A stretch of 64,000 nt of DNA from Hominisplanchenecus faecis (lineage in GTDB: Bacteria; Bacillota; Clostridia; Lachnospirales; Lachnospiraceae): positions 1 through 64,000 of the forward strand of contig NZ_JAJEQE010000002.1 in NCBI RefSeq assembly GCF_020687205.1, written 5' to 3'. Positions 1-64,000 of this stretch are shown in pieces. The translations under genes and the position numbers were made by a program. Below the pieces are notes generated by a model, which saw only the letters and a program-made list of their open reading frames with translations, had not been told where the DNA came from and searched no databases. The number at the start of each line of letters is the position of its first letter. Within the stretch, counting starts at the first letter, position 1.

Positions 1-4
1 CAGT

Positions 5-74
5 GATTCTGAGAAGAATATGTCAGCTTTCGCTGACCAGAATCACGCACCAAGTCTCACGTGCGTTCGACTTG
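5..74. repeat. Palindromic dispersed repeat, copy 1
   Basis: A nested hairpin (GATTCTG at 5-11 against CAGAATC at 38-44, with GTCAGC/GCTGAC inside) is followed by a second small inverted repeat CAAGTC/GACTTG at 51-74. The part from 21 to 74 recurs with few differences at 21953-22005, between a response regulator and its histidine kinase. It lies upstream of the degV-family gene and has no coding potential that I can see. I read it as a small non-coding dispersed repeat; its function is unknown. Confidence 0.6.
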
Positions 75-234
75 AATTTTGACATTCATACCATATCAAT
101 AGAAGATAAAAATTCTGTGAAAATCTACAGAAGGTCTGGCTTGTGAACATCGCAGCACTTTTATTTTCATACTGCGGCGATGCACATTTCTGTATAGATT
201 TGAATAAGCGGAATTTAATATGGAGGATTTATAG

Positions 235-1080
235 ATGAGTTTCAGAGTAGTGATCGACAGCTGCGGGGAGCTGACAGATGAGATGAAAAAGAGCGGCAAT
301 TTTGTGTCTGCACCGCTGACACTGCAGGTGGATGAGTATATTGTACAGGATGATGAGGAACATTTCAACCAGGCAGAGTTTTTAAAAAAAGTAGCGGAGT
401 GCCCAAACTGTCCGAAATCTTCCTGCCCATCACCGGAAATATATCGTGATGCCTACGACTGTGATGCAGATCATGTTTATGCAGTGACGCTCTCAGAAAA
501 ACTGAGTGGATCTTACAACAGTGCAGTTCTTGGCAAAAATCTCTATCTGGAGGATCATCCGGATGCAAAAGTTTATGTATTCAATTCCTGCTCGGCATCT
601 GTTGGTGAGACGCTGATCGGACTGAAAATCCAGGAGCTGGAAGAGAGGGGACTTTCTTTTGAAGAAGTTGTAGAACAGACAGAGGCTTATATTCTCTCAC
701 AGGATACCTGGTTTGTCTTGGAAAATCTGGACACTCTTCGTAAAAACGGCCGTCTCGGTACCGTAAAGGCTCTGGTAGCGACCGCACTGAAGATCAAACC
801 GGTCATGGGATCAACAGACGAAGGCACGATTATTCAGCTGGATCAGGCAAGAGGCATGAAGAAAGCTCTTGTAAAAATGGTCGATTCAATTGAGGAGAAA
901 AAATCATCCGATCCACAGGAGCGTATGGTTGGGATCGCTCACTGTAATTGTCCGCAGAGGGCAGAGATGGTAAAAGAGGAGATCCTAAAGAGGCTGCCGT
1001 TTAAAGATGTGATCCTGGTCAATACCGCAGGTGTCAGCACCATGTATGCAAACGATGGCGGAATTATCGTAGTTGCATAA
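235..1080 (+). CDS. DegV family fatty-acid-binding protein (FakB-like)
   Basis: This 281-residue protein has the DegV fold hallmarks: an N-terminal VIDSCGEL strand-loop, the SSCPSPE segment (the family TSxPS motif, near residue 63) and LSEKLSGSYNSA, which in characterised members binds the fatty acid carboxylate. Members of this family act as FakB, presenting exogenous fatty acids to the kinase FakA; a FakA homologue lies at 54742-56421. The start is supported by GGAGG at 222-226, eight bases before ATG. The leader holds a hairpin (about 144-186) with CATCGC/GCGATG arms. The ligand cannot be told from sequence, so FakB is an inference from family and genome context. Confidence 0.88.
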   Translation: MSFRVVIDSCGELTDEMKKSGNFVSAPLTLQVDEYIVQDDEEHFNQAEFLKKVAECPNCPKSSCPSPEIYRDAYDCDADHVYAVTLSEKLSGSYNSAVLGKNLYLEDHPDAKVYVFNSCSASVGETLIGLKIQELEERGLSFEEVVEQTEAYILSQDTWFVLENLDTLRKNGRLGTVKALVATALKIKPVMGSTDEGTIIQLDQARGMKKALVKMVDSIEEKKSSDPQERMVGIAHCNCPQRAEMVKEEILKRLPFKDVILVNTAGVSTMYANDGGIIVVA

Positions 1081-1132
1081 GTTTTTAAAATAGTGTATAC
1101 TATTAAGAAACTATATATAAGGAGTGAAAGAC

Positions 1133-1486
1133 ATGAGTCAGGCAAAAGTGGACCGCTACAAAGAAGAAAAGCAGAAACGCGAAAAGCTTCAGAAAAAAGA
1201 AAAAAGAGAGTTACTGCTCTGGAAAATAGTGGGCATTATCGTGCTGGTTGCTCTTGTTGGCTGGATTGGTTTCTCGGTATACCAGAATGTTCAGAAAGAT
1301 GCGTCTCATACATATGAAATGAAAACAGATGCACTGGATCATTACATGAACGGTTTAAATGCTGAGACAGAAACTTCAAGTGAAGCGTCCACAGAGACAA
1401 CAGAAAAAACGACAGAAGAAACTGCAGCAGAGACTTCTGCTGAAAGTACAGTAACCGAAGCAGCCGGTGAGACGGCAGCAGAATAA
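1133..1486 (+). CDS. Small single-pass membrane protein, unknown function
   Basis: The 117-residue product starts at ATG 1133, eight bases after AAGGAG (1119-1124); a GTG nine bases earlier is possible but sits on the ribosome binding site. A strongly basic, Lys/Glu-rich N-terminus (about residues 1-30) is followed by one hydrophobic membrane segment (WKIVGIIVLVALVGWIGFSV) and an extracellular tail rich in Thr, Glu, Ser and Ala with repeated ETSxE/TTEE patterns, like a disordered linker. It follows the degV gene by 52 bases and ends at a clear terminator, so the two are probably cotranscribed. I do not recognise a characterised family. Confidence 0.75.
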   Translation: MSQAKVDRYKEEKQKREKLQKKEKRELLLWKIVGIIVLVALVGWIGFSVYQNVQKDASHTYEMKTDALDHYMNGLNAETETSSEASTETTEKTTEETAAETSAESTVTEAAGETAAE

Positions 1487-1496
1487 AAGAAAAAAG

Positions 1497-1534
1497 AAAC
1501 TGCGTTATCGTGAAAACGAGAGGCAGTTTTTTAT
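1497..1534 (+). terminator. Intrinsic terminator after the degV operon
   Basis: AAACTGC (1497-1503) pairs with GCAGTTT (1523-1529), with an inner CGT-gaaa-ACG stem-loop, and a run of six T follows. It closes the degV-membrane protein unit 11 bases after the stop codon. Confidence 0.85.
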
Positions 1535-1614
1535 GTCTGAAAGAAAATGCTTCTGTTATATTTTTCAGAATGGTTTCTCAAAGGAAAATTGTACAGAAAA
1601 AAGAACGGCAACGT

Positions 1615-1632
1615 TTGTTATGTATTTAACAA
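1615..1632. promoter_or_regulatory. Rex-type operator upstream of pflB
   Basis: TTGTTATGTATTTAACAA is an 18-base inverted repeat (TTGTTA-N6-TAACAA) matching the clostridial Rex consensus TTGTTAA-N4-TTAACAA with one mismatch. It ends five bases before the -35 box of the pflB promoter. Rex is the NADH/NAD+ sensing repressor of fermentation genes. The match is seen directly; regulation by Rex is inferred. Confidence 0.75.
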
Positions 1633-1637
1633 AATAC

Positions 1638-1666
1638 TTGCACTACATCTTGTGCTATGTTAAGAT
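1638..1666 (+). promoter_or_regulatory. Probable pflB promoter
   Basis: TTGCAC (1638-1643), 17-base spacer, TAAGAT (1661-1666), located 54 bases before the pflB start and immediately downstream of the Rex-like operator. Confidence 0.7.
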
Positions 1667-1719
1667 GAAAGCGACAAAACATAGAAACACAAAATCACAG
1701 AGAAAGGAAGATAGAAAAC

Positions 1720-3972
1720 ATGAAGGACTTTAAACAGTGGGATGGTTTCGCTGGAAGACTCTGGAAAGAAGGCGTAGACGTCCGCGATTTTATTCAGAAC
1801 AACTACACACCATATGACGGAGATGATTCTTTCCTGGAGGGACCTACAGAGGCAACAGATCGTCTGTGGGGAAAAGTATCTGAACTTCAGAAAGAAGAGA
1901 GAGCAAAGGGCGGTGTCCTTGATATGGAGACTGATGTTGTAACAGGCATCACTGCATATGGAGCTGCTTATATTGATGACAGCATGAAAGATATGGAGCA
2001 GGTTGTTGGTCTGCAGACAGACAAGCCGCTGAAACGTGCATTTATGCCATACGGCGGAATCAAGATGGCTGAGAAATCCTGTGAAATGTATGGATATAAA
2101 CCAAATCCACAGCTTCATGAGATCTTTACCAAATACCATAAAACACATAACCAGGGTGTATTTGATATCTATACACCGGAAATGTTAAAAGCACGTCATA
2201 ACAAGATCCTGACCGGTCTTCCGGATACTTACGGACGCGGACGTATCGTAGGTGACTACCGTCGTGTGGCTCTGTACGGTATCGATTACCTGATCGAGAA
2301 AAAGAAAGCAGATTTTACTGCTACAAACCGTCAGGGTATGCGTCGTGGTGACTTCCAGCTGCGTGAAGAGATCGCAGACCAGGTTCGTGCACTGCAGGAA
2401 ATGAAAGAAATGGCACAGTCCTATGGATATGATATTTCCGAGCCGGCTAAGAATGCAAAAGAAGCAGTTCAGTGGCTGTACTTCGGATATCTGGCTGCCA
2501 TCAAGACACAGAACGGTGCAGCTATGAGTGTCGGACGTATTTCTACTTTCCTTGATATTTATATTGAGAAAGATATTGCAGCAGGCATCCTGACTGAAAA
2601 AGAAGCTCAGGAACTGATCGATCATATGGTTATGAAATTCCGTATGGTAAAATTCGCAAGAATCGCTTCTTACAACCAGCTGTTCTCCGGTGACCCGGTA
2701 TGGGCAACTCTGGAAGTAGCAGGTATGGGTATGGACGGACGTTCTATGGTAACAAAGAATGATTACCGTTTCCTGCATACACTGGAAAACATGGGACCTT
2801 CACCGGAACCGAACCTGACCGTTCTGTATTCCGAACGTCTGCCTGAGACATTCAAAAAATATGCAGCACATATCTCTGTTACAACAAGCTCTATCCAGTA
2901 TGAGAACGATGATGTTATGCGTCCGGTATGGGGCGATGACTATTCTATCTGCTGCTGTGTATCTGCTACTGAGACAGGTAAAGAGATCCAGTTCTTCGGA
3001 GCAAGAGCAAACCTGGCAAAATGTCTGCTGTATGCGATCAACGGCGGTGTAGATGAGAAGACAAGAGATCAGGTAGCACCGAAATATCAGGCGATCACAT
3101 CCGAATATCTGGATTACGATGAAGTTATGGATAAATATGACACCATGCTTGACTGGCTGGCACATCTGTATGTAGGAACTCTGAACATGATCCATTACAT
3201 GCATGATAAATACTACTATGAAGCAGCAGAGATGGCTCTGATCGATACAAACGTAAGACGTACATTTGCTACTGGTATCGCAGGATTCTCACATGTAGTA
3301 GACTCTCTGTCCGCAATCAAGTATGCAAAAGTAAAAACGGTTCGTGATGAAAGCGGAATCGTTACCGATTATGAGATTGAAGGAGACTTCCCAAGATACG
3401 GTAATGACGATGACAGAGCTGACGAGATCGCTGTATGGCTGCTGCGTACATTCATGGATAAACTGAAATACTGCCATACCTACCGTGATTCTGAGCCGAC
3501 AACTTCTATCCTGACAATCACATCAAACGTAGTATACGGTAAAGCAACCGGTTCTCTGCCGGATGGAAGAAAAGCAGGCGAGCCTCTGGCACCTGGAGCA
3601 AACCCATCTTACGGAGCAGAACAGAACGGTCTGCTGGCATCTTTGAACTCCGTTGCAAAACTTCCGTACGAAGATGCACTGGATGGTATCTCCAATACAC
3701 AGACCATCAACCCGGGTGCTCTGGGACACGATGATGCAGAGCGTACCGAAAATCTGGTTCATGTACTGGATGGTTACTTCAAACAGGGTGCACATCACCT
3801 GAACGTAAACGTATTCGGAAAAGAAAAACTGATCGATGCTATGGAGCATCCGGAAAAAGAAGAATACGCAAACTTCACAATCCGTGTATCAGGATATGCT
3901 GTTAAATTTATCGACCTGACAAGAGAACAGCAGCTTGACGTTATCGCAAGAACCTGCCACGACAGAATGTAA
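1720..3972 (+). CDS. pflB: Pyruvate formate-lyase (formate C-acetyltransferase)
   Basis: The 750-residue glycyl radical enzyme cleaves pyruvate with CoA to acetyl-CoA and formate in the cytoplasm, the central anaerobic route from pyruvate. The catalytic cysteines sit in [12 protein letters not shown] (adjacent C412-C413 by alignment with the E. coli C418-C419 pair; a third Cys precedes them), and the radical glycine is G725 in RVSGYAVKF near the C-terminus. Length is typical for PFL. Start: ATG with AAAGGAAG upstream. The activase gene begins one base after the stop. Choline, glycerol or propanediol lyase identity is unlikely, given the full match to PFL landmarks. Confidence 0.97.
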
Positions 3973-3973
3973 T

Positions 3974-4717
3974 ATGGAAAACGGGGCAAAAACAGGATAT
4001 GTCCATTCGCTGGAAAGCTTTGGATCGGTTGACGGTCCAGGTGTGCGTTATGTGATCTTCTTAAGCGGCTGTGCGATGCGATGCCAGTTCTGCCATAATC
4101 CGGATACCTGGAATATGACAGCCGGCAAAAGCTACACAGCTGATGCCCTTCTGAAACAGGCAGTAAAATACCGCACTTATTGGGGAAATAAGGGCGGTAT
4201 TACTGTCAGTGGAGGAGAACCACTGCTTCAGATTGATTTTCTGATCGAACTGTTTCGCAAGGCAAAAGAGATGGGGATCCACACAACGCTGGATACGAGC
4301 GGCAATCCTTACACGGAAAAAGAGCCATTCTATTCAAAATGGCTGGAACTGATGAAATATACCGATCTGATTCTTCTGGATATCAAGCATATTGATGAGC
4401 AGGAGCATATCAAACTGACCGGTCAGACCAACAAAAATATTCTGGCTATGGCAGAAAAGTTATCGGATATGGGAAAACCGGTATGGATCCGTCATGTACT
4501 GGTTCCGGAGCGGAGTGACCGTGATGATTACTTGCATCGGCTGGCAGATTTTATTCACACGCTGAAAAATGTGGAGCGTGTGGAAGTACTGCCATACCAT
4601 ACGCTGGGTGTATTTAAATGGGAAAATTTAGGGATTCCATATCAGCTTGAAGGGATCAATCCGCCAAGTGCAGAACGGATCAAGAATGCAGAAGAGATTC
4701 TGGCGTTCAGGAAATAG
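3974..4717 (+). CDS. pflA: Pyruvate formate-lyase activating enzyme (radical SAM)
   Basis: This 247-residue radical SAM enzyme installs the glycyl radical on PflB. The 4Fe-4S/SAM motif is C33-x3-C37-x2-C40 (CAMRCQFCHNPDTW), followed by GGITVSGGEPLLQ (SAM contact) and the TLDTSGN strand; LLDIKHID is also typical of PflA. The N-terminus HSLESFGSVDGPGVR matches the family, so the start is ATG 3974. There is no Shine-Dalgarno sequence; the start lies one base after the pflB stop, which implies translational coupling. A longer in-frame reading from 3935 would overlap pflB and is not preferred. Confidence 0.96.
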   Translation: MENGAKTGYVHSLESFGSVDGPGVRYVIFLSGCAMRCQFCHNPDTWNMTAGKSYTADALLKQAVKYRTYWGNKGGITVSGGEPLLQIDFLIELFRKAKEMGIHTTLDTSGNPYTEKEPFYSKWLELMKYTDLILLDIKHIDEQEHIKLTGQTNKNILAMAEKLSDMGKPVWIRHVLVPERSDRDDYLHRLADFIHTLKNVERVEVLPYHTLGVFKWENLGIPYQLEGINPPSAERIKNAEEILAFRK

Positions 4718-4737
4718 AAATAACAGGAAAATTTTAA

Positions 4738-4806
4738 ATGTGCAAAGGAACAATGCCCTGAAGGACACATAAAAGTGTCTTCCTGGGCATTGTTCCTTTT
4801 GCACAT
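4738..4806. terminator. Long bidirectional terminator hairpin after pflBA
   Basis: ATGTGCAAAGGAACAATGCCC (4738-4758) pairs almost perfectly with the arm at 4785-4806, with a second stem GAAGGACAC/GTGTCTTCC inside. Roughly 30 paired bases makes it much longer than usual. It separates pflA from the convergent gene at 4940-5839 and could serve both strands. Confidence 0.75.
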
Positions 4807-4884
4807 TTGGAAAGCGGACATTCACAATCCGCTTCTCTGCGTTCAAATTTCAATATTTCACGAGTTTTTTAAAGCAGAGAAAAT

Positions 4885-4938
4885 TTACTCCACAACCGGT
4901 GGCACAAAATGTTCGATTGCATTTCGCAGTTTCGGATG
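4885..4938 (-). pseudogene. Leftover C-terminal end of an XRE-family regulator paralogue
   Basis: On the minus strand this stretch reads HPKLRNAIEHFVPPVVE then stop, the same as the last 17 residues before the final Pro of the regulator at 5920-7659. Over 52 bases the two copies differ at about five positions. The fragment begins one base after the stop codon of the metallo-beta-lactamase-fold gene, so the rest of the paralogue is missing and that gene abuts the break. This is direct evidence of a past duplication or recombination with loss of one copy. Confidence 0.8.
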
Positions 4939-4939
4939 A

Positions 4940-5839
4940 TTAGCGGATGGTAACGCTGCGTTTTCGGCTGTTATACGTATAGACTTTTTCACCCAGATCT
5001 TTTAAAACTTTTATATTTCTTTTTACAGTATCTCGTTTTCTAAGAAAAGAGGGAGCATCGATAAAAGTGACCTTTGCATGGATATATTTGAAAAAGGATT
5101 CTCTCTTGTCGTTGTTTCCATGATGCGGAGCCTGAAGATACGTTGCCTTCAGACGTTTGTGATAAGTTTTGATAAGTCTTTTGCCAATGCTGCTCACAAT
5201 ATCTCCGGTGAAAAGCATACTTGTTTTTTTACCGGAAATTTTAAAAACCAGAGAAGAACCATTGCAGATATCTTTGGTCGTATCTTTCAGATTACGGCTG
5301 TAACCATTAAAAAATTCAAAATCCAGACCGGCGAAGGAAAAAGTATCATCTGCTTTTGCCCACAGGATTTTTGGATTTTTTCTTACAAGACGTGAAAACT
5401 TCTGAAATACCTGATATTCATCCCATGGATATTGATAGTGTCTGTAACGGGAAGCGTTGATCTTTGGTGCAATGACCTGATCAATCTGTATGCCGTCCGG
5501 ATTGGCAAAAATCTGATTAAAAGCTCCGACATGATCCGGATGCGGATGTGTGATAATCCAGAGATTTACCCTTCCGCCCAGTTTCTTTATGGTATCGCGT
5601 ACTCTTTTCGCATCATAATCCCATCCACCGTCAATTACGATCAGTTTGCCGTTGCTTCCTTTGATCGTATAAAACATGGACTGCTGAAAATCAGAATCAG
5701 ATCCATATTGTGTGACTTTCCAGGAAGATGCATAAACTTTTTGTCCGCAGCCAAGGTGCAGGCTGAAGAATAAAAAGAGTCCGGCGAAAAAGAAAAACAA
5801 AAAAGTATGTGAGTGGAAAACCGGTGTTTTATTTCTCAT
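4940..5839 (-). CDS. Secreted metallo-beta-lactamase-fold hydrolase (ComEC C-terminal-like)
   Basis: The 299-residue protein has an N-terminal hydrophobic segment (about residues 12-34, LFFFFAGLFLFFSL) with a nearby Cys, suggesting a signal anchor or lipoprotein, then an MBL fold. HPHPDH (about residue 98) is the HxHxDH metal motif; VIDGGWD, FTGDI and QAPHHGNND supply the other family landmarks. This arrangement is that of the stand-alone proteins related to the ComEC C-terminal domain, which has nuclease activity in some members; substrate unknown. Start is supported by AGGAGGTATCCCAATG. Its 3' end abuts the remnant regulator tail at 4885-4938, and the intact regulator lies 80 bases upstream. 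Confidence 0.85.
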   Translation of the reverse strand: MRNKTPVFHSHTFLFFFFAGLFLFFSLHLGCGQKVYASSWKVTQYGSDSDFQQSMFYTIKGSNGKLIVIDGGWDYDAKRVRDTIKKLGGRVNLWIITHPHPDHVGAFNQIFANPDGIQIDQVIAPKINASRYRHYQYPWDEYQVFQKFSRLVRKNPKILWAKADDTFSFAGLDFEFFNGYSRNLKDTTKDICNGSSLVFKISGKKTSMLFTGDIVSSIGKRLIKTYHKRLKATYLQAPHHGNNDKRESFFKYIHAKVTFIDAPSFLRKRDTVKRNIKVLKDLGEKVYTYNSRKRSVTIR

Positions 5840-5919
5840 TGGGATACCTCCTTTTCTGATACCTTCATCATACTGTTTTTCTTTCTGTTTTGCAAGAAAT
5901 GATCAAGGAAATTTTATTT

Positions 5920-7659
5920 TTAGGGTTCCACAACCGGAGGTACAAAATGTTCGATTGCATTTCGCAGTTTTGGGTGGTGGATCACAAAATGGATTGCCGG
6001 AGCGTTTCCCTTGGAGATCATTGCCCATTTTCCTTCATGAAGGATGATCTGAAGGTTCTGGAATGGGTTTGAGGCGGAAGAATGTAAAACATAGTTTTTA
6101 TGTAATTTTGCAAAGTCTTCCGACTGTTTTTTATGTTCCAGATATTCTTCATAATTATAGTGAAGATCATCTGTGTGAAACATGCCGGATAAGGGAAGAG
6201 AAGGTGAATGAAGAGCAAAATCTTTTTCGGAGAGAAATGGGATTTCATCTTCGATTACATCGTGTTCCAGAATTTGTTCTGCCATATCACGCTGACTTTG
6301 TGCAAAGGTAAGGATTTCAGTCTGATCTTTTGCAGAGAGTCGGCGTTTTTGTAAAATACATTTCAGATAATCAGGATCCAGCGTATAAAGAGGAGGGGAA
6401 GAGAGAATGCTTCGCCGTTTTCCGGGCGTGGAAGCATCAAAGAGCAGAAAAGCATTCAGTTTTCCGAGGCTGTCTTCCCGGTAAATATCCATAAGAGGAA
6501 GTGCGTTCTGTAAAAGGACTTCCGCACGTCTTGTATAATAAGCAATATCTTCTTTTGTCTTGGAAAGATAATAACGCCCTTCGCTGTGATGACCCGAAAT
6601 TGCTTCACCGGAAAGTACGGCAGCTCCGGATACTTTCAGGAAATGATGAAAAACATTGCCGGGATCGGATTTCAGATAATAAGGAGAAATCTGTCCGGTC
6701 ATGTACATGGGAATCCAGCTTTCCAGTCCGAGCATCATTTCTTCAAAAGAACGGTCAAGATGATGAATCTGATCCAGATGCAGACCTTTTTTCAGGAGCA
6801 GAGCCATACCAAACATCCATTTCTTTGGAAAATCGGGGTCTTTTGCCATTTCTGTTATGGGCATATCACTGTACATGATAACTGGTCTTTTTGATCTGGA
6901 AAGGACGGTTGCCTTTAAAAAATGAAGTTCACTTGCCATCATTTCTTCCAGTCCATAGTAATATTTTGCCGTCGGAAACTGAAACGGAACACCCGGAACT
7001 TTCATTTCATCGAAATGGATGACTTTTATATATTCATTCAGATCAAATTCATCCAGTTTGGATAAAAATTTGGAAAGACTGTCTTCGCCCTTTTTCCTGT
7101 TCTGACTGTTTAAAAGCCACAGGCGGATTTTTTCGCAGACGACAGAAGTATCGTTTAGTTCTTCTTCCGAACATTCCAGAAGCTGTGCCAGCACATAAAG
7201 ATCATCGCCCTGGCAGTATTTACGTGCCACATAAGCGGAAACAGCCAGGACAAAGCCTTCCGGATCTGCAGGAGAGCGGCTGCCGTTTCGAAAGCGGAAA
7301 ATCGTTGAGGTATCATAACTGATGTGCTGGCACAGTTTTGTGATATTTAGATTCAGTACGGAAATCAGCGTGTTAAAATTCTGACGCAGTTGCTCTTTGT
7401 CCGTGGACTTCATGTCTGAACAGGCGAGAAATTGCTGACGGATCTCTGTTTTTGTGAGATTTGTGCCTTCTCTTTTTAATGCGAGCGTTTCTAGGGCAGA
7501 GCAGAGTTGTTCAAAAGTTTCAGAATGAATGTCCAAAGTACGTTCGCCGGAACGGTAGCGGCTGAGGGCAGCGGCAGAAATTCCGGAAACAGTGCAGAGT
7601 TCTTTGGCAGTACAGTTCACAGCTTTCATATATTGATTCAACTGTTCATAAAAACGCAT
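5920..7659 (-). CDS. Large XRE-type helix-turn-helix regulator, unknown function
   Basis: The 579-residue product starts at the ATG at 7659 (MRFYEQLNQY), preceded by AGAGGTG; seven residues upstream are open but lack a ribosome binding site. Residues about 10-55 form a Cro/C1-type helix-turn-helix (ELCTVSGISAAALSRYRSGERT), and a second similar segment near residue 105-140 (LCQHISYDTSTIFRFRNGSRSP) looks like another HTH copy. The remaining about 400 residues are not recognised; they hold no clear membrane segments. It is transcribed away from the surface protein gene at 7948. A fragment of a paralogue's 3' end lies at 4885-4938. Function as a transcriptional regulator is inferred from the HTH only. 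Confidence 0.75.
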   Translation of the reverse strand: MRFYEQLNQYMKAVNCTAKELCTVSGISAAALSRYRSGERTLDIHSETFEQLCSALETLALKREGTNLTKTEIRQQFLACSDMKSTDKEQLRQNFNTLISVLNLNITKLCQHISYDTSTIFRFRNGSRSPADPEGFVLAVSAYVARKYCQGDDLYVLAQLLECSEEELNDTSVVCEKIRLWLLNSQNRKKGEDSLSKFLSKLDEFDLNEYIKVIHFDEMKVPGVPFQFPTAKYYYGLEEMMASELHFLKATVLSRSKRPVIMYSDMPITEMAKDPDFPKKWMFGMALLLKKGLHLDQIHHLDRSFEEMMLGLESWIPMYMTGQISPYYLKSDPGNVFHHFLKVSGAAVLSGEAISGHHSEGRYYLSKTKEDIAYYTRRAEVLLQNALPLMDIYREDSLGKLNAFLLFDASTPGKRRSILSSPPLYTLDPDYLKCILQKRRLSAKDQTEILTFAQSQRDMAEQILEHDVIEDEIPFLSEKDFALHSPSLPLSGMFHTDDLHYNYEEYLEHKKQSEDFAKLHKNYVLHSSASNPFQNLQIILHEGKWAMISKGNAPAIHFVIHHPKLRNAIEHFVPPVVEP

Positions 7660-7775
7660 AGAAGCACCTCTTTTCATCAAATTTGCAAAAACATCAATGA
7701 AGCGTATTTTGCGTTCGGTTGCTATGTGTTTATTGTATCGGAGATTTGCAAAAAAGGAAAGATGAAAATATCAAA

Positions 7776-7840
7776 ATTCCCGATTTGGCAATTGACGTTT
7801 CGGGAATCTTACTTGTCAAATAAGCAGAATCTTTTATACT
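7776..7840 (+). promoter_or_regulatory. Inverted repeat and promoter upstream of the surface protein gene
   Basis: ATTCCCGA (7776-7783) and TCGGGAAT (7800-7807) form an 8-base inverted repeat with a 16-base gap. Directly downstream lie TTGTCA (7813-7818), 16 bases, TATACT (7835-7840), a plausible promoter for the gene at 7948. ATTTGCAAAAA occurs at 7681 and 7744 in the same gap. The inverted repeat may be an operator, perhaps for the divergent XRE protein; that is a guess. Confidence 0.5.
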
Positions 7841-7947
7841 GAGAGTAAGAGAGAACAGGTTGATTTTATACAAAATGTTTATATCTGGACAGAGCGAAAA
7901 GAAGGGGGGAGAAAGAGGTTCTGACAGATCAGGAAAGGAGAAATTTT

Positions 7948-9771
7948 ATGAGGAAAATAAAGGAGAAACACATGGATATAACTTGGAAACGAAAATGGAT
8001 ATTCTGGCTGCTGCTGGCAGTGATGCTGCTGTTTTTACCGGGAAAGACATTTGCAGCAGAAAAAGAAAGCAGAGAAGCAGAGGATTCATACATTTATCAT
8101 ACGGCTTTTGATGCAAAGGCGAGCCTTAAGATCCGTCATATGAAAGATTACGGAGTACTGGATTATGAAGAAACGGTGACAGTGGAAGATTCCTGTGATT
8201 ATCTGGACGGAGATGAAAATCTGGATGAAATCCAGGCGAAAATTACAGCCTATGATGAGAAAGTTCAAAAAGTGTGTGAAGGAATGCAGGTTGTTTCCGG
8301 TACGGACACACGAGGTATTGACGGCGATACGATTAACATTGAATATGAAGATACGGAAGAAAACGGACAGACCGTTACCACCAGACATTTTTATCAGACT
8401 TACAAGATCCGGACAGACTGGGTACTGGAAAAGATGGAGATTTCGGATGTGAATATTGTGAACAGCACACTTTCCTGTTATGCCGGTGATGATCCAAAAG
8501 CAACCGCCCAAAAAGGTGACAGTGATGCTTCAAAATATGAAATAGCCTATGAACGCTGGGAAAAGCTGGAAACAAATGCACAGGGATACCTAGAACCAGT
8601 AGCGTTCTGGTATTCTGATGAGAGCCAGTATATTGCTGCAACTCCAAAATTTACCACTTTCGAATCCGGTGCAATGTATATGTATTCTGTCTTTTTAAAA
8701 ACGGTAGATGGGAATGAATTTTCAAAAGACCTGTCGCTGACATTAAATGGAAAACAGATTGACAGTCGGACCATTATTGTGGGAAATAACGGGACAACCT
8801 GTTTTGCAGATGCCCTGTACAGTGCCCGGTCCGAAGAAAAAGTAACGCCGAAGCCAATTGAAGTGATTGAAGTAAATGGAGTGGATTTTTCTTTCAAAGC
8901 GGGTGATGCTCCGAGATTCACCGGAAGTGTGTCGGAAGATGCTCTGTACTGTATCGATCACGAACGATGGAACAATTTAAAAGAAGGATGGACTTCCTCG
9001 GACTACTGGAATGGCAAGTATGGTGATTTTGACGGAAGCTGGGGTATGCCGCTCACGAAATTCAAAGCACTGGAAACCTATTATTATGGAATTTGCCTGA
9101 GCCTGTCAGCCAGAGGATATCGGGAAGGATATTATTTTGATAAAAACATAACGAAGTTGAAGATCAATGGTCGGCTGATCCCGATACCGGATCCGGAAAA
9201 CAGTTTCGATGAAACAGGGGAAATGGTATGGTTTAGCGGCATCAAAAGTATTGTGATCCCGCCGCAGGGCAGCACAGCAAATGGAAGTACAACAAATCCT
9301 TCGGATACATCACAGACATTTCCGAAAATCGGAACATGGGTCAAAACAAAGAATGCACTTTATAAAGTGACAAAAGCCGATGCAACCGGATGTACCGTAA
9401 CACTGGTAAAACCGCACAGGAAAACAAACAGTACCTTTACTGTACCGGCAACCATCAAAAGTGAGGATGGGAAAATCACATTCCGTGTAACGGAGATCAG
9501 TAAAAATGCATTTAAAAATCATGTGAAACTGAAAAAAGTCACCATCGGAAAAAATGTCAGCAAGATCGGTGCGAATGCTTTTTCCGGTTGTAAAAAACTG
9601 AAGAATATTAAGATCACATCAACACAGCTCACAAAAAAATCTATAGGAAAGAATGTGTTTAAGGGCATCGATAAAAAGGCAGTTATCAAAGTACCGAAAA
9701 AGAAACTGAAAGCCTATAAGAATATCCTCAAAGGAAAAGGACAGGCAAAAAGCGTGAAGATTAAGAAGTAA
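7948..9771 (+). CDS. Secreted surface protein with C-terminal leucine-rich (BspA-like) module
   Basis: The 607-residue product has a basic N-terminus and a signal peptide (IFWLLLAVMLLFLPGKTFAA, cleavage near residue 38). The middle (about 40-450) is unrecognised and acidic. From about residue 465 a module follows with FRVTEISKNAFKN, KKVTIGKNVSKIGANAFSGC and a Lys-rich end, typical of LRR_5/BspA-type repeats. The same module ends the GH84 enzyme at 48875-53737. Two starts each have a Shine-Dalgarno sequence: ATG 7948 (AAAGGAG, chosen) and ATG 7972 (AAAGGAG), the latter giving a more ordinary signal peptide. There is no LPXTG motif. It probably sits on the cell surface; ligand unknown. Confidence 0.82.
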   Translation: MRKIKEKHMDITWKRKWIFWLLLAVMLLFLPGKTFAAEKESREAEDSYIYHTAFDAKASLKIRHMKDYGVLDYEETVTVEDSCDYLDGDENLDEIQAKITAYDEKVQKVCEGMQVVSGTDTRGIDGDTINIEYEDTEENGQTVTTRHFYQTYKIRTDWVLEKMEISDVNIVNSTLSCYAGDDPKATAQKGDSDASKYEIAYERWEKLETNAQGYLEPVAFWYSDESQYIAATPKFTTFESGAMYMYSVFLKTVDGNEFSKDLSLTLNGKQIDSRTIIVGNNGTTCFADALYSARSEEKVTPKPIEVIEVNGVDFSFKAGDAPRFTGSVSEDALYCIDHERWNNLKEGWTSSDYWNGKYGDFDGSWGMPLTKFKALETYYYGICLSLSARGYREGYYFDKNITKLKINGRLIPIPDPENSFDETGEMVWFSGIKSIVIPPQGSTANGSTTNPSDTSQTFPKIGTWVKTKNALYKVTKADATGCTVTLVKPHRKTNSTFTVPATIKSEDGKITFRVTEISKNAFKNHVKLKKVTIGKNVSKIGANAFSGCKKLKNIKITSTQLTKKSIGKNVFKGIDKKAVIKVPKKKLKAYKNILKGKGQAKSVKIKK

Positions 9772-9802
9772 GCAAAAAGAACAAAATAAAATAAAATACA
9801 TG

Positions 9803-9828
9803 CAGCGGGTGGAGAAATCCATCCGCTG
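9803..9828 (+). terminator. Hairpin after the surface protein gene
   Basis: CAGCGGGTGGA pairs with TCCATCCGCTG around a GAAA loop, 31 bases after the stop codon. The following T-tract is poor (TTACATCTT), so termination may be weak or factor-assisted. Confidence 0.5.
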
Positions 9829-9835
9829 TTACATC

Positions 9836-9864
9836 TTGTGAAAGAACAAAATTGATGCTAAGAT
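9836..9864 (+). promoter_or_regulatory. Probable promoter reading into the palindromic element and MNT gene
   Basis: TTGTGA (9836-9841), 17 bases, TAAGAT (9859-9864) with an extended TG at 9856-9857. The transcript would start just before the palindromic element at 9873 and continue into the nucleotidyltransferase gene. Confidence 0.5.
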
Positions 9865-9872
9865 GAAGTAAG

Positions 9873-10066
9873 GATGTTGGGGTCAAAAGACCCAAACTAT
9901 GATGCCTACGGATTGTTCCGTGCTTCGCACTCCTACAATCCTCTCCAATATTCGCATATCGTGGGATTATCATCCCACTTTTATGCTCATATCGGGGCGG
10001 GTCCCAAGGTCTTTCATCCACTTATGAGCAAGCTCATGTGGATTTAGACCTTTTGACCCTGGCATC
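9873..10066. mobile_element. MITE-like element with terminal inverted repeats
   Basis: The 194-base element is bounded by 17-base terminal inverted repeats (9873-9889 and 10050-10066) that match at 14 positions and share GGGTCAAAAG perfectly. Inside are further perfect palindromes, including GTGGGAT/ATCCCAC near 9960-9980 and a nested stem with ATGAGC/GCTCAT flanked by ATCCAC/GTGGAT. It has no coding capacity. A single related end (15 of 17 positions) lies in the argG leader at 15205-15221. This region fills the gap between the surface protein gene and the MNT gene. No flanking target duplication is obvious. Confidence 0.6.
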
Positions 10067-10136
10067 AAGTAAGATATATATCAAAGAATCCTTAAAGATT
10101 GTAAGCGTGAATGGAAAGAAACGGAGGTGTGATTTT

Positions 10137-10478
10137 ATGTGTACAAAAAATGATCTGAATTATATTTTAAAAAAAATAGTGCAAATATATCGTTCGGTAT
10201 ATGGAGAAAAACTTGTTCAGGTTATTTTGTATGGATCTTATGCCAGAGGTGACTATGATAGTGATTCAGATATTGATATTGTTGCGATTGTTCATGGAGA
10301 CAGAAAAATATTGCAGGAGCAATTAAAGAAAGTATGGGATTCTTCCTGCGAACTGGAACTTGAATATGAAACAATACTTTCACCAACGGTAATTCCATAT
10401 GAGGAATTCCAACGATATCAGAAGGAGCTTCCGTACTATCGCAATATTGCACAGGAAGGAGTGATCGTGGTTGCCTGA
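10137..10478 (+). CDS. MNT-type nucleotidyltransferase (minimal NTase, orphan antitoxin-like)
   Basis: The 113-residue protein has the DNA polymerase beta-like NTase signature GSYARGDYDSDSDIDI (G-S-x9-DxD) at about residue 37-52. This size and motif fit the MNT partner of HEPN/MNT toxin-antitoxin pairs, in which MNT AMPylates the HEPN RNase. The start is ATG 10137, eight bases after GGAGGT; a longer frame from 10038 lies in the palindromic element and is rejected. No intact HEPN gene follows; only a 27-codon frame overlaps the stop (10471-10554). It may be a decayed or solitary antitoxin. Confidence 0.82.
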   Translation: MCTKNDLNYILKKIVQIYRSVYGEKLVQVILYGSYARGDYDSDSDIDIVAIVHGDRKILQEQLKKVWDSSCELELEYETILSPTVIPYEEFQRYQKELPYYRNIAQEGVIVVA

Positions 10479-10554
10479 TAGTCGAAAAGAATTGAACAGT
10501 ATTTGCAAAACAAAATATAGTAGAGTTACATTCAGAAAGGATAGATTACCATGA
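10471..10554 (+). pseudogene. Possible remnant of a HEPN partner gene
   Basis: A frame beginning TTG at 10471 overlaps the MNT stop by eight bases and reads LPDSRKELNSICKTKY and on to a stop at 10552-10554 overlapping the next gene's start. HEPN genes commonly overlap their MNT partner in this way and start with a short polar run. Only the position and about ten residues support this, so it is a weak inference; it could equally be chance. Confidence 0.25.
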
Positions 10555-11054
10555 AAACACTGATCGTAGTAGATATGCAGAATGATTTTATTGACGGTTC
10601 ATTAGGAACGAAAGAAGCACAGGCAATCGTGCCGAATGTAAAGAAAAAAATCCAGGAATACAAAAATCGAGGGGATGAGATCATCTTTACGAGAGATACG
10701 CACCAGAGTGATTATCTGGACACACCGGAGGGCAAAAAGCTTCTGGTTGTGCACTGCATCGAGGGAACAAAGGGATGGCAGATCGCAGATGGTCTGGAAG
10801 TAGAAGGCTGTACTTACATTGATAAGCCGACTTTCGGATGGACGCACTGGAATGAAAGAACGTTTCAGGAGATTGAGATGGTCGGACTTTGCACGGATAT
10901 CTGCGTGGTATCGAATGCTCTGATCCTCAAAGCAACGTTTCCATCTGTGGAGATTACGGTGGATGCGAGTTGCTGTGCGGGAGTGACACCTCAGACACAT
11001 CTGGCAGCTCTTGAGACTATGAAGATGTGTCAGATCCTTGTGACAGGAGAATAA
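10551..11054 (+). CDS. Isochorismatase-family cysteine hydrolase (nicotinamidase-like)
   Basis: The 167-residue protein opens with LIVVDMQNDFIDGSL, giving the catalytic Asp9, and has DKPTFGWTHW (family Lys near residue 85) and the nucleophile region VGLCTDICVVSNA (Cys about 113). These form the Asp-Lys-Cys triad of the isochorismatase/nicotinamidase superfamily. RDTHQSDYLDT is the metal-proximal loop found in nicotinamidases, although the typical DxHxxxH triplet is only partly preserved (DTHQSDY). Nicotinamide deamidation is possible but not shown. The start is ATG with AGAAAGGA upstream. The gene appears to stand alone between the MNT locus and enolase. Confidence 0.88.
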   Translation: MKTLIVVDMQNDFIDGSLGTKEAQAIVPNVKKKIQEYKNRGDEIIFTRDTHQSDYLDTPEGKKLLVVHCIEGTKGWQIADGLEVEGCTYIDKPTFGWTHWNERTFQEIEMVGLCTDICVVSNALILKATFPSVEITVDASCCAGVTPQTHLAALETMKMCQILVTGE

Positions 11055-11143
11055 AGTATGGCAGAAGTTGATCTGCAGCGATGACAGTGAATGATAACCT
11101 ATGAAATTGATAAAACTTTCTCAATCTAAGGAAGAAGTTCGTC

Positions 11144-12594
<1,451 letters not shown>

Positions 12595-12617
12595 TAAGAG
12601 ATCAACAAATCACACTT

Positions 12618-12794
12618 CAAGAATGCCTCTGGCATTCTTGCTGCGAGGTGCACGTCATGCATTGCATGACATATTCTTCTGTGCACCTCTGCAATCCGCC
12701 GGAGGCTATATCAGATGGGAGATTGAATCCCGCCACTGATACAAGTTTGTTGCTCGCCGCCTACAGAGGTGGGAGTCATCTCACATCTGATATA
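12618..12794. repeat. Highly palindromic repeat element A
   Basis: Three structures follow each other in 177 bases. CAAGAATGCC/GGCATTCTTG (12618-12640) is a perfect 10-base stem with a 3-base loop. GAGGTGCACGTCATGC (12645-12660) pairs completely with GCATGAC (12664-12670) plus GTGCACCTC (12681-12689). TATATCAGATG (12707-12717) is inverted at 12784-12794. The stems lack T-tracts, so these are not ordinary terminators. Shorter relatives occur at 13731-13753 and 15411-15454. The element fills the gap between enolase and the convergent LysR gene. Confidence 0.7.
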
Positions 12795-12809
12795 CATACT
12801 TCCTGTAAT

Positions 12810-13700
12810 CTACATGTTTGCCGTCTGCAAAGCATCCATAAGCTTGCGGACGGCAATGCTTTTTGGCCGGTTTTTGTCCCAGATCAGGCAAATTTCGCGT
12901 TCCGGCATTCTTGAGGTGAGGTGGAGCTGTACCACTTCGCCTTTTTTAATGGCTTCTTTTGCCAGTGCCTCCGGATAAAATCCGATTCCGAGGTTGTGCC
13001 TGATCATCGGCAGGATCTGATCTGCGGTAGCGGCTTCGATATCCGGATAGAACGGCAGATCATGCTGCAGAAAGTAATTGATATGCATTTCTCTTGTTCC
13101 AGTATTTTGTCCGAGAGAAATAAACGGAATGTCCGTAAGCTCTGAGAGATGATGGATTTTAGAGGAAAAATCAGCGTATTTTGGCCCGGCGAGCAGAATC
13201 TCACGGAAGGAAGCAAGCGTATAATGACGCATGGATTTTTTCAGCTTGAGCGGTGTTGTGACAACAGAAATATCGGCCAGTCCGTTTTCCAGTGCCTGAA
13301 TGGACTGAGGGGTGGAGAAATTGGAAATTTTCAGGCGGACTCCCGGATACTGTGCGTGAAAGGTCTCCAGTCGGTCAAGCAGCAGCAGTCGCAGAGCTGT
13401 CTCGCTTGCACCGATCGTGATCAGACCGCTCTCCAGACTTTTGTCTTTTTTCAGCTCGGATTCTGCAGTAGAGAGCTGCTCGTAAGCGATCGCGACATGC
13501 TGGAATAGTTTTTCTCCCTCAGGTGTCAGTGTTACTCCACGGTTGGAGCGTACAAACAGTTTACATTCCAGTTCATTCTCCAGAATGTTCATGCAGCGGG
13601 TGATATTTGGCTGATTGTTATTTAAAATCTCGGCAGCTTTTGTAAAACTTTTATATTGGGCTACAAAATAAAAAAAACGATAATATTCAAAACTGACCAT
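12810..13700 (-). CDS. LysR family transcriptional regulator
   Basis: The 296-residue protein has the N-terminal winged HTH of LysR regulators: FYFVAQYKSFTKAAEILNNN, then a recognition helix (PNITRCMNILENEL) and LFVRSNRGVTLTPEG, over residues 4-62. The substrate-binding domain begins near residue 90 (LITIGASETALRLLL). The start at 13700 is fixed by AGGAGGTTTGC before ATG; the 32 upstream in-frame codons run through the repeat at 13731-13753 and are rejected. It is convergent with enolase and lies upstream of argG on the same strand side, but nothing in the sequence ties it to either. Effector unknown. Confidence 0.93.
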   Translation of the reverse strand: MVSFEYYRFFYFVAQYKSFTKAAEILNNNQPNITRCMNILENELECKLFVRSNRGVTLTPEGEKLFQHVAIAYEQLSTAESELKKDKSLESGLITIGASETALRLLLLDRLETFHAQYPGVRLKISNFSTPQSIQALENGLADISVVTTPLKLKKSMRHYTLASFREILLAGPKYADFSSKIHHLSELTDIPFISLGQNTGTREMHINYFLQHDLPFYPDIEAATADQILPMIRHNLGIGFYPEALAKEAIKKGEVVQLHLTSRMPEREICLIWDKNRPKSIAVRKLMDALQTANM

Positions 13701-13730
13701 GCAAACCTCCTGTTTATTTTGACGTTCAAA

Positions 13731-13753
13731 AATGCCTCTGCAATCCGCCGGAT
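13731..13753. repeat. Short relative of repeat A
   Basis: AATGCCTCTG joined directly to CAATCCGCCGGA. The block 13735-13752 matches 12686-12703 of element A exactly over 18 bases, and AATGCCTCTG also matches its first hairpin. It looks like an internally deleted copy. Confidence 0.55.
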
Positions 13754-13782
13754 CTGTTCTGTTTTGGGATAATCTGAAATCT

Positions 13783-13813
13783 GAAAAAGGAAGCACTTTT
13801 GCAGTGCTCCCTT
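13783..13813 (-). terminator. Intrinsic terminator of argG
   Basis: On the minus strand GGGAGCACT-gcaaa-AGTGCTTCC is followed by a T-run. It lies about 65 bases past the argG stop. Confidence 0.8.
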
Positions 13814-13877
13814 ATATTCAGGTTACTTGTGAAGTCACAGAACATCGCCGGACTTCGGATGAAAAATATTTACAGAA

Positions 13878-15110
13878 TTATTCACCAAGGTTTTTCTTTT
13901 CTACTTCAGCGAGCATCATAGCACGTACTTTCAGAGGCAGACCAAACAGGGTGATAAATCCACTTGCATCATTGTGATCGTACATATCACCGGTTGTGAA
14001 GGATGCTAAAGATTCATTGTACAGGCTGTATGGAGAAGTTGTGCCGGCTTTGATGATGTTTCCTTTGTAAAGTTTGAATTTAACTTCACCGGTTACATAT
14101 TTCTGTGTTACTTCAACGAAAGCCTGGATTGCCTCACGCAGCGGTGTGAACCATTTTCCTTCGTATACAACCTGAGCAAACTGGCTGCCGAGTTTTTTCT
14201 TTGTTTCCATGGTTTCACGGTCCAGAGTCAGTTCTTCGAGCTGTTCATGGGCTGCCATCAGGATGGTTCCGCCCGGTGTCTCATATACACCACGGGATTT
14301 CATACCAACAACACGGTTTTCTACGATATCTACGATACCGATACCATGTTTACCTCCAAGAGCGTTCAGCTCTGTGATGATCTCAGAAACTTTCATGGCT
14401 TTTCCGTTCAGTGTTTTCGGAACCCCCTGTTCAAAAGTCATGGTAACATATTCACCTTTTTCCGGAGCCTGTTCCGGTGTCACGCCAAGCACCAGCATGT
14501 TTTCGAAGTTTGGCTCGTTTGCCGGATCTTCCAGCTCCAGACCTTCGTGGCTGATGTGCCATAAGTTACGGTCACGGCTGTAGCTGTGGCTGTGGTCGAA
14601 CGGCAGGTCGATACCGTGTTTTTTACAGTATTCGATCTCGTCTTCACGGGACTGGATGGTCCATACATCGGTCATACGCCATGGAGCGATGATCTTCAGA
14701 TCCGGAGCCAGTGCCTTGATTGCCAGTTCGAAACGAATCTGGTCATTACCTTTACCGGTAGCACCGTGGCAGATGGTAGTAGCACCTTCTTTACGTGCGA
14801 TCTCAACCAGTTTCTTTGCGATAACCGGACGTGCCATGGAAGTACCAAGCAGGTATTTGTGCTCATAAACTGCACCGGCTTTTACGCAAGGCATGATGAA
14901 ATCGTCACAGAATTCATCAATGATATTTTCAATATATAATTTAGAAGCACCGGACAGTTTTGCTCTCTCTTCCAGACCATCCAGCTCGTTACCCTGTCCG
15001 CAGTCGATGCAGCAGCAGATAACTTCATAGTCAAAGGTTTCCTTTAACCAAGGGATCAGTGTGGTGGTATCGAGACCGCCTGAATATGCCAGAACTACTT
15101 TTTCTTTCAT
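13878..15110 (-). CDS. argG: Argininosuccinate synthase
   Basis: The 410-residue enzyme joins citrulline and aspartate with ATP, the penultimate step of arginine synthesis. The P-loop-like pyrophosphatase motif [11 protein letters not shown] is at residues 8-18; [27 protein letters not shown] and [13 protein letters not shown] are family signatures. Length is normal. The start has AGGAGGAATACATATC before ATG. It is divergent from argCJBD, with which it shares a 408-base control region, and ends in its own terminator. argH and argF are not in the window. Confidence 0.97.
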
Positions 15111-15162
15111 GATATGTATTCCTCCTGAAATTTATGATCATTTTGTAAGTCAAAGACAAAAG

Positions 15163-15221
15163 AGCCATAAAACCACTCTTGTGCAAGTACATCGTGGTTT
15201 TTGGCTTTCGACCCTGGTATC
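15163..15221 (-). promoter_or_regulatory. argG leader hairpin, possible attenuator, next to a solo MITE-type end
   Basis: In the argG leader (minus strand) AGCCAAAAACCAC pairs with GTGGTTTTATGGCT (15163-15206) and is followed by CTTTTGTCTTTG, a T-rich stretch. It could terminate early transcripts. The first transcribed bases (15205-15221) match the ends of the element at 9873-10066 in 15 of 17 positions. No T-box sequence or arginine-rich leader peptide is present. Confidence 0.4.
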
Positions 15222-15225
15222 ATAC

Positions 15226-15254
15226 ACTATACAACAGTTATCATAATTATGCAA
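15226..15254 (-). promoter_or_regulatory. argG promoter
   Basis: Minus strand TTGCAT (15249-15254), 17 bases, TATAGT (15226-15231). The leader to the argG ATG is about 110 bases. Confidence 0.65.
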
Positions 15255-15290
15255 GTGAAAAAACGAAAAAGTTGTAAAAACAGCTGTAAA

Positions 15291-15327
15291 ATGAATAATA
15301 TACATTGCGTATGAATAAAAATACAAT
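15291..15327. promoter_or_regulatory. Tandem ARG boxes (ArgR/AhrC operators)
   Basis: ATGAATAATATACATTG (15291-15307) and TATGAATAAAAATACAAT (15310-15327) lie side by side. The second fits the Bacillus AhrC consensus CATGAATAAAAATKCAAK at all but the first base. They sit between the divergent argG and argC promoters and could control both. Binding by an arginine repressor is inferred; the regulator gene is not in the window. Confidence 0.75.
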
Positions 15328-15346
15328 AAAAATACAAAGAAAACTC

Positions 15347-15375
15347 TTTACTTATAAAGAAAACTGGTATATGAT
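15347..15375 (+). promoter_or_regulatory. argCJBD promoter
   Basis: TTTACT (15347-15352), 17 bases, TATGAT (15370-15375), 19 bases downstream of the second ARG box. The leader then crosses an ATTCGC/GCGAAT stem (15388-15402) and a repeat-A relative. Confidence 0.55.
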
Positions 15376-15410
15376 AAGAAAGATTTCATTCGCACAGCGA
15401 ATTTTTATGA

Positions 15411-15454
15411 ATCTGCCGGAGACTGCATCAGATGGGCGGCACCTCACATTTGAC
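15411..15454. repeat. Relative of repeat A in the argC leader
   Basis: ATCTGCCGGAGACTGCATCAGATGGG resembles 12694-12719 of element A (about 80 percent by eye), and CTCACATTTGACA resembles its right end (12780-12792), with the middle missing. It looks like a deletion derivative inserted in the argC leader. Confidence 0.5.
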
Positions 15455-15518
15455 AGAAAAGGAAAAGAAGAATGATCCGGACAGAAAAGATATATTAGGT
15501 TGAAAGGAGAATGTTGAT

Positions 15519-16559
15519 ATGATAAAAGCCGGAATAATAGGAGCAACCGGATATGCAGGAGGCGAGCTTGTCCGTCTTCTCCTTAACCATAAAGAAGCAG
15601 AGATTGCGTGGTATGGTTCCAGAAGTTATGTGGATCAGAGATACAGCAGTGTTTACCAGAATATGTTCCAGATCGTGGATGCAAAATGTCTGGATGACAA
15701 TATGGAGCAGCTGGCAAAAGAGGTAGATGTGATTTTCACAGCAACACCGCAGGGGTTGTGTGCATCTCTTATAAATGAAGGGATTTTAAGTCAGGCAAAA
15801 GTGATCGATCTAAGTGCGGACTTCCGTATCAAAGACCGGAAGACTTATGAGCAGTGGTATAATCTGGAACACAAAGCACCGCAGTTTATTGAGGAAGCTG
15901 TTTACGGACTGTGTGAGATCAACCGGGAGGATATCAAAAAGGCAAGACTGATCGCAAATCCGGGATGCTATCCGACATGCAGCACCCTGTCCATTTATCC
16001 ATTATTAAAGGAAGGCATTATTGATGGAAATACCGTTATCATTGATGCTAAATCCGGTACTTCCGGAGCAGGACGCAGTGCCAAGGTTGCAAACCTTTAC
16101 TGTGAAGTCAATGAGAACATCAAAGCATACGGTGTTGCAACACACAGACACACACCGGAGATCGAAGAGCAGTTAGGTTATGCCGCCGGTTATCCGATCC
16201 ATATTAATTTTACACCGCATCTGGTTCCGATGAACCGCGGTATTCTGGTTACTGCTTATGCATCTCTGAAAAAAGAGGTGACTTACGAAGAAGTTAAGGC
16301 GATCTATGATGCTTATTACGGAAAAGAACAGTTTGTACGTGTTCTGGATAAGGATGTCTGCCCGGAGACGAAGTGGGTAGAAGGAAGCAATTATGTGGAT
16401 GTAAACTTCAAACTGGATCCGAGAACAAACCGTGTGATCATGATGGGGGCAATGGACAATCTGGTGAAAGGTGCAGCCGGTCAGGCCGTGCAGAATATGA
16501 ACCTGATGTTTGGATTTGCCGAGAACGAAGGCCTTCAGGGCGTACCAATGTTCCCATAA
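15519..16559 (+). CDS. argC: N-acetyl-gamma-glutamyl-phosphate reductase
   Basis: The 346-residue NADPH-dependent enzyme reduces N-acetylglutamyl phosphate to the semialdehyde. It has the N-terminal nucleotide-binding GIIGATGYAGGELVRLL, the catalytic cysteine in IANPGCYPTCS (about residue 149), and a conserved His in HRHTPEIEEQL. The start has AAAGGAG upstream. It is first in argCJBD, 24 bases before argJ. Confidence 0.97.
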   Translation: MIKAGIIGATGYAGGELVRLLLNHKEAEIAWYGSRSYVDQRYSSVYQNMFQIVDAKCLDDNMEQLAKEVDVIFTATPQGLCASLINEGILSQAKVIDLSADFRIKDRKTYEQWYNLEHKAPQFIEEAVYGLCEINREDIKKARLIANPGCYPTCSTLSIYPLLKEGIIDGNTVIIDAKSGTSGAGRSAKVANLYCEVNENIKAYGVATHRHTPEIEEQLGYAAGYPIHINFTPHLVPMNRGILVTAYASLKKEVTYEEVKAIYDAYYGKEQFVRVLDKDVCPETKWVEGSNYVDVNFKLDPRTNRVIMMGAMDNLVKGAAGQAVQNMNLMFGFAENEGLQGVPMFP

Positions 16560-16583
16560 AACAGAGAAAGGTCGTGAGCATAG

Positions 16584-17807
16584 ATGAAGATAATAGATGG
16601 AGGTGTAACCGCTGCAAAAGGATTTAAAGCAGCCGGTATGCATGCAGGTATCAAAAAAGGTACAAAAAAAGATATGGCAATGATCGTAAGCAGTGCACCA
16701 TGTATGGCAGCCGGAACGTTTACGACAAACCTTGTAAAAGCCGCACCGGTAAAATGGGATCAGCATGTAGTATACGAACATGGAGAGGCGAGAGCTGTTG
16801 TGGTAAACAGCGGTATCGCAAACGCCTGCACCGGAGCAGAAGGATATGGCTACTGTGAAGAGACTGCAAAAGCGGCAGCAGAAGCACTCGGTATCGACAA
16901 GGATGAGGTTCTGGTAGCATCTACCGGTGTGATCGGAAAACAGCTGCCAATCGATACGATCAAAAAAGGCGTGAAGGATCTTTCCGGACTGCTTCTGGAT
17001 ACCAGAGAAGCAGCAACACTGGCAGCAGAATCGATCATGACAACGGATACGGTAAAAAAAGAGGTTGCCGTTGAAGTTGAGATTGGCGGTAAGACGGTAA
17101 CGATCGGCGGTATGTGCAAAGGTTCCGGTATGATCCATCCGAATATGTGCACGATGCTGAGCTTCCTCATGACAGATGCAGCTATTTCAAAAGAAATGCT
17201 TCAGAAGGCATTGAGTGCAGATGTCGATGATACCTACAATATGATTTCTGTTGACGGAGATACTTCCACAAATGATACCGTTCTGCTGCTGGCAAACGGA
17301 CTGGCAGAGAATCCGGAAATTACAGAGGAAGGCGAAGATTATCAGACATTTGCCAGGGCACTGCACTATATCAACGAGACGCTCGCAAAGAAAATGGCAG
17401 GGGACGGCGAAGGTGCCACTGCATTGTTTGAGACAAAAGTGATCGGAGCACAGTCAAAAGAACAGGCAAAGATTCTGGCAAAATCCGTTATTTGTTCAAA
17501 CCTTACCAAAGCGGCTATTTTCGGACATGATGCAAACTGGGGACGTATCCTCTGTGCCATGGGTTATTCCGGAGCTAAGTTTGATCCGGAAAAAGTAGAT
17601 CTGTATTTTGAAAGTGCAGCAGGTAAGCTGAAGATCATCGAAAACGGTGTGGCACTTGATTACAGCGAAGAAGAAGCGACAAAGGTACTCTCAGAAAAAG
17701 CAGTGACGGCTGTTGCTGACATCAAAATGGGAGAGGCATCCGCATCTGCCTGGGGTTGTGATCTGACTTACGATTATGTAAAGATCAATGCCGATTACCG
17801 CTCTTAA
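16584..17807 (+). CDS. argJ: Bifunctional ornithine acetyltransferase / N-acetylglutamate synthase
   Basis: The 407-residue ArgJ recycles the acetyl group from N-acetylornithine to glutamate. GGMCKGSGMIHPNMCTML contains the autocleavage site: the Thr of the NMCTML motif becomes the N-terminal nucleophile of the beta chain (about residue 189). NSGIANACTGAEG and FGHDANWGRIL are family signatures. Whether it is mono- or bifunctional cannot be decided; no argA or argE is in the window, and presence of argJ fits the cyclic pathway. The stop region carries a TACCGCT/AGCGGTA inverted repeat, and the 85-base gap to argB holds a GCATC/GATGC stem. Confidence 0.96.
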   Translation: MKIIDGGVTAAKGFKAAGMHAGIKKGTKKDMAMIVSSAPCMAAGTFTTNLVKAAPVKWDQHVVYEHGEARAVVVNSGIANACTGAEGYGYCEETAKAAAEALGIDKDEVLVASTGVIGKQLPIDTIKKGVKDLSGLLLDTREAATLAAESIMTTDTVKKEVAVEVEIGGKTVTIGGMCKGSGMIHPNMCTMLSFLMTDAAISKEMLQKALSADVDDTYNMISVDGDTSTNDTVLLLANGLAENPEITEEGEDYQTFARALHYINETLAKKMAGDGEGATALFETKVIGAQSKEQAKILAKSVICSNLTKAAIFGHDANWGRILCAMGYSGAKFDPEKVDLYFESAAGKLKIIENGVALDYSEEEATKVLSEKAVTAVADIKMGEASASAWGCDLTYDYVKINADYRS

Positions 17808-17892
17808 GCGGTAAGAGCTGCTTTGTGGCAGAGCAATTTACAGGCATCTGTCCGGATGCCGGAAGTATGGATAGAAACTGGAGGAAAAAACA

Positions 17893-18792
17893 ATGGATAC
17901 AATGCAGGATCTGCTTCAGAAAGCCAGTGTGCTCAATGAAGCGTTACCTTATATACGGAAATTCAGCGGCAAGACCATCGTTGTAAAATACGGCGGAAGT
18001 GCCATGGTAGAACATGAACTGAAGAAAAACGTCATTCGTGACGTAGCACTTCTGAAACTGGTCGGATTTCGCCCGATCATCGTGCACGGTGGCGGAAAAG
18101 AAATCACAAAATGGACAGGCAAAGTCGGCATTGAGACCAAATTTATCAACGGACTGCGTGTGACGGATAAAGACACCATGGAAGTGGCTGAGATGGTCTT
18201 AAATAAGATCAACAAAGGATTGGTGTCCATGATGGAGAAAGTCGGAGTCAAAGCGGTTGGTATCAGCGGAAAAGACGGCTCCGTTCTGCGTGTTAAGAAG
18301 AAACTCTCCAAAGGCGAAGATATCGGTTTTGTAGGCGAAGTGACAAAAGTCAATACCGAGCTTTTAAATACACTGCTGGACAATGATTTTGTCCCGGTGA
18401 TCTGCCCGATCGGTTCCGATGATGAGTATCATTCTTATAATATCAATGCAGACGATGCAGCATGTGCGATTGCAACGGCAGTCGGAGCATCCAAGCTGGT
18501 ATTTTTAACGGATATCGAGGGTGTATACCGTGATCCGCAGGACAAATCCACACTGATCTCCGAACTGAGTATTCCGGAAGCAGAAGAACTGCTCGGCAGC
18601 GGAAATATCGGTGGCGGCATGCTCCCGAAGATCCAGAACTGTGTCGATGCGATCAAGTCCGGTGTTTCCAGAGTACATATCCTGGACGGAAGGATCCCGC
18701 ACTGCCTGCTGTTGGAGTTCTATACCAACAAAGGTATCGGTACTGCGATTATCGGGGATGAGGAGGAACGTTTTTACAATGAAAATGAATGA
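17893..18792 (+). CDS. argB: Acetylglutamate kinase
   Basis: The 299-residue amino acid kinase phosphorylates N-acetylglutamate. It shows the nucleotide-binding [12 protein letters not shown], the substrate motif [13 protein letters not shown], and [10 protein letters not shown] near residue 207. A Lys-rich N-terminal helix (residues 1-25) precedes the core; such an extension is linked to arginine-sensitive hexameric forms, so feedback inhibition is plausible. The start follows GGAGG. Its last 14 bases overlap argD. Confidence 0.97.
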
Positions 18793-19966
18793 ATATATGG
18801 AGAGAACGGAACAGGTGGTTCTGCACACCTATAACCGTTTCCCGGTTGTTTTTGAAAAAGGAGAAGGCGTACATCTTTATGATACCGAAGGAAAGGAATA
18901 TCTGGATTTCGGTGCCGGAATTGCGGTGTTTGCACTTGGCTATCACTATGCGGACTACGATCAGGCTTTAAAAGATCAGATCGACAAAGTGATCCATACC
19001 TCCAATCTTTTCTACAATGTGCCGATGATGGAAGCAGCAGAAAAACTGGTAAAGGCAAGTGGCATGAGCAAAGTATTCTTTACCAACAGCGGTACGGAGG
19101 CGATTGAAGGTGCGATCAAAGCCGCACGTAAATATGCATGGAACAAAGACCATGCAACGGATCACGAGATCATTGCCATGAACCATTCCTTCCACGGAAG
19201 AAGCGTCGGAGCACTTTCCGTTACCGGAAACCCGCATTATCAGGAAGCGTTCAAACCGCTGATGGGCGGCGTGAAATTTGCAGATTACAATGATCTGGAC
19301 AGTGTAAAAGCTCAGATCACAGACAAAACCTGTGCGATTATCATGGAAACCCTTCAGGGCGAAGGCGGCATTTATCCGATGGAAGAGAGCTTCTTAAAAG
19401 GTGTTAAAGAAATCTGTGAAGAAAAAGATATTCTTCTGATCCTCGATGAAATCCAGTGTGGTATGGGACGTACCGGAAGCATGTTTGCATGGCAGCAGTA
19501 CGGCGTGATGCCGGATATCATGACCTGTGCAAAGGCACTGGGATGCGGCGTGCCGGTCGGAGCGTTTGTCTTAAACGAAAAGACTGCAAAAGCCTCTTTA
19601 GTTCCGGGAGATCACGGTACAACTTACGGCGGAAATCCCTTCGCCTGTGCAGCGGTTTCCAAAGTGTTTGATCTGTTTGAAGAACATGACATCGTCGGTC
19701 ATGTAAGAAAGACAGCTCCGTATCTGGAAAAGAAACTGGATGAACTGGTAGAAAAACATGACTGCTTTACCGCACGCCGCGGAAAAGGATTCATGCAGGG
19801 ACTGGTTGTGAGCGGCAGACCGGTCGGCGAACTTGTCAAAGCAGCTCTGGCAAATGGTCTGATTGTGCTTTCCGCAGGAAGTGATGTACTGCGTCTGGTG
19901 CCTCCGCTTGTGATCACCGAGAAAGACATCGACGAGATGGTTGAAAAACTGGAAGCGGTTTTATAA
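18779..19966 (+). CDS. argD: Acetylornithine aminotransferase
   Basis: The 395-residue PLP enzyme of class III forms N-acetylornithine from the semialdehyde. The N-terminus ([18 protein letters not shown]) and [32 protein letters not shown] and [14 protein letters not shown] (the last with the PLP Lys near residue 244) are signatures. The start is ATG 18779, after GAGGAGGAA, overlapping the end of argB; the reading frame continues upstream inside argB but that part is not coding. It ends at a terminator. Confidence 0.96.
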
Positions 19967-19986
19967 AACAGTAAAAAATGTATAGA

Positions 19987-20035
19987 AAACTCCTTTGTGC
20001 ATATACTGTCAGAAAGTACAGGCAAAGGAGTTTTT
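19987..20035 (+). terminator. argD terminator that also contains the next gene's ribosome binding site
   Basis: AAACTCCTTTG (19987-19997) pairs with CAAAGGAGTTT (20023-20033), followed by a T-run reaching ATG 20038. The AAAGGAG in the 3' arm is the only ribosome binding site for the next gene, so read-through RNA would also have that site paired. Confidence 0.75.
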
Positions 20036-20037
20036 TT

Positions 20038-20466
20038 ATGATTGGAATTTTAACAGCACTTTTATCGGGAGCCCTGATGAGTGTGCAGGGCGTCTTCAAC
20101 ACGCAGGTGACAAAGGCGACCAGCCTCTGGGTTTCGACCAGTTTTGTGCAGTTTACGGCACTTCTGGTCTGTCTTGTGATCTGGTATTTTGCGGACGGGA
20201 AAAGTTTTATGACGCTTACACAGGTCCCGGATAAATGGACGCTGCTTGGAGGTGTGATCGGTGCATTTATCACTGTTACCGTAATAAAGAGCATGAACAG
20301 CCTGGGACCTGCGAAAGCGGCGATGCTGATCGTGATCTCCCAGCTGATCATTGCCTACGTGATCGAGCTTCTGGGATGGTTTGGCGTAGAAAAACAACCG
20401 CTTACCATGCGAAAAGTGGCAGGGATGGCGATCGCGATCATCGGTGTTGTCATATTTGAAAAATAA
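20038..20466 (+). CDS. DMT-family membrane protein, YdcZ/DUF606 type
   Basis: The 142-residue protein has about five hydrophobic segments, beginning GILTALLSGALMSVQGVFNTQV, which matches the YdcZ (DUF606) group of the drug/metabolite transporter superfamily, where small proteins probably act as dimers. The substrate is unknown. The ATG lies four bases after the AAAGGAG in the argD terminator arm. There is no obvious promoter of its own; expression may need read-through of that hairpin. Confidence 0.85.
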   Translation: MIGILTALLSGALMSVQGVFNTQVTKATSLWVSTSFVQFTALLVCLVIWYFADGKSFMTLTQVPDKWTLLGGVIGAFITVTVIKSMNSLGPAKAAMLIVISQLIIAYVIELLGWFGVEKQPLTMRKVAGMAIAIIGVVIFEK

Positions 20467-20547
20467 CGGTTGTATTTTTGAACAATGTTCGATAAAATAG
20501 GAATATCTGTACAGGGGAATTTTGTCAGAAGGCAGGAAGGAGTCCTT

Positions 20548-21222
20548 TTGAGAAAATCAGGCAGAAAGTTAAAGAGTCTGTTTTATCTGACCATAATCGT
20601 TGTACTGTGTATTTTTTTGGTCGGCTGTAATAAAAAAGGTGAGATCACGTTTGAACAGGCGGCGGATGAGGTGTTTTCGGAAGAAATTTCCAATCAGTCT
20701 GAAGTGGGAGAATCGAAAGAAACGGAGCGGATGAAAGCAGGGGGGACGGATGTGGAAACAGACGCCTGGATCTATGTAGATGTGGCAGGTGCCGTCAGAA
20801 CTCCCGGTGTTGTAAAACTTGCAAGGGGAGCACGTGTGTATGAAGCGATCGAGCTTGCCGGCGGGTTTGCAAAAGATGCTGCCATCTCAGCGGTCAATCA
20901 GGCATCCGTACTTCAGGACGGGCAGCAACTGTATATCGTTACAGTCGAAGAACAGAAGACAAAGCAGCTGTCATCTTCCGAGGGTTCTCTGGAAACGTCC
21001 GGTGAGGGCAGAGTGGCAGATGCAGGCAAAGTCAATATCAATCAGGCATCAGAAGAAGAACTGATGACGCTTCCCGGCATCGGGGCATCCAAAGCTGCCG
21101 ATATCGTACGTTACCGGGAAGAACAGGGCAGATTTGAGCAGATCGAAGATATTATGAATATCAGCGGGATCAAAGAAGCGGTGTTTGGAAAAATAAAAGA
21201 TAAAATAACAGTACAGCAGTAA
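20548..21222 (+). CDS. ComEA-like DNA-binding lipoprotein (SLBB plus helix-hairpin-helix)
   Basis: From TTG 20548, which follows AGGAAGGAG, the 224-residue protein starts with a signal peptide and a lipobox LVGC (Cys27). An SLBB domain follows (about 85-145: IYVDVAGAVRTPGVVKL), then a C-terminal pair of helix-hairpin-helix motifs (about 170-224: VNINQASEEELMTLPGIG). This is the ComEA layout, where the protein binds DNA outside the membrane for uptake. A frame open from ATG 20485 lacks a ribosome binding site. A comEC gene lies 3.3 kb downstream in the same direction, after an inserted signalling trio. Confidence 0.88.
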   Translation: MRKSGRKLKSLFYLTIIVVLCIFLVGCNKKGEITFEQAADEVFSEEISNQSEVGESKETERMKAGGTDVETDAWIYVDVAGAVRTPGVVKLARGARVYEAIELAGGFAKDAAISAVNQASVLQDGQQLYIVTVEEQKTKQLSSSEGSLETSGEGRVADAGKVNINQASEEELMTLPGIGASKAADIVRYREEQGRFEQIEDIMNISGIKEAVFGKIKDKITVQQ

Positions 21223-21247
21223 AATAAAACAAAAGGAATGAACAAAA

Positions 21248-21940
21248 ATGGCAAAGAAAGTATTAGTTGTAGATGATGAGAAACTGATCGTAAAAGGAAT
21301 CCGCTTCAGTCTGGAACAGGACGGCATGGAAGTTGACTGTGCATATGACGGCGAAGAAGCTCTGCGTATGGCAAGAGAAAAAGAGTATGATATTATACTT
21401 CTTGATGTGATGCTTCCGAAGCTTGACGGCTTTGAAGTCTGCCAGCAGCTGCGTGAAACTTCCAGTGTTCCGGTTGTCATGCTGACTGCAAAAGGTGATG
21501 ATATGGATAAGATCCTTGGTCTGGAGTATGGAGCAGATGACTATATCACCAAGCCATTTAACATTCTGGAAGTCAAAGCACGTATCAAAGCAATCATGCG
21601 CCGTACCGAGAAAAAGGGAGCAGAGCAGACAAAGAGCAAAGTGATCCAGGCAGGAGATCTTACGATGGACTGCGAGGCGAGACGCGTCAACATTGCAGGC
21701 AGAGAAGTAAACCTGACTGCCAAAGAATTTGATGTGTTGGAGCTTCTGATCTTTCATCCGAACAAGGTGTACAGCAGAGAGAATCTGCTCAACATTGTCT
21801 GGGGTTATGAATATCCGGGAGATGTGCGTACCGTAGATGTACATATCCGGAGACTGAGAGAAAAGATTGAGATAAATCCGAGCGACCCGCAGTATGTACA
21901 CACCAAATGGGGCGTCGGATATTATTTCCAGCATTCATAA
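21248..21940 (+). CDS. OmpR/PhoB-type response regulator
   Basis: The 230-residue protein has a receiver domain (residues 4-118) with VVDDEK, the phospho-acceptor Asp in LLDVMLPKLDGF (about residue 54), MLTAKGDD and the Lys in TKPFN, then a winged HTH output domain (130-228: LTAKEFDVLELL, RTVDVHIRRLREKIE). It sits 25 bases after the comEA-like gene and 106 bases before its kinase; the gap holds the dispersed repeat 21953-22005. The regulon is unknown. Confidence 0.94.
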   Translation: MAKKVLVVDDEKLIVKGIRFSLEQDGMEVDCAYDGEEALRMAREKEYDIILLDVMLPKLDGFEVCQQLRETSSVPVVMLTAKGDDMDKILGLEYGADDYITKPFNILEVKARIKAIMRRTEKKGAEQTKSKVIQAGDLTMDCEARRVNIAGREVNLTAKEFDVLELLIFHPNKVYSRENLLNIVWGYEYPGDVRTVDVHIRRLREKIEINPSDPQYVHTKWGVGYYFQHS

Positions 21941-21952
21941 CTGTCAGGTAAA

Positions 21953-22005
21953 TGTCAGCAAAACTGACCAGAATCGCATGCCAAGTCTCACGTGCATTCG
22001 ACTTG
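21953..22005. repeat. Palindromic dispersed repeat, copy 2
   Basis: From TGTCAGC through CTGACCAGAATC to GTGC(A)TTCGACTTG this repeats 21-74 with a handful of changes, including the CCAAGTC/GACTTGG stem. It lies between the response regulator and histidine kinase genes. Confidence 0.6.
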
Positions 22006-22046
22006 GAAAGGTACACTGAAGGAAGGGAGCAGGCACAGGGGAGCAA

Positions 22047-23489
22047 GTGTTCAGAAAAAAGAAAAAAAACGAAAAATTACGAAAGTACATAAACAGTCTT
22101 CAGTTTCGTATGTGCCTGATCTTTATCATCGTTGGAATTGTGCCGATCATGTTGATCAAACACGGGATTTTAACGAATTATCAGGATCAGGCGGTGAAAC
22201 AGCGTATCAGTATTATACAGAGCCAGAGCGATCTGATCACAGCCCAGATTTCCAAGACCGATTACCTGAGCGGTGAGAAGTCCAAGATCACAGATGTGGA
22301 GCTGCAGCAGATGGCGAATCTTTACAACGGCAGGATTCTTGTCGTCAATAAAGAGTTTCGCATTATTAAGGATACCGATCAGACAGATGAGGGCAAATAT
22401 ATTGTGGCGGAAGAGGTGATCCGCTGTTTTCGCGGTGAGGATGGACAGAGCTACAGCAGGAAAAACGGCTTTATTGAAATTACCATACCGATTTATGATG
22501 CTCAGAGCAAAGAAGTGGAAGGCGTGATGATCGTCAGTACACCGACTAGAGATATCCGTAAAAACCGTGATGATCTGAACCGGAAAGTACTGATCCTTCA
22601 GATTGGAATGGGGATTGCCATTTTTCTGATTGCATACTATCTTTCCAAGATGCTGGCAAAGCCGTTTGAAAAGGTTACCAAATCTTTGAGCCAGGTGCAG
22701 GAGGGCTTTCTGGATGCTGATATCTCCATACCGGACTACACTGAGACACAGCAGCTTGCAGAGGCCTACAATCAGATGCTTGCCCGCATGAAAGCTCTCG
22801 ATGATTCCAGGCAGGAGTTTGTCTCCAACGTGTCACACGAGCTGAAAACACCGATCACATCGATGAAAGTACTTGCAGATTCTCTTCTGGCACAGCCGGA
22901 TGCACCGGTGGAGCTTTATCAGGAGTTTATGGCGGATATCGCAGAAGAGATCGATCGTGAGAATAAGATCATCACGGATCTTCTGTCGCTTGTGAAGATG
23001 GATAAAAAGGCAGCAGATCTGCATATTGAAAATAAAAATATCAATGAACTGCTGGAGCTGATCATCAAGAGACTGACACCGATCGCGGACAAGCAGGATA
23101 TCAACCTTGTGTTGGAGAGTTTCCGCCCGGTCAATGCCGAAGTGGATGAGACGAAGCTGACGCTTGCCCTGTCTAATTTGGTCGAAAATGCGATCAAATA
23201 CAACAAAGAGGGCGGATGGGTGCATGTTTCGCTTAATGTAGACAACAAATATTTTTATGTAAAAGTAGAAGATTCCGGCATTGGTATTCCAAAAGAGTCA
23301 CAGGATGCTATTTTTGAACGTTTTTACCGTGTGGATAAATCACACTCAAGAGAGATCGGCGGAACCGGTCTGGGGCTTGCAATCACGAGAAGTGCGATCC
23401 TGATGCACCGCGGAGCGATCAAGGTTTACAGTAAAGAGGGCGAAGGTACGACCTTTACTGTTCGGATCCCGCTGATTTATGTGAACTGA
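22047..23489 (+). CDS. Membrane sensor histidine kinase
   Basis: The 480-residue protein starts with GTG 22047 (AGGGGA upstream). It has two membrane segments (about 18-38 and 180-200) flanking an extracellular sensor domain (40-180), a HAMP segment (200-255), HisKA with SNVSHELKTPITSMKVL (His about 266), and HATPase_c with NLVENAIKYN, DSGIGIPKE and GGTGLGLAI. The partner is the response regulator upstream. A GerMN lipoprotein follows, an order that recalls actinobacterial mtrA-mtrB-lpqB. Confidence 0.93.
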   Translation: MFRKKKKNEKLRKYINSLQFRMCLIFIIVGIVPIMLIKHGILTNYQDQAVKQRISIIQSQSDLITAQISKTDYLSGEKSKITDVELQQMANLYNGRILVVNKEFRIIKDTDQTDEGKYIVAEEVIRCFRGEDGQSYSRKNGFIEITIPIYDAQSKEVEGVMIVSTPTRDIRKNRDDLNRKVLILQIGMGIAIFLIAYYLSKMLAKPFEKVTKSLSQVQEGFLDADISIPDYTETQQLAEAYNQMLARMKALDDSRQEFVSNVSHELKTPITSMKVLADSLLAQPDAPVELYQEFMADIAEEIDRENKIITDLLSLVKMDKKAADLHIENKNINELLELIIKRLTPIADKQDINLVLESFRPVNAEVDETKLTLALSNLVENAIKYNKEGGWVHVSLNVDNKYFYVKVEDSGIGIPKESQDAIFERFYRVDKSHSREIGGTGLGLAITRSAILMHRGAIKVYSKEGEGTTFTVRIPLIYVN

Positions 23490-23538
23490 TACAACGGTTC
23501 ACCTGGCAGGGGCTTTTGCCGGAATGGAGAACAGAAAT

Positions 23539-24564
23539 ATGAAAAAAATGGCAGGATTTGCAGCAGCTGTGTTTCTTGGCCTGATGCTCACGAGTTGCCA
23601 GGGCACACAGAAGGCAGAACAGAGCGGTTATAAGGTTTTTTGCCGTAATGCAGAGGCTACTGCACTTCGGGAAGTGCAATATGAGCCGGAAGCAGAAGGT
23701 GGGGAAAAACTGGTGGAAGAATTGCTTTCTGCAATGGAAGGGACGTTTAATCGAAACGACTATCAGAGTGTTTTTCCGGAGGGGCTGACTGCTGCGGTAT
23801 CGACTTTAAAGGACGGACGACTGACGATTGATTTTAATGATGCATATAAGCAGATGGATGATACAAGAGAAGTTTTGCTGCGTGCCGCAGTGGTGCAGAC
23901 GATGACGCAGATCACGGATGTCCGGGAAGTGGTATTTACCGTTGCAGGTGAGGCACTTCTGAATTCGGAAAATCAGGCAGTAGGGCCGATGCATGCCTCT
24001 TCGTTTATTAATTCGGAGGGTGACAGTATCAATGCATATCAATATGAGGCATTGCCGCTTTATTTCGGTAGCAGAAACGGCACTTCACTGACAAAACAGA
24101 TGCGAAACGTGCATTATGCATCGGATGATTCTCTTGAAAAACTGGTGGTTGAGCAGCTGATCGCAGGACCGGCGGGCAGCAAACTTACTGCAGTTGTGCC
24201 GTCTGATACGGTTGTGCGTGAAATCCGTACGGAGGGGGATTTATGTACGGTGAATTTAAGCAGTGAATTTAATCAGGCAGTGGCAGGATCTTCAGTTACA
24301 CCAGAAGTGACGGTTTATGCGATCGTAAATTCCATCTGCGAAAGCTGTGAGGATATCACGAAAGTCCAGATCCAGGTGGAAGGCAGCTCGGATGTACTTT
24401 TGCGTGATACACTGGATCTGTCACAGGTGTTTTCCTGTAACAACAGTTTCATACGGGAGAAAGACGGAGAAAACGATACCGGGAGCAGCGATAACGGTGC
24501 GGTTCCATCGGTTGGCGTTGATCCGAATCTGACAAAGGAAGCACAGACAGAGAGCGGCACTTGA
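23539..24564 (+). CDS. Lipoprotein with two GerMN domains
   Basis: From ATG 23539 (GGAG nine bases before) the 341-residue protein has a signal peptide ending in the lipobox LTSC (Cys about 19). Two GerMN-like domains follow (about 50-155 and 185-300), each with a pattern of acid and hydrophobic strands such as GRLTIDFNDAYKQ and DLCTVNLSSEFNQ. GerMN occurs in spore GerM and in LpqB, the lipoprotein partner of MtrB kinase. Its place directly after a histidine kinase suggests it tunes that sensor at the membrane; this is inference. Five residues earlier an ATG (23524) is possible. It overlaps comEC. Confidence 0.85.
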   Translation: MKKMAGFAAAVFLGLMLTSCQGTQKAEQSGYKVFCRNAEATALREVQYEPEAEGGEKLVEELLSAMEGTFNRNDYQSVFPEGLTAAVSTLKDGRLTIDFNDAYKQMDDTREVLLRAAVVQTMTQITDVREVVFTVAGEALLNSENQAVGPMHASSFINSEGDSINAYQYEALPLYFGSRNGTSLTKQMRNVHYASDDSLEKLVVEQLIAGPAGSKLTAVVPSDTVVREIRTEGDLCTVNLSSEFNQAVAGSSVTPEVTVYAIVNSICESCEDITKVQIQVEGSSDVLLRDTLDLSQVFSCNNSFIREKDGENDTGSSDNGAVPSVGVDPNLTKEAQTESGT

Positions 24565-26747
24565 TATATTTCAAAAAGAGACCGTTGTTGTTTTTGACAG
24601 GTATTCTGATCTTATGGATCTTGCTCTGTCATTTTGCAGGGATTCGGGAGCAGTTTCCTTATCCGCAGTCGTTTGACGGAAAACAGGTTTCCTGCACGGG
24701 AAGAGTCTGTCAGATCGAGGCAGGAGCAGATTTCTGGTATGTATATGCAGATCATATACAGGCTGATTTTATGGAGGAGGTTTCCGAACGTCTTAAGGTT
24801 CGGGCAATTCTGGAAGAGCCAGCGGACTGTGCGTACGGAAACTGGGTGCAGATTTGCGGCAAACTGACGCTTGCAGAGGCTCCCTCAAACGATGGAGCGT
24901 TTGACCGCCTTTTTTACCAGCAGACGGAGCGTCTTTTGTTTAGTATGAAAAATGCCCGTTTAACCGTTCGGGATGGCAGGCAGAATCCGCTGTTACAGTG
25001 GATGTATGAAGTCCGCAGGATCTGTATGCGGCATCTGGAGCAGATATTTGATGAGCAGGATGCCGGAATTCTCGCAGCGATGCTACTTGGCGATAAGAGC
25101 AGGCTGGCTGAGGAGATCAGAGACTGGTATCAGGTGGGCGGCATTGCTCATGTGCTTGCGATTTCCGGACTTCATATTTCTCTGTTTGGCATGGCACTCT
25201 ATCATATCTTGCGAAAACTGGGGATCTCATTTGTGGTTTCTTCCGGGATCGCAGGCAATTTTATGTTATTTTATGCAGTTTTTACCGGTGCAGGTGTATC
25301 TACACGCCGTGTCATGATCATGTTTCTTCTTTTTCTCGGAGCACAGTGCCTTGGAAGGACGTATGATTTATTGAGTGCTCTGTCAGCAGCTGTTTTTTTA
25401 CTTCTTTTTGATTATCCCATTTTATTATTCTCATCTGGATTTCAGATGTCAGTTTCTGCTGTGGCAGCGATCGGTGGATTTTATCCGATTCTGAAAAAGC
25501 ATTACGGATCATATATCTCTTCCGGGGCGGCTATTCAGCTTTTTATGCTGCCGTGTGTTCTGTGGCATTCTTTTTCTTTTCCTCTTTACAGTGTGATGTT
25601 GAATAGTATGGTCATACCGCTGCTTCCGTTTGTTCTCGCCGGAGGCGGCAGTGCCTTGCTTTTTTCTTTTTTTTCGCTGAAAGCAGCTTCATATCCGGCA
25701 GCGGCAGTGCATGGTGTGTTAAATTTATATTCCTGTCTGTGCCGCGTATCTCTGGAACTGCCTTTTTCTCAGATGATTTTTGGAAGACCGAAACTGTGGT
25801 CGATTCTTCTGTATTATGTGATCCTGTCTGCGGGGGCTGTGTGGCTGCTTCAGAAAAAACAAAAGAAAGTCTGTTATCTGGTCTTTGTTTTCATGGCGAT
25901 TTTCTTTTTGAAGCGGACGGAGCCGAAGGCGTTTTCTGTGACCTTTCTGGATGTCGGACAGGGGGATGGGATTGTGCTAAGGGATGATACCGGTGTGACC
26001 ATGTTGTGTGACGGCGGGAGCAGCAGTGTCTCGAACGTTGGAAAATACAGAATTCTTCCGTATTTGCGGTATCATGGGATTGACCGGTTGGATTATGTGT
26101 TTTTAAGTCACATGGATATGGATCATATCAATGGAGTAAGGGAACTGCTGGAGCGTCAAACATGCAGTATTAAAATAAAAAATCTGGTATTGCCAGCCAT
26201 CAAAAATCCGGATGAGACGTACCTTGAGATTGAAAGACTGGCAGCAGGGCAGAAGATCGCCGTGCACAAAATGCGAGAGGGTGACTGTATCTGTACCCGG
26301 TCGATGATGCTTACCTGTCTTGCCCCGAAAGCTGGGGATACTTCCAAAAATAAAAACGAGACATCCATGGTGCTGCATGTAAAATACAAATCTTTTGATG
26401 TGATGCTGATGGGGGATCTGGAAAAAGAAGGGGAAAAGGATCTAATCAGAAGAAAAAAACTGCCGCAGCTTCTGGAAGGAGGAAATAAAATCGAAGTTTT
26501 AAAGGCAGGACATCATGGTTCCAAAGGAGCCACCTCAGAAGAACTGCTGGATATCCTGAAACCACAGATGGCGGTTTTGTCTTATGGAAAAGGAAATCGC
26601 TACGGGCATCCGGCACCGGAAACCATAGAACGGTTAGAAAAGGCGAACTGCCCGGCCGTTTCTACGGAAAAGTGTGGTGAAATAACATTTTTTTGCCTTA
26701 AAAATGAAAAAATTCTTGTTAGATATGGAAAAAACGTGATAAAATAA
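24561..26747 (+). CDS. comEC: ComEC/Rec2 DNA uptake channel
   Basis: The 728-residue protein combines an N-terminal DUF4131-like soluble part (30-150), the multi-spanning Competence domain (about 190-460, including GGIAHVLAISGLHISLFGMA), and a C-terminal metallo-beta-lactamase domain (470-728) with VTFLDVGQGDGIVLRDD, LSHMDMDHINGV and KAGHHGSKGAT. It forms the channel for single-stranded DNA entry in transformation. All metal motifs look intact. TTG 24561 overlaps the GerMN stop (TTGA). The next gene, dgt, starts 20 bases on. Confidence 0.94.
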   Translation: MIYFKKRPLLFLTGILILWILLCHFAGIREQFPYPQSFDGKQVSCTGRVCQIEAGADFWYVYADHIQADFMEEVSERLKVRAILEEPADCAYGNWVQICGKLTLAEAPSNDGAFDRLFYQQTERLLFSMKNARLTVRDGRQNPLLQWMYEVRRICMRHLEQIFDEQDAGILAAMLLGDKSRLAEEIRDWYQVGGIAHVLAISGLHISLFGMALYHILRKLGISFVVSSGIAGNFMLFYAVFTGAGVSTRRVMIMFLLFLGAQCLGRTYDLLSALSAAVFLLLFDYPILLFSSGFQMSVSAVAAIGGFYPILKKHYGSYISSGAAIQLFMLPCVLWHSFSFPLYSVMLNSMVIPLLPFVLAGGGSALLFSFFSLKAASYPAAAVHGVLNLYSCLCRVSLELPFSQMIFGRPKLWSILLYYVILSAGAVWLLQKKQKKVCYLVFVFMAIFFLKRTEPKAFSVTFLDVGQGDGIVLRDDTGVTMLCDGGSSSVSNVGKYRILPYLRYHGIDRLDYVFLSHMDMDHINGVRELLERQTCSIKIKNLVLPAIKNPDETYLEIERLAAGQKIAVHKMREGDCICTRSMMLTCLAPKAGDTSKNKNETSMVLHVKYKSFDVMLMGDLEKEGEKDLIRRKKLPQLLEGGNKIEVLKAGHHGSKGATSEELLDILKPQMAVLSYGKGNRYGHPAPETIERLEKANCPAVSTEKCGEITFFCLKNEKILVRYGKNVIK

Positions 26748-26767
26748 TTAGAAAGGGGGCGATTGCC

Positions 26768-27775
26768 ATGACGATTCGAGAGATGGCAGAGCAAAGAGAA
26801 GTGGCTTATTTCAGCCCGTATGCATCCCTCAGCAGCAAGTCCAGGGGACGCGACCGGGAAGAGCCGCCATGCGATATCCGTCCGGTCTATCAAAGAGACC
26901 GGGATCGTATTTTACATTCTAAAGCATTTCGCAGACTGAAGCATAAGACACAGGTTTTTCTGCTGCCGCAGGGAGATCACTACCGCACCAGGCTGACCCA
27001 CACGCTTGAGGTAGCACAAACGGCGAGGACGATCGCAAGAGCCCTGCGGATGAATGAAGATCTGGCGGAGGCGATTGCACTTGGGCATGACCTTGGGCAT
27101 ACACCGTTCGGCCATGCAGGCGAGCAGGCGTTAAATGAGATCTGCCCGTTTGGTTTTGCTCATTTTGAACAGAGTGTCCGCGTTGTAGAACTTCTTGAGA
27201 AGAACGGAAAAGGTCTGAATCTGACCTGGGAAGTCCGTGACGGGATCCGAAATCACAGAACGTCCGGTCATCCTTCCACGCTGGAAGGAAAGATCGTACG
27301 GCTTTCAGATAAAATCGCATACATCAATCACGACATTGATGATGCATTGCGTGCCGGGATTTTAAAAGAAGCAGATGTTCCGGCAGAATACCGGGAAGTT
27401 TTGGGTGATACGATCCGGGAACGTTTAAATGCTCTGATCCACGATATTGTGATCCACAGTCAGGGCAAAGATGACATTGTCATGTCACCGGAGATGGAAA
27501 AGGCGATGCGGGGAATGCGGAACTTCCTGTTTGAGAATGTGTATCACAATCCGCTGGCAAAAAGAGAAGAAAAAAAGGTCCGGCATCTTTTACAGGAACT
27601 TTATCAGTACTATATCGAGCATCCTCTGGAACTGTCAGAGGAATATTTAAACCTGATGGATGAGGGACAGGAGAAAGAGCGGGTTGTCTGTGATTACATA
27701 GCAGGGATGACCGATCAGTATGCCATGCAGGCGTTTGCAGACCTTTATATTCCGAAGGCATGGCCGGTAAAATGA
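26768..27775 (+). CDS. dgt: Deoxyguanosinetriphosphate triphosphohydrolase-like HD protein
   Basis: The 335-residue HD-domain enzyme removes triphosphate from dNTPs. It has the N-terminal SPYASLSSKSRGRDR and FRRLKHKTQVF motifs, HTLEV, and the metal HD pair in ALGHDLGHTPFGH (about residues 115-122), with Asp of LSDKIAYINHD completing the set. It precedes dnaG and rpoD, a position conserved in clostridia. Confidence 0.93.
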   Translation: MTIREMAEQREVAYFSPYASLSSKSRGRDREEPPCDIRPVYQRDRDRILHSKAFRRLKHKTQVFLLPQGDHYRTRLTHTLEVAQTARTIARALRMNEDLAEAIALGHDLGHTPFGHAGEQALNEICPFGFAHFEQSVRVVELLEKNGKGLNLTWEVRDGIRNHRTSGHPSTLEGKIVRLSDKIAYINHDIDDALRAGILKEADVPAEYREVLGDTIRERLNALIHDIVIHSQGKDDIVMSPEMEKAMRGMRNFLFENVYHNPLAKREEKKVRHLLQELYQYYIEHPLELSEEYLNLMDEGQEKERVVCDYIAGMTDQYAMQAFADLYIPKAWPVK

Positions 27776-27800
27776 ATAAGCAGGAAATAAGGAGATAGGT

Positions 27801-29579
27801 ATGTATTATCCGGAAGAACTGGTCGAAGAGATCAGAGAGAGAAACGATATTGTCGAAGTGATCGGCACTTATGTCAAGCTTCAGAAAAAAGGAAGCTCTT
27901 ATTTTGGACTTTGTCCATTTCATAATGAAAAATCCCCATCTTTTTCGGTAAGTCCGGACAAACAGATGTACTATTGTTTCGGATGTGGAGCAGGCGGCAA
28001 TGTATTTACGTTCATTATGGAATATGAGAATTACAGTTTTCCGGAGGCACTGAAATACCTGGCAGACCGGGTCGGGATCAAGCTTCCGGAGCGGGAATAT
28101 TCAGAGGAAGAAAAAAGACAGCAGGATCTCCGCATGCAGGTGCTGGAAATAAACAAGATGGCAGCCAACTATTTTTATTATCAGCTTCGTACGGAGAGCG
28201 GGGCTCAGGCTATGCAGTACCTGAAAAGCAGACAGCTGGATGATGAGACAATCAAACGGTTTGCACTTGGATATTCCAGCAAATACAGCAGCAATCTATA
28301 TCAGTATTTTAAAAGCAAAAAAATATCCGATGAATTATTAAAAGAATCCGGGCTGTTTAATGTGGATGAAAAAAATGGCATGTACGATAAATTCTGGAAT
28401 CGTGTCATCTTTCCGATTCTGGATGTCAACAACCGTGTGATCGGTTTCGGAGGCCGTGTGATGGGAGACGGCAAGCCTAAATATTTAAATTCGCCGGAGA
28501 CGATCGTTTTCGATAAAAGCCGCAATCTGTACGGACTGAACATTGCAAGAACAGCAAGGAAAAAGTATCTGCTGGTTTGTGAAGGATATATGGATGTGAT
28601 CTCCATGCATCAGGCGGGATTTTCAAATGCAGTGGCATCGCTTGGAACGGCTCTGACGGAGAAGCATGCCACACTTCTGAAACGTTATACGGACGAAGTA
28701 ATCCTGACGTACGACAGTGACGATGCCGGTGTGCGTGCCGCACTGAGGGCGATACCGATCGTAAAACGTGCAGGACTCAGGGCAAGAGTGCTGCATATGA
28801 ATCCTTATAAAGACCCGGATGAATTTATCAAAACCCTTGGGGCAGAGAAGTTTCAGGAACGCATTGATCAGGCGGAAAACAGTTTTATGTTTGAAATTTC
28901 CGTGTTGGAGAGAAATTATGACATGAAAGACCCGGAAGGAAAAACTTCTTTTTTCCAGGCGGTATCGGAAAAACTGATGGAGTTTGAGCAGGAGCTGGAA
29001 CGTGAAAATTATATTCAGGCAGTCGCAGAGAAATATCATATCGGATTTGACAATTTAAGAAAAATGGTGAATCGCAGTGCGATGCGTGCAATCGGCAGGG
29101 AAGTACCGAAAAGTGCTGTGGACCGAGAACGAAAAGAAATCCGGAAAAAAAGTCAGGATGACGGCATGAAACAGTCACAGAGACTGATGCTGACCTGGCT
29201 GATTGATAAAAAAGGATTGTATGCAAAAGTAAAACCATACCTGGATGCGGATGATTTCACAGAAGATCTTTATCATCAGGCGGCACAGCTTTTGTTTGAA
29301 CAGCTTGAAAAGAGCGAGCTGAATCCGGCAAGGATCATCAATCATTTTGAAGATCCGGAAACACAGAAAGAAGTCGCATCGTTATTCCATGCCAAGTTAA
29401 ACCTGCAGTCGCAGGCGGAATTTGACAAAGCATTGAATGAAACACTGCGAAAGATTATCAACAACAGTATTGAATTTCGAACGAAAAACATGAATCCGGC
29501 AGATATTGCGGGATTGCAGAAAATCTTACTGGACAGAAAGAAAGTTCAGGATATGCCGAAGATCACATATCAGATGTGA
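27801..29579 (+). CDS. dnaG: DNA primase
   Basis: The 592-residue primase has a CHC2 zinc finger (C38, H41, C59, C62), the RNA polymerase/TOPRIM core (about 250-340) with LLVCEGYMDVISM and LTYDSDDAG, and a C-terminal helicase-interaction region. It lays RNA primers at the fork. The ATG is preceded by AAGGAGATAG. It is followed after 133 bases by rpoD, the classical macromolecular synthesis order. The gap holds a faint repeat-A-like GCATCAGATGGGAG at about 29623. Confidence 0.97.
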   Translation: MYYPEELVEEIRERNDIVEVIGTYVKLQKKGSSYFGLCPFHNEKSPSFSVSPDKQMYYCFGCGAGGNVFTFIMEYENYSFPEALKYLADRVGIKLPEREYSEEEKRQQDLRMQVLEINKMAANYFYYQLRTESGAQAMQYLKSRQLDDETIKRFALGYSSKYSSNLYQYFKSKKISDELLKESGLFNVDEKNGMYDKFWNRVIFPILDVNNRVIGFGGRVMGDGKPKYLNSPETIVFDKSRNLYGLNIARTARKKYLLVCEGYMDVISMHQAGFSNAVASLGTALTEKHATLLKRYTDEVILTYDSDDAGVRAALRAIPIVKRAGLRARVLHMNPYKDPDEFIKTLGAEKFQERIDQAENSFMFEISVLERNYDMKDPEGKTSFFQAVSEKLMEFEQELERENYIQAVAEKYHIGFDNLRKMVNRSAMRAIGREVPKSAVDRERKEIRKKSQDDGMKQSQRLMLTWLIDKKGLYAKVKPYLDADDFTEDLYHQAAQLLFEQLEKSELNPARIINHFEDPETQKEVASLFHAKLNLQSQAEFDKALNETLRKIINNSIEFRTKNMNPADIAGLQKILLDRKKVQDMPKITYQM

Positions 29580-29712
29580 GATGAATCCTGCATCCACAGG
29601 CGGCAGCAGCAAGACAGCACAGGCATCAGATGGGAGCATAGTCAGCTGTATATTTTCCGGTATTGGGGAAAAAATATAGGAAAGATACGGCACTTGAAAG
29701 AAGGTGGATCAG

Positions 29713-30810
29713 ATGGAGGAACACAGCAAAGAATTTTTGGAGAAATTAAAAGGACTGCTTGCATTTGCAAAGGAACATAAAAATGCACTGGAACATCAGG
29801 AAATCGTAGATTATTTTAAAGGAATTTCGCTTACCGAGACACAGAGCGAAAAAATCCTGGACTATCTGGATGAGCATGGCGTGGATGTTCTCAGGCAGAA
29901 AGATGCAGATGCCCTGGAAGATCTGGAAGAGGAAGAAGAAGTCGATGTTTCGGAAGCGGCACTGGAAGTTCCGGAAGGGATCAGTACCGATGATCCGGTA
30001 CGGATGTATTTAAAAGAGATCGGCAAGATCCCGCTGCTTACCGCAGATGAAGAGATTGAGCTGGCAAAGCGGATGGAAAAGGGAGATCCGGAAGCCAAAA
30101 AAAGACTTGCCGAGTCCAATCTTCGTCTGGTAGTAAGCATTGCAAAACGTTATACCGGACGCGGAATGCAGTTTCTGGATCTGATCCAGGAGGGAAACTT
30201 AGGTCTGATCAAGGCTGTTGAGAAATTTGACTATAAAAAAGGTTATAAATTCAGTACCTATGCGACCTGGTGGATCCGTCAGGCGATTACCAGGGCGATC
30301 GCAGATCAGGCGAGAACGATCCGGATTCCGGTGCACATGGTAGAGACGATCAACCGCACGATCCGCACGTCCAGACAGCTCACACAGTCGCTTGGCCGTG
30401 AACCAAGTGCGGCAGAGATTGCGGAAGTGATGAAGATGCCGGTGCAGCGTGTGGAAGAGATTCTCAAGATCGCCATGGACCCGATCTCGCTGGAAACGCC
30501 GGTCGGGGAAGAGGATGACACACATCTTGGCGATTTTATCAAAGACAACAAAAGCGAAGTGCCGGCCGATGCTGCAGCGTATACGCTTTTGCAGGAGCAG
30601 CTGGATGAAGTCATGCAGACGCTGACAGACCGGGAAAAGAAAGTACTGGCTCTGAGATTTGGGCTGGAAGATGGAAGAAGCCGGACACTTGAGGAAGTCG
30701 GAAAAGAGTTCCATGTCACAAGGGAACGCATCCGGCAGATCGAGGCGAAGGCTTTGCGGAAACTGCGGCATCCGAGCCGCAGCCGGAAATTAAAAGATTA
30801 TCTTGATTAA
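29713..30810 (+). CDS. rpoD: Primary sigma factor SigA/RpoD
   Basis: The 365-residue protein has region 1.1-like N-terminus, region 1.2 ([17 protein letters not shown]), region 2 ([33 protein letters not shown]), region 3 and region 4 with the -35 helix ([20 protein letters not shown]). Length matches the housekeeping sigma of clostridia. The start ATG 29713 follows AAGGTGG; GTG 29704 is inside that box and not preferred. Confidence 0.97.
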
Positions 30811-30821
30811 GGAGAACAGAT

Positions 30822-31538
30822 ATGCAGTTATCAGACAGACTGCAGGCGGTTGCTTCCATGGTAACAGAAAACAGCCGTCTGGCAGACGTGGGAACAGACC
30901 ACGGATACATACCGATTTATTTATGTGAGATGGGAAAGATCCCGTCAGCGATTGCCATGGATGTAAAAAAGGGACCGCTTCTGCGGGCTAAGATGAATAT
31001 TGAGCGTTACCATATGCAGGAGAAGATCAGGACACGTTTATCTGACGGCGTTTTGAAATTAAATCCGGACGAGGCGGACAGCGTGGTGATTGCGGGCATG
31101 GGTGGAACACTCGTCATGAAAATTTTAGAAGAAGGCAAAAAAGTACTGGTGGACGTAAAAGAGCTGGTTTTGCAGCCGCAGTCTGACATTGATAAGGTGC
31201 GAAAATATCTGTATGAAAATGACTACGTGATCACAGCAGAAAAGATGGTATGCGAGGAAGAAAAATACTATCCGATGATGCATGTGCAGCACGGACATAT
31301 GGAAGAACTTGCAGACATAGAATGGAAATATGGAGCTTTTTTATTAAAAGAAAAGAATCCGGTTCTTGGCTCTTTTCTGAAAAAAGAAGAGACCACGCTG
31401 ACTGGTGTGTTTCAGAATTTAAGGCAGCAGCCCAAAGAGAGGGTGAAAGAGCGTATTTTGGAAATAGAGGCGTTGCTTGCCCTGAACCGGAAAGCACAGA
31501 AATGGATGAAAACAGAAGAGGAGTGTGAGAAGGCATGA
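30822..31538 (+). CDS. trmK: tRNA (adenine(22)-N1)-methyltransferase
   Basis: The 238-residue TrmK-family methyltransferase modifies A22 in tRNA. The SAM-binding motif is VGTDHGYIPIYL (about residue 24-35), followed by AMDVKKGPL and the active-site motif IAGMGGTLVMKIL (about 88-100). The location after rpoD and before the Nif3-like gene is the usual Firmicutes order. It overlaps the next gene by four bases (ATGA). Confidence 0.95.
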   Translation: MQLSDRLQAVASMVTENSRLADVGTDHGYIPIYLCEMGKIPSAIAMDVKKGPLLRAKMNIERYHMQEKIRTRLSDGVLKLNPDEADSVVIAGMGGTLVMKILEEGKKVLVDVKELVLQPQSDIDKVRKYLYENDYVITAEKMVCEEEKYYPMMHVQHGHMEELADIEWKYGAFLLKEKNPVLGSFLKKEETTLTGVFQNLRQQPKERVKERILEIEALLALNRKAQKWMKTEEECEKA

Positions 31539-32320
31539 TCTGCCGGGAGCTGATTGAATTACTGGAGAAAAAATATCCGCCATCCATCGCAGAATCCTGG
31601 GATAATCCGGGACTGCAGGTGGGAAGCTATGAGAAAGAGATCAAGAGCATTTATATCGCACTGGATGCGACCGGAGAAGTGATCCGCCATGCCATCGATG
31701 CAAAAGCAGATCTGCTGCTGACGCATCATCCGATGCTGATGTATGGACTGAAAAAAATAAATGACGGTGATTTTTACGGACGGCGTGTGCTGGAACTGAT
31801 AAAGCATGACATCGCTTATTATGCAATGCATACCAATTATGACATCGTGGAGATGGCACCGTTAGCAGCCAGGATGCTTGCGTTGAAGGATGCACAGATC
31901 ATGGAGAAAACCTGTGTGCTTCCGGATGGACGTGAAGGCGGTTTTGGTATGGCAGGCGAACTGCCAAAAGAGATGACACTGCTTCAGTGTGCAGAGTATG
32001 TAAAAGATGTTTTTCAGATACCGGATGTGAAGATTTTCGGAAATCCGGAAACAGTTCTGAACCGTGCGGCGGTTCTTCCGGGCTCCGGGAAGAGTATGAC
32101 GGCAGATGCCCTCCGAAATGGGGCAGAAGTTTATATCACCGGAGATTTTGGCCATCACGATGGGATTGATGCTGTAGACCAGGGACTGAATGTGATCGAT
32201 GCCGGTCATTATGGCATTGAACATATTTTTATCGGACAAATGGCAGAAGAATTAAAGGAGCGTTTTCCTGAAATGGAAATCTGTACAGAGCCGATCCGAC
32301 ATCCGTTTTTGATGGTGTAG
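31535..32320 (+). CDS. Nif3-like dinuclear metal protein
   Basis: The 261-residue protein has Nif3/YqfO family motifs: WDNPGLQVG, LLTHHPMLMYG (metal His pair), AYYAMHTNYD and, near the C-terminus, VIDAGHYGIEHI. Members form hexamers with two metals; the reaction is not established, although a GTP cyclohydrolase I-like role was once proposed. It is translationally coupled to trmK. Confidence 0.92.
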   Translation: MICRELIELLEKKYPPSIAESWDNPGLQVGSYEKEIKSIYIALDATGEVIRHAIDAKADLLLTHHPMLMYGLKKINDGDFYGRRVLELIKHDIAYYAMHTNYDIVEMAPLAARMLALKDAQIMEKTCVLPDGREGGFGMAGELPKEMTLLQCAEYVKDVFQIPDVKIFGNPETVLNRAAVLPGSGKSMTADALRNGAEVYITGDFGHHDGIDAVDQGLNVIDAGHYGIEHIFIGQMAEELKERFPEMEICTEPIRHPFLMV

Positions 32321-32409
32321 ATAAGTTTTCGGAGAATTTCAAGTCACAGAACGGAATCTTCCGGTATCGATGACAATGTGATCTGTAAAAATGATCAGGA
32401 GGTGGTTTG

Positions 32410-34083
32410 ATGATGGAGAAAGAATATATTCAGGTTTCTTTTGAAAATGGAAACATAGAAAGGAAAAGCTATCCGGCGGGTATACGGCTGCTTGATCTTG
32501 CAAAGGAATATCAGAAGGAGGATGATATTGTTCTTGCAAAGGTCAACGGGCGGCTGCGGGAACTGTACCTGCAATTAACGGAGGACTGCCGCATTTCTTT
32601 TATCACAACAAGGCAGCAGGAAGGGATGGCGGCCTACAGGAGGAGTATGACGCTGCTTTTGCTGAAGGCACTCTACCATCAGGCAGGGCATGAACACATC
32701 CACAGAGTTGGGATCCATTTTTCCGTCAGCAGCGGATATTACTGTACGGTCGACGGTGATGTGACACTGGATCAGGATTTTCTTGATAAAGTGGAAGCCA
32801 GAATGAGGGAACTGGTTGCCCAGAAAGTGCCGATCGACAAAAAAACGATCGGTACGGACGATGCGATCGCATTGTTCTCGCACTACGGGATGAAAGACAA
32901 AGAAAAATTGTTTCATTACCGCCGGGCTTCCAAAGTCAATATCTATGATATGGGCGGTTTCGAAGATTATTATTATGGCTACATGATTCCGGACACTTCT
33001 TATCTGGGAGCGTTTTCCCTGCATTTGTATGAGGACGGATTTGTACTTCAGATGCCACAGCGGAAAGATCCGAAGACGGTTCCGGCCTTTGAGCCGGAGA
33101 ACAAAATGTTCCGTGTTCGAAAAGAATCGCTCAAATGGGGAGAGATGCTCGAAATTCCTACCGTAGGATTACTGAATGATTATATTGTGCACCATGGCAT
33201 CCATGACCTGATCCTGATCCAGGAGGCACTTCAGGAAAAGAAAATTGCGGAGATTGCCGGAAAGATCGCCGAAAATCCAGATAAAAAGATCATTATGATC
33301 GCCGGTCCGTCTTCTTCCGGAAAGACGACCTTTTCTCATCGGCTTTCGATCCAGCTTTCCGCACACGGACTGAGACCGCATCCGATCCCGGTGGATAACT
33401 ATTTTGTAAACCGGGAAGACACACCGGTGGATGAAGATGGGAAACCAAACTACGAATGTCTGGAAGCCATCGATGTTCAGCAGTTTAACGATGACATGAA
33501 CGCACTGCTTGCAGGAAAGAGCGTGCATCTGCCTGTTTTTGATTTTGTGAGCGGCAAACGCATGTACAGTGAAAAAGAGACAAAACTTGGAAAAGAGGAT
33601 ATTCTGGTGATCGAAGGCATTCACTGCCTGAATGATCAGTTGTCCTTTGCACTGCCAAAAGAAAATAAATTCAAGATTTATGTCAGTGCCCTGACGCAGC
33701 TCAACGTCGATGAACATAACCGTGTTCCGACTACAGACGGAAGACTGCTTCGAAGGATTGTACGCGATGCCAGGACGCGGGGAACGACGGCAAAAGCAAC
33801 GATCAGCATGTGGCCGTCGGTGCGAAGAGGAGAAGAGTCCTATATTTTTCCTTATCAGGAGCAGGCAGATGTGATGTTCAATTCAGCACTGATCTATGAA
33901 CTGGCTGTTCTGAAGATGTATGCAGAGCCGCTTTTGTTTGGCATTGGAAGAGAGGAACCGGAATACCAGGAAGCGAAACGCCTCTTAAAATTTTTGGACT
34001 ATTTTGTGGGAATCCCAAGCGAGAGCGTGCCGATGAATTCTATCTTAAGAGAGTTTATCGGGGGCGGATGTTTTCAGATATAA
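32410..34083 (+). CDS. Nucleoside kinase with TGS- and ThrRS-like N-terminal domains
   Basis: The 557-residue protein joins an N-terminal TGS-like part (1-65), a domain resembling the second additional domain of threonyl-tRNA synthetase (70-190), and a uridine kinase/phosphoribulokinase-type P-loop domain (about 275-500) with IAGPSSSGKTTF, PVDNYFV and VIEGIHCLND. This fusion is common in clostridia and is annotated as a nucleoside kinase; the exact nucleoside is unknown. The start has AGGAGGTGG; ATG 32413 is an equal option. Confidence 0.85.
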   Translation: MMEKEYIQVSFENGNIERKSYPAGIRLLDLAKEYQKEDDIVLAKVNGRLRELYLQLTEDCRISFITTRQQEGMAAYRRSMTLLLLKALYHQAGHEHIHRVGIHFSVSSGYYCTVDGDVTLDQDFLDKVEARMRELVAQKVPIDKKTIGTDDAIALFSHYGMKDKEKLFHYRRASKVNIYDMGGFEDYYYGYMIPDTSYLGAFSLHLYEDGFVLQMPQRKDPKTVPAFEPENKMFRVRKESLKWGEMLEIPTVGLLNDYIVHHGIHDLILIQEALQEKKIAEIAGKIAENPDKKIIMIAGPSSSGKTTFSHRLSIQLSAHGLRPHPIPVDNYFVNREDTPVDEDGKPNYECLEAIDVQQFNDDMNALLAGKSVHLPVFDFVSGKRMYSEKETKLGKEDILVIEGIHCLNDQLSFALPKENKFKIYVSALTQLNVDEHNRVPTTDGRLLRRIVRDARTRGTTAKATISMWPSVRRGEESYIFPYQEQADVMFNSALIYELAVLKMYAEPLLFGIGREEPEYQEAKRLLKFLDYFVGIPSESVPMNSILREFIGGGCFQI

Positions 34084-34135
34084 CAAAAACCATGGAAGTG
34101 ACAAATATTGTCTTTTCCATGGCTTTTCTTTTTCT
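34084..34135. terminator. Bidirectional terminator between convergent genes
   Basis: CCATGGAA pairs with TTCCATGG, with an inner GACAA/TTGTC stem, flanked by A- and T-runs on the two sides, so it can serve both the kinase gene and the sulfatase gene. Confidence 0.8.
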
Positions 34136-34141
34136 CTTACA

Positions 34142-36019
34142 TCAGTCAAAAAAGTTCTCGATCCTTTTTTTCTTGTCAAACAGATCGTTGTACTGGAGGA
34201 TCTGATACTTTCTGAGGGATTCATAATAAGGGGAGGATTCATCTTTTAAGGAATAATAGCTGCCATCCTCACCGAAATAACCGTTTGTTGTCAGCACCGG
34301 GATCTGTTTATGTATATCTAAAAGGAACTGATTGAACGGAGAGAGTTTCATGCCGGTGCTCTCAAGCATCAGAGTCGAGAGGTAATTCATACTGATGTTT
34401 ACATTTTCCTGTTCTTCGATATCATAGTTTGCCCAGATCAGAAACGGAGTCTTATAGAGATTCATATTTTCTTCTGCACTGAGTTTTTCGACATTTTTTC
34501 CGAGGATCTTGCTGTAAACTTCATTGGAAAGTCCGGGTTCGTGATCACCGAAAAAGACGATTACGGTCGGATCCTTCTGCTTGCTGAAATACTCGATCAG
34601 AGATTTCAGGGCAGTGTCGGAATGATGGATCAGGTTCAGGTAACGTTTCAGTTCCGGATCATCACATTTTTCTTCGATGGAGATCGGCATATCCAGATTG
34701 TCAAAATCCTGGTCATAGCCGCTGTGATTCTGCATGGTGACATTGAACAGATAAAACGGGGCATTGCTCTTCTTTTTTGCCTGTTCATACTGATCGATGA
34801 TCACCTGGAAATCAGCTGCGTCGGATACAAAGTTGCGAATCTTATCCGAAGCGGAGACATCCAGATCTTTTAAACTGATGAAATCCGAAAATCCGAGGTT
34901 TGGATAAACATGGTCGCGGTTGTAACCGTTTGCACGGAATGGATGGAATGCCAGCATACCCTGATAATCCTGGTTTCCAAGATGTGTGGTCAGACCCGGC
35001 AGAAAACTTTTGATGTAAAGCTGATAAGGTGTTGCAGATGCCGGCACAAAAGCTTTGGACAGTCCTGTCAGAAACTCAAATTCCGTGTTTGCCGTCTGCC
35101 CTCCGAATACGGATACATAGGAGAACCCTTTTACAGTGTTTTTTGTAAGACTGTGGTAAAATGGCATTACATCTTCGCTGGTCCTGAAATCACCGACGGC
35201 CTGCAGATCGGCAAAAGCTTCGTCCATAATGGCGATGACATTTGGTGTTTTTGCATTGCCGGAAGAGGTTTCATTGCGATACGGGGCGGCTATCTCTTCA
35301 GCAGCGTTTGCGGAATATCCATCCGGTTTATGAATTATCATCAACTGGATACTTCGCATAAAAGTCAGGACGCATCCGTTTTTGCGGTAGGATTTGATCG
35401 GACGGAACGTATTGACAGTGACATGCATCGGTGTCACAGTCATAACCGGCGTATAGATCATGATCCAGAAGGAAGCAAAACAGATGGCGGCACTTCCTAG
35501 GATGGCAGAGATCCTTTTTTTGCCTTTTGGAAGTCGGAGACGTTTTACACGAAACAGCAGAATACACCAGGCGATCAGACCAAGCAGTGTGATCGTGCGG
35601 GTCAGATCAAGCGAATATTTATAATTGCCGACCACATTCATCGCAGTTCCCATGATCGTCAGATCCGAAGCCAGGATCGGGATTCCGCGAAATGTTGTTG
35701 TGAAATAATTCGTCAGTGAAAATATAATGCTGAAAATACACAGAAAACACCCGGAGAACCGCATACTTCCGGTCAGGGCAAACAGAAATCCCATCACGAT
35801 ATAAAATAAAAATGCGGTTACACCGAAACGAAGCAGGTAAGACGGACGGATAGAATAGAAAATCAGTCCGGGCCCCGCCGGGTTTGCGTATTCTAGGAAC
35901 AACAGTGCCACAAGAGGCGTAAGAAGAAAGACAGTCAGAGCTATCTGTTCTTCCTTTGATAAATTTTGAAATACCGACTCTTTTTTGGCAGAATCGGTTG
36001 CTTTGGTTGAATTTTTCAT
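34142..36019 (-). CDS. LTA synthase family sulfatase / phosphoglycerol transferase
   Basis: The 625-residue protein has five hydrophobic segments in residues 25-200 and an extracellular sulfatase-fold domain (about 240-560). NVIAIMDEAFADL gives the metal-binding Glu, GGQTANTEFEFLTG the catalytic Thr, and VFFGDHEPGLS a metal Asp-His. This is the layout of lipoteichoic acid synthases, which polymerise glycerol phosphate from phosphatidylglycerol on the outer membrane face; the polymer made here is not known. The start is preceded by AAGGGAGTG. It stands alone, divergent from rnpB. Confidence 0.92.
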   Translation of the reverse strand: MKNSTKATDSAKKESVFQNLSKEEQIALTVFLLTPLVALLFLEYANPAGPGLIFYSIRPSYLLRFGVTAFLFYIVMGFLFALTGSMRFSGCFLCIFSIIFSLTNYFTTTFRGIPILASDLTIMGTAMNVVGNYKYSLDLTRTITLLGLIAWCILLFRVKRLRLPKGKKRISAILGSAAICFASFWIMIYTPVMTVTPMHVTVNTFRPIKSYRKNGCVLTFMRSIQLMIIHKPDGYSANAAEEIAAPYRNETSSGNAKTPNVIAIMDEAFADLQAVGDFRTSEDVMPFYHSLTKNTVKGFSYVSVFGGQTANTEFEFLTGLSKAFVPASATPYQLYIKSFLPGLTTHLGNQDYQGMLAFHPFRANGYNRDHVYPNLGFSDFISLKDLDVSASDKIRNFVSDAADFQVIIDQYEQAKKKSNAPFYLFNVTMQNHSGYDQDFDNLDMPISIEEKCDDPELKRYLNLIHHSDTALKSLIEYFSKQKDPTVIVFFGDHEPGLSNEVYSKILGKNVEKLSAEENMNLYKTPFLIWANYDIEEQENVNISMNYLSTLMLESTGMKLSPFNQFLLDIHKQIPVLTTNGYFGEDGSYYSLKDESSPYYESLRKYQILQYNDLFDKKKRIENFFD

Positions 36020-36083
36020 ATTGATACACTCCCTTTATCACAATCGCATCACAATACAATGAGCTATTATAGCAAAATGGAAG

Positions 36084-36112
36084 TTGACAGTCAATCTGAG
36101 AAATGTTAAGAT
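36084..36112 (+). promoter_or_regulatory. rnpB promoter
   Basis: TTGACA (36084-36089), 17 bases, TAAGAT (36107-36112), a near-consensus housekeeping promoter directly before the RNase P RNA. Confidence 0.85.
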
Positions 36113-36120
36113 ATTCTTAT

Positions 36121-36470
36121 GTTTGCGAGTAGGATAAATGATCGCGGCTGGCAAAACGAAAGGTGTCAGACGAGGAAAGTCCGGGCTTCACAGGGCAGGA
36201 TGCCGGATAACGTCCGGCGGAGGCGACTCTAGGGACAGTGCAACAGAAATATACCGCCGGCCATAAGCCGGTAAGGGTGGAAGGGCAGTGTAAGAGACTA
36301 CCGCCCTGCTGGTAACAGCGGGGGCACATGTAAACCCCATTCGAAGCAAGACCGAGCAGAGACATATGGCGGCCCGTCAGTTTCAGGTTGGTTGCTTGAG
36401 CCATGCGGCAACGCATGGCCTAGATAGATGATCATTCACGACATAACCCGGCTTATCGTTCTGCTCGCAG
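36121..36470 (+). ncRNA. rnpB: RNase P RNA component
   Basis: The RNA is recognised by GAGGAAAGTCCGGGCT (about 36170), CAGGGCAGGATGCCGG, GTAAACCCCATTCGAAGCAAGACC and the 3' ACATAACCCGGCTTATCG. Terminal pairing TGCGAG (36124-36129) with CTCGCA (36464-36469) closes P1. It is the catalytic subunit that removes tRNA 5' leaders. The about 350-base length and P-helix order suggest bacterial type A. It has its own promoter and terminator. Confidence 0.95.
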
Positions 36471-36475
36471 AAAAA

Positions 36476-36514
36476 AACAAGCACAGTGATTTTTTTACTG
36501 TGCTTGTTTTTTGT
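36476..36514 (+). terminator. rnpB terminator
   Basis: AACAAGCACAGT pairs with ACTGTGCTTGTT and a T-run follows, six bases after the mature 3' end. Confidence 0.85.
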
Positions 36515-36559
36515 TCTTTTATTAGATGTTAAGGTTAAAGGATGTCATATGGCATCTTT

Positions 36560-37003
36560 TTATTTATGTTTGGCTTTTGAAGCGTGATACTTTTCGTCGC
36601 AGTATCTGCAGCGGTAAATTTCCTTTTCTTCATTGGAAAGGACAAAGACCTGATCCAGTCCGTGCTCGATCGATGTGATGCAGCGAGGATTCTTGCATTT
36701 GATCACATTGACGATCTGTTTTGGAAGGTGCAGCTTTTTCTTGTCTACGATCTCACCGTTTTTGATGATGTTGACGGTGATATTGTGGTCGATAAAACCA
36801 AGGATATCAAGATCCAGCATGTCAACCGGACATTCTACTTTGATGATATCTTTTTTGCCCATTTTGTTGCTGCGGGCATTTTTGATGATGGCAACACAGC
36901 AGTCCAGCTGATCCAGTTTCAGATAATGGTAGATGGACATGCTCTTTCCTGCTTCGATGTGGTCGAGAACCACACCTTCGTTTAACTGACCTACATTTAA
37001 CAT
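36560..37003 (-). CDS. pyrI: Aspartate carbamoyltransferase regulatory chain
   Basis: The 147-residue chain carries the nucleotide-effector domain (1-95) and a C-terminal zinc domain with CKNPRC (C-x4-C) and CRYC (C-x2-C), as in E. coli PyrI. It lets CTP and ATP modulate PyrB. The ATG follows GGAGGTGAAAGT and lies within the last bases of pyrB (7-base overlap), which ensures matched synthesis. Confidence 0.95.
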
Positions 37004-37917
37004 ACTTTCACCTCCAGAAGTGTAAGAATCAGAGCCATACGTGCATAGACAGCATACTGAGCCTGCTTGAAGTAAGCAGCTCTTGGGTCATCGTCAACTT
37101 CAACTGCGATCTCATTGACACGAGGGAGCGGATGCATAACGATCATATCCTGCGGTGCAAGTTCCATTTTCTTTTTGTCAAGAATATAGAAATCCTTCAT
37201 GCGGACATAATCCTCTTCATTGAAGAAACGTTCTTTCTGTACACGGGTCATATAAAGGACATCCAGCTTCGGAAGTGCATCTTCCAGACGTTCTACTTCT
37301 TCGAATTCGATGTTGTTCTCACGCAGTACATCGTCGCGGATATAACTTGGGATACGCAGCTCTTCCGGAGAAATCAGGACAAAACGGATTCCGGTGTAGC
37401 GGACCAATGCACTGATCAGGGAGTGAACGGTACGTCCGAACTTTAAGTCACCACAGAGACCGATCGTCAGATTGTCCAGTCTTCCTTTCAGGGAGCGGAT
37501 CGTCAGAAGATCCGTAAGTGTCTGGGTCGGATGCTGATGTCCGCCATCTCCGGCATTGATCACCGGGATTGGAGAATGTAAGGATGCCACAAGCGGTGCA
37601 CCTTCTTTTGGATGACGCATTGCACAGATGTCGGCATAACATGCGACCATGCGAATGGTGTCTGCAACGGTCTCTCCTTTTGTAGCGGAGCTGGAATCGG
37701 CCGAAGAAAAACCAAGTACATTACCACCTAAATTCATCATAGCAGCTTCAAAGCTGAGGCGGGTACGTGTGCTTGGTTCGTAAAAAAGAGTCGCTAATTT
37801 TTTGCCTTCACATGCGTGGGCGTATTTTTTTGGGTTTGCTTCAATATCATTGGCCAGATTCAGGAGCTGATCCAGTTCTTCCACACTGAAATCCAGCGGA
37901 CTCATTATATGTCTCAT
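36997..37917 (-). CDS. pyrB: Aspartate carbamoyltransferase catalytic chain
   Basis: The 306-residue enzyme forms carbamoyl aspartate from carbamoyl phosphate and aspartate in pyrimidine synthesis. [16 protein letters not shown] (about 47-62) is the carbamoyl phosphate motif; [15 protein letters not shown] and [10 protein letters not shown] are further signatures. AGGAGGAAATT precedes ATG. It forms a two-gene operon with pyrI. I see no pyr attenuator in the leader. Confidence 0.97.
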
Positions 37918-37948
37918 AATTTCCTCCTTTTAACTTCAGATTTTCTTT

Positions 37949-37977
37949 ATCATATACCATTTGCAGACAGATTTCAA
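37949..37977 (-). promoter_or_regulatory. pyrBI promoter overlapping the upstream gene's stop
   Basis: Minus strand TTGAAA (37972-37977), 17 bases, TATGAT (37949-37954). The -35 box covers the stop codon of the gene at 37974-38378. Confidence 0.65.
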
Positions 37978-38378
37978 GATGAAGTTGAGCCATTTTTCTG
38001 ATTCAGATATTCAAAAAGCAGACCGCAGAAGAACCAGAGCGGTGCATAGTCCAGACGGATCACACCGTTTATCTGAAAATGTGTCCCGGAATAGTCCCAC
38101 GGGCAGCAGTGATGTTTTTTCAAAAGGCTTCCGCTCATATATTCGGCGGTGAAAATAAACAGCATATATAGAAAGCCACGCAGGAGAAAAGAACATTTTT
38201 TGCTGCAAAGGAAGTTTGAGAGCGGTTTCAGGAAAGCTGCCATACCGTAGATTGGAAACATCCACAGGGAAGAATGACCGGTCAGCTTCCATTCACGCCG
38301 CCGAAAGGAAAGAAAACCGGTCCACAGAAGCTCCAGGCACCAGCCGCAGATACCGCATCGGATAAAATTATTTTTCAT
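37974..38378 (-). CDS. Small CmpB-type membrane protein (putative ABC permease family)
   Basis: The 134-residue protein has about four hydrophobic segments and begins MKNNFIRCGICGWCLELLWTG, which fits the family labelled putative ABC transporter permease (ABC_trans_CmpB). WMFPIYGMAAFLKPL and DYSGTHFQINGVIRLDYAP are other conserved stretches. No ATPase is nearby, and whether these proteins transport anything is unproven. The start is chosen by family likeness; no clear Shine-Dalgarno sequence is present, and the frame is open upstream to 38426. Confidence 0.7.
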   Translation of the reverse strand: MKNNFIRCGICGWCLELLWTGFLSFRRREWKLTGHSSLWMFPIYGMAAFLKPLSNFLCSKKCSFLLRGFLYMLFIFTAEYMSGSLLKKHHCCPWDYSGTHFQINGVIRLDYAPLWFFCGLLFEYLNQKNGSTSS

Positions 38379-38433
38379 GGGAAAAGTATAACCGGAAACG
38401 GGAAAGATTATACTCTGCCGGACCATAATGTTC

Positions 38434-38462
38434 TTGCAAAATCAGGTCGGGTATACTATAAT
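38434..38462 (+). promoter_or_regulatory. Folate operon promoter
   Basis: TTGCAA (38434-38439), 17 bases, TATAAT (38457-38462), 95 bases before folC. Confidence 0.75.
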
Positions 38463-38557
38463 TCAACGTGATAGGATGCCGGGCGAGGATGTTTTTTTTA
38501 TTGTGGAACAGGATACTTGCAAAAGCCGGCACAATACTGGAAGAAGAATGGAGTTCT

Positions 38558-39853
38558 ATGAATTACGAAGAAGCAAGAGCGTATCTGGACGATGCTGCCA
38601 GATACGGAAGTGTTCTCGGGCTGGATACAATGAAAGAATTGCTTGCAAGGCTTGGCAATCCGCAGGATGATCTGAAATTCATTCATATCGGCGGTACCAA
38701 TGGCAAAGGATCGGTACTTTCCTATCTTTCTGCCGTTCTGAAAGAAGCAGGTTATCGCGTTGGACGATATATTTCGCCGACGCTGTTTTCTTACCGGGAA
38801 CGTATACAGGTAAATGAAATATATATAAAAAAAGATGCTCTGGCAAGGCTGACGACGCAGATACAAAGCTGTGCCGATGAGATGGTACGTGACGGTGCAT
38901 CTCATCCGACCGCTTTTGAGATCGAGACGGCACTTTGCTTTCTCTATTTCAGGGAGGAAAAGTGTGATCTGGTCGTTCTGGAGGTCGGCATGGGAGGAGC
39001 TACCGATGCCACGAATGTGATAAAGACGACCGTTCTGGAAGTGCTCGCATCGATCAGCATGGATCATATGGGATTTCTTGGAGACACTCTGGCAGAGATC
39101 GCCGCATGCAAAGCCGGTATCATCAAGCCGGATACGACTGTGGTCAGCATGAGACAGCAGCCGGAAGCCATGGAAGTGATCCGGCAAGTCTGTCAAAGGC
39201 AGAAGGCGGATCTGCGTATCGCAGATGCGGCAAATGCAACGGACATCGTATATGGGTGTGAAGAGCAGTATTTTTCCTATGGCGGGTATGACAGCCTTGA
39301 GATCCATCTGGCAGGCTCTTATCAGATTGCAAATGCCGTTCTGGCAGTGGAAGCGGTAAAAGCCCTGATCGATCTTGGCTATGCCATTTCAGAAGAAGCA
39401 CTGCGGAGTGGTCTGCAAAAAGCAAGCTGGAAGGGCAGATTTACGGTTCTTCAAAGAGAGCCATATTTTATTATAGACGGAGCACATAACCGCGATGGGG
39501 CGAAGGTACTGGCTGATTCAGTACGTCAGTATTTTCCGAAAAAAAGGCTCCATTACATTATGGGTGTTTTTAAAGATAAAGAATACGAAACGATCATTGA
39601 TCAGATGTCTGCATTTGATGCGGATGTGATCACGGTAGAGACACCGGGCAATCCGCGTGCACTGCCTGCGGAAGAACTGGCAGAAGCATGGAAAAAGAAA
39701 AAAGCAGATGTGACATTTGAGAAAAAGATAGAAAATGCGGTAAGAAAAAGTCTGGAAAAGGCGAAAAAAGACGACGTAATCCTCGCTTTCGGATCCCTCT
39801 CGTTTCTTGGTGAGATTGTGAAAGCTCTGGATACAATAAGAAGTGAGGTTTGA
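38558..39853 (+). CDS. folC: Folylpolyglutamate synthase / dihydrofolate synthase
   Basis: The 431-residue Mur-ligase-like enzyme adds glutamate to dihydropteroate or folates. The P-loop is [12 protein letters not shown] (about residues 43-54), with [25 protein letters not shown] and DGAHNRDGA also present. The start at ATG 38558 has GGAG close by; 30 codons of open frame upstream are leader sequence. It leads the folate operon, and folE begins six bases after its stop. Confidence 0.95.
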
Positions 39854-39858
39854 AAACT

Positions 39859-40416
39859 ATGGTAGATCAGGAAAAAGTAAGAGAAGGGGTACGACTGATA
39901 CTGGAAGGTATCGGGGAAGATATAAACAGAGAGGGACTGATAGAGACACCGGACCGTATTGCGAGAATGTACTGTGAGCTGGCAGGAGGCATGGATCAGA
40001 ACGCAGCGACTCATCTGGAGAAGCGTTTCCATGTGGACAATGCGGATATGGTTGTTGAGAAGAATATCACATTTTATTCGATGTGCGAGCATCACATGCT
40101 TCCGTTTTTTGGAAAAGCACATGTTGCATATATTCCAAACGGCGAGGTAGTCGGTCTGAGCAAGATCGCAAGAACAGTAGAGGTTTTTGCAAGAAGACTG
40201 CAGCTCCAGGAACAGCTGACGGCACAGATCGCCGATGCGTTTATGGACAATCTGCACCCACAGGGCGTTATGGTTATGATCGAGGCAGAGCATCTCTGCA
40301 TGACGATGCGTGGGATCAAAAAACCGGGTGCACAGACAGTAACGACCGTGACACGAGGTGTGTTTGATAACAACAAAGAACTGCAGGATACTTTTTATCA
40401 GATGGTGCGTTTATAA
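39859..40416 (+). CDS. folE: GTP cyclohydrolase I
   Basis: The 185-residue enzyme opens GTP to 7,8-dihydroneopterin triphosphate. Signatures are [10 protein letters not shown], the zinc and catalytic [20 protein letters not shown] (about residues 72-92), and [12 protein letters not shown] with the second zinc Cys. The ATG at 39859 follows GTGAGG. Its stop shares one base with the start of the next gene (TAATG). Confidence 0.96.
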
Positions 40417-40904
40417 TGAGAATGGAACGTGTAAATCAGATTTTGCAGCACATACTTTATCAGAGCTGCCGCAGACAGATTGATGAAAAAGAAAAAGACC
40501 GGATTTTCTGTGGACATGATATGGGACATCTGCTGGATGTTGCCAGACTGGCATGGATCTTTAATCTGGAAGCAAATCAGGAGATATCGAAAGAGCGGAT
40601 CTATGCAGCCGCTCTTCTTCACGATATAGGGAGGCATATTCAGTACGAAAACGGGACTCCGCACCAGATCGCAGGGCTTCCGATCGCAGAGCAGATCCTG
40701 ACGGACTGCGGATTTTATCCGGAAGAGATGAAAGAGATTCTCTATGCGATTGAAAATCACCGCAACAAAGAGATGTTAAAGCGGGATGATCTTGCCGGGA
40801 TCTTATACCGGGCAGATAAAATGTCCAGATGCTGCTTTGGCTGCCGTGCCGAAAAAGAGTGCAACTGGAGCACGGAAAAGAAAAATATGGAGATACAGTA
40901 CTGA
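40416..40904 (+). CDS. HD-domain phosphohydrolase in the folate operon
   Basis: The 162-residue protein has the HD superfamily metal residues: GHDMGHLLDVARLA (His near 35), ALLHDIGRH (HD, about 65-66) and RADKMSR (Asp). It is tightly coupled to folE (1-base overlap) and lies 29 bases before folP. The usual dihydroneopterin triphosphate pyrophosphatase (NudB/FolQ Nudix) is absent from this cluster, so the protein may supply the dephosphorylation between FolE and FolB. That is inference; HD proteins in this position have been noted in clostridial folate operons. Confidence 0.85.
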   Translation: MRMERVNQILQHILYQSCRRQIDEKEKDRIFCGHDMGHLLDVARLAWIFNLEANQEISKERIYAAALLHDIGRHIQYENGTPHQIAGLPIAEQILTDCGFYPEEMKEILYAIENHRNKEMLKRDDLAGILYRADKMSRCCFGCRAEKECNWSTEKKNMEIQY

Positions 40905-40933
40905 GGCAGAATATACGAAAAGAGGAAAAGCAG

Positions 40934-41740
40934 ATGAAGATAGGAAACAAAGAATTTGATCTGAAAAATCACGCTTATGTGATGGGGATTTTAAATGTGA
41001 CACCGGATTCTTTTTCCGACGGCGGGAAATGGAACGACAAGGGTCGGGCAATGCGTCATACACAGGAAATGATAGAACAGGGAGCAACGATCATTGATAT
41101 CGGTGGCGAGTCCACAAGACCAGGTTATACACTGATCTCCGATGAGGAAGAGATCTCCAGAGTGGTTCCGATGATCGAGATGGTAAAGAAAAACTTTGAT
41201 GTGCCGGTTTCTATCGACACTTACAAAAGTAGAGTGGCAGAGGCAGCACTTGACGCAGGAGCAGATCTGGTCAACGATATCTGGGGACTGAAGTACGATC
41301 CGGATCTCGCAGGCGTGATCGCCCGAAAAAATGCCCCATGCTGTCTGATGCATAACCGTAAAGAGCCGGATTACACTGATTTTATTGCAGATTTCCTGAA
41401 AGATATGCAGGAGACCATTGACATTGCAAAAAAAGCAGGCATCGCCGATGAGAATATCATTCTTGATCCGGGTGTCGGATTTGGCAAGACTTATGAAAAT
41501 AATCTGGAGATCATCAACAAACTGGAATGCATGCATACGCTCGGCTATCCGATCCTGCTTGGAACTTCCAGAAAATCCGTGATCGGACTGACACTGGATC
41601 TTCCGGCAGATCAGAGAATGGAAGGAACCGTGGCAACCACTGTGATCGGTGTGATGAAAGGGGTCGCTTTTGTCCGTGTACACGATGTAAAAGAAAACTA
41701 CCGTGCCCTGAAGATGACAGAAGCCATCCTCGGCAGATAA
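40934..41740 (+). CDS. folP: Dihydropteroate synthase
   Basis: The 268-residue TIM-barrel enzyme joins p-aminobenzoate and the pterin pyrophosphate; it is the sulfonamide target. GILNVTPDSFSDGGKW and IDIGGESTRPG are the two signature loops, with LILDPGVGFGKT-like ILDPGVGFGKTYENN and GTSRKSVIG also present. The start is ATG 40934 after AGAGGAAAAG; the frame is open into the HD gene but is not coding there. Confidence 0.96.
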   Translation: MKIGNKEFDLKNHAYVMGILNVTPDSFSDGGKWNDKGRAMRHTQEMIEQGATIIDIGGESTRPGYTLISDEEEISRVVPMIEMVKKNFDVPVSIDTYKSRVAEAALDAGADLVNDIWGLKYDPDLAGVIARKNAPCCLMHNRKEPDYTDFIADFLKDMQETIDIAKKAGIADENIILDPGVGFGKTYENNLEIINKLECMHTLGYPILLGTSRKSVIGLTLDLPADQRMEGTVATTVIGVMKGVAFVRVHDVKENYRALKMTEAILGR

Positions 41741-41758
41741 CAGGCAGATGGGAGAAAG

Positions 41759-42577
41759 ATGATGGATACAATTTATATCAAAGATCTGGAAGTGTTTGCC
41801 AACCACGGTGTCTATCCGGAAGAGAACAAACTGGGTCAGAAGTTTGTGATCAGTGCGGATCTTTCAGTGGATGTGCGGATGGCAGGCCTGACAGACGAAC
41901 TGGAATATTCGGTAAATTACGGCGAAGTCAGCCATACGATCCAGGATTTTTTGCAGAAACATACCTTTAAGCTGATCGAAGCGGCGGCAGAGGGGCTGGC
42001 AGCGGAGTTGTTTTGCAGATATCCGCTGATCCGGGCACTTCGCCTGGAGATCCAGAAACCGTGGGCTCCGGTAGGACTGCCGCTCAGGACAGTCTCTGTG
42101 GAGATCAGAAGAAGCAGACATACCGTTTATATCGCACTTGGCTCCAATATGGGAGATAAGATGGCCTATCTGAAAGAGGCAGTGGAGAAACTTTCAAAAC
42201 TGCCGGGCAGCAGCGTGAAAAAGGTGTCAGATTTTATCAGAACAGAACCTTATGGAGTGACAGAGCAGGACGAATTCCTTAATGGCGTCCTTGAGATGGA
42301 GACGCTTCTGACACCCCAGGAACTGTTGGCTCAGTTGCATCGGATCGAGGCAGAAGCAAACAGGGAGCGTATCCTCAGGTGGGGACCGCGTACTTTGGAT
42401 CTGGATATTCTGCTGTATGATCAGGAAGTCATCGACACAGAAGAGCTGCATATTCCGCATATTGATCTGCAGAACCGGGATTTTGTCCTGGTGCCGCTCT
42501 CTCAGATCGCACCGTGGGTACGTCATCCGGTTTTGAACAGGACAATAGAACAGTTAAGGAGAGAACTTGATGGTTGA
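41759..42577 (+). CDS. folBK: FolB-FolK fusion (dihydroneopterin aldolase / HPPK)
   Basis: The 272-residue fusion has dihydroneopterin aldolase at residues 1-118 (IYIKDLEVFANHGVYPEE, with the active-site Glu/Lys framework) and 6-hydroxymethyl-7,8-dihydropterin pyrophosphokinase at 120-272 (VYIALGSNMGDKMAYL; WGPRTLDLDILLYD). It performs the two steps between dihydroneopterin and the FolP substrate. GGGAGAAAG precedes two adjacent ATG codons (41759, 41762). The 3' end overlaps pheA by eight bases. Confidence 0.95.
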   Translation: MMDTIYIKDLEVFANHGVYPEENKLGQKFVISADLSVDVRMAGLTDELEYSVNYGEVSHTIQDFLQKHTFKLIEAAAEGLAAELFCRYPLIRALRLEIQKPWAPVGLPLRTVSVEIRRSRHTVYIALGSNMGDKMAYLKEAVEKLSKLPGSSVKKVSDFIRTEPYGVTEQDEFLNGVLEMETLLTPQELLAQLHRIEAEANRERILRWGPRTLDLDILLYDQEVIDTEELHIPHIDLQNRDFVLVPLSQIAPWVRHPVLNRTIEQLRRELDG

Positions 42578-43700
42578 TTTACAGGACTTAAGAAATGAGA
42601 TAGACTCCATTGACCGTCAGATGACGGAGCTTTTTGAGAAGCGTATGGAGATCAGCCGAAAAGTGGCAGAGTACAAGATCAGCACCGGCAAAAAGGTGTT
42701 TGATAAAGAACGTGAAAAAAAAGTCATTGAAAAGGCAAAAGATATGACACACAACGACTTCAACCGTCACGGGATTGAAGAACTGTTTCAGCAGATCATG
42801 GCGATGAGCCGTAAACTGCAGTATCAGCTGTTGGAGGAAAACGGTGTGGCAGGCCGCCTGCCGTTTATCGGTGTGGATGAGCTGGAGAAAGAGAATGTCC
42901 GCGTAGTGTTCCAGGGCGTGGAAGGAGCATACAGTCAGGCTGCAATGCAGCAGTATTTTGGCGATAAGATCACCTCGTTCCATGTGGAGCACTGGAGAGA
43001 TGCGATGGAGGCGATCGCAGAAGGTGCGGCAGACTATGCAGTGCTGCCGATTGAGAATTCAACGGCAGGGAGCGTCAATGATATGTATGACCTGCTGGTA
43101 GAGTTTGAAAACTATATCGTCGGTGAGCAGATCATTCGCTGTGAGCATTGTCTGCTTGGGCTTGAAAATGCAGAAATCTCCGATATCCGTACTGTTTATT
43201 CCCATCAGCAGGGACTTTCCCAGTGCAAGAGCTTTCTTCAGGAACATCGGGACTGGAAACAGATCCCGCTTGAGAATACCGCAATGGCAGCGAAAAAAGT
43301 GGCAGAGGACGGCGATGTGACGCAGGCATCCATTTCCAGTGCCTTTGCGGCAAAATGTTTTGGGCTGAAAGTGTTAAAAGAAAATATTTACAGCAACAAG
43401 GCAAATTCTACGAGATTTATCATTGTGACAAATCAGAGAATTTATCAGAAAGATGCGAAGAAGATCAGCATCTGTTTTGAAACGCCACATACCAGCGGAT
43501 CTCTTTACAATATTCTGTCTCACTTTATTTATAACAATCTGAATATGTTCGGAATCCAGTCCAGACCGATCCCGGGACGCAATTGGGAGTACCGTTTCTT
43601 CATTGATTTCGAGGGCAATTTAAACGACAGTGCGGTCAAAAATGCCCTGCGTGGTATCCGCGAAGAGGCAACGAATATGAAAATACTTGGAAATTACTGA
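42570..43700 (+). CDS. pheA: Chorismate mutase / prephenate dehydratase (P-protein)
   Basis: The 376-residue bifunctional enzyme makes phenylpyruvate. Residues 1-88 are an AroQ chorismate mutase (LRNEIDSIDRQMTELFEKRM), about 108-290 the prephenate dehydratase (FQGVEGAYSQAAMQQYF; ENSTAGSV), and 295-370 an ACT domain. The ACT phenylalanine-binding motifs normally read GAL and ESRP; here they are SGSLYNIL and IQSRP. The ATG follows AAGGAGAG inside folBK, so it is expressed with the folate operon; both draw on chorismate products. Confidence 0.95.
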   Translation: MVDLQDLRNEIDSIDRQMTELFEKRMEISRKVAEYKISTGKKVFDKEREKKVIEKAKDMTHNDFNRHGIEELFQQIMAMSRKLQYQLLEENGVAGRLPFIGVDELEKENVRVVFQGVEGAYSQAAMQQYFGDKITSFHVEHWRDAMEAIAEGAADYAVLPIENSTAGSVNDMYDLLVEFENYIVGEQIIRCEHCLLGLENAEISDIRTVYSHQQGLSQCKSFLQEHRDWKQIPLENTAMAAKKVAEDGDVTQASISSAFAAKCFGLKVLKENIYSNKANSTRFIIVTNQRIYQKDAKKISICFETPHTSGSLYNILSHFIYNNLNMFGIQSRPIPGRNWEYRFFIDFEGNLNDSAVKNALRGIREEATNMKILGNY

Positions 43701-43704
43701 AAAT

Positions 43705-43736
43705 ACAGCGGCTTTTGCAAAAAAGCTGCTGTTTTT
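43705..43736 (+). terminator. pheA terminator or attenuator before the DUF815 gene
   Basis: ACAGC(g)GCTTTT pairs with AAAAGC(t)GCTGT and is followed by five T. It lies 17 bases before the next start codon, so it both ends the folate/pheA unit and precedes the DUF815 gene without room for a separate promoter. Confidence 0.75.
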
Positions 43737-43752
43737 GGAAAGGTTGATAAAA

Positions 43753-45069
43753 ATGTTTCGAATTGATGAATTAATCGTATACCGAGAATATGAGCAGGAG
43801 CAGGAGCAGGATCAGGTCTTAAACGATATGGCATTTATCGTGGAAGAGACAGAAACGATGGGGATGCCGGTTTCGGATCTTCGTGGGCTTTATTTTTCCT
43901 GTATTCACAAACTGACCGAACTTGCCGGTACTTATGGATTTGAAGGAAATTTATGGCACAGCTATCTGACCTGGCTTCTGGTAAACAATGAAAATGTGTT
44001 CAGTCATGCAAGCGAGATCCGCGGCGAGGTGGATGGCAGCATCAATGCATTGGTGGAGCATGATTATGAGATTTTTCGTGAACTATATGCCCTGAACTTT
44101 GAGGCACTGGAAGAAAAGCTGGGTGCACATTGCTTTTTCATGATTGCAGATTATGTTAATGCACCGCAGAGCAGCAAAGTATTTAACGAGCGTATTCGCG
44201 ACCGGATCTGTGAACTGAGCGAAAAACTTGCAGGAGCAAAAGATGTGCATGAATTTAAAGAAGATATGACTTCTTTCTACAAAGATTTCGGTGTGGGAAA
44301 ACTGGGACTGCATAAGGCATTTCGCGTGGCACATGATGAAGATGGCGTACAGATCGTGCCGATCACCAAGATCGCACACGTACACCTGGATGACCTGGTA
44401 GGTTATGAGCTGGCAAAGAAGAAACTGATCGAAAATACCGAAGCTTTTGTGCAGGGAAGAAAAGCAAACAACTGTCTGCTTTTTGGTGATGCCGGCACCG
44501 GAAAATCCTCCAGCATCAAAGGCATTCTCAATGAATATTACGACCAGGGACTGCGTATCATTGAAGTTTACAAACATCAGTTCCAGGATCTGAATGATGT
44601 GATCGCTCAGGTCAAAAACAGAAATTATCGTTTTATTATCTATATGGATGATCTTTCCTTTGAGGAATTTGAAATCGAATATAAATACCTGAAAGCCGTG
44701 ATCGAAGGCGGACTGGAACGCAAGCCGGAAAATGTACTGATCTATGCAACTTCCAACCGCAGACATCTGATCCGTGAAAAATTCAGTGACAAGGAAGAGC
44801 GAAGAGACGATCTGCATACTTCTGATACGGTGCAGGAGAAATTGTCACTGGCATATCGTTTCGGACTGAAGATTTATTTTGGTTCACCGAGCAAAAAAGA
44901 ATTTCAGAATATCGTCCGCGTCCTGGCAGACAAACACGGAATTACGATGTCGGAAGAAGAGCTGTTTTTAAAGGCAAATCAGTGGGAACTGCAGTATGGC
45001 GGACTTTCCGGACGTACTGCACAGCAGTTTATTGATCATCTGCTTGGACAGGAGAGAAAGGACGTGTGA
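43753..45069 (+). CDS. DUF815-family AAA ATPase
   Basis: From ATG 43753 (GGAAAGG upstream) the 438-residue protein has an unrecognised N-terminal half (1-200, Glu-rich at the start) and an ATPase domain matching DUF815. Walker A is LLFGDAGTGKSSS (about 243-255), Walker B FIIYMDDLSFEEFE, and sensor-like YATSNRRHL follows. The family's cellular role is unknown. Four bases overlap the Ppx/GppA reading frame region, and ppk1 follows, suggesting a link to polyphosphate or stress physiology. Confidence 0.85.
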   Translation: MFRIDELIVYREYEQEQEQDQVLNDMAFIVEETETMGMPVSDLRGLYFSCIHKLTELAGTYGFEGNLWHSYLTWLLVNNENVFSHASEIRGEVDGSINALVEHDYEIFRELYALNFEALEEKLGAHCFFMIADYVNAPQSSKVFNERIRDRICELSEKLAGAKDVHEFKEDMTSFYKDFGVGKLGLHKAFRVAHDEDGVQIVPITKIAHVHLDDLVGYELAKKKLIENTEAFVQGRKANNCLLFGDAGTGKSSSIKGILNEYYDQGLRIIEVYKHQFQDLNDVIAQVKNRNYRFIIYMDDLSFEEFEIEYKYLKAVIEGGLERKPENVLIYATSNRRHLIREKFSDKEERRDDLHTSDTVQEKLSLAYRFGLKIYFGSPSKKEFQNIVRVLADKHGITMSEEELFLKANQWELQYGGLSGRTAQQFIDHLLGQERKDV

Positions 45070-45071
45070 GT

Positions 45072-46583
45072 ATGAAACTTTTTGCAGCAATCGATATAGG
45101 TTCCTATGAAGTGGAAATGAAGATTTTTCAGATCACTTCCGGAAAAGGAATCAAAGAAATCGACTGCGTGTGCCATCGCATGGAACTTGGCAAAGATGTA
45201 TACCGTGATGGCAGGATCGGTGTGGAGATGACCGATGAGCTCTGCCGGGTTCTGAATGACTTTGTAAGGATTATGAAAGGATATCGCGTGGATGACTGGC
45301 GTGTGTGTGCCACGAGTGCAGTAAGAGAAGCGGGTAACCAGCTTGTTTTTCTGGACCGTGTGAAACGCCATACCGGTTTGGAGGTGGAAGTTCTCTCAAA
45401 TGCATCACAGCGTTTTATGGATTATAAATCGATCGCATCCAGGGAAAATGAATTCAACCGTATCATCCAGAAAGGAACGGCGATCGTAGATGTCGGCGGC
45501 GGCAGCATTCAGATTTCTCTGTTTGACAAGGATCGTCTTGTTGCAAGCCAGAATATGAAAATCGGAAATCTGCGGCTGCGTGAACGGATGATGAATGAGG
45601 GTGTGAGCCTGAAACATTATGAGACACTTCTGACAGAAGTTGTGAAAAATGAATTTCTGTCATACAAAAAGCTGTATCTGAAGGATCGTGTGATCTCCAA
45701 TCTGATCGTGGTCGGGGACCATATCGGCGATGCCGTTCATAAAAATGTGATGACAAGAGCGGATTTCCTGAATTTTTACGATGACATGATCTACCGTTCC
45801 GACGAAGATGCGGCAGGACGCTGCGAGGTTCCGGAAGATGTGATCTCGGTATTGCGTCCGTCTCTTGTCGTTTACCGTTGTTTCCTGGAAGCAGCCGATG
45901 TGGAGAATATCTGGATGCCGGGTCTGCACCTGACTGATGGCATGGCGTATGAATATGCACAGCAGAACCAGCTTTTGAAACTCGTCCATGACTTTGATGA
46001 GGATATCCTGGCGGCTGCAAGAAATGCTGCCAAACGTTATCAGTGCAGCAAGTCGCATATCAAAGTGTGCGAAGATCTGGCAGTTGGTATTTTTGACAAG
46101 ATCAAAAAGAGCCAGGGATTCGATGACCGGGATCGCCTGCTGCTCCGCATTGCGGTGATCCTGCATGGATGCGGTAAATTTATCAGTCTGTCAAATGCCG
46201 GGGAGTCCGCGTACCATATTATCATGGCGATGGATATCATCGGATTATCGGAAGAAGAGAAAGAAATTGTGGCAAATGTGGTAAAATATAACACGGTGCC
46301 GCTGGAAGGATACGACAAGATCGGAAGCAGCCGGATGACAAGGGAAAATTATCTGACCATTGCCAAACTGACGGCAATCCTCGGAGTGGTAAATTCGCTG
46401 GACCGCAGCCACAAGCAGAAGAGCAAAGAGGCAAAACAGATATTGCACGAAAACGAACTGGTCATTCAGCTTTATTCGGACGAAGATCTGTCACTGGAAA
46501 AGAAAGAGTTTGCAAAAAAAGCAGAATTTTTCGAGGAAGTGTTCAGCATCCGTCCGGTGCTGCGTCAGAAAAAAATGATGTAA
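45072..46583 (+). CDS. Exopolyphosphatase / GppA-type phosphatase with HD domain
   Basis: The 503-residue protein has an ASKHA-fold Ppx/GppA domain (1-310) with AAIDIGSYEVEMKIF, ATSAVREAGN, DVGGGSIQISL, and a C-terminal HD-type domain (315-503, with ILHGCGKF in place of a canonical HD pair). It either hydrolyses polyphosphate or (p)ppGpp-related pppGpp. Location directly before ppk1 favours polyphosphate turnover. ATG 45072 sits nine bases after AAGGA; GTG 45066 is possible. Confidence 0.9.
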   Translation: MKLFAAIDIGSYEVEMKIFQITSGKGIKEIDCVCHRMELGKDVYRDGRIGVEMTDELCRVLNDFVRIMKGYRVDDWRVCATSAVREAGNQLVFLDRVKRHTGLEVEVLSNASQRFMDYKSIASRENEFNRIIQKGTAIVDVGGGSIQISLFDKDRLVASQNMKIGNLRLRERMMNEGVSLKHYETLLTEVVKNEFLSYKKLYLKDRVISNLIVVGDHIGDAVHKNVMTRADFLNFYDDMIYRSDEDAAGRCEVPEDVISVLRPSLVVYRCFLEAADVENIWMPGLHLTDGMAYEYAQQNQLLKLVHDFDEDILAAARNAAKRYQCSKSHIKVCEDLAVGIFDKIKKSQGFDDRDRLLLRIAVILHGCGKFISLSNAGESAYHIIMAMDIIGLSEEEKEIVANVVKYNTVPLEGYDKIGSSRMTRENYLTIAKLTAILGVVNSLDRSHKQKSKEAKQILHENELVIQLYSDEDLSLEKKEFAKKAEFFEEVFSIRPVLRQKKMM

Positions 46584-46601
46584 CAAAGGAGGTATGTCCG
46601 T

Positions 46602-48755
46602 ATGGGTGAAATGGATTTAAAAAAAGCAGAATACTATACAAACCGAGAATTAAGCTGGCTGGGGTTTAACAACCGCATTTTGGGAGAGGCAAGAGATGCC
46701 TCACTTCCGCTATTTGAACGGCTGAAATTTTTAAGTATCACAGCATCCAATCTGGATGAATTCTTTATGATCCGTGTGGCATCCTTGAAAGATATGGTGC
46801 ACGCAGGTTACACAAAAAAGGATATTTCCGGGATGACGGCTTCGGAGCAGCTGAAAAAAATCTTAAAAGAGACACACGAACTGGTAGATCTGCAGTATTC
46901 TACTTACAATCGCTCTCTGATCCCGGCTCTGAAAAAGCGGGGGCTGAAAATTATTTCCGAGCACGAGAGTCTGAGCGAAGAGCAGAAAAAATTTGTGGAT
47001 GCTTATTTTGAGGAAAATGTCTATCCGGTTCTGACACCGATGGCGATGGATTCTTCCAGACCATTTCCGCTGATCCGCAACAAGACCCTGAATATCGGTG
47101 CTCTGATCTGCAGAAAAGACGGCAAGGAAAAGCATAAGACACTGGATTTTGCAACGGTGCAGGTACCATCTGTCCTGCCAAGAATCGTGGAACTTCCAGA
47201 AGGAAAAGACGGAGAAAAACGTGTGATTCTTCTGGAAGAGATCATAGAGCGGAACATCGGACAGCTGTTTTTAAGTTACGATGTCGTATGTGCACATCCA
47301 TACCGTGTTATGCGAAATGCAGACTTATCCATTGATGAGGATGAAGCAGAGGATCTGCTCAAAGAGATTCAGAAACAGTTAAAGAAACGTCAGTGGGGCG
47401 AAGTGATCCGTCTGGAGATCGAAGGAAAGATCGACAAACGGCTGTTGGATATCTTAAAAGAAGAGTTTGCCGTGAAAGACAGCGATGTATTTGAAATAGG
47501 CGGACCGCTGGATCTGACTTTTCTGATGAAGCTGTACGGCATGGAAGGGTTTGAAGACTGCAAAGTGAAAAAATATATTCCGCAGCCGGTACCGGCACTG
47601 ATGAACGATGACAGCATTTTTGCCAATATCCGCAAAGGTGACATTTTACTGCATCATCCGTACATGACGTTTGACCCGGTCGTAGATTTTGTAAAACAGG
47701 CAGCGAAGGATCCGAATGTTCTGGCGATTAAGCAGACACTTTATCGTGTCAGCGGTAATTCACCGATCATTGCAGCACTGGCACAGGCGGCAGAGAACGG
47801 CAAACAGGTTTCTGTTCTGGTAGAATTAAAAGCCCGTTTTGATGAAGAAAACAATATCATCTGGGCAAAAAAGCTAGAAAAAGCAGGATGTCATGTGATC
47901 TATGGACTGGTGGGTCTGAAAACACACAGCAAGATCACTCTGGTTGTCCGGAGAGAAGAAGACGGTATCCGCCGTTATGTGCATCTCGGAACTGGAAATT
48001 ATAACGATTCTACGGCAAAATTGTATACGGACTGCGGTCTTCTGACCTGTGCAGAACCGATAGGGGAAGATGCGACTGCGGTATTTAACATGCTCTCCGG
48101 CTATTCCGAACCAAAACACTGGAACGACCTTATCGTTGCACCGATCTGGCTCCGCAAACGTTTCTTAAGACTGATCGAACGAGAGAAGAACTGGGCACTG
48201 GCGGGAAAAGAAGCCCATATCATTGCAAAAATGAATTCCCTGTGTGACCGGGAGATCATCGAGGCACTCTATGCGGCATCGGCGGCAGGGGTGAAGATCG
48301 AACTGATCATCCGCGGCATCTGCTGTCTGAAGGTCGGCATCCCGCATATCAGCGAAAACATATCGGTACGTTCGATCGTCGGCAATTTCCTGGAACATGC
48401 CCGTATCTTCTATTTCTATAATGACGGGGCAGAAGAGTTGTATATGGGCAGTGCGGACTGGATGCCGCGAAATTTGGACAAACGTGTTGAGATCGTATTT
48501 CCATTAAAAGATGAAAAGATCAAACAGCAGGCAAAACATATTCTGGATATCCAGCTTGCTGATAATCTGAAGGCTCATATCCTGCAGCCGGACGGAAGCT
48601 ATGAAAAGATTGATAAAAGAGGGAAAAAGATGCTGATCTGTGCACAGGACTATTTCTGTGAAGAGGCGGTAAAAAATGCAAAGCAGCCGACAGATCCAGT
48701 TCTGGATCATGTATTCATCCCGGCAGAAGCAGGCATCTTTTCCGACAGAGATTGA
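46602..48755 (+). CDS. ppk1: Polyphosphate kinase 1
   Basis: The 717-residue enzyme reversibly polymerises the gamma phosphate of ATP. N-terminal YTNRELSWLGFNNRIL, the head domain, and two phospholipase D-like domains are present; GLKTHSKITLV holds the autophosphorylated His (about 443), and EHARIFYFYNDG the second conserved His. AAAGGAGG precedes the ATG. It closes a DUF815-ppx-ppk1 operon; the opposed activities of the last two genes allow control of the polymer. Confidence 0.96.
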   Translation: MGEMDLKKAEYYTNRELSWLGFNNRILGEARDASLPLFERLKFLSITASNLDEFFMIRVASLKDMVHAGYTKKDISGMTASEQLKKILKETHELVDLQYSTYNRSLIPALKKRGLKIISEHESLSEEQKKFVDAYFEENVYPVLTPMAMDSSRPFPLIRNKTLNIGALICRKDGKEKHKTLDFATVQVPSVLPRIVELPEGKDGEKRVILLEEIIERNIGQLFLSYDVVCAHPYRVMRNADLSIDEDEAEDLLKEIQKQLKKRQWGEVIRLEIEGKIDKRLLDILKEEFAVKDSDVFEIGGPLDLTFLMKLYGMEGFEDCKVKKYIPQPVPALMNDDSIFANIRKGDILLHHPYMTFDPVVDFVKQAAKDPNVLAIKQTLYRVSGNSPIIAALAQAAENGKQVSVLVELKARFDEENNIIWAKKLEKAGCHVIYGLVGLKTHSKITLVVRREEDGIRRYVHLGTGNYNDSTAKLYTDCGLLTCAEPIGEDATAVFNMLSGYSEPKHWNDLIVAPIWLRKRFLRLIEREKNWALAGKEAHIIAKMNSLCDREIIEALYAASAAGVKIELIIRGICCLKVGIPHISENISVRSIVGNFLEHARIFYFYNDGAEELYMGSADWMPRNLDKRVEIVFPLKDEKIKQQAKHILDIQLADNLKAHILQPDGSYEKIDKRGKKMLICAQDYFCEEAVKNAKQPTDPVLDHVFIPAEAGIFSDRD

Positions 48756-48764
48756 AGATAACAG

Positions 48765-48793
48765 TTGACGCAACTTACGGAAATTGTTATAGT
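48765..48793 (+). promoter_or_regulatory. Promoter of the GH84 gene
   Basis: TTGACG (48765-48770), 17 bases, TATAGT (48788-48793). The leader is about 75 bases. Confidence 0.75.
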
Positions 48794-48874
48794 AAAAGTA
48801 ACGTATCCCTGCCTGTTTATGACTAAGATAAAGAGGTTTTTGTGCAGGGGTACAAAAAGAAAAGGAGGAAACAC

Positions 48875-51800
48875 ATGAAAAAGAAAACAACATCACTGGG
48901 TATGAAGCTCGTTGCTTTTCTGGCAATGCTTATGCTGTTCTGTATTCCTGTATCCGCAGGCGTAAAAGAAACAGCAGGTGAGTATGAGATCTACCCGACA
49001 CCGCAGGAGATCACCTACGGTGACAAAGAAATGCAGCTTACCGATCAGGTGAAACTGTCGATCGGAAGTGACATTGACGATTACACAAAAACACGTATCA
49101 CAGACACGCTGAATGTGCTGAAACTGACCGGAAACGAAAGTGCAGCGTCAGACAAGACCGAGCTGATCGTTGGTGTTTATGGTTCCGGGGATGCAGCAGA
49201 TACTTACGGAAAAGCAAACGGAGCGGTTCAGGCGACCTTTGATAATTACGATGCTTATATGCTGTATGTCAAAGACGGCAAGATCGTAGTCCTTGGTAAA
49301 GACACCGATGCGGCATTTTACGGTGTCACCACACTGAAACGTATTTTTGAACAGCTTTCCGCAGACAAAAAGATCAAAGAGCTGACGGTGACAGACTATG
49401 CAGAAGTACAGTTCCGTGGATTTATCGAAGGATATTATGGAAATCCGTGGTCACTGGAAGACCGTATTGATCTGATGAAATTCGGCGGCGAGATCAAGAT
49501 GAATCAGTATGTGTTCGCACCAAAGGATGATCCATACCACAACAGTCAGTGGAGAGAGCTGTATCCGACTGAAAATCTTGAAAACATCAAGAAACTTGCC
49601 CAGGCAGGAAACGAAAACAAATGCTTTTTCGTATATGCTCTGCATCCATTTATGAACAGTCCATTTAATTTCAACAATTACAATGCAGATCTGGCAACCG
49701 TAAAAGCAAAATATCTGCAGGTTATTGAATCCGGTGTGCGTCAGATCGCCCTGCTGGAGGATGATGCGACCGGATCAAGTGCAGCAAATTTAAGCAGACT
49801 GCTCAATGACCTGACAAACTGGCTGACGGAACTGAAGAACTCCAGATATCCGGATCTGAAAACCGACATCCTGTACTGCCCGACAGACTACATGGGAAAT
49901 GGTTCTTCTGCAAAACTGAAGGGCATCAACGCTTCTGCAAACAGACAGGTACATATGCTGATGACCGGTAATGCAGTATGGGGACAGGTAAGTGCGAACT
50001 TTGCAGATAACTTCTATAACAATGTAGCATCCAATGGCGTTGCAGGACGTTATCCTTACATGTGGGTAAACTGGCCGTGCAACGATAACTATAAAACAGG
50101 TCTGATCATGGGTGGTCACAATACCATCTTGCATACCGGAATTGACGGTCACAAATACGAAGGTATCATTCTCAACCCGATGCAGCATTCAGAACCTTCC
50201 AAAGTAGCGATCTTTACCGCAGCAGATTATTGCTGGAAACCATGGGATGCAAAAGAAGAAGGTGATCAGGCATGGGAAGATTCCTTTAAATATATCGACC
50301 ATGTTACTGCACTGGAATCCGATTCTTCTAAAGCCCTGCGTGAAGTGGCAAAACATATGATCTATCAGGGACCGGTTCAGACAGCCGGAAGACAGGCAAA
50401 ATTCGAAGAGTCTGTTGACCTGAAAAACAAGCTGGCAGAGATTCAGAAAAAAGTAGAAGCAGGAACGGTTACGACAGCAGAGTTGGATGATATGCGTAAC
50501 GAGTTCAAGACCATTTACGATGCAGCTGTAAAATATCTGACAGATGGCACCAATAAACGTCTGAGCGAGCAGATGACACCGTTCCTTGCGTGTCTGCGTG
50601 ATGAGTGTGAAGCAGATATCGAGCTGATGGATGCACTCAAAGCCGTTCAGACAAAAGAAAATGATAAAGTATGGGAGCACTATTCTGCAGCACAGACTTT
50701 ATATGAACGTTCCCGGACTTATGGATTCCGTTATGTAAATGAAACAAAATATGCGACAGCAGGTCTTCTCTACATTGTTCCGTTTACCGAAAAAGTTATG
50801 AAAAATGTTTCTGATACTGTAAAACAGATCATTGATCCGGAACACATCAAACTGGAAAGAACTCTGATCTACCGTGTCGGCGGAACAGAAAACTCCGGAA
50901 ATACGGGAAATGCAGCCAATGCAATTGATGGAAACTTAAATACCAATTTCCAGATCCAGACCGACCAGCAGACTGGTGACTATGTAGGACTTCTCTTTAA
51001 CCAGATGACACCGGTTAAAAAAATGACGGTCGCACTGGCATGCAGCGGACACGAAAATGATTATATTCCAAACGGTGTTATGGAATATACGACAGACGGC
51101 AGCAGCTGGACGGCATTTGAAACACAGCCGGCAGCCGGTTCTACCACAGATGTAACTCTGGAGCTTGCAGAAGCAAAAGAGATCAAAGGATTCCGCTGGA
51201 AGAACAGCAACAACGACAGAAATCGCTGGCTGATCATCCGTGAGATTTCCTGTGATGCATTTGAAAAAGATGGCAACAGCGAAGTTACAGATAACAAATA
51301 TACTGGAACCATCAGCTATACGAGCGGATGGAGCCTGTATCAGTCCGGAAGTTATCCGCTGTCCAATGTGACAGACGGGGATGATTCTACCTTTACCTGG
51401 TTTAAGCCAGCTTCCAATGATACCAGCGTTGCCGGAGATTATATCCAGATGGATCTTGGTGAAGCAAAAGAAGTATACAAAGTGCGTATCGCCATGGGTG
51501 CGGGCAGTCCAGATAAATGGATTAAATACCATCTTGAATATTCAGAAGATGGAAACAGCTGGACTTCAAAATCTGCACAGACCGGAACAGCCAATGGCAC
51601 CGATACTTACGTTGAAGATTTAAAAGGCACGTCTGCACGTTATATCAGACTGGTAAACAACGAAGATCGTCGTAACTGGATCAAATTCAATGAATTTTCT
51701 GTTTATGGAAAAGAAGCAGAAGCAACCGGCGATGTTATGGATTACACCAATACAAACGATGAGAACTGGAAAGTAACTTATGGAGATGAAGTTTCCAAAG

Positions 51801-53737
51801 TCTATGCAAGAGACAATGTAACCCTGAAAGCAGGACAGTACATCGGACTGAAACTTGACCGTATCCATGCAATTGCATCCATCAATACAGAAGGCAACGG
51901 AACTGACAAACTGACTCTGCAGACTTCCCTGAATCAGAAAGAGTGGACAGATAGCACATCTGCAAAGAGTGCACGTTACATTCGCCTGATCAACAACGGA
52001 AGTACGGATGTTACCTTCAGCCTGAGCAAATTTGAAGTGACAAACGATGAGATCGGGGCTATGGATCTGCTTGAAACAAACATTGGCGGAGCGTCAAACA
52101 GTGAGGATGCAAGAAAACTTGGTACGACCGCAAACTGGATGGACGGCGATTTGACATCGAAGGCAAAATATTGTGCAACACCGGCAAAAGACGATTATAT
52201 AACATATACACTCGGACAGGAAATCACACTGAAATCTCTGAAAGTATATGTTCTGGATACTGCAATCGATTATCCGCGTGATGCAGTGATCCAGGCATCT
52301 GTTGATAATAAAACCTGGACAGACCTTATCAAGATCGGTGACGGTATCGAAAACGACGGAACAGATCGCGACACCAAACCGGCAGAAAATGGCTGGACAC
52401 ATGACACTGTAGATGTAGCATATTCTTATGTTGAAAATGCAAACATTAACAATGTAAAAGCAAAATACATCCGTCTGTACTTTAACGCAGGATACAGTGC
52501 TCGTTGGGTAGAACTCAATGAAATCCAGATCAACGGCGGAGAATACATCCAGACCGTAAACGATCCGACCTTTGAAACCGATGCAAAATTAAAAAGAGGA
52601 TACGAGCCTTGGAACTTAAATGATGGTGACCTGACAACCGCATTTGAGCCGGATATGACGGATAAGACCGAAGGTTCTCTGGTATATCATCTGTCTGATA
52701 CAACCAATGTCCGCAAACTGAACATTGTACAGAAATCCATCAGCAATGCAGAAGTTTCCATCCGTACCGGTGCAGACACCTGGGAGACGATCGGTAAACT
52801 GGATAAGAGCCTGAACACCTTCTACACGTATGGATATGATCAGGTATACGATGTAAAGATCACCTGGGGTGAAACAGCACCGTCTATCTGTGAGATCATC
52901 ACACTAGAGTGCCCGAAACAGACCGGCGAAGATCTGAAAAAAGAGGAGATCGAACAGGCAACGACCGCTCTGAAAAACGCAGTGGAAAATGCAGAAACAA
53001 AGGGTATCTACGAAGATGGTAATGCATCCGGTACTTACACGAAAGAAAGCTGGGCAGTATTTAAAACAGCATATGAAAACGCTGCAAATGCCAAAGCAGA
53101 TGCAACAACAGAGGAGCTGCAGAACCTGCTGATCGCTTTACAGGATGCAAAAGCAAAACTGAAGAAAGCGGAAACGGAAAAACCGACCGAAAAACCAACA
53201 GAAAAACCAACAGAAAAACCAACAGAAAAACCAACAGAAAAACCAACGGAAAAACCAACGGAAAAACCGACCGAGAGACCTACAGAGAAACCAGGTGAGC
53301 CGGAAAAACCGACTGTGAACAAGAGAGTTCTGAATAAGGTCACTTATCAGATCCTGAACGCAAAGAAGAAGACAGCAGCAGTTGTTACAGCAGATAAGAA
53401 AGTGACTTCTGTAAACGTTGCCAAAACCGTTAAGATCAACGGCGTTACCTACAAAGTAACACGGATCAGCAAAAATGCATTCAAGAGCTGTAAGAAGCTG
53501 AAGAAAGTTACGATCGGAAGCAATGTGAAGAAGATTGAGAAAAATGCATTTGCAGGCTGCAGCAAACTGAAGACTGTCAATATGAAGAAAGCAACCGGCA
53601 TTACTTCCATCGGAAGCAAAGCATTCAGCAAGATCGATGCAAAAGCAAAAGTGACCGTACCGGCCAAGAAGCTTTCCAAGTATAAGAGAATGCTGAAAAA
53701 AGCAGGTCTGCCAAAGAAAGCAACTGTAAAAAAATAA
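48875..53737 (+). CDS. Secreted multidomain GH84 beta-N-acetylglucosaminidase (hyaluronidase-like)
   Basis: The 1620-residue protein begins at ATG 48875 (AAAGGAGG) with a signal peptide (LVAFLAMLMLFCIPVSAG). Then come a GH20b-like N-domain (about 40-165) and the GH84 catalytic domain (170-470): GFIEGYYGNPW and the catalytic pair D296-D297 in LLEDDATGSS, matching C. perfringens NagJ D297-D298. About four F5/8-type or CBM32-like domains follow (658-795, 808-945, 1066-1225, 1230-1350), a FIVAR domain (1355-1435), a KPTE repeat linker and an LRR_5/BspA-like end (1480-1620). Such enzymes remove GlcNAc from mucin or related glycans. No LPXTG. It has its own promoter and terminator. Confidence 0.94.
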   Translation: MKKKTTSLGMKLVAFLAMLMLFCIPVSAGVKETAGEYEIYPTPQEITYGDKEMQLTDQVKLSIGSDIDDYTKTRITDTLNVLKLTGNESAASDKTELIVGVYGSGDAADTYGKANGAVQATFDNYDAYMLYVKDGKIVVLGKDTDAAFYGVTTLKRIFEQLSADKKIKELTVTDYAEVQFRGFIEGYYGNPWSLEDRIDLMKFGGEIKMNQYVFAPKDDPYHNSQWRELYPTENLENIKKLAQAGNENKCFFVYALHPFMNSPFNFNNYNADLATVKAKYLQVIESGVRQIALLEDDATGSSAANLSRLLNDLTNWLTELKNSRYPDLKTDILYCPTDYMGNGSSAKLKGINASANRQVHMLMTGNAVWGQVSANFADNFYNNVASNGVAGRYPYMWVNWPCNDNYKTGLIMGGHNTILHTGIDGHKYEGIILNPMQHSEPSKVAIFTAADYCWKPWDAKEEGDQAWEDSFKYIDHVTALESDSSKALREVAKHMIYQGPVQTAGRQAKFEESVDLKNKLAEIQKKVEAGTVTTAELDDMRNEFKTIYDAAVKYLTDGTNKRLSEQMTPFLACLRDECEADIELMDALKAVQTKENDKVWEHYSAAQTLYERSRTYGFRYVNETKYATAGLLYIVPFTEKVMKNVSDTVKQIIDPEHIKLERTLIYRVGGTENSGNTGNAANAIDGNLNTNFQIQTDQQTGDYVGLLFNQMTPVKKMTVALACSGHENDYIPNGVMEYTTDGSSWTAFETQPAAGSTTDVTLELAEAKEIKGFRWKNSNNDRNRWLIIREISCDAFEKDGNSEVTDNKYTGTISYTSGWSLYQSGSYPLSNVTDGDDSTFTWFKPASNDTSVAGDYIQMDLGEAKEVYKVRIAMGAGSPDKWIKYHLEYSEDGNSWTSKSAQTGTANGTDTYVEDLKGTSARYIRLVNNEDRRNWIKFNEFSVYGKEAEATGDVMDYTNTNDENWKVTYGDEVSKVYARDNVTLKAGQYIGLKLDRIHAIASINTEGNGTDKLTLQTSLNQKEWTDSTSAKSARYIRLINNGSTDVTFSLSKFEVTNDEIGAMDLLETNIGGASNSEDARKLGTTANWMDGDLTSKAKYCATPAKDDYITYTLGQEITLKSLKVYVLDTAIDYPRDAVIQASVDNKTWTDLIKIGDGIENDGTDRDTKPAENGWTHDTVDVAYSYVENANINNVKAKYIRLYFNAGYSARWVELNEIQINGGEYIQTVNDPTFETDAKLKRGYEPWNLNDGDLTTAFEPDMTDKTEGSLVYHLSDTTNVRKLNIVQKSISNAEVSIRTGADTWETIGKLDKSLNTFYTYGYDQVYDVKITWGETAPSICEIITLECPKQTGEDLKKEEIEQATTALKNAVENAETKGIYEDGNASGTYTKESWAVFKTAYENAANAKADATTEELQNLLIALQDAKAKLKKAETEKPTEKPTEKPTEKPTEKPTEKPTEKPTEKPTERPTEKPGEPEKPTVNKRVLNKVTYQILNAKKKTAAVVTADKKVTSVNVAKTVKINGVTYKVTRISKNAFKSCKKLKKVTIGSNVKKIEKNAFAGCSKLKTVNMKKATGITSIGSKAFSKIDAKAKVTVPAKKLSKYKRMLKKAGLPKKATVKK
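53180..53299 (+). repeat. In-frame 12-base tandem repeat encoding KPTE
   Basis: Eight consecutive KPTE units, then RPTE and KPGE, encode a rigid Pro-rich linker between the FIVAR and leucine-rich domains. Four central units are identical at the DNA level, which favours slippage; changes would keep the frame. Confidence 0.9.
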
Positions 53738-53813
53738 AAAAACGGAACATGTTTCCGGAACAGTAAAAGCTACTCTGTAACAGAACCGTTCCAAAGAAAC
53801 ATCCGACAGCAAG

Positions 53814-53858
53814 AAAAAGAGCGGGAGAGAACCCAAAAAGGTTTCCCTGCTCTTTTGC
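53814..53858 (+). terminator. Terminator of the GH84 gene
   Basis: AAAGAGCGGGAGAGAACC pairs with GGTTTCCCTGCTCTTTT around CAAAAA, about 80 bases past the stop. Confidence 0.8.
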
Positions 53859-53920
53859 TGTATAAGATTAGATATGATGGTCTGAAACGCTCTGACCGGA
53901 ATGAAAATTTGAGCAAAAGA

Positions 53921-53962
53921 AAAAAGAGCCGGGACATCGGTCGTTCTATCCCTGCTCTTTCA
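53921..53962 (-). terminator. rpmB terminator
   Basis: On the minus strand GAAAGAGCAGGGATA pairs with TCCCGGCTCTTT and a T-run follows, 26 bases past the rpmB stop. Its arms resemble those of the facing GH84 terminator. Confidence 0.8.
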
Positions 53963-53987
53963 TATCCATGTTTTTATTTTATGATCC

Positions 53988-54173
53988 TTATGCTCTTTCA
54001 ACTTTATCAGAACGTAAGCATGAAGTACATACATACATTTTCTTTGTTCCACCGTTTACTTTAACGCGAACAGATTTAATGTTAGATTTCCACATTTTAT
54101 TGGATCTTCTATGAGAATGACTCACGTTGTTACCGAAATGAGCTCCCTTATCACAAATAGCACATCTAGCCAT
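53988..54173 (-). CDS. rpmB: Ribosomal protein L28
   Basis: The 61-residue protein starts MARCAICDKG and has SHRRSNKMWKSNIK and YVCTSCLRS. The CxxC pairs (C4/C7 and C49/C52) give the zinc-binding form of L28. It belongs to the large ribosomal subunit. AGGAGGTGCAGTC precedes ATG. It is transcribed alone, divergent from the Asp23-fakA-recG genes. Confidence 0.96.
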   Translation of the reverse strand: MARCAICDKGAHFGNNVSHSHRRSNKMWKSNIKSVRVKVNGGTKKMYVCTSCLRSDKVERA

Positions 54174-54190
54174 GACTGCACCTCCTTGAC

Positions 54191-54220
54191 ATTATATTGC
54201 CTACAATAGGCTCACAACAA
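54191..54220 (-). promoter_or_regulatory. rpmB promoter
   Basis: Minus strand TTGTTG (54215-54220), 18 bases, TATAAT (54191-54196); the spacer contains a GCCTA/TAGGC inverted repeat. Confidence 0.6.
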
Positions 54221-54371
54221 TAAGTATTTTACCAGAAGCTGCATGATAATGCAAGCAAAAAATGCGAAAATTTAAAAAAACTGTAAAAAATGATTTTTCA
54301 TGTTTTCTTTTTATATGAAACAGGTTATAATGAATAAATAATACAGCTATTAACATAGGAGGTATCATGAT

Positions 54372-54728
54372 ATGAAAGGAAGAATGGAAACAGAACTGGG
54401 TTCGATTTTGATCGACACGGATGTGATCGCTACCTATGCCGGAAGTGTTGCAGTAGAGTGTTTTGGAATTGTCGGTATGGCAACGGTGAGCATGAAAGAC
54501 GGTCTGGTAAGACTTCTGAAGAAAGACAGCCTGAAAAATGGAATACAGGTTACCGTTGAGGATAATAAAATTTCACTTGATTTTCATGTGATCGTGGCTT
54601 ATGGCGTCAGCATTTCTGCGGTTGCAGACAATCTGATCAACAATGTCAAATATAAAGTCGAAGAATTTACCGGTATGGAGATTCATGAGATCAATATTTA
54701 TGTAGAAGGTGTCAGACCGATAGATTAA
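54372..54728 (+). CDS. Asp23/Gls24 family envelope stress protein
   Basis: The 118-residue protein matches DUF322/Asp23: GSILIDTDVIATYAGSVAVECFG at the N-terminus and ISLDFHVIVAYGVSISAVADNL in the middle. In Firmicutes a member precedes fakA (yloU-yloV order), as here with a 13-base gap. The family is linked to cell envelope homeostasis. AGGAGG lies nine bases upstream of ATG, and TATAAT at 54326 is a likely -10. Confidence 0.93.
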   Translation: MKGRMETELGSILIDTDVIATYAGSVAVECFGIVGMATVSMKDGLVRLLKKDSLKNGIQVTVEDNKISLDFHVIVAYGVSISAVADNLINNVKYKVEEFTGMEIHEINIYVEGVRPID

Positions 54729-54741
54729 GGAGGAACTCGTT

Positions 54742-56421
54742 GTGGAAATAAATACAATAAATGCCGCACTTTTTGCCAAAATGTTTCTGGCAGGAGCAAA
54801 AAACCTGGAGTCAAAGAAAGAATGGATCAATGAACTGAATGTTTTTCCGGTACCGGACGGTGATACCGGAACCAACATGACCATGACCATCATGGCTGCG
54901 GCCAAAGAAGTAGCGGCACTGGAAGATCCGACGATGGAAGTACTTGCAAAAGCGATTTCTTCCGGATCTCTTCGCGGAGCACGCGGTAACTCAGGTGTTA
55001 TCCTCTCTCAGCTGTTCCGTGGATTTACAAAAGGCATCAAAAAATATGAGGAGATTGATGTTGCAATCCTGGCAGCTGCTTTTCAGAAAGCAGTGGAGAC
55101 TGCATACAAAGCAGTTATGAAGCCAAAGGAAGGCACGATTCTCACGGTGGCAAAGGGTGCAGCAGACAAAGCACTGGAGCTTGCAGAGAATGATATTTCA
55201 CTGGATGATTTCTTAAAACAGGTGATCGAAGAGGCAGATGCTGTCCTTGCAAAGACACCGGAGATGCTGCCGGTTCTGAAAGAAGCAGGCGTTGTAGACT
55301 CCGGCGGACAGGGACTTGTGCAGGTGTTAAAGGGTGCTTACGATGCATTTCTTGGAAAAGAGATCGATTATACGGTTGAACCGGCTGAAAGCACCAAAAA
55401 AGCCCCGGCACAGGAAAAGGAAGCCCCGGCTCAGGCAGAGATTCGATTCGGTTACTGTACCGAATTTATCATCATGCTCGAAAAAGAGTATACACCGCAG
55501 ACGGAGCAGGAGTTCAAAGGATTTCTGGAGTCCATCGGTGATTCCATCGTTGTTGTGTCAGATGAAGATGTTGTCAAGGTCCATGTACATACAAACGACC
55601 CTGGCAAAGCAATCTCCAGAGCACTCACTTACGGCTCACTGACCCGTATCAAAATCGACAATATGCGTGAGGAGCATCAGGAGAAACTGATCAAAGATGC
55701 GGCAAAAGTTGCAGAACAGCAGAAGTTCGAAGAAGAAGAGCGTAAAAAAATGGTGCCGCCGAAGCCGGTCGGATTTATTTCCGTTTCCATTGGTGAGGGT
55801 ATCGGTGAGATCTTCCGCGAACTGGGCGTTGATTATCTGATCGAAGGCGGTCAGACCATGAATCCGAGTACCGAAGATATGCTGCGTGCAATCGAAGAAG
55901 TAAATGCGGAGACGATTTACATTCTTCCGAATAATAAAAACATTATTCTGGCAGCAAATCAGGCAAAACTTCTGACCAAAGACAAAGAAGTGATCGTAAT
56001 TCCGACCAAAACCGTTCCGCAGGGAATCACAGCCGTTGTCACTTACAGTGCCGAGGCTTCTGTGGAAGAAAATACGGAGGCAATGTCTGAAGAGATCAAA
56101 AATGTAAAAACCGGACAGATCACTTATGCAGTGCGTGACACGCACATTGATGACAAGGAGATCCATGAGGGCGATATCATGGGAATCGGCGATCATGAGA
56201 TCCTTGCGGTCGGAAAAGAGATTCAGGATGTTACACTGGAAACGATTGCCCTGATGGATGCCGATGATGCAGAACTGATCACGGTATATTACGGAGAGGA
56301 TACAAAAGCCGAAGATGCAGAAAAACTGGAACAGGCACTGACGGAAAAATATCCTTCCTGTGATGTGGAAGTCTATGCCGGAGGTCAGCCAATCTATTAT
56401 TATGTTGTTTCTGTGGAGTAA
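54742..56421 (+). CDS. fakA: Fatty acid kinase subunit FakA-like (DAK2 domain protein)
   Basis: The 559-residue protein has an N-terminal DAK2/DhaL kinase domain (1-200; NVFPVPDGDTGTNMTMTI holds the metal-binding Asp residues, and GARGNSGVILSQ the nucleotide site), a middle domain and a C-terminal DegV-like domain. FakA phosphorylates fatty acids carried by FakB/DegV proteins. GTG 54742 follows AAGGAGGAAC. It sits between Asp23 and recG as in many Firmicutes. Confidence 0.94.
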   Translation: MEINTINAALFAKMFLAGAKNLESKKEWINELNVFPVPDGDTGTNMTMTIMAAAKEVAALEDPTMEVLAKAISSGSLRGARGNSGVILSQLFRGFTKGIKKYEEIDVAILAAAFQKAVETAYKAVMKPKEGTILTVAKGAADKALELAENDISLDDFLKQVIEEADAVLAKTPEMLPVLKEAGVVDSGGQGLVQVLKGAYDAFLGKEIDYTVEPAESTKKAPAQEKEAPAQAEIRFGYCTEFIIMLEKEYTPQTEQEFKGFLESIGDSIVVVSDEDVVKVHVHTNDPGKAISRALTYGSLTRIKIDNMREEHQEKLIKDAAKVAEQQKFEEEERKKMVPPKPVGFISVSIGEGIGEIFRELGVDYLIEGGQTMNPSTEDMLRAIEEVNAETIYILPNNKNIILAANQAKLLTKDKEVIVIPTKTVPQGITAVVTYSAEASVEENTEAMSEEIKNVKTGQITYAVRDTHIDDKEIHEGDIMGIGDHEILAVGKEIQDVTLETIALMDADDAELITVYYGEDTKAEDAEKLEQALTEKYPSCDVEVYAGGQPIYYYVVSVE

Positions 56422-56423
56422 TT

Positions 56424-58481
56424 ATGAATACATTATCACCGCTTACAGAGCTAAAAGGAATTGGTGAAAAGACAGAAAAGCTGTTTGCAAAAGTGGGCGT
56501 AACGAATGTAGGAGAACTGCTTTCCTACTATCCGAGAACGTATGAAACGTACGGGGAAATACAGAAGCCGGATGCCGTAACAGACGGCATGACGGCTGCT
56601 CTGTATGGTCAGTTTCAGGGACCGCTGGCAGTGAAGCGTGTAAAAAACATGCAGATTGTATCCGGCGTATTCGAAAGTGATGCACAGAAAATACGCATCA
56701 CCTGGTATAATATGCCTTATCTTCGCAGCACCGTAAGAGCCGGTGTGCCTTATGTGCTGTGGGGCAAAGCAGCAAAGAAAAACAGACAGTTGGTATTGGA
56801 GCAGCCAGCTGTTTTTTCTTTCGAGGAATATCACAGGATGCGGCAGCATTTAAAACCGGTGTATCCTCTGACGGAAGGACTCTCTGCAAAGACCATCGAG
56901 AAAGCAGTGCGGCAGGCACTTGAAAGTCTGCCCTTTTTCAAAGAGACACTGCCGCCTGCTATCCGCAGCAAGTATCATCTCGCAGAATATCATTTTGCAC
57001 TTGAACAGATTCATTTTCCGGAGAATCGGGAACAGATGCTTCTGGCGAGAAGAAGACTGGTATTTGATGAATTTTATCTGTTTATCCTTGCACTGCGGCA
57101 GCTGAAGCAGGTAAATGAACGAAATCCGCAGAGATTTCAGATACAGAAAATTCCTCTAACAGATCAGATCATTGCAAACTTATCTTTTTCACTTACCGGG
57201 GCACAAAAAAAGGTCTGGCAGGAGATCGAGCGTGATATGACAGGTGATTATCTGATGTCACGCCTGATACAGGGAGATGTAGGATCTGGAAAGACGATCC
57301 TTGCCTTTCTTGCCCTCTTTCTTGCAGCGGGAAATGGCTGGCAGGGATGCCTGATGGTTCCGACCGAGGTGCTTGCAGTGCAGCATATGGAGGCTATCCA
57401 GAAGCAGATCTGCGAACAGAAACTGCCTTTTTATGCAGAACTGCTTACTGGTTCCATGACAGCGAAACAAAAACGGGAAGCCTGCGGCAGAATTGTCTCC
57501 GGAGAATCACAGATCATCATTGGGACGCATGCGGTCTTTCAGGAAAAGATCCAATATAAAAATCTGGCACTTGTGATTACCGATGAGCAGCACCGTTTCG
57601 GTGTGCGGCAAAGAGAGTCTCTGTCGGAAAAAGGAGATATGCCGCATGTGATGGTTATGAGTGCAACTCCGATCCCAAGGACACTGGCCGTGATCCTGTA
57701 TGGAGATCTTGATATTTCGGTTGTGAATGAACTTCCGGCAAACCGTCTGCCGGTCAAAAACTGTGTGGTTGACACCTCTTACCGTCCGAAAGCATATCGT
57801 TTTATAGAGAAACAGGTAAAGATGGGGCATCAGGCGTATATCATCTGTCCGATGGTGGAGGAGAGCGAGCAGATCGAAGCAGAAGATGTGATTTCTTATA
57901 CAGAAAAACTGAGAAGTACACTGCCGCAGGATATTACGGTTTCGTATCTCCATGGCAAGATGAAACCGGCCAAGAAGAACGAGATCATGGAAGCTTTTGT
58001 GAAAAATGAAATCCAGGTTCTTGTTTCCACGACGGTGATCGAAGTTGGTGTGAATGTACCGAACGCCAGCGTTATGATGATCGAAAATGCGGAGCGTTTC
58101 GGCCTTGCACAGCTGCATCAGCTTCGCGGGCGTGTCGGAAGAGGAGATGCACAGTCTTACTGTATCCTGTGTTATGGGAAAGACGGAGAAAAGACAAAAA
58201 AGCGTCTGGAAATTTTGAACAAATCCAACGACGGTTTTTATATTGCGAACGAAGATCTGCGTCTGAGGGGACCGGGAGATCTCTTTGGAATCCGTCAGAG
58301 CGGAGAGCTTGCATTTCGCATCGGAGATGTTTTTCAGGATGCCGCGATCTTACAGGAAGCAAACGATGCAGCAAACGACACCCTGCAGGATCCATCCTAT
58401 CCGGAAGGGAAAGATTACGCCATTTTAAGACAAAATCTCGAAAAATATATGTACAAGGATCTGTGCAATTTGAATTTATAG
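56424..58481 (+). CDS. recG: ATP-dependent DNA helicase RecG
   Basis: The 685-residue helicase remodels stalled forks and Holliday junctions. It has an N-terminal wedge/OB domain (1-190), Walker A GDVGSGKTILAF (about 285-296), the DEQH box (TDEQHRFGVRQR, about 390), MSATPIPRTLA and helicase C motifs with LHQLRGRVGRG. The start lies two bases after the fakA stop; GGAG inside the end of fakA serves as ribosome binding site. Confidence 0.97.
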   Translation: MNTLSPLTELKGIGEKTEKLFAKVGVTNVGELLSYYPRTYETYGEIQKPDAVTDGMTAALYGQFQGPLAVKRVKNMQIVSGVFESDAQKIRITWYNMPYLRSTVRAGVPYVLWGKAAKKNRQLVLEQPAVFSFEEYHRMRQHLKPVYPLTEGLSAKTIEKAVRQALESLPFFKETLPPAIRSKYHLAEYHFALEQIHFPENREQMLLARRRLVFDEFYLFILALRQLKQVNERNPQRFQIQKIPLTDQIIANLSFSLTGAQKKVWQEIERDMTGDYLMSRLIQGDVGSGKTILAFLALFLAAGNGWQGCLMVPTEVLAVQHMEAIQKQICEQKLPFYAELLTGSMTAKQKREACGRIVSGESQIIIGTHAVFQEKIQYKNLALVITDEQHRFGVRQRESLSEKGDMPHVMVMSATPIPRTLAVILYGDLDISVVNELPANRLPVKNCVVDTSYRPKAYRFIEKQVKMGHQAYIICPMVEESEQIEAEDVISYTEKLRSTLPQDITVSYLHGKMKPAKKNEIMEAFVKNEIQVLVSTTVIEVGVNVPNASVMMIENAERFGLAQLHQLRGRVGRGDAQSYCILCYGKDGEKTKKRLEILNKSNDGFYIANEDLRLRGPGDLFGIRQSGELAFRIGDVFQDAAILQEANDAANDTLQDPSYPEGKDYAILRQNLEKYMYKDLCNLNL

Positions 58482-58510
58482 TTGATAATTTGTAAAAAAT
58501 GGTATATGAT
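58482..58510 (+). promoter_or_regulatory. Promoter of the DUF6465-type gene
   Basis: TTGATA (58482-58487), 17 bases, TATGAT (58505-58510), starting one base after the recG stop codon. Confidence 0.65.
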
Positions 58511-58580
58511 TAAGCCGATTGCTTAAGAAGCATTAAAAACAAGAGAGTTTAGAATGTTTTTTTATGAGGAGGAAACTATT

Positions 58581-59054
58581 ATGGCAAACCGTAGACAGGC
58601 AAAGAAAAATGCAGCAGCTGCTGTAAACAAAGAAGCAGCAAAGAAAGAAGTAAAGACAACTGTTGCTGAAGAAACAGCAGAAAAAGTTACAGCAGTAGAA
58701 AAAGTTGCAGAAAAAGCAGCAGAAGTAAAAGAAGCTGTAAAAGAAAAAGTTGCAGAAGTAAAAGAAACAACAAAAGCTGCAAAGGCTGCCAAAGCTGAAA
58801 CAGCTGAAAAAGCAGAACCGAAGAAGACTCCGGGAAGAAAAGCAGCAGTAAAAGAAGAGTTCGTTCTGGAATTTGCCGGCAAGCAGATCACACAGGAAGA
58901 AATCAAGAAAAAAGTAAAAGAAAACTGGACAAAAGTTCAGAAAAATAAAATCAAAGATATCAAGACGATCAAAGTATTCCTGCAGCCGGAAAATAGCTGT
59001 GCATACTATACGATCAATGACGAAGGAAACGACAGCTACAAAATCGAGCTTTAA
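58581..59054 (+). CDS. Lys/Ala/Glu-rich DUF6465-type protein
   Basis: From ATG 58581 (GAGGAGG upstream) the 157-residue protein has a low-complexity, coiled-coil-like first two thirds built from Ala, Lys, Glu and Val heptad-like runs (AEKVTAVEKVAEKAAEVKEA), then a Pro/Lys hinge (PKKTPGRKAAVKEEF) and a folded C-terminal part (about 95-157) with EFAGKQITQEEIKKKVKENW and PENSCAYYTINDEG. The C-terminal half fits the DUF6465 group of Lachnospiraceae proteins. The basic tail is histone H1-like; nucleic acid or cell-wall binding is possible but unproven. Confidence 0.8.
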   Translation: MANRRQAKKNAAAAVNKEAAKKEVKTTVAEETAEKVTAVEKVAEKAAEVKEAVKEKVAEVKETTKAAKAAKAETAEKAEPKKTPGRKAAVKEEFVLEFAGKQITQEEIKKKVKENWTKVQKNKIKDIKTIKVFLQPENSCAYYTINDEGNDSYKIEL

Positions 59055-59196
59055 GATCAAATTGTCATAAGATGCTATACTTTGAAACACTTTCCAGTTT
59101 AAAACCGGATGAAATCCACATACTAGGATCGCAATAGAAAATTGCACATCTGAAAAAGAAAAGGAAAACAAAACATTTCAAAGGAGGCATGTAATT

Positions 59197-59442
59197 ATGG
59201 CAAATCGTTCATCTAATGTGGCGGCAGTACCGGAAGCAAAAGGTGCTCTTGACAGGTTCAAAATGGAAGTGGCAAGCGAACTTGGCGTTCCTCTGACGGA
59301 TGGTTACAATGGTAACCTGACATCAAAACAGAACGGATCTGTAGGTGGCTATATGGTCAAAAAAATGATCGAAGCACAGGAGCGACAGATGTCCGGAGGA
59401 GCCGGAAGCGGCATGAACGGAAACGGCAGTGCACAGTACTGA
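59197..59442 (+). CDS. Alpha/beta-type small acid-soluble spore protein
   Basis: The 81-residue protein carries the SASP signature: FKMEVASELGVPL, GYNGNLTSKQNGSVGG and MVKKMIEAQE. Such proteins coat spore DNA and protect it from UV and heat; the GPR protease cleaves at the conserved Glu in the EVASELG segment on germination. AAAGGAGGCATG lies upstream. The C-terminal Gly/Ser/Asn tail is longer than usual. A CATACTA box at 59118 resembles a forespore -10, but no matching -35 was found. It shows that the organism can sporulate, or descends from one that did. Confidence 0.95.
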   Translation: MANRSSNVAAVPEAKGALDRFKMEVASELGVPLTDGYNGNLTSKQNGSVGGYMVKKMIEAQERQMSGGAGSGMNGNGSAQY

Positions 59443-59475
59443 TCGGGAACTTCTGAAGTTTTGGATTGAAAAATG

Positions 59476-59518
59476 ACAAAAGCGGGTGAGAGAAAACTTC
59501 TCTTGCCTGCTTTTTTTA
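59476..59518 (+). terminator. SASP gene terminator
   Basis: AAAGCGGG(t)GAGAG pairs with TCTC(tt)GCCTGCTTT and seven T follow. Confidence 0.85.
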
Positions 59519-59565
59519 AAATTAAGAATATGGTGACAAAATACTTTCTTTTTTGCAGGAGTCTG

Positions 59566-59574
59566 TGCTATAAT
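59566..59574 (+). promoter_or_regulatory. Extended -10 promoter of the mgsA-like gene
   Basis: TGCTATAAT is a consensus extended -10 element, 60 bases before the start codon; the -35 position (TTCTTT) is poor. Confidence 0.55.
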
Positions 59575-59634
59575 GACCATAGTCTGCGAAAATACAGTCA
59601 GCAGAACTCTATAATGATCTGAGGTAGATAGAGA

Positions 59635-60027
59635 ATGAACATAGGATTAATTGCACACAATGCAAAGAAAAATCTGATCGAGGATTTTTGCGTTGCCTAC
59701 AAACGTATCCTGGAAAAACATGAGTTGTATGCGACCGGGATCACAGGAAGGCGTATAGAGGAGGCAACGAACCTTCATGTCCACAAATTCCTGGCAGGAA
59801 GCGTGGGCGGAGATAAACAGTTTGTAGAAATGATCGAACGAAACGGATTGGATATGGTGATTTTTTTCTACAGTCCATTATTTACCAATTCGAGAGAGCC
59901 GAATATTGAAATGATTTCAAAAGCATGTGATATTTATAACATACCGATTGCTACCAATATCGCAACAGCAGAATCTCTGGTCATCGGTCTGCAAAAAGGT
60001 GATCTGGAGTGGAGGGAAAATATATGA
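59635..60027 (+). CDS. Divergent methylglyoxal synthase homologue
   Basis: The 130-residue protein follows the MgsA fold end to end (IGLIAHNAKK, LYATGITG, GSVGGDKQ, NIPIATNIATAESL). MgsA turns dihydroxyacetone phosphate into methylglyoxal and phosphate. Compared with E. coli MgsA by hand, H19 (H8) and D71 (D60) remain, but D20 is N9, D91 is S80, H98 is R87 and D101 is N90. The usual HEPD/HDPD motif thus reads REPN, so normal synthase activity is doubtful. GAGGTAG precedes ATG. It overlaps the Na/Pi transporter gene by four bases. Confidence 0.85.
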   Translation: MNIGLIAHNAKKNLIEDFCVAYKRILEKHELYATGITGRRIEEATNLHVHKFLAGSVGGDKQFVEMIERNGLDMVIFFYSPLFTNSREPNIEMISKACDIYNIPIATNIATAESLVIGLQKGDLEWRENI

Positions 60028-61700
60028 CGATCACAGACGTTGGGAATCTTTTCATGTTTGCCGGAGGTCTTGGTATGTTCCTCTACGGTATGCACAGTAT
60101 GTCCGGAGGCATTCAGAAAACAGCCGGCAATAAAATGAAAGAGCTGCTCGGGATTCTGACGAGCAATCACTTTATGGCAGTTGTGGTCGGGGCACTTGTC
60201 ACGGCGATCATCCAGAGCAGCGGTGCCACAACGGTTATGGTGGTCGGATTTGTCAATGCGGGCATCATGACACTGACACAGGCCGTTGGCGTCATTATGG
60301 GAGCAAACATTGGTACCTGTATTACGGCGTGGATCGTATCACTTGGACAGCTGGGAGATGCTTTCAAGGCATTTTCCCCTTCTCTGTATGCACCACTTCT
60401 GGTCGGGATCGGAGCCTTTCTGATCATGTTCAGCAAAAAGGCGAAAAAGCAGACGGTCGGTGAGATCCTGGTAGGACTTGGCCTTTTGTTTATCGGTCTG
60501 GATTTTATGGGAGATGCTGCGGGAGATTACCTGCATTTTCCAATCTTTACCAGGGCATTTGAGCTCTTTGGCAGCAATCCGATCCTTGGTATCCTGATCG
60601 GTGTGATCGTTACGGCGATCATGCAGAGTTCATCGGCTGCAGTTGGTGTCCTTCAGACACTTGCAGCGGCAGGTGGTGTTGTGACTGCAAGTTCTGCCAT
60701 GTATATCAGTCTTGGATCGAACATAGGTTCCTGCTGTACGGCACTTTTGTCCAGCCTTGGCGAGTCACGCAATGCAAAAAGATCAGCTGTGATCCATCTC
60801 ACGTTCAATGTACTCGGTGCACTGGTCTGGGGCAGCGGATTGTTTGTCCTGTTTCAGTTCCGCCCGGCTTTCGGGACAATGGGGATCGACAGTGTCGGTA
60901 TCTCGGTATTCCATACGATCTTTAACCTTGTCTGTACGGTTCTTATGACACCGCTGAGGGGGAAACTGGTTGCATTATCCGGTCTTCTGGTCAAAGGCGG
61001 CGATGAACAGGAACAGGCAGAGCAGAGTGACGATGCGATCACACTGCGTCATCTGGATGACCGTATCCTGGAGACACCGTCTTTTGCCGTTGAGAATGCG
61101 ATTCTGGAAGTTGTACACATGGGGCACATTGCAAACGAAAATATGGAACGTGCCTTTGAAGCCGTTATGAATTATGACAAAGAAAAAATCGAGCAGGTTT
61201 ACCGTACGGAAAAAGTCATCAATAAGATGGAAAAACTGATCACAGAGTACCTGGTTAAGATCAGCAATCTTTCTTTGAATGAAGACCAGCACATGGTTGT
61301 CAACGATCTGTTTTATTCGGTCAGTGACATCGAGCGTGTCGGCGATCATGTGGAAAACATTGTGGAGCTGATGGATGTCAAAGAGGATGGCGAACCGATC
61401 ACTTTTTCCGAAGAAGGCAGATGTGATCTGGCAGAGATCATGGATCTGGTTGAAAAATCTTTTGTATTTTCCATATCGGCCAGAGAAAAGGTCAGCATGG
61501 ATGATGCAAATAAAGTTGTAAAATATGAGGATATGGTCGATAATCTGGAAGAAGAGCTGAGGGAGAAGCATATTGAACGCCTTTCCAGACAGTTGTGCAA
61601 TCCGACAAGCGGAGTGGCATTTCTGGATATTATCAGCAATCTGGAGCGTATCTCTGACCATGCCTACAATCTGGCAGGCTATGTGATGTCAGAACAATAA
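60024..61700 (+). CDS. Na+/Pi cotransporter with PhoU-like domain
   Basis: The 558-residue protein has an N-terminal NptA/PhoB-family transport domain (1-310) with the inverted QSS repeats: QSSGATTVMVVGFVNAG (about 68) and QSSSAAVGVLQTLAAAGG (about 200), plus about eight membrane segments. The C-terminal 340-558 region is a PhoU-like helical bundle (NLSLNEDQHMVVNDLFYSVSDIERVGDH). It imports phosphate with sodium and may report on phosphate status. ATG 60024 follows GGAGGG. A PhoB/PhoR-like pair starts 22 bases downstream. Confidence 0.93.
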   Translation: MTITDVGNLFMFAGGLGMFLYGMHSMSGGIQKTAGNKMKELLGILTSNHFMAVVVGALVTAIIQSSGATTVMVVGFVNAGIMTLTQAVGVIMGANIGTCITAWIVSLGQLGDAFKAFSPSLYAPLLVGIGAFLIMFSKKAKKQTVGEILVGLGLLFIGLDFMGDAAGDYLHFPIFTRAFELFGSNPILGILIGVIVTAIMQSSSAAVGVLQTLAAAGGVVTASSAMYISLGSNIGSCCTALLSSLGESRNAKRSAVIHLTFNVLGALVWGSGLFVLFQFRPAFGTMGIDSVGISVFHTIFNLVCTVLMTPLRGKLVALSGLLVKGGDEQEQAEQSDDAITLRHLDDRILETPSFAVENAILEVVHMGHIANENMERAFEAVMNYDKEKIEQVYRTEKVINKMEKLITEYLVKISNLSLNEDQHMVVNDLFYSVSDIERVGDHVENIVELMDVKEDGEPITFSEEGRCDLAEIMDLVEKSFVFSISAREKVSMDDANKVVKYEDMVDNLEEELREKHIERLSRQLCNPTSGVAFLDIISNLERISDHAYNLAGYVMSEQ

Positions 61701-61722
61701 AAAGGAATATAAAGGAGCAGTC

Positions 61723-62406
61723 ATGGGAAAATGGATCTATTACGTGGAAGACGATACAAGTATAAGGGAGTTGGTGCTGTACGCACTGAAAACCGCAGAA
61801 TTTCAGGTGATGGGATTTGAAAATGCTGCTTCTTTTTATAAAAGAATGAAAGAACAGCAGCCGGATCTGATCCTGCTGGATATTATGCTTCCGGATGAGG
61901 ATGGAGTCAGCATTCTGAAAAAACTGAAAAGCAGACCGGATACGGAGAATATCCCGGTCATTATGATGACGGCAAAATCTTCGGAATACGATAAAGTTCT
62001 GGGTCTGGATTCCGGTGCGGATGATTATATCACAAAACCGTTTGGAGTTATGGAACTGATCTCCAGAGTAAAGGCGGTGATCCGCAGAAGTGATCGGAGC
62101 AAAGGAAGTGCGGGAGAAGTCTTAAAGATCGGAGAGCTGGTTCTGGATGAACAGAAGCATGAGGTTTACGCCCGCGGACAGGCGGTCAGTCTTACGTTCA
62201 AAGAGTTTGAACTTTTGTCTTATCTTATGAAAAACCGAGGGCTGGTGCTCTCTCGTGATAAGATCCTTAACACCATATGGAATTATGAGTATGAGGGAGA
62301 GAGCCGCACCGTAGACGTACATATTGGTTCCCTGCGACAGAAACTTGGGACATGCGGAGATTTTATAAAGACAATACGCGGAATCGGTTATAAAATAGAG
62401 GATTAA
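61723..62406 (+). CDS. PhoB/PhoP-like response regulator
   Basis: The 227-residue protein has a receiver domain with YYVEDDTSI, phospho-acceptor Asp in LLDIMLPDEDGV (about 53), MMTAKSSEYD and KPFG, then an OmpR-type winged HTH (LTFKEFELLSYLM, RTVDVHIGSLRQKL). It is 22 bases after the phosphate transporter gene and three bases before its kinase, so phosphate control is likely. AAGGAGCAGTC precedes ATG. Confidence 0.93.
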   Translation: MGKWIYYVEDDTSIRELVLYALKTAEFQVMGFENAASFYKRMKEQQPDLILLDIMLPDEDGVSILKKLKSRPDTENIPVIMMTAKSSEYDKVLGLDSGADDYITKPFGVMELISRVKAVIRRSDRSKGSAGEVLKIGELVLDEQKHEVYARGQAVSLTFKEFELLSYLMKNRGLVLSRDKILNTIWNYEYEGESRTVDVHIGSLRQKLGTCGDFIKTIRGIGYKIED

Positions 62407-62409
62407 GCG

Positions 62410-64000
62410 ATGAAACAACGGATCTATCGAAACTATTTCTGGGTTGCACTTACAACGATACTGATTGTATCGTTTGTTTTTGTATTTTCTTATAATCGAA
62501 CGATTCATGATCAGAAAGAGGAAGGGATGCGGGAAGAGGCAGAATTCATTTCTGCACTTCTGGAAAAGCAAGGAGATGCAGATGTCGATTTTCAGGCGGC
62601 AGCCGGAAAGACAGACTTTCGCATCACCCTGATCGCTGAAAATGGTATGGTGTTGTATGACAATAAAGTCAAAGATGTATCGGGCATGGAAAATCATGCA
62701 AAACGGCCGGAAATCTTAAAAGCCAGCAAGAACGGTGAAGGTTCCAGCAGCCGTATTTCCAGTACGATCCAGTCGGAGACTTATTATTATGCACGAAAAC
62801 TTTCCGACGGCAGATATCTGCGTCTTTCAAGTAAGGGACTGAGTATCTGGAGCGGGTTTGTACAGGTACTTCCGGCACTTACCGGAATCGCACTGTTTGT
62901 CATATTTATCACATTTCTGATCGCCCATTTCCTTACCAGAAATATCGTAGAAGCGATCAACGGCATTGATCTGGAAAATCCGATGGAGCATCTTGTATTT
63001 CCGGAGCTTGGCGTTTTGCAGAAACGGCTTGGTTTTCAGAATCGAAAAATCCAGACGCAGATGCAAAATATGAAAGAACAGGAGTATAAATTAACTGCAA
63101 TTACGGAAAATATGAATGAAGGGCTCATTATGCTGGATGCAGACCGCAGGATTCAGTATATGAACCAGAGCTGCCAGGATCTGTTTGAAGTATCCGGAAG
63201 CAAATTTATCGGGCAGACTATTTCCGGATTCTGTGACAGCATTCCGATGCAGGAGGTAGTAGAATCTGCACTGAAAGGAAATGTTCATACTGCCATGCAG
63301 GAACTGGATCATAAAAAAGTTCAGTATTTTGGAAATCCAATCCTGGAAAATCAAAAAATTCAGGGAATTATCATTCTGGTCCTGGATATTACTGAACGGG
63401 AGCGGACAGAGCGGATGCGAAAAGAATTTTCGGCAAATGTTTCACATGAACTGAAGACACCGCTGACTTCCATCTCTGGTTTTGCTGAGCTGATGGAGAA
63501 TCATCTGGTTGCACCAGAAGATGTGCCGGAGTTTGCCGCCAAAATACACAGGGAATCCGAGAGACTGCTGACGCTTGTAAATGATATTATCAAAGTCAGT
63601 CAGCTGGATGACAAGGAAGTATATTATGGAAAAGAGAATATAGATCTGCTGTCTTTTGCAAAAGAGGTCTGTGACCGCCTGGAACCGATGGCACAGAGCC
63701 GGAACGTTACGGTTGAACTTTCCGGAGATGCTGTTTTGTATCTCGCGTCCAGGCAGCTGATGAATGATCTGTTTTATAATCTGATCGAAAATGGAATCAA
63801 ATACAACAAGCCAAACGGAAAACTGTGGGTTACGGTCAGCGAAAAGAAAGGACATCCGTGTATCAGTGTGAAGGATACCGGGATCGGTGTGCCGATGAAA
63901 TATCAGAGCCGGATTTTTGAACGGTTTTTCCGTGTGGATAAAAGTCATTCAAAACAGACGGGCGGAACAGGTCTTGGACTGTCCATTGTCAAACATGTGG
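62410..64000 (+). CDS. PhoR-like sensor histidine kinase (partial, runs off the window)
   Basis: The frame from ATG 62410 stays open to the window end, giving at least 530 residues. Two membrane segments (about 11-28 and 151-175) flank a short extracellular domain (30-150). A PAS domain follows (about 225-325: ITENMNEGLIMLDADRRIQY), then HisKA with ANVSHELKTPLTSISGF (His near 345) and HATPase_c with LIENGIKYN, DTGIGVP, FFRVDKSHS and GGTGLGLSIVKHV. Only the final residues are missing. This is the PhoR layout; it pairs with the upstream regulator and probably senses envelope or phosphate status with the Na/Pi-PhoU protein. Confidence 0.92.
   Translation, partial: MKQRIYRNYFWVALTTILIVSFVFVFSYNRTIHDQKEEGMREEAEFISALLEKQGDADVDFQAAAGKTDFRITLIAENGMVLYDNKVKDVSGMENHAKRPEILKASKNGEGSSSRISSTIQSETYYYARKLSDGRYLRLSSKGLSIWSGFVQVLPALTGIALFVIFITFLIAHFLTRNIVEAINGIDLENPMEHLVFPELGVLQKRLGFQNRKIQTQMQNMKEQEYKLTAITENMNEGLIMLDADRRIQYMNQSCQDLFEVSGSKFIGQTISGFCDSIPMQEVVESALKGNVHTAMQELDHKKVQYFGNPILENQKIQGIIILVLDITERERTERMRKEFSANVSHELKTPLTSISGFAELMENHLVAPEDVPEFAAKIHRESERLLTLVNDIIKVSQLDDKEVYYGKENIDLLSFAKEVCDRLEPMAQSRNVTVELSGDAVLYLASRQLMNDLFYNLIENGIKYNKPNGKLWVTVSEKKGHPCISVKDTGIGVPMKYQSRIFERFFRVDKSHSKQTGGTGLGLSIVKHV

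Follow-up and report, generated by a model that had tools for sequence, protein, structure and literature searches.

In the 64,000-nt stretch of the Hominisplanchenecus faecis genome analysed here (contig NZ_JAJEQE010000002.1, positions 1 to 64,000; the window), a gene for a large XRE-type regulator is followed by a gene for a metallo-beta-lactamase (MBL)-fold protein and then by a detached copy of the last 17 regulator codons. On computational evidence, we propose that this detached tail is the scar of an insertion, that the regulator activates genes of secreted surface proteins through a conserved palindrome, and that the MBL gene is not its partner. We give this joint reading a probability of about 60%. 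The scar is genuine, and as a trace of recombination it is nothing unusual. The system of regulator, operator and surface proteins is conserved and apparently new to the literature: no paper describing the regulator or the operator was found in a search that covered few of the subscription journals.

An earlier note on this DNA had reported that the 3' end of the regulator gene (5926-5978) recurs at 4887-4938 in the same frame up to a stop codon. Our comparison bore this out: positions 4889-4938 and 5927-5976 form an ungapped direct repeat of 50 nt with 46/50 identical nucleotides and a spacing of 1038. The other direct repeats of at least 25 nt in the 14 kb compared are shorter and at most 82% alike, which rules out a chance origin. 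The second copy lies within the intact regulator gene on the minus strand and encodes the last helix of the C-terminal domain (helix 570-577 in the model). The first copy belongs to an orphan 3' end of a regulator-family gene (4885-4938, minus strand) that consists of 17 codons and the stop codon TAA. The minus-strand translation of either copy is HPKLRNAIEHFVPPVVE. The tail ends in VVE with an in-frame TAA at 4887-4885, and the intact regulator is one codon longer (VVEP, TAA at 5920-5922). Since relatives show both VE and VEP directly before the stop, the stop of the tail is a natural stop of the family. When the whole 3.27-Mb assembly was searched in six frames with the regulator, only the gene itself and the tail were returned; the tail matched residues 567-585 (89%, E 2.4e-4). 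The tail peptide is the conserved C-terminus of the regulator family (consensus IHFVI.HPKLR.AIENF.PP) and corresponds to the last helix of the predicted fold. All four mismatches between the repeat copies (4/4) fall on third positions and are synonymous; the probability that four random substitutions are all silent is 0.004-0.009. The family C-terminus and the all-synonymous differences support the earlier suggestion that the tail represents the 3' end of another regulator copy or allele. The identity is bounded on one side by the coding end and on the other by the MBL stop (TAA, 4942-4940), and the break does fall one base from this stop, as had been noted.

Because identity stops at the stop codon and the mismatches are all synonymous, two diverged alleles or paralogues of the gene end are a more likely source of the repeat than a fresh 50-bp duplication. 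Alternatively, a simple duplication could have been followed by four silent changes, all of them in the intact copy. We propose that a resident regulator allele formerly ended just before the terminator of pflA. The pflA gene (3974-4717, plus strand), encoding the pyruvate formate-lyase activating enzyme (TIGR02493, 315.7 bits at a cut-off of 231.75), is convergent with the cluster. Between pflA and the orphan tail lies a near-perfect hairpin (4744-4799), an inverted repeat that is terminator-like on the minus strand and is a probable bidirectional terminator. The incoming DNA would have carried the 3' end of a related regulator followed by the MBL gene. It would have been joined by homologous recombination on the regulator side and by an illegitimate junction that linked the MBL stop codon to codon -17 of the resident gene. 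The old 17-codon tail, the displaced 3' end of the resident allele, would have been left behind as a non-functional remnant. We infer the order of these events from comparison genomes that all belong to other species. In one distant relative (L042) the regulator is directly convergent with pflA and no MBL gene is present; this arrangement is close to an empty site, and at only 43% identity it may be a coincidence. The order regulator then MBL gene was not found in the surveyed regulator loci, and the proposed donor is hypothetical. The pflA neighbourhoods of 29 relatives contained neither the regulator tail nor the MBL gene. The sister species was rejected as an empty site, its neighbourhood on the DegV side being unrelated and free of pflA and the regulator. 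In that genome (L161, G001:C78, reversed, 6590-19292), a small HTH-type gene and then a gene for a 3773-aa secreted protein follow the conserved DegV gene and replace the pfl/MBL/regulator/LRR order.

The earlier note had allowed for either the collapse of a tandem array or an insertion where a resident regulator gene ended. If the locus was once ordered regulator-MBL-regulator, a deletion would have removed the downstream copy except for its last 17 codons. A tandem origin likewise predicts two diverged coding copies, hence synonymous-only differences, and would leave the tail in matching orientation and frame. However, it takes two events as well as a deletion whose end coincides exactly with the MBL stop codon. 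Further orphan tails, sought in 53 relatives, were not seen. There was also no adjacent second regulator in the surveyed loci and no second copy in the own genome, and we consider this origin possible but doubtful. Comparison with relatives from other species, along the lines of the check proposed earlier, revealed no tandem copies and the single distant near-empty arrangement of L042. Insertion at the resident regulator end fits slightly better than tandem collapse, and neither is proven. Displacement of 3' ends by homology-facilitated illegitimate recombination has been put forward to explain effector-immunity arrays and the tails of Rhs genes (PMC5361080), and here too an orphan 3' gene remnant lies downstream of a new insert. 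On our reading, the locus would share with Rhs C-terminal displacement and the V. cholerae T6SS effector-immunity arrays (PMC5361080) the homologous anchor, the illegitimate join and the downstream shift of the old 3' end. Unlike in those arrays, only 17 codons are left, there is no immunity gene, and the displaced gene is a regulator whose 3' end is conserved, not variable.

The MBL gene (4940-5839, minus strand) encodes a 299-aa protein with an N-terminal hydrophobic signal. The protein belongs to the metallo-beta-lactamase superfamily by its match to PF00753 (E 1.3e-10, 42 bits, cut-off 22.7) and by its HxHxDH motif, present as HPHPDH. It shares the fold, this motif and the signal-like N-terminus with ComEC-like secreted MBL-fold proteins, but it is a stand-alone protein and scores far below the NCBIfam cut-offs. 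Many relatives terminate at the identical residue, so we rejected the idea that the junction had created the C-terminus, which is a natural one. The GC content of the gene is 39% compared to 45% for the window, a weak difference that we did not use as evidence of foreign origin. In viral contigs and plasmids, nothing was found that would point to a phage or plasmid origin of the MBL gene or the regulator. Gene 3' ends, including those of tRNA genes, are common integration targets. A 1-kb insert flanked by direct repeats at the 3' end of a gene might therefore be a small MBL element that restored the regulator 3' end on site-specific integration, with the 50-bp repeats as attachment sites. Yet the insert has no integrase, no similar insert occurs at any other regulator 3' end surveyed, and, at the thresholds applied, collections of viruses and plasmids yielded no MBL relatives. 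In addition, the repeats differ at synonymous sites only, and the protein family explains their conservation. Integration of this kind is very unlikely.

The MBL gene and the regulator lie on the same strand, 80 bp apart, and are possibly co-transcribed; the 80-nt spacer (5840-5919) contains only a chance-level promoter-like match for the MBL gene (TTGCAA-17-TATGAT). The earlier note had suggested that the two genes form an exchangeable functional cassette. This suggestion failed: no MBL homologue was present at any of the 46 regulator-homologue loci (0/46), searched up to 8 kb on each side. The best MBL relatives are found in other genomes, distant from regulators, and across the sampled family, regulator and MBL gene are mostly found in separate genomes. 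No operator was found at the MBL gene, and the conserved, recurrent partner of the regulator is a divergent secreted protein on the opposite side. An exchangeable cassette now seems hardly credible, and the sequence comparisons do not support the MBL gene as the partner of the regulator.

The real partners of the regulator appear to be secreted surface-protein genes. In the window, the divergent partner (7966-9771, plus strand; alternative start ATG 7948) encodes a secreted BspA-type LRR_5 protein (PF13306, E 5e-13); the presence of a divergent secreted partner is conserved in relatives. The upstream gene is divergent from the regulator in 41 of 54 loci. In 33/54 its product has 200 aa or more and starts like a signal peptide, and the gene usually lies 120-270 bp away. 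The downstream neighbours are varied, and only 14 of 56 are of this signal type (Fisher p 2e-4 compared to the upstream side, for loci that are phylogenetically dependent and signal peptides called by a simple hydropathy rule). About 40% of the regulator loci have no recognisable divergent secreted gene. The divergent partners are mosaics of LRR_5/BspA, Flg_new, fn3, Big_2, dockerin, SLH or DUF4214 modules. The regulator and its partner also occur as a pair in Anaerobutyricum hallii, a commensal relative. Elsewhere in the window, positions 9900-10067 (minus strand) match the Clostridiales-1 RNA (RF01699, 150.7 bits), a multi-copy element with well over 10 close copies in the genome, several of them at contig ends. 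Positions 12616-12794 and 1-81 are dispersed repeats of about 180 and 80 nt with many genomic copies, and the ends 1-25 and 12667-12691 are inversely related.

A palindrome, TTTCCgaa-TGTCA-n-TGACA-ttcGGAAA, lies between the regulator and the divergent gene and is common to the 300 bp upstream of the regulators. By conservation and position, the four-part palindrome at 7775-7807 of the window (ATTCCCGAAACGTCAATTGCCAAATCGGGAAT on the minus strand) is the proposed operator. The pattern TTCC-N20-23-GGAA occurs in 17 of 55 upstream regions, compared to a mean of 0.7 and a maximum of 3 in shuffles. A richer scored operator exceeded 99% of the null in 27/55 regions, so that about half remained below this strict cut-off. 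Further loci carry TTACC/GGTAA or TTGCC/GGCAA variants, in which both outer arms change together. An operator profile was built from 26 sites, and its E-values are rough. With this profile, the own genome contains three strong operator sites (E 6e-6 to 1.3e-5), and the fourth-best match has an E-value of 0.16. One of them is the window site. The other two were outside the training set, and each is located 99 bp upstream of a secreted-protein gene. The site on contig C38 precedes the gene of a 1201-aa protein with LRR_5 and fn3, and the site on contig C14 precedes that of a 535-aa protein with Flg_new and fn3. Directly upstream of the putatively operator-controlled 535-aa gene lies the gene of a secreted 1062-aa protein that has four Shr-like heme/hemoglobin-interacting domains (L198:3634-6819). 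In genome G018, a large secreted protein is encoded about 100 bp after an untrained site, and in G380 a regulator of 31% identity and a divergent secreted protein have a site between them.

Among 397 family genomes, strong sites were present in 8 of the roughly 20 that have the regulator versus 6 of the roughly 377 that lack it. We took the operator-like scores in the six regulator-free genomes (E 2.6e-4 to 0.005) for background, and these sites had no consistent secreted gene at a fixed spacing nearby. No site passed E 5e-4 in 390 other genomes of the class. Two matches were not counted: C36:6304 of the own genome, which resembles a terminator between other genes, and the G018:C24 site, which is inside a gene. 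In G382, a strong operator (L242:2929-2960) is located about 130 bp downstream of the regulator 3' end, with no recognisable gene beyond it.

A TATAAT-like hexamer starts 27-29 nt past the operator edge, on the secreted-gene side, in 27 of 33 promoters. Other positions of the -10 hexamer account for at most 6 promoters, and shuffles for at most 7. In its similarity to TTGACA, the -35 region does not surpass shuffled sequence. The LRR promoter of the window does carry a -35-like TTGTCA: its promoter-like site TTGTCA-16-TATACT (7813-7840, plus strand) places the -10 hexamer 28 nt from the edge of the operator. Activation usually goes with a geometry in which the operator sits at a fixed distance immediately before a promoter that has a good -10 and lacks a -35. 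Because of the operator/-10 geometry alone, the regulator most likely activates rather than represses its targets, with repression as a conceivable alternative mode. Conservation and position of the palindrome suggest that the regulator would bind it about 28 bp upstream of the -10 boxes. It would activate the divergent LRR gene in cis and the two other genes in trans. A dimer of chains that each carry two HTHs, as predicted, would explain why the operator has four parts.

The regulator gene (5920-7680, minus strand) may start at TTG 7680 (586 aa) or at ATG 7659 (579 aa), and the ATG has the better ribosome site as judged by eye. The protein is a member of the XRE (Cro/C1) regulators, since its Cro/C1-type HTH (PF13443, HTH_26, residues 14-64) scores 28.7 bits, above the curated cut-off of 22. 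The AlphaFold2 models (pLDDT 83 and 86) contain two XRE-type HTHs (about residues 25-44 and 113-132) and a C-terminal domain that is PLD/TrmB-like. In Foldseek, the model of this domain matched polyphosphate kinase (E 8e-9), TrmBL2 (E 3e-6) and TrmB 2f5t (E 4e-3), and it also matched the PLD fold, with low to moderate TM-scores (about 0.42). No sequence match to the sensor part was found in the PDB. Because the PLD catalytic motif HxK(x)4D is absent in all aligned regulator members (28/28), we take the modelled C-terminal domain to be a ligand sensor as in TrmB. In three loci (L004 and L009 in G035, L076 in G320), shortened regulators lack residues about 145-408, and the HTH part is joined to the last third.

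The regulator resembles TrmB and TrmBL2 in having an N-terminal DNA-binding part and, by a fold match with weak TM-scores, a predicted PLD-like effector-binding C-terminal domain. In contrast to these proteins, it is bacterial, and in both sequence and model it has two Cro/C1-type HTHs instead of the single N-terminal winged helix. With XRE regulators it shares the HTH_26 domain, a divergent neighbour and a palindromic operator between the two genes. It differs from them in its duplicated HTH, four-part operator and large PLD-like sensor part, as well as in a trans regulon of secreted modular proteins and activator-type spacing. It is rather probable, judging from the genome comparisons, that an undescribed family of dual-XRE, PLD-sensor activators controls a secreted adhesin-like regulon (LRR/BspA, fn3, Flg_new, dockerin, SLH) through a fixed-spacing palindrome in gut Clostridia and some Coriobacteria. 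The regulation of adhesin-like surface proteins in common gut bacteria is largely unknown, and the proposed control system is testable: it has a single regulator family, a single recognisable DNA signal and, in each genome, named targets. With the operator signal, co-regulated surface proteins could be predicted in genomes that lack annotation. If the proposal is true, the regulator family couples an intracellular ligand to the composition of the cell surface.
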